A stretch of 8,307 nt of DNA from Candidatus Pacearchaeota archaeon (lineage in GTDB: Archaea > Nanoarchaeota > Nanoarchaeia > Pacearchaeales > GW2011-AR1), in assembly GCA_002690445.1 (NCBI GenBank), contig NZER01000107.1, positions 1-8,307 of the forward strand, in the 5' to 3' direction. The notes under the pieces are model-generated. The model ran no database searches. It saw only the letters and a program-made list of their open reading frames with translations, and was not told where the DNA came from. A program made the position numbers and the translations under genes. Positions 1 through 8,307 of the stretch are shown here, one piece after another (positions within the stretch are counted from its first letter, which is position 1; every line of letters starts with the position of its first letter).

Positions 1-526
1 CCAAGCACTCACTCATAAACATATTTCGTCCAGTCCTGGGCTGTGGTGCCCTTGGTGCCGCTGGCTCTGGTGTCTCTGGTGTCTCTGCTGTCGTAGGCTT
101 AGCAGTCTTCACTTGTCGGTAGTCGGTAAATGCCTTCGCGCCAGTGCCTGTTGTCTCCAGGCGGAAGTCTTCTAAAAACAACTCTCCATCTTTGAAACCA
201 ACGCTAGGGACAGGGCTTCTTTTAGGTTGGCCCATCTGCTCAAGGTCTAAGTAGCCCATCGCAAACAGTAGACTGTGGTATTCACTAAATATTTTGTCTA
301 CCTGCTTTGGGGTTGCAAATTCGGCTTTCGCTTTGTAGGCAGTATCGACAGCGCCCGTCAAGCCATCAAAGGCTCTGCCGTCATCGCCGCTCTTCCGGCA
401 CTCCCAGCCAGAAAGTATCTCACTCATCGCACCGACATGCTCTTTGTTCTTGGTCGGGTTGGCCCGCAACTGACCAACGGCGAAAGCTAGTTCTAAAAGA
501 CTGATCGTACATTCTTTATCTGGCAT
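1..526 (-). CDS. Hypothetical protein, N-terminal 175 residues, runs off left edge
   Basis: I do not recognise the family. The frame is open from the ATG at 526 to the window edge, giving 175 residues with no stop, so the C-terminus is missing. A Shine-Dalgarno GAGGTG at 531-536 sits 4 bases before the ATG and fixes the start. Residues 1-135 look like a soluble, mostly helical domain. Residues 141-165 form a Thr/Pro/Glu/Ala-rich linker (TPETPEP, then APRAPQP). The last visible residues, RTGRNMFMSECL, resemble the middle of the HMG/YABBY-like tail of the protein at 5262-5522 (SAYQQHTSECMKAG), so a DNA-binding tail may begin at the edge. The gene follows the metzincin-like gene after an 18-bp gap and is probably cotranscribed. 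I am confident that it is a gene, but its function is unknown. Confidence 0.82.
   Translation of the reverse strand, partial: MPDKECTISLLELAFAVGQLRANPTKNKEHVGAMSEILSGWECRKSGDDGRAFDGLTGAVDTAYKAKAEFATPKQVDKIFSEYHSLLFAMGYLDLEQMGQPKRSPVPSVGFKDGELFLEDFRLETTGTGAKAFTDYRQVKTAKPTTAETPETPEPAAPRAPQPRTGRNMFMSECL
69..86. repeat. Short tandem repeat in the Pro-linker of the left-edge gene
   Basis: The 9-mer GGTGTCTCT occurs twice in tandem on the plus strand. On the minus strand it encodes the ETPETP part of the Pro/Thr-rich linker of the left-edge gene. It is a small slippage-type repeat inside a disordered linker. Confidence 0.6.
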
Positions 527-530
527 AAGG

Positions 531-536
531 CACCTC
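531..536 (-). promoter_or_regulatory. Ribosome binding site GAGGTG of the left-edge gene
   Basis: On the minus strand GAGGTG is followed by CCTT and then the ATG at 526. It lies in the 18-bp gap after the metzincin-like gene. It supports the start of a gene that has no stop inside the window. Confidence 0.7.
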
Positions 537-544
537 GGTCTCGA

Positions 545-1417
545 TTATAGCAGGAGATAGGGTGAACGCGGAATTAAACTCGCTGTTTCGTTATCAATAT
601 CGCATTTCGGCCAATTCCACCATTCAGTCATTATGCTGTTGATGCCTGTATGGTCTGCGCGGAACATCGAATGGAAGGTTTCGTGGATAAAAGCGCCTGT
701 CTGGGCATCGGGAGTGCAAAAACTGAGCCTCTCGTTTCTGGGCAGATAAGTGAAGACCAGATCGGGGCAAATGTTCTCCTCTAGTCCTATCTCAGAAAGC
801 CAGGATGAGAGTACAGCGTCACCGACGATACCCCAGCTAACATTCTCAAGGTTTTGGTCAACATTCAAGGCGCCGGCATAGCCACCAGCTCCTCTAACTA
901 ATAACTGCCACGTCTGGTTGGCCCACTGTAACCTTTCGTGATACGGGTTAAACATGCTCTCCGGTCCACGTCGCCAGCTCATCCATTCAAAGAGCATTTT
1001 GGGTAGATTGCCGTTGAGAACCTCGTCCAATACCTCTTCGGAACTAAAAGGCATCCGCAGATGAACGATGTTGGGGTCGTAGGCAATCCGTCTTCCATCT
1101 GTGAGAGGCGTTACATGCTCCCTTGCCCATTCACCGGCCATCTTGTACCTGCGTTCGATGTGCCTAAGCCCTTCTGATGTTACAGGGGCGTCATCGGTAT
1201 CAAGTACGAAAACCTTACAGATGCCAAATTCGCGGTTAGGGTTGGGCATTGCAGGAAGGTCGGGAACTGGGATGAAGGATTCTTCTTCTTCCTCTTCCTC
1301 TGTCTCATCCGGCAAAACTTCGAAATCGGATTCAACGTGAACGTCCGCGTAAGCCTGCTTTCCCACCTGGGTAAGAACAAATAGCGCAACCGCCCCTAAT
1401 GCTATCGGTATGAACAT
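545..1417 (-). CDS. Exported metzincin-like zinc metalloprotease (predicted)
   Basis: A 290-residue protein starting at ATG 1417, where GGTGAG lies just upstream and the preceding gene's TGA is one base away. Residues 2-17 are a hydrophobic helix ending near AYA-D, which fits a signal peptide or N-terminal anchor. A very acidic stretch (seven consecutive Glu, about residues 41-47) and a Pro-rich linker follow. Near the C-terminus is HETFHSMFRADH (residues 245-256): HExxH, with Asp255 at the position of the third metal ligand in HExxHxxGxxD peptidases and His256 one residue later. Five residues on comes SIMTEW (261-266), which resembles the Met-turn of matrixins and other metzincins. The usual Gly of the long consensus is replaced by Phe. 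It follows a holin-like gene, so a role at the cell envelope (lysis, entry or processing) is plausible. Substrate is unknown. A TTG 18 bases upstream could extend it by 6 residues. Confidence 0.8.
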   Translation of the reverse strand: MFIPIALGAVALFVLTQVGKQAYADVHVESDFEVLPDETEEEEEEESFIPVPDLPAMPNPNREFGICKVFVLDTDDAPVTSEGLRHIERRYKMAGEWAREHVTPLTDGRRIAYDPNIVHLRMPFSSEEVLDEVLNGNLPKMLFEWMSWRRGPESMFNPYHERLQWANQTWQLLVRGAGGYAGALNVDQNLENVSWGIVGDAVLSSWLSEIGLEENICPDLVFTYLPRNERLSFCTPDAQTGAFIHETFHSMFRADHTGINSIMTEWWNWPKCDIDNETASLIPRSPYLLL

Positions 1418-1418
1418 C

Positions 1419-1580
1419 TCACCAACTCTGAACAAGCATAGTGATGATTCCGGCCAGAGTGAGCGTGGTTATGCCCAGCAATATCTTGACCTGGCCTTCA
1501 AGGTTTCCAACTCGAGAAACCATGTGAGGCCAATGGTTGTCCAAAAAGCGATCCATTCGGTCAACGTGGCGCTCTTCCAT
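1419..1580 (-). CDS. XhlA/holin-like small membrane protein, 53 aa
   Basis: The ATG at 1580 overlaps the TGA of the preceding 39-aa gene (ATGA-type coupling), and the stop lies one base before the next start. The layout is a charged amphipathic N-terminus (residues 1-30: METs, His, Asp and Arg, with FLDNHWPHM and VGNLEGQV) followed by one transmembrane helix (about 31-50, LLGITTLTLAGIITMLV) and a short QSW tail. This N-terminal coiled-coil plus C-terminal helix is the architecture of the hemolysin XhlA/phage holin family, although family members are usually longer (about 70-90 residues). Three other tiny membrane or metal-binding genes precede it and an exported metalloprotease-like gene follows, which fits a lysis or membrane-remodelling role. 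The gene is well supported by its tight fit; the holin role is an inference. Confidence 0.75.
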   Translation of the reverse strand: MEERHVDRMDRFLDNHWPHMVSRVGNLEGQVKILLGITTLTLAGIITMLVQSW

Positions 1581-1699
1581 CAGATGGGTTTCCTTGCAAA
1601 CAAGAATCCCAAGGCAAAGGCACTTAACAGGAGTATGCCTACCCAGCCGCCCGCAGCGGCTTCTTTTTCAGCGTAAGGCCGATATTCAACGCTGGCCAT
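1580..1699 (-). CDS. Single-pass membrane microprotein, 39 aa
   Basis: The ATG at 1699 shares its A with the TAA of the upstream zinc-knuckle gene (TAATG), and its TGA overlaps the ATG of the holin-like gene (TGATG). These two couplings are the main evidence that it is real. The protein has a short N-terminal region with Glu/Lys/Tyr (VEYRPYAEKEAA), then one transmembrane helix rich in Gly, Leu, Ala and Phe (about residues 18-35) and a positively charged end (ARKPI), predicting N-out/C-in topology. I do not recognise a family. It could be a small holin or antiholin partner of the next gene, or a minor virion membrane protein. Confidence 0.75.
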   Translation of the reverse strand: MASVEYRPYAEKEAAAGGWVGILLLSAFALGFLFARKPI

Positions 1700-1839
1700 T
1701 AGCTTATCTTCTCCCAGTAGGTGCCCCTTTCTTTGGTATAAAACCTTAGCTCTACATTGTGGCAGAACTTACAGGAACGTGAACCCCAAGCATCTTCGGG
1801 TTCCCACCGGTGGCCTATGAACTTACATAGTTTAACCAT
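1699..1839 (-). CDS. Zinc-knuckle microprotein, DUF1660-like, 46 aa
   Basis: The start chosen is ATG 1839 (MVKLCKF...). It overlaps the end of the upstream membrane gene by 8 nt and has CCGGAAG just upstream. The same frame is open to 1905, but that extension would lie wholly inside the upstream gene. The visible metal-binding pattern is Cys5-x4-His10 (CKFIGHRW) and Cys23-x2-Cys26 (CKFCH), as in small phage proteins of the DUF1660 type, which begin with an LCxxxGHxW motif and end in a CxxC ribbon. The C-terminus carries basic and aromatic residues (RFYTKERGTYW). It probably binds one zinc ion. Whether it binds nucleic acid or a protein partner is unknown. Confidence 0.78.
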   Translation of the reverse strand: MVKLCKFIGHRWEPEDAWGSRSCKFCHNVELRFYTKERGTYWEKIS

Positions 1840-2023
1840 CTTCCGGCCCCTCATTCTCGATGATACGCAGGCTGACGCCACCCAAGAAACCAAAAACTCC
1901 GCCAACGATGGCTGTCAGAATCTCAGTGGCTCCCATCTTGTATCCCAAATACGATGCGAACATTGAAAAGGTGGTAGCGCAGATGATGGCGGCTAGAATC
2001 TGCGGTCTTATCTTTGCCATCAT
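1832..2023 (-). CDS. Two-helix membrane protein, 63 aa
   Basis: It starts with two consecutive ATG codons at 2023 and 2020. AGGA at 2031-2034, overlapping the previous gene's TAG, gives a good ribosome site for the first. Two hydrophobic segments are visible: residues 9-29 (ILAAIICATTFSMFASYLGY) and 33-53 (EILTAIVGGVFGFLGGVSL), joined by a very short turn, giving a helical hairpin. The C-terminus is acidic (ENEGPEDG). The second helix is Gly-rich (GG...G..GG), which favours tight helix packing. The family is not recognised. A short hairpin of this kind, followed within 450 bases by a holin-like gene, could be a holin partner, but it could equally be a virion membrane protein. Confidence 0.82.
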   Translation of the reverse strand: MMAKIRPQILAAIICATTFSMFASYLGYKMGATEILTAIVGGVFGFLGGVSLRIIENEGPEDG

Positions 2024-2032
2024 GTTATCGTC

Positions 2033-2215
2033 CTAAATTGGTGACGTAACTTTTTCTTTCTGGGTAAAGTATATCGTGATTGCGCCCAGAGGTGGCAGTC
2101 CGATAGTTACGGCTCCATCGCCTATCATTACGGGTTTGCCTAGCTTTACGCCTGCCCGGAAGATAGCACCGAACTTTTCACCGATTGAAACCTGTACTTT
2201 TATCGCTGATCCCAT
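2033..2215 (-). CDS. Small hypothetical protein, beta-rich, 60 aa
   Basis: The start at ATG 2215 has a perfect AGGAGG at 2220-2225 with 4-base spacing, so expression may be strong. The sequence alternates hydrophobic and polar residues (IKVQVSIG, KPVMIGDGAVTIGLPPLGAITIYF) with many Gly and Pro, suggesting a compact beta fold rather than a membrane helix, although residues 35-50 are fairly hydrophobic. There is no Cys and no recognisable catalytic motif. It lies 8 bp after the 729-aa multidomain gene and 9 bp before a two-helix membrane gene. A small virion or accessory protein is possible, but the function is unknown. Confidence 0.8.
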   Translation of the reverse strand: MGSAIKVQVSIGEKFGAIFRAGVKLGKPVMIGDGAVTIGLPPLGAITIYFTQKEKVTSPI

Positions 2216-2219
2216 GTTT

Positions 2220-2225
2220 CCTCCT
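2220..2225 (-). promoter_or_regulatory. Strong Shine-Dalgarno AGGAGG overlapping the stop of the 729-aa gene
   Basis: AGGAGG on the minus strand, four bases before the ATG at 2215, overlaps the TAG stop (2224-2226) of the large multidomain gene. It is the best match to the anti-Shine-Dalgarno consensus in the window together with the one at 5110-5119. It suggests the small beta-rich protein is made at a higher level than its neighbours. Confidence 0.75.
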
Positions 2226-4413
2226 AACTAACCAACGCCTCTATGTCGGCGGCGTACCGGGAAAGACCTGATAGGTCCGTAAATGAACTTCTGCTGGGCT
2301 GATGCGAGATTCTGGCTTCTATTAACTCGGCCGCCTTCCATGTAGTGTATCCATCCAGATACATTTCCAAAACTTCTTCGTTGAAAGTCTCTTGAGGGAG
2401 TCCTAAAGCCTCTTGGGCAGTCACAATAGGGTCTGCCTCAAATAGTTTGCCTTCTCTACGTTTGTAAGTGCTGGAAATGCCAAATTCGATGAGGTCTTCT
2501 TGCAAGTTTTGGAGCCAGTTCTGAAAGACCACATCTTCTGGGCGTAGGGGCCAACCTTCGTGCGGGTATTTGCCACGCTGGTAGTATCGCTTCTGGGCTT
2601 CTGTTGGTTCCCAGTCAGGGTCAAACTTATGGCTGGGTTCATCATCAAAGGGAACATCACCGGGGTTTAGCATCCAGTCCGGCATCCTCGGTAAATCAAC
2701 CCGTGAGTCAACCCAGTCAAAATTGTCGTCCTCGTCTAGGTTGTGAGGCCGTTCAATGAGTATCTCGTTCTTTGGGTCCCAGTCATAATCATCGATATTC
2801 TCAAAGTTGGCCATAACAAGATTCATCGGATGGTACGGCCCGTGCTTCCCCTCGTGCTTAATCTCCAAGAAGTTTGCCGCAAGTGGACTTAGCTTGTAAT
2901 CAACGATTGGGTCAAGAAGTTCGTAGTATCTTTCCTTGTCTATTACGGAGCCGGTTGTTGGGTCGAAAACTTTATCTTCTATCTCTACCCACGCATGCCC
3001 TCCGTAACCAGGGTGCTTGGTGTCCGTAGTTTCGCCTTGTGTCAACATCCGAACTCGGCCATGAACAATCCTAATGTCTTCGCTAACTGCGTCACCGCCA
3101 AAGTCCCAGTTTTCCATCGCAGACTGGTATGCGTTGGAGTAGCACTGGCCAGGTCTGCAAAGGTCAGGGTCTCGTCTTACCTCTTCTTCTTGGATGTAAG
3201 GGATGTACCGGGCGCCGAACCTCTCCAGGCTTTCGATGTGCTGGTCTATCAGCTCCACGACATCGGAATACGCACCCGCCTTACTCCGTATCTGGCGGAG
3301 CATGTCTAACGCCGCTTCAGTGCTTAGCGTTTGGCTGGTCTGCCCTCTCATAACGAGGGATATCTGTTCTTTGAGCCACTCCGGAGTGCCAGGTTCCTCG
3401 CCCCGGTAGGCTGAAGGGCCGTAAGGTTCCGGCAACGGCAGTCTAAGCGTGTTCAGGAAGTTCCGGCTCTTCCGCACGGCCTGCTTGTCGGCTTTCGTGT
3501 CTGTGTCCCCTGGATTGTTCAGCCAGGTATCGTAGTCATCCCTGGTAAATCTTAGCTTGTTGCCGTCTTTATCGTACTTCTGAGATTGGATCAGCTCTAT
3601 CCACGTCGCAACGTGCCATACGTTAGCCGGCAACCCTTCCTTCTCGGCTTGCCGGTAAGCGGCGTCCCGATACATTTGGTAATACTGAGGTTTGCTTTGA
3701 ATCCACCCTTGAACGTATCCGCTTCCACCTACGATATGTAACTCGTTGTTCTCATCGATATCTTCAGGTTGGACAAAGTTGTCTGCCTCCGCTGGCTGGC
3801 CGGGTGTTTTAAGGTTTAACTTCTCGCCTCTTTCCCGCATCACCTTCAGCGTGCCTTGAATAAGCTGGCGCCAGGATTGCCCTCCTAATTGCGGCACCTG
3901 GGGGGTTAAGTATCTCAACATCCAAAGGTCAATCACCGGCACTTCGCATCCGCCCCATAACAAGGTCATGTCAGCGCCTTTCGTTGCCAGACCAATTTCC
4001 ATGTTTGCAATGCGCTTGTTGGGATTCCCTCCTCTAGCGTCCAAGCTGAAGTTCCTTACCCGCGCTTGCGAGTCCTCATCGGGACATCGTAGCAAGTATG
4101 AAAGTTCGTCCCAGACTTGCGGAACTTTACACAATGACTTCGCCTTCTTTCTGCGGTCACGGAGATTCTGCAACCCGGAACCTAACTTCGGGTTGTCCCG
4201 GTCTTTCGCCGGCAATTCGTCCATGGGGCAAGCGTTCCTAAGAGCGTCCACCGTCGGAAAGTTCTTCCAAAGCCCTTCCAGTATGTCCCTCTCCGTTGCT
4301 GATCCACGCTGATTAGTAGACGCATAACCACGCAGGAAGACTTCCCACGTCGATTTCTTCTTCGTGTGGTTCAGCGCGGCCCGCGCCATCGTTATAAATT
4401 CAGGCTTAGCCAT
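2224..4413 (-). CDS. Multidomain protein: HhH-GPD DNA-glycosylase-like + Cys-His-Asp (transglutaminase/papain-like) domain
   Basis: This 729-residue protein is the longest in the window. Its ATG at 4413 overlaps the upstream stop by 8 nt. Residues about 25-170 follow the endonuclease III pattern: a helix with STNQRGSATERD, then NFPTVDALRNACPMDEL, then GLQNLRDRRKKAKSLC, then a degenerate helix-hairpin-helix IGLATKGAD (140-148) and VPVIDLWMLRYL (158-169). Lys145 and Asp162 match the catalytic Lys and Asp of EndoIII/Ogg enzymes, with a spacing (17) close to the EndoIII value (18). No iron-sulfur Cys set is seen. Residues about 230-280 (YYQMYRDAAYRQ, GLPANVWHVATW) may complete that fold. Residues 415-500 hold GQCYSNA (Cys424), GHAWVEIED (His473) and KVFDPTTG (Asp484), the triad order of transglutaminase-like cysteine hydrolases. 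The C-terminal 230 residues are acidic, Trp/Pro/Asp-rich, and end in helices. The fusion recalls viral polyvalent proteins. Substrates are unknown. Confidence 0.8.
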   Translation of the reverse strand: MAKPEFITMARAALNHTKKKSTWEVFLRGYASTNQRGSATERDILEGLWKNFPTVDALRNACPMDELPAKDRDNPKLGSGLQNLRDRRKKAKSLCKVPQVWDELSYLLRCPDEDSQARVRNFSLDARGGNPNKRIANMEIGLATKGADMTLLWGGCEVPVIDLWMLRYLTPQVPQLGGQSWRQLIQGTLKVMRERGEKLNLKTPGQPAEADNFVQPEDIDENNELHIVGGSGYVQGWIQSKPQYYQMYRDAAYRQAEKEGLPANVWHVATWIELIQSQKYDKDGNKLRFTRDDYDTWLNNPGDTDTKADKQAVRKSRNFLNTLRLPLPEPYGPSAYRGEEPGTPEWLKEQISLVMRGQTSQTLSTEAALDMLRQIRSKAGAYSDVVELIDQHIESLERFGARYIPYIQEEEVRRDPDLCRPGQCYSNAYQSAMENWDFGGDAVSEDIRIVHGRVRMLTQGETTDTKHPGYGGHAWVEIEDKVFDPTTGSVIDKERYYELLDPIVDYKLSPLAANFLEIKHEGKHGPYHPMNLVMANFENIDDYDWDPKNEILIERPHNLDEDDNFDWVDSRVDLPRMPDWMLNPGDVPFDDEPSHKFDPDWEPTEAQKRYYQRGKYPHEGWPLRPEDVVFQNWLQNLQEDLIEFGISSTYKRREGKLFEADPIVTAQEALGLPQETFNEEVLEMYLDGYTTWKAAELIEARISHQPSRSSFTDLSGLSRYAADIEALVS

Positions 4414-4657
4414 CTACCGGTTCTGCCTCACCTGCGATTCCGTCTTCAAATTTGTCGCACTCCCACTCGTCTTCTTCATCCAACATGCAGAAGACATGTT
4501 CTCCTCCGGAGTACGCGGCTCCTACTTCAATGCCGCCTTGCCTTACCAGCTCACCGTCTTTGTAGACTTTGACGGAGCCGTCTGTAGCGCCCAGGATAAC
4601 GGTGTCAACTTTGGATTCGTCCATGACCTTTTTGACATGTTCTTCTTCAGTAGGCAT
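4406..4657 (-). CDS. Acidic hypothetical protein, 83 aa
   Basis: The ATG at 4657 shares its A with the TAA of the upstream gene (TAATG), and the stop overlaps the start of the 729-aa gene by 8 nt, so translation is coupled on both sides. Residues 1-16 are charged and helical (EEEHVKKVMDESK). Residues 17-58 look like a small beta sheet with Gly turns (DTVILGATDGSVKVYKDG, QGGIEVGAAYSGGEH). The remainder is strongly acidic (LDEEDEWECDKFEDG) with two Cys (57 and 67). I recognise no family. A strongly acidic small protein directly before a predicted DNA-glycosylase-like protein could be a partner or a DNA mimic, but nothing in the sequence proves this. Confidence 0.8.
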   Translation of the reverse strand: MPTEEEHVKKVMDESKVDTVILGATDGSVKVYKDGELVRQGGIEVGAAYSGGEHVFCMLDEEDEWECDKFEDGIAGEAEPVDG

Positions 4658-5100
4658 TACTTCCTCGTCATCTTGGTAAAGATTCGTTCTGCTCTCTTCT
4701 TTGCCTTCGCCACAAACTCAGGGTCTGCGGTCGGGCGTAAGTTATCCCCGCGAAACTCAGTGCGTGAATCGGACTCAAAAGATGAGAAGATTGAGTCCTG
4801 GCCAAGCTCTTTCGCTACACGGTCAGCCAACTCCCGCATCCACTGGACCGCATTATCAACTTGTTCCCAAGCGGTGGCCTCTACCTCTGTCCCTACGTGC
4901 ATCACGCTTTCCATGACGTAGTTCTCGTCGCACATAAGCGGTTTCTTTGGCGGACGAAAACAACCAACAGACTCCCACATAGTGACCCCGCCGAACCTAT
5001 CGACCAACTCCCCTGCCAAGTCCTCAAGATATTTTTTCTTGATAGGTTGGTCGGAGTTGTCGTAGCGTGGAAAGATAATCCTGAAGCTCCTTTCAGGCAT
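4657..5100 (-). CDS. Small soluble protein with FGGVT motif, 147 aa
   Basis: The start at ATG 5100 has a long purine-rich ribosome site (GGAGGAGGAG, 5110-5119). The N-terminal half reads beta-strand (FRIIFPRYD), helix (KKYLEDLAGELVDRF), GGVTMWESVGCF (37-48), then a strand with ENYVMESVMHVG. The order 'helix-FGGxT-...-G-x-[W/F]-strand with a Glu' is shared by a group of small ferredoxin-like-fold hypothetical proteins found in viruses and prokaryotes; I match it by pattern only. Residues 78-100 are an amphipathic helix (WEQVDNAVQWMRELADRVAKEL). The C-terminus is Lys/Arg-rich (AKAKKRAERIFTKMTRK) and might touch nucleic acid. It is followed directly by the acidic 83-aa gene. Function is unknown. 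Confidence 0.8.
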   Translation of the reverse strand: MPERSFRIIFPRYDNSDQPIKKKYLEDLAGELVDRFGGVTMWESVGCFRPPKKPLMCDENYVMESVMHVGTEVEATAWEQVDNAVQWMRELADRVAKELGQDSIFSSFESDSRTEFRGDNLRPTADPEFVAKAKKRAERIFTKMTRK

Positions 5101-5109
5101 TAGTAGTAT

Positions 5110-5119
5110 CTCCTCCTCC
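5110..5119 (-). promoter_or_regulatory. Extended Shine-Dalgarno GGAGGAGGAG
   Basis: A ten-base purine run on the minus strand contains two overlapping GGAGG cores, about 9 bases before the ATG at 5100. It occupies the 36-bp spacer after the tiny membrane gene, the largest gap in the window. This fixes the start of the 147-aa gene and suggests efficient, independent initiation. Confidence 0.7.
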
Positions 5120-5136
5120 GATTCTCTTTATCATCA

Positions 5137-5256
5137 TCACCGCCTCCGCCCCCTCCTCAGCCCAAGCCGGTACAGCGCATCATAATATGATTCTTCTTCT
5201 TCGGCCTGGCCAAATAGTAGGGGAACTGCCAGTAGTGCTATTAAGACAATCGGCAT
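5137..5256 (-). CDS. Tiny signal-anchor membrane protein, 39 aa
   Basis: The start chosen is ATG 5256, with GGGAAG nine bases upstream and a 6-bp gap after the stop of the HMG-like gene. An in-frame ATG at 5286 would add ten residues (MEEEEGKLTP) and overlap that gene by 25 nt, but has no ribosome site. Residues 1-15 are a hydrophobic helix (MPIVLIALLAVPLLF), then GQA and four Glu (29-32 of the longer form), then a Tyr-rich helix (SYYDALYRLGL) and an all-basic end (RRGRRR). Three TGA codons in tandem follow. The split of acidic and basic patches after one short helix suggests a small membrane-bound adaptor. Family not recognised. Confidence 0.7.
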   Translation of the reverse strand: MPIVLIALLAVPLLFGQAEEEESYYDALYRLGLRRGRRR

Positions 5257-5261
5257 CGGAG

Positions 5262-5522
5262 TTAGCTTCCCTTCTTCTTCTTCCATTGGGCCGCACAGTC
5301 AGCCATGGTATGGCCCGCCTTCATGCACTCGGAGGTGTGCTGTTGATAGGCACTGGGCGCACGCTTCCCTTTGCTTCCGCCTCGGCCAAACTCGACCATC
5401 TTCTCGTCGCAGTCGGTTAACTTCTTAACTTTGCTGATGATGGCTTTAGAGACTTCTAGCTCTTTTAGCACTTCAATCAAGGCCTCTTTAACTTCGGGAT
5501 GTAAGCAAACAATGGTTGACAT
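5262..5522 (-). CDS. Small basic protein with HMG/YABBY-like C-terminal motif, 86 aa
   Basis: The ATG at 5522 shares its A with the TAA of the upstream gene. Residues 8-35 form an amphipathic helical segment (EVKEALIEVLKELEVSKAIISKVKK read in parts), possibly for oligomerisation. Residues 49-86 are basic: a Gly/Lys-rich hinge, then KRAPSAYQQHTSECMKAG (53-70) and DCAAQWKKKKGS (75-86). The order 'R-x-PSAY, two helices, then CAA-x-W-Lys run' resembles the minimal HMG-box/YABBY half-domain (PSAYN...F...AAxxW) known from DNA-bending proteins and seen in several large viruses. Its size, charge and motif suggest a virion or genome-associated DNA-binding protein. It sits beside a possible structural protein, which agrees with that. 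The fold is inferred from the pattern only. Confidence 0.8.
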   Translation of the reverse strand: MSTIVCLHPEVKEALIEVLKELEVSKAIISKVKKLTDCDEKMVEFGRGGSKGKRAPSAYQQHTSECMKAGHTMADCAAQWKKKKGS

Positions 5523-6127
5523 TACTGTGCGTATACCCCAACGAAAGGTTGCTCGGAGCCGTTATCCTGCGGAAGAACGCGCAGGGGCGGAGTGTCAGTG
5601 GTAACTCCGAAAAGCCACTTAAACTCATGTTCATCCAGCCTTTCCGAGTGTGACATTTTGGCGTTTTCTTGTTCCTGCTGATAGAGAGCGAGCTTCAAAT
5701 GAAACTGGGCACCCCGGTCACTCATCTCGTCCCAGAACTCTCTTAGTTGCATGTTCCAGGCAGGCCCAGGCAACTGCAAGCTCCCGGTAAACCCGGCAGC
5801 AAAGTTACCCTTGATGGAGGCACTTCGGTCAGGAGCAACCATTGATCTAGCGCCGTACTTTGTCATTATGTCGGTAGTCGGTCGTCCGTTGTTTTCGCCC
5901 GGCTTCCATTCTACCCAGGTCTGATCGGCACCAGCGAAACTAGGAACGGCGAATGGATTAGGGACCCAACTCCCTGACAATGGCACAAAACCGATATCGT
6001 GTTTAAGCTCAACATACTGGCCAGCCCAGAGCGCGGCTGAACTGTCGTTCACCATATTCCAAGACCAAACTATTAAAATGGTTTTGGCCTGGTAGATGCT
6101 TATTTTCCCTAATTGTGTTTCTGACAT
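5522..6127 (-). CDS. Hypothetical protein, possibly structural, 201 aa
   Basis: ATG 6127 has GAGGG at 6133-6137 with good spacing, and the previous gene ends 9 bases upstream. No signal peptide or membrane segment is seen beyond a short hydrophobic strand (ILIVWSW, 17-23). The first 125 residues are rich in Trp, Phe, Gly, Pro and Ser with short strands (ALWAGQYVEL, IGFVPLSGSW, TWVEWKPG, SIKGNFAAGFTGSLQL), as in beta-sandwich virion proteins. Residues 125-168 are helical and charged (NMQLREFWDEM, HLKLALYQQEQENAKM). The last 35 residues return to strands and end in GVYAQ. I do not recognise the family. Beta-rich content and position between membrane and DNA-binding small proteins make a minor capsid or spike protein possible, at low confidence. 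Confidence 0.78.
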   Translation of the reverse strand: MSETQLGKISIYQAKTILIVWSWNMVNDSSAALWAGQYVELKHDIGFVPLSGSWVPNPFAVPSFAGADQTWVEWKPGENNGRPTTDIMTKYGARSMVAPDRSASIKGNFAAGFTGSLQLPGPAWNMQLREFWDEMSDRGAQFHLKLALYQQEQENAKMSHSERLDEHEFKWLFGVTTDTPPLRVLPQDNGSEQPFVGVYAQ

Positions 6128-6136
6128 ATCAGCCCT

Positions 6137-6361
6137 CTACTCATAGATTGCCGTTACCGCACGGATTCGTACCGGGTCAATAACATTCAGATTACCGGGA
6201 CGCTCTCTACTTTCGCCAGCGATCCTGGCCTTCCCCTGGTCAATCTGGGTCACGTTGGCCTCAGTGTCAGGCTCATCCTCATCACTCCTCATGAAGAAGC
6301 CAAGGCCAGCAATGGCGGCGCCGCCTGCTAAAAGCACTAGTCCAAAGTTTTTCACCGTCAT
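6137..6361 (-). CDS. Single-pass membrane protein, 74 aa
   Basis: The ATG at 6361 overlaps the TGA of the upstream membrane gene (ATGA), with AAGGAG at 6365-6370, a slightly short 3-base spacing. Residues 5-23 are one Gly/Ala/Leu-rich transmembrane helix (FGLVLLAGGAAIAGLGFF). Arg25 marks the cytoplasmic side, then comes a highly acidic patch (SDEDEPDTE). The rest is soluble, with a basic region (KARIAGESRERPG) and a short end (VRIRAVTAIYE). I know no family for it. The helix-plus-acidic-patch design recurs in this window (5137-5256 and 545-1417). It is probably a virion membrane or membrane-tether protein cotranscribed with the multi-pass protein before it. Confidence 0.82.
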   Translation of the reverse strand: MTVKNFGLVLLAGGAAIAGLGFFMRSDEDEPDTEANVTQIDQGKARIAGESRERPGNLNVIDPVRIRAVTAIYE

Positions 6362-7014
6362 CTACTCCTTGTTAGCAGAACAACCCCGACGAGCATCACG
6401 CCAGCACCAATAAGTATCGGAGTCATAAATGGTTTGACCACAGTAGCTACTGCTCCGGCAACATACTTAAAGACTTTAATCAAGGAGTCGGGATCAACCA
6501 TAGCCCAAATCAACGTACCGCCAATAACCAACGTAGATGTGCTGAAGAAGAACCGCCCAAACCGTGTTTTGCCAAGGGCTGTGATGGCCGTCCTTATCCC
6601 GCCCAGGATGGCACCAGGGCGTAAAAAGGCTAAAGAAAAAAGAGCGCTTCCCCTGGCCGCCATGGGGGCCGCTCTCGCCAATGCCATTGCGATAGGCCCA
6701 GCCGCCATAAAGTAAGACGGGGTATAGCGACCCGGGTCGTCATGGGCAATAAAGTAGATGTGTATAGTGCGGTTCGGCCAATCGACTTCAACAGGTTTCT
6801 TCCCTGGCCAAGGCATCAATCCGTCTTCTACCAAGAACTGGGACATAGACTCTGCCGACTCAAAGATGTTGTCTTTCTCAAATTCATTAGCCATATCGGG
6901 GTCTAGTCGAAGGACCACTTCTCCGTGTTCTCCAGGCGCAAAGTCCCTGTCTATTTTCTGGAGGTCATCGGTTATGTCGTCGCTTGGGTAAAATTCTCTT
7001 ACCAGTTCAGCCAT
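6358..7014 (-). CDS. Multi-pass membrane protein with soluble N-terminal domain, 218 aa
   Basis: The ATG at 7014 shares its A with the TAA of the upstream gene, and GGAGG lies about 11 bases before it. Residues 1-95 are a soluble, acidic domain (DDITDDLQKIDRDF, EVVLRLDPDM, VDWPNRTIHIYFIAHDDPG). The C-terminal half is hydrophobic: about 101-118 and 123-145 (small-residue-rich, perhaps amphipathic), 155-173 (FFFSTSTLVIGGTLIWAMV) and 195-215 (FMTPILIGAGVMLVGVVLL), ending in TRSR. Three to four helices are likely. There is no transporter or enzyme motif. Small-residue helices with a soluble head could serve as a virion internal-membrane or DNA-delivery protein, but this is only a guess from the layout. 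Confidence 0.82.
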   Translation of the reverse strand: MAELVREFYPSDDITDDLQKIDRDFAPGEHGEVVLRLDPDMANEFEKDNIFESAESMSQFLVEDGLMPWPGKKPVEVDWPNRTIHIYFIAHDDPGRYTPSYFMAAGPIAMALARAAPMAARGSALFSLAFLRPGAILGGIRTAITALGKTRFGRFFFSTSTLVIGGTLIWAMVDPDSLIKVFKYVAGAVATVVKPFMTPILIGAGVMLVGVVLLTRSR

Positions 7015-7292
7015 TAGACGTTATCCTCCGGCCACCAAGTGTCTCCGTTGTCAAACTGATACTCCCAGTTAGACCTTAGACCCGTAACAGTCGTTGTACC
7101 AACCCGATCACCCAGTTCGTATGTGGGCTGGCTTGTAGCCCTCCTGCCGCCCTTCTTTGCACCGCCACTTATCCACCACGAAAAGAACGTAGTGAATCCC
7201 ATGCCCAACAGAATGACGGCAGGGTTCACCCGCTGTAGAAGGCCACCGCGAGTGCCGTTAATGCCTGGTGGTGCTTCTTTTAACTCGACCAT
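7014..7292 (-). CDS. One-pass membrane protein with SH3/Tudor-like tail, 92 aa
   Basis: The ATG at 7292 overlaps the end of the HELYH gene by 13 nt, with AGGA 11 bases upstream. Residues 24-41 form one membrane helix (PAVILLGMGFTTFFSWWI). A basic Gly-rich linker follows (GGAKKGGRR, 43-51). Residues 57-92 look like a small five-strand barrel: YELGDRVGTTTVTGL, then WEYQFDNGDTWWPEDNV. The order 'GDxV...GxxxxxxY-x-F-x-N-G-x-x-W-W-x-E' is typical of Tudor/SH3-like or KOW-like modules. Such a module could bind peptidoglycan, a protein tail or nucleic acid on one side of the membrane. With the basic linker after the helix, the tail is probably cytoplasmic. The match is by eye only. Confidence 0.8.
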   Translation of the reverse strand: MVELKEAPPGINGTRGGLLQRVNPAVILLGMGFTTFFSWWISGGAKKGGRRATSQPTYELGDRVGTTTVTGLRSNWEYQFDNGDTWWPEDNV

Positions 7293-7714
7293 GCCGCTGG
7301 GTATCCTTTAGCTAAAAGGTGTTCCTTAACTTCTACTTCAAACTCGTATGCTGGCCTCTCAAAGGGGTTCTCCCACGGTTCCAGGCCGGCCTCTTCTGTT
7401 TCTTTTGCTGCTTGAAGGAAACGCTGTTCAAAGTTTGGATAAACCTCTCTCTGCCAAACATGGTAGAGTTCGTGCGCCCGGAGAGCTTCCCCTGTAGCCG
7501 TCCTTGGTTCGTAGTAATCAGGATGAAGGATGATAAGTCCAGGCTCAGGGTTACTCCCTATCTTTACCAATCTGTTGGCGCTTGGGTGAATGTCAGTGCA
7601 GGTCACGCACAGCACTCGTTCCGGAACACGAATTTGGGTTTCCGTGCCCTCCAGAATCCAGTCAGGAACGATGTTGTACAGCGGGTCATGTGTTTCTGCG
7701 TATAGTCTTGCCAT
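7280..7714 (-). CDS. Predicted HExxH zinc peptidase (gluzincin-like), 144 aa
   Basis: ATG 7714 follows the upstream TAA by two bases. The motif ALRAHELYHVWQRE places HExxH at His81, Glu82 and His85. About 34 residues further on comes NPFERPAYEFEVEV, whose Glu119 or Glu124 could be the third zinc ligand. This 'HExxH-x-x-Q ... NPxExxAY' arrangement occurs in a group of small gluzincin-like peptidases (DUF4157-type and related HELxHxxQ proteins). The segment LIILHPDYY (60-68) would be the edge strand beside the active helix. There is no signal peptide, so it is likely intracellular or carried in the virion. Residues 36-39 (CVTC) might also bind metal. It is one of two separate zinc-peptidase candidates in the window. 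Substrate is unknown; a scaffold or capsid maturation role is only a possibility. Confidence 0.82.
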   Translation of the reverse strand: MARLYAETHDPLYNIVPDWILEGTETQIRVPERVLCVTCTDIHPSANRLVKIGSNPEPGLIILHPDYYEPRTATGEALRAHELYHVWQREVYPNFEQRFLQAAKETEEAGLEPWENPFERPAYEFEVEVKEHLLAKGYPAAWSS

Positions 7715-7716
7715 AA

Positions 7717-8145
7717 TTAGAAATCCGCCGTGACCATGCCTGGAGGCCAGGCTATAGCTTCTACCTCGTAGCCGTACCCAGCTTGAAGCACCGAAACGAC
7801 TATATTGCCTACTTCTTTCACGGGTGTAGTCAGTAAATTCTGCGGCGTTAGCCCTTCAAGAGATAATGCGCGGTAGGTGACAGCATAGGAAGCGTCAAAA
7901 ATCTGCCCAGGCGTTAGCTCGGTCACTGACATTAACGCCAGTGTACGGTTACCAACCATCCATCGATGGGTAATTAGTATGTCTTGGGTGGCGGCTTCGT
8001 ACGCATACCATCTGCCTGTTCCAGCTTCCAAACTTGCAATGTTAGCTTGGTCTATTTCATACCATTCAGATAATGTGCGGTTTTTACCCTGAGCTAAAGC
8101 CATAACCGCAACGGCCGCAACACTAGCTAATAATAGGAACGTCAT
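7717..8145 (-). CDS. Hypothetical exported or membrane-anchored protein, 142 aa
   Basis: The ATG at 8145 lies 3 bases after the stop of the upstream gene, with GAGGG six bases before it. Residues 2-18 are hydrophobic (TFLLLASVAAVAVMALA), followed by QGKNR, which fits either a signal peptide cleaved after ALA or an uncleaved anchor. The rest is soluble and mixed: helix (LSEWYEIDQANIASLEAG), aromatic segment (RWYAYEAATQDILITHRWMVG), and strands (VGNIVVSVLQAGYGYEVEAIAW, read in parts). Gly and aromatic content suggests a beta fold outside the membrane. No catalytic motif or known family is visible. It stands between an acidic Glu-Pro-repeat protein and a zinc-peptidase-like gene. Confidence 0.8.
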   Translation of the reverse strand: MTFLLLASVAAVAVMALAQGKNRTLSEWYEIDQANIASLEAGTGRWYAYEAATQDILITHRWMVGNRTLALMSVTELTPGQIFDASYAVTYRALSLEGLTPQNLLTTPVKEVGNIVVSVLQAGYGYEVEAIAWPPGMVTADF

Positions 8146-8148
8146 TCT

Positions 8149-8307
8149 CTAACCCTCTTCCAACCAGGGGTCCCAGGTGAACTCCGGCTCTACATAGTCA
8201 CTTTCTTCAGTTTGCCACGGGTCTGCTACTACGACAGGCTCTAACACAATCGGCTCTGGCTCCGGCTCAGGCTCAGGCTCAGGCTCAATTTCAAAGAAGT
8301 ATTCCCA
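8149..8307 (-). CDS. C-terminus of acidic Glu-Pro-repeat protein (partial, runs off right edge)
   Basis: The minus strand is open from the right edge to the TAG at 8149-8151, giving the last 52 residues of a protein whose start lies outside the window. After a short hydrophobic entry (WEYFFEI) there are six Glu-Pro repeats (DNA 8251-8286), then IVLEPVVVADPW and a very acidic, Trp-rich tail (EESDYVEPEFTWDPWLEEG). Repeats of this kind form rigid, extended spacers, as in TonB-like and surface or spanning proteins. This could bridge a membrane or a virion layer. The next gene starts 3 bases downstream, so they share an mRNA. Function is not known. Confidence 0.75.
   Translation of the reverse strand, partial: WEYFFEIEPEPEPEPEPEPIVLEPVVVADPWQTEESDYVEPEFTWDPWLEEG
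8251..8286 (-). repeat. Six tandem Glu-Pro codon pairs (hexamer repeat)
   Basis: Tandem hexamers encode E-P six times. The right part is perfect (GAGCCT three times on the minus strand) and the left part drifts at third codon positions (CCG, CCA). Near-identity at one end suggests recent expansion or contraction by slippage, while the drifted end shows protein-level conservation of the repeat. Confidence 0.8.

Follow-up and report, generated by a model that had tools for sequence, protein, structure and literature searches.

The window (the whole stretch analysed, 8,307 nucleotides of Candidatus Pacearchaeota contig NZER01000107.1) carries an ATG-started frame of 729 codons, the product of which is called P0001 here. 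The positions of this frame and of its features are given in Table 1. The original prediction had placed the frame and the residues K145, D162, C424, H473 and D484 correctly and had left the strand unstated. The frame was taken as coding because P0002, one of its relatives, matches 81% of the query at 77% identity. P0001 has cysteines only at residues 62, 95, 110, 156, 419 and 424. Translational coupling with the 83-aa frame upstream is possible. Pfam and NCBIfam searches of P0001 gave no match up to E 1, and the PHROGs search gave nothing usable (one PHROG at E 0.18).

Table 1. Features of the P0001 locus in window coordinates
Feature	Position	Strand	Evidence
83-aa frame upstream of P0001	4406..4657	minus	8-base overlap with P0001 start
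729-aa modular protein (P0001)	2224..4413	minus	ATG-started frame; relatives
Constant N domain, residues 1-285, OGG2/HhH-GPD-like	3559..4413	minus	18 of 19 proteins; OGG2 profile match
HhH-GPD-like motif, about residues 139-170, GLATK...VPVID	3904..3999	minus	hhalign block
K145, predicted catalytic lysine	3979..3981	minus	invariant, 18 of 18; in register with OGG2 lysine
D162, predicted catalytic aspartate	3928..3930	minus	invariant, 18 of 18; in register with OGG2 aspartate
Residues 258-275 (KEGLPANVWHVATWIELI), aligned to OGG2 C-terminal helix	3589..3642	minus	low-threshold MAC alignment only
Helical exchange module, residues 333-400 (EQISLVMRGQT)	3214..3417	minus	P0002-P0006; P0014 (motif); helices in poor model
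Cys-His-Asp module, residues 401-560, transglutaminase/papain-like by motif	2734..3213	minus	motif and profile comparisons
C424	3142..3144	minus	3 of 3 here; Cys in all 14 members fetched from resembling family
H473	2995..2997	minus	3 of 3 here; His in all 14 members fetched from resembling family
D484	2962..2964	minus	3 of 3 here; resembling family Asp 12 of 14, Glu 2 of 14
Exchange module, about residues 626-708 (NWLQNLQEDLIEFGI)	2290..2538	minus	also in P0014 by eye
Constant C-terminal tail, residues 709-729, YAxxIxxLV	2227..2289	minus	15 of 15 proteins with complete C-terminus

When the conservation of the named residues was checked, K145 and D162 proved unchanged in all 18 sequences with the N domain, at identities to P0001 down to 34%, and the distance between them was 17 in each. 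The degenerate hairpin (GLATK in P0001) and the missing Fe-S cysteine set, both pointed out earlier, were seen. GxGxK, the usual HhH-GPD hairpin form, is present in 12 of the 18 N-domain sequences (11 of 14 in the second clade, and P0002). Because the cysteines of P0001 are confined to the six listed positions, none of them between D162 and C419, an EndoIII-type Fe-S loop after D162 is absent. Residues 171-240, approximately, have no OGG2 counterpart and lie between the Asp helix and the last helix in a low-threshold alignment.

The N domain was compared by hhalign with nine OGG-fold proteins (L083-L091), which were picked by an NCBI model and not via the P0001 motif. Two of the 11 model matches were left out (L092, EndoIII-like by eye; L093, with frames that read unlike a glycosylase). 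One reference, L083, matches the solved N-glycosylase/DNA lyases 3fhg, 3n0u, 3fhf and 3knt, named OGG2 in PMC3397491. The N-domain profile, with 15 of its 18 rows kept after the program's own filter, scored 37.2 (P 2.5e-4, hhalign probability only 43%) with the catalytic Lys and Asp in register. Column shuffles (n = 100) scored up to 25.6, the reversed profile 11.9, and eight unrelated E. coli proteins up to 21.6. EndoIII and MutY were unmatched (13.1 and 17.1), and the clade A N domains alone scored 19.7 against OGG2 (P 0.076). With K and D masked, the OGG2 score fell from 37.2 to 25.5, level with the top of the 100 unmasked shuffles. PRK01229, the NCBIfam OGG2 model (cut-off 183 bits), did not match P0001 (best relative 10.9 bits, E 0.21), which says little because L083-L091 are also under the cut-off. 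Across 398 genomes, the N-domain profile found no glycosylases among the scored matches listed (up to five candidates per genome); the one match, a 39-aa frame, was rejected. Profile comparison of solved structures with the N domain or whole P0001 gave nothing usable, and E. coli Nth had no usable match in IMG/VR. The sole predicted structure of P0001 was poor (mean pLDDT 47).

At the profile level, these comparisons support a divergent OGG2-like HhH-GPD domain with predicted catalytic Lys and Asp. The glycosylase-like assignment made originally gains support from OGG2 and not from EndoIII or MutY. It is improbable that the likeness arose by chance, in an unrelated helical domain with a GxGxK...D pattern: the lack of HMM matches at threshold, the masked score equal to the best shuffle, the hhalign probability and the unmatched EndoIII and MutY all suit such an origin, whereas the independently chosen reference set, the margin of the score over shuffles and unrelated proteins, and the invariance of both residues speak against it.

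The N domain shares with OGG2 (HhH-GPD superfamily; 3FHF, 3FHG, 3N0U) a predicted HhH hairpin (GxGxK in 12 of 18), the Lys/Asp register and the lack of an Fe-S loop, the last setting P0001 apart from endonuclease III. It differs from OGG2 in the Lys-Asp distance (19 in the OGG-fold protein L084) and in the extra stretch ahead of the last helix. OGG2 has a strictly conserved lysine at the C-terminal chain end that reads 8-oxoguanine, according to PMC3397491. P0001 runs about 440 residues past the N domain, so a free C-terminal lysine of this type is impossible and 8-oxoguanine specificity is therefore unlikely. The impossible Lys carboxylate, the GLATK hairpin and the unmatched stretch that comes between the Asp helix and the final helix would also suit an HhH-GPD relative that binds DNA or a partner and is non-catalytic, the Cys-His-Asp module likewise being a scaffold. 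This reading is doubtful, as Lys and Asp are invariant despite the low identities.

The Cys-His-Asp module was found in three of the 19 proteins and in two of the 18 N-domain proteins, so its pairing with the glycosylase-like domain is not a fixed unit. C424, H473 and D484 are retained in the three relatives with this region; this conservation is weak alone because the carriers are 81-86% identical. The order C, N-A, H-A-W, D-P-T recurs in an unnamed plasmid and phage family with the pattern C..NA / Y.EG / HAW / VIDPTW (L106, L114, L131, L167-L180), a match that is partly circular because the family was reached by searching most of those columns. The module scored 49.3 (P 1e-7) against this family with three pattern-selected rows dropped. 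Of 160 shuffles, 158 scored up to 18.0; the other two (132-139), with alignments of 4 and 23 columns reaching the template's last column, were treated as software artefacts. Masking of the eight motif columns lowered the score to 14.6, within the shuffles, a second comparison with masking behaved alike, and the module matches the family in motif columns only. Y.EG, present in 17 of 17 family rows, is IVHG in P0001, the P0001 loop is longer, and the 14 rows from plasmids and a phage (14 of 22 records were fetched) are separate frames of 115-211 aa, unlike P0001. Members of this family are annotated as hypothetical only, where the gene is listed.

Of 39 pattern stretches, five had an open frame and the motif; L105 and L129 were discarded on inspection by eye, which left three. 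A follow-up IMG/VR scan from these three viral sequences returned the same three contigs and nothing further. One of them, L106 (688 aa), has ART-like, GNAT-like and Cys-His-Asp modules in one protein, by eye; these kinds are also exchanged among the P0001 relatives. The viral profile gave zero matches across 299 genomes, in a search run with no positive control, and solved structures compared with it by profile gave 14 chains at E 0.69 or worse. A phrog_6596 match was rejected as one broken frame. When relatives of the Cys-His-Asp piece alone were sought, four candidates were obtained and none scored.

Transglut_core3 (PF13471, transglutaminase-like superfamily) also has C ahead of HAW, and it matched two of the three viral sequences at E ~0.02, below the curated cut-off. 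In direct comparison with the P0001 module (28 places, 20 with letters; 21 taken, L139 empty) it scored 19.8, within 60 shuffles. The transglutaminase/papain-like fold has its Cys on a helix and its His and Asp on strands that follow; the poor model (pLDDT <50 there) has a helix at 425-434 followed by strands at 447-492. The transglutaminase/papain-like triad proposed earlier is thus supported by motif only and was not borne out by the direct comparison. The HhH-GPD fold of the N domain and the transglutaminase/papain-like fold of this module are both putative.

The main result reaches beyond the original two-domain finding: the ends of the protein are constant and the middle is exchanged. The N domain (~285 residues) and the tail (~20 residues) are kept, and the modules between them, which include Cys-His-Asp, ART-like, GNAT-like, HTH and others, vary among the relatives. 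The middle of P0001 consists of the helical module, the Cys-His-Asp module and a third module. In an all-against-all comparison of 13 proteins, one module recurs next to different partners. Outside the N domain, P0014 and P0001 share 66% identity along a stretch of 122 residues. The plainest recombinant, P0006, has a clade B N domain (54-55% to P0010, P0012 and P0007; 41-44% to P0001-P0004) and a clade A remainder (76-88% to P0001-P0004 over 68-124 residues vs 29-50% to P0010, P0012 and P0007 over 26-81 residues). Tail counts omit P0015, P0017, P0018 and P0019, which have no C-terminus; the other 15 all have the helix motif, and a narrower regex fits 9 of them. Tail amphipathicity in P0001 is not significant (p 0.07). 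The tail was considered as a possible mark of further proteins of the element, but no other window frame has it.

A base-excision repair enzyme, cellular or viral, with an incidental variable extension and no role in delivery or conflict would fit the retained catalytic residues and the N domain common to 18 of 19 proteins. It is quite unlikely, given that recurring modules make up the extension and the same tail closes it in 15 of 15. A mosaic produced by metagenome assembly is very improbable: the relatives other than P0006 are on one contig each, many of them short, but the joins are in frame with the same tail, one module recurs with different partners, and P0006 was found on two contigs.

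Relatives of P0001 were not found in phage or plasmid records or in one-per-species genomes, nor in IMG/VR, where the alignment was also searched. Neither the window DNA searched in phages nor the other window genes searched in phages or IMG/VR gave anything usable, and scans of window frames (ten with Pfam, ten with PHROGs) recognised no virion gene. Five phage matches (E 4-9) were rejected; the one examined was antisense to its gene.

Like the polyvalent proteins of phages and conjugative elements (Iyer et al. 2017, PMC5512222), among which ART and GNAT domains occur, the P0001 family has several unrelated modules per chain. Polyvalent proteins combine domains of disparate activity, are encoded by phages or conjugative elements and are delivered with the DNA of these. 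The modules here are distinct and their activities putative, the P0012 match to ART-PolyVal (E 0.11) being under the cut-off. The original suggestion of a polyvalent protein fits better than expected because modules of ART-like, GNAT-like, HTH and further kinds are exchanged among the relatives, although the domain pair it named is not a fixed unit. The likeness is to polyvalent proteins on a new anchor: the glycosylase-like N domain and the C-terminal helix are constant, unlike in those proteins. The main text of PMC5512222 mentions glycosylase, transglutaminase, papain and base excision nowhere, and HhH once, as a RadC fusion partner.

We give about an even chance to P0001 being a carrier with exchangeable cargo between the constant N domain and tail. 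We infer for it a viral origin, delivery and activity as an enzyme. The protein would be packed with, or delivered alongside, the DNA of the element, and the tail helix may dock it onto a carrier partner such as a capsid. The N domain would grip DNA and may be an AP lyase or act on some base that is not 8-oxoguanine. Host proteins may be the targets of the middle modules, the Cys-His-Asp one acting as a peptidase, deamidase or amide-transferring enzyme. Recombination would swap modules, so that related elements retain one carrier and change the tool. A bolder and rather unlikely version is a new delivery chassis. Its glycosylase-like head would grip DNA and possibly cut abasic sites, its C-terminal helix would dock to the capsid, and in the space between the two, viruses would swap effector cassettes (Cys-His-Asp enzyme, ADP-ribosyltransferase-like, acetyltransferase-like, DNA-binding). 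Through a covalent or tight link between the head and DNA, the effector would enter the host along with the genome.

If the carrier reading is true, the polyvalent-protein toolkit would gain base-excision chemistry, and the resembling plasmid and phage Cys-His family would receive its first functional context. As the head and the tail are both short and can be separated, the chemistry and docking are directly testable. Constant ends with swappable effectors between them would then be a natural cargo system.

The 729-codon frame of P0001 and the residues named in the original prediction stand. No match up to E 1 was found for the protein in Pfam and NCBIfam, and the best match in PHROGs was no better than E 0.18. 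The start of the frame is overlapped by 8 bases by the end of an 83-aa frame. Two protein searches, each scoring the ~8,000 candidates with most shared words, yielded 18 relatives (P0002–P0019), all on ENA and JGI contigs; the longest contig carrying P0001 in the protein database had 28,312 bases. Searches of phage records, plasmids, IMG/VR, and one-per-species genomes turned up no relatives; those found presumably come from uncultured elements.

In an all-against-all comparison of the first 13 proteins, the N-terminal ~285–340 residues were conserved, followed by stretches common to changing subsets and a short conserved end (see table). The N domain (P0001 residues 1–285) was present in 18 of the 19 proteins, P0005 starting downstream of it, and the C-terminus was complete in 15. 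Sequence identities mark P0006 clearly as a recombinant, with an N domain 54–55% identical to those of P0010, P0012, and P0007 and 41–44% to those of P0001–P0004, and a remainder 76–88% identical to P0001–P0004 over 68–124 residues and 29–50% to P0010, P0012, and P0007 over 26–81 residues. P0014 is partly P0006-like (N domain 54–58% identical to P0010, P0012, and P0007, and 41–45% to P0001–P0004; remainder 66% identical to P0001 over 122 residues, only 33–48% to P0002–P0004). In P0019, a hydrophobic, coiled-coil-like N-terminus replaces the usual start, pointing to one more exchange or, alternatively, to a chimeric contig.

Frames in the window, modules exchanged among P0001 and its relatives, and a comparable viral frame
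Feature	Location	Strand	Match or basis
P0001 frame, 729 codons	window 2224–4413	minus	
296-aa frame	window 545–1435	minus	N-terminal hydrophobic stretch and HETFHSMFRADHTGINSIM
147-aa frame	window 4657–5100	minus	phrog_3543 (unknown function), E 4.4e-5
144-aa frame	window 7280–7714	minus	eCIS_core PF13699, E 2.7e-5, 24.7 bits (cut-off 22)
Small frames with strongly hydrophobic stretches	window 1832–2023, 6137–6361, 6358–7014, 7014–7292	minus	by eye
Helical EQISLVMRGQT stretch	P0001–P0006; motif also in P0014		
Cys-His-Asp stretch	P0001, P0002, P0005		
RHEMSWQEALMKAQRW stretch	P0002, P0003, P0005		
WYDHRSPEIEAQ stretch	P0002, P0013; more distant version in P0007		
VGFETPFGFDD-like stretch	P0008–P0013		
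GNAT-like stretches with Y.R.G[WF] segment	P0004, P0007–P0009, P0013, P0014		by eye
HTH segment	P0009		HTH_24, E 7e-12
HTH segment	P0013		HTH_23, E 8e-8
ART-like stretch	P0012		ART-PolyVal, E 0.11, below cut-off
688-aa frame (L106) with ART-like, GNAT-like, and Cys-His-Asp modules	100-kb IMG/VR contig		by eye

The N domain is probably of the HhH-GPD fold. K145 and D162, read in the original prediction as spaced as in bifunctional glycosylases, were invariant in all 18 N-domain sequences, always at a distance of 17, and the hairpin was GxGxK in 12/18. A sub-threshold single-sequence match of P0007 residues 119–172 to the N-glycosylase/DNA lyase model PRK01229 (E 0.21) served as a lead only. Across 398 genomes, this model gave 11 matches, none above its cut-off, from which nine OGG-fold proteins were retained as the reference set; one of them (L083) matches the solved enzymes 3fhg, 3n0u, 3fhf, and 3knt. 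Aligned with this set by hhalign, the N domain scored 37.2 (P 2.5e-4, probability 43%), and K145 and D162 aligned precisely with the lysine and the aspartate, respectively, of the OGG proteins. The scores were 10.3–21.6 against eight unrelated E. coli proteins (negative control), 13.1 against EndoIII, 17.1 against MutY, at most 25.6 in 100 column shuffles, 11.9 when reversed, and 44.7 for EndoIII against OGG (positive control). Against OGG likeness, the score fell to 25.5 when K and D were masked; clade A, one of two clades of N-domain sequences, alone scored 19.7 (P 0.076), clade B alone scoring 35.1; and with context pseudocounts off, the N domain scored 29.6 (P 0.0034). LPANVWHVATWIE was placed on the last OGG helix by a low-threshold alignment. 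At another reference locus (L084), the OGG-fold gene adjoins a QueC-like frame (SGGLDS by eye), an arrangement also seen in type IV CBASS; nothing on this pairing was found in the literature search.

According to the review PMC3397491, OGG2 has a strictly conserved lysine at its C-terminus, whose carboxylate reads 8-oxoguanine; a C-terminally truncated enzyme lost 8-oxoG cleavage and retained AP-lyase activity. In P0001, ~440 residues come after the N domain, so the OGG2-type reader is absent. By analogy with the published mechanism, this points to an AP lyase or to activity on a different base, not 8-oxoguanine.

The Cys-His-Asp module (P0001 residues 401–560) was searched in IMG/VR as a DNA pattern of its motif, giving 39 stretches, five with an open frame and three convincing. 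For one of these viral sequences, relatives in plasmids and one phage comprised 22 records, of which 14 were retrieved for alignment; by their shared residues, they are a coherent unnamed family. Cys was found in 14 rows, Asn in 13, the next Ala in 9 (otherwise Cys or Ser), Y.EG and HAW each in 14, and Asp in 12 (Glu in the remaining two), then Pro-Thr in 12. The rows are separate C..N / Y.EG / HAW / VIDPTW frames, annotated as hypothetical wherever a gene is listed, from plasmids of Rhizobiaceae, Microvirga, Variovorax, cyanobacteria, and actinomycetes, and one phage. P0001, P0002, and P0005 together scored 49.3 against these 14 rows in hhalign (P 1e-7, probability 94%); 158 of 160 shuffles scored at most 18.0, the other two being end artefacts. 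With the eight pattern columns masked, the score was 14.6, within the shuffle range (13.7 against the three viral sequences), and P0001 has IVHG at the Y.EG position. P0001 was not filed as a family member, because the family had been reached by searching those very columns. It is plausible that the module works like the family, with a Cys-His-Asp site.

The family has a weak link to Transglut_core3 (25.0 vs ≤ 19.4 in 60 shuffles), a Pfam model that gave E about 0.02 in two of the three viral sequences, and the P0001 module showed no excess over shuffles (19.8 vs 20.8). The predicted transglutaminase/papain-like domain gains support by motif only. The sole PDB match of the family up to E 10, a lead only, was 3re2 (E 0.71, C and HAW aligned), the structure of menin, a protein with a transglutaminase-like domain.

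Polyvalent proteins were defined by Iyer et al. 2017 (PMC5512222), whose main text lacks glycosylase, transglutaminase, papain, and base excision, and has HhH once, as a RadC fusion partner; ART and GNAT domains in such proteins are likewise noted in PMC7824862. No description of a glycosylase-headed polyvalent protein was found in literature titles and abstract openings, a coverage leaving out most subscription journals. At L106 (113–4164), modules in two adjoining large frames are separated by a repeated R.PKG....GG[QR][WF] tag. Each module of the 688-aa frame comes after a tag variant, and the adjacent frame has two copies, with a JAB/RadC-like stretch (by eye) behind the first. These two frames represent another polyvalent-like system, in which a distinct tag serves as linker. 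L106 was reached via a P0001-derived pattern, but its ART-like and GNAT-like modules lay outside that selection; being of the kinds exchanged among P0001 relatives, they support the polyvalent reading. The exchanged ART-like, GNAT-like, and HTH modules and the L106 parallel favor the polyvalent protein originally proposed, but its two domains do not always occur together: the Cys-His-Asp module is in 2 of 18 N-domain proteins.

YAxxIxxLV ends all 15 proteins with a complete C-terminus and, in P0007–P0013, mostly follows a linker rich in Pro, Ser, and Thr. In a helical reading, the 15 tails are amphipathic (Eisenberg moment 0.40–0.70), with p < 0.05 in 12 (2,000 permutations each; the rows are related, not independent) and p 0.07–0.09 in P0001, P0003, and P0004. 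Cargo can be docked in shells through short amphipathic C-terminal helices that follow a flexible linker, and the P0001-type tail may act likewise. No other frame within the 8,307-base window carries the tail.

The 296-aa frame had no Pfam match; by eye, its HETFHSMFRADHTGINSIM resembles the HExxHxxxxxD and Met-turn found in snapalysin-like metzincins. The 144-aa frame contains HELYHVWQ and is possibly a zincin. Zincin-like genes near the polyvalent-like P0001 recall the processing peptidases described by Iyer et al. (PMC5512222). The phrog_3543 match was the only PHROG match < 1e-3 among ten window proteins scanned, and the four hydrophobic small frames look by eye like membrane proteins. Sigma-70-like promoter matches in window 1–8307 numbered one, against a shuffle average of 6.2; the promoters of the element may be of another kind.

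The original interpretation is partly supported: the OGG2-like N domain gains support at profile level and the polyvalent character is plausible, but the reading needs widening to an exchangeable middle. P0001 would be a chassis of constant head and tail around a middle whose modules can be swapped, a Cys-His-Asp module among them in this protein; enzyme activities, viral origin, and delivery are putative.
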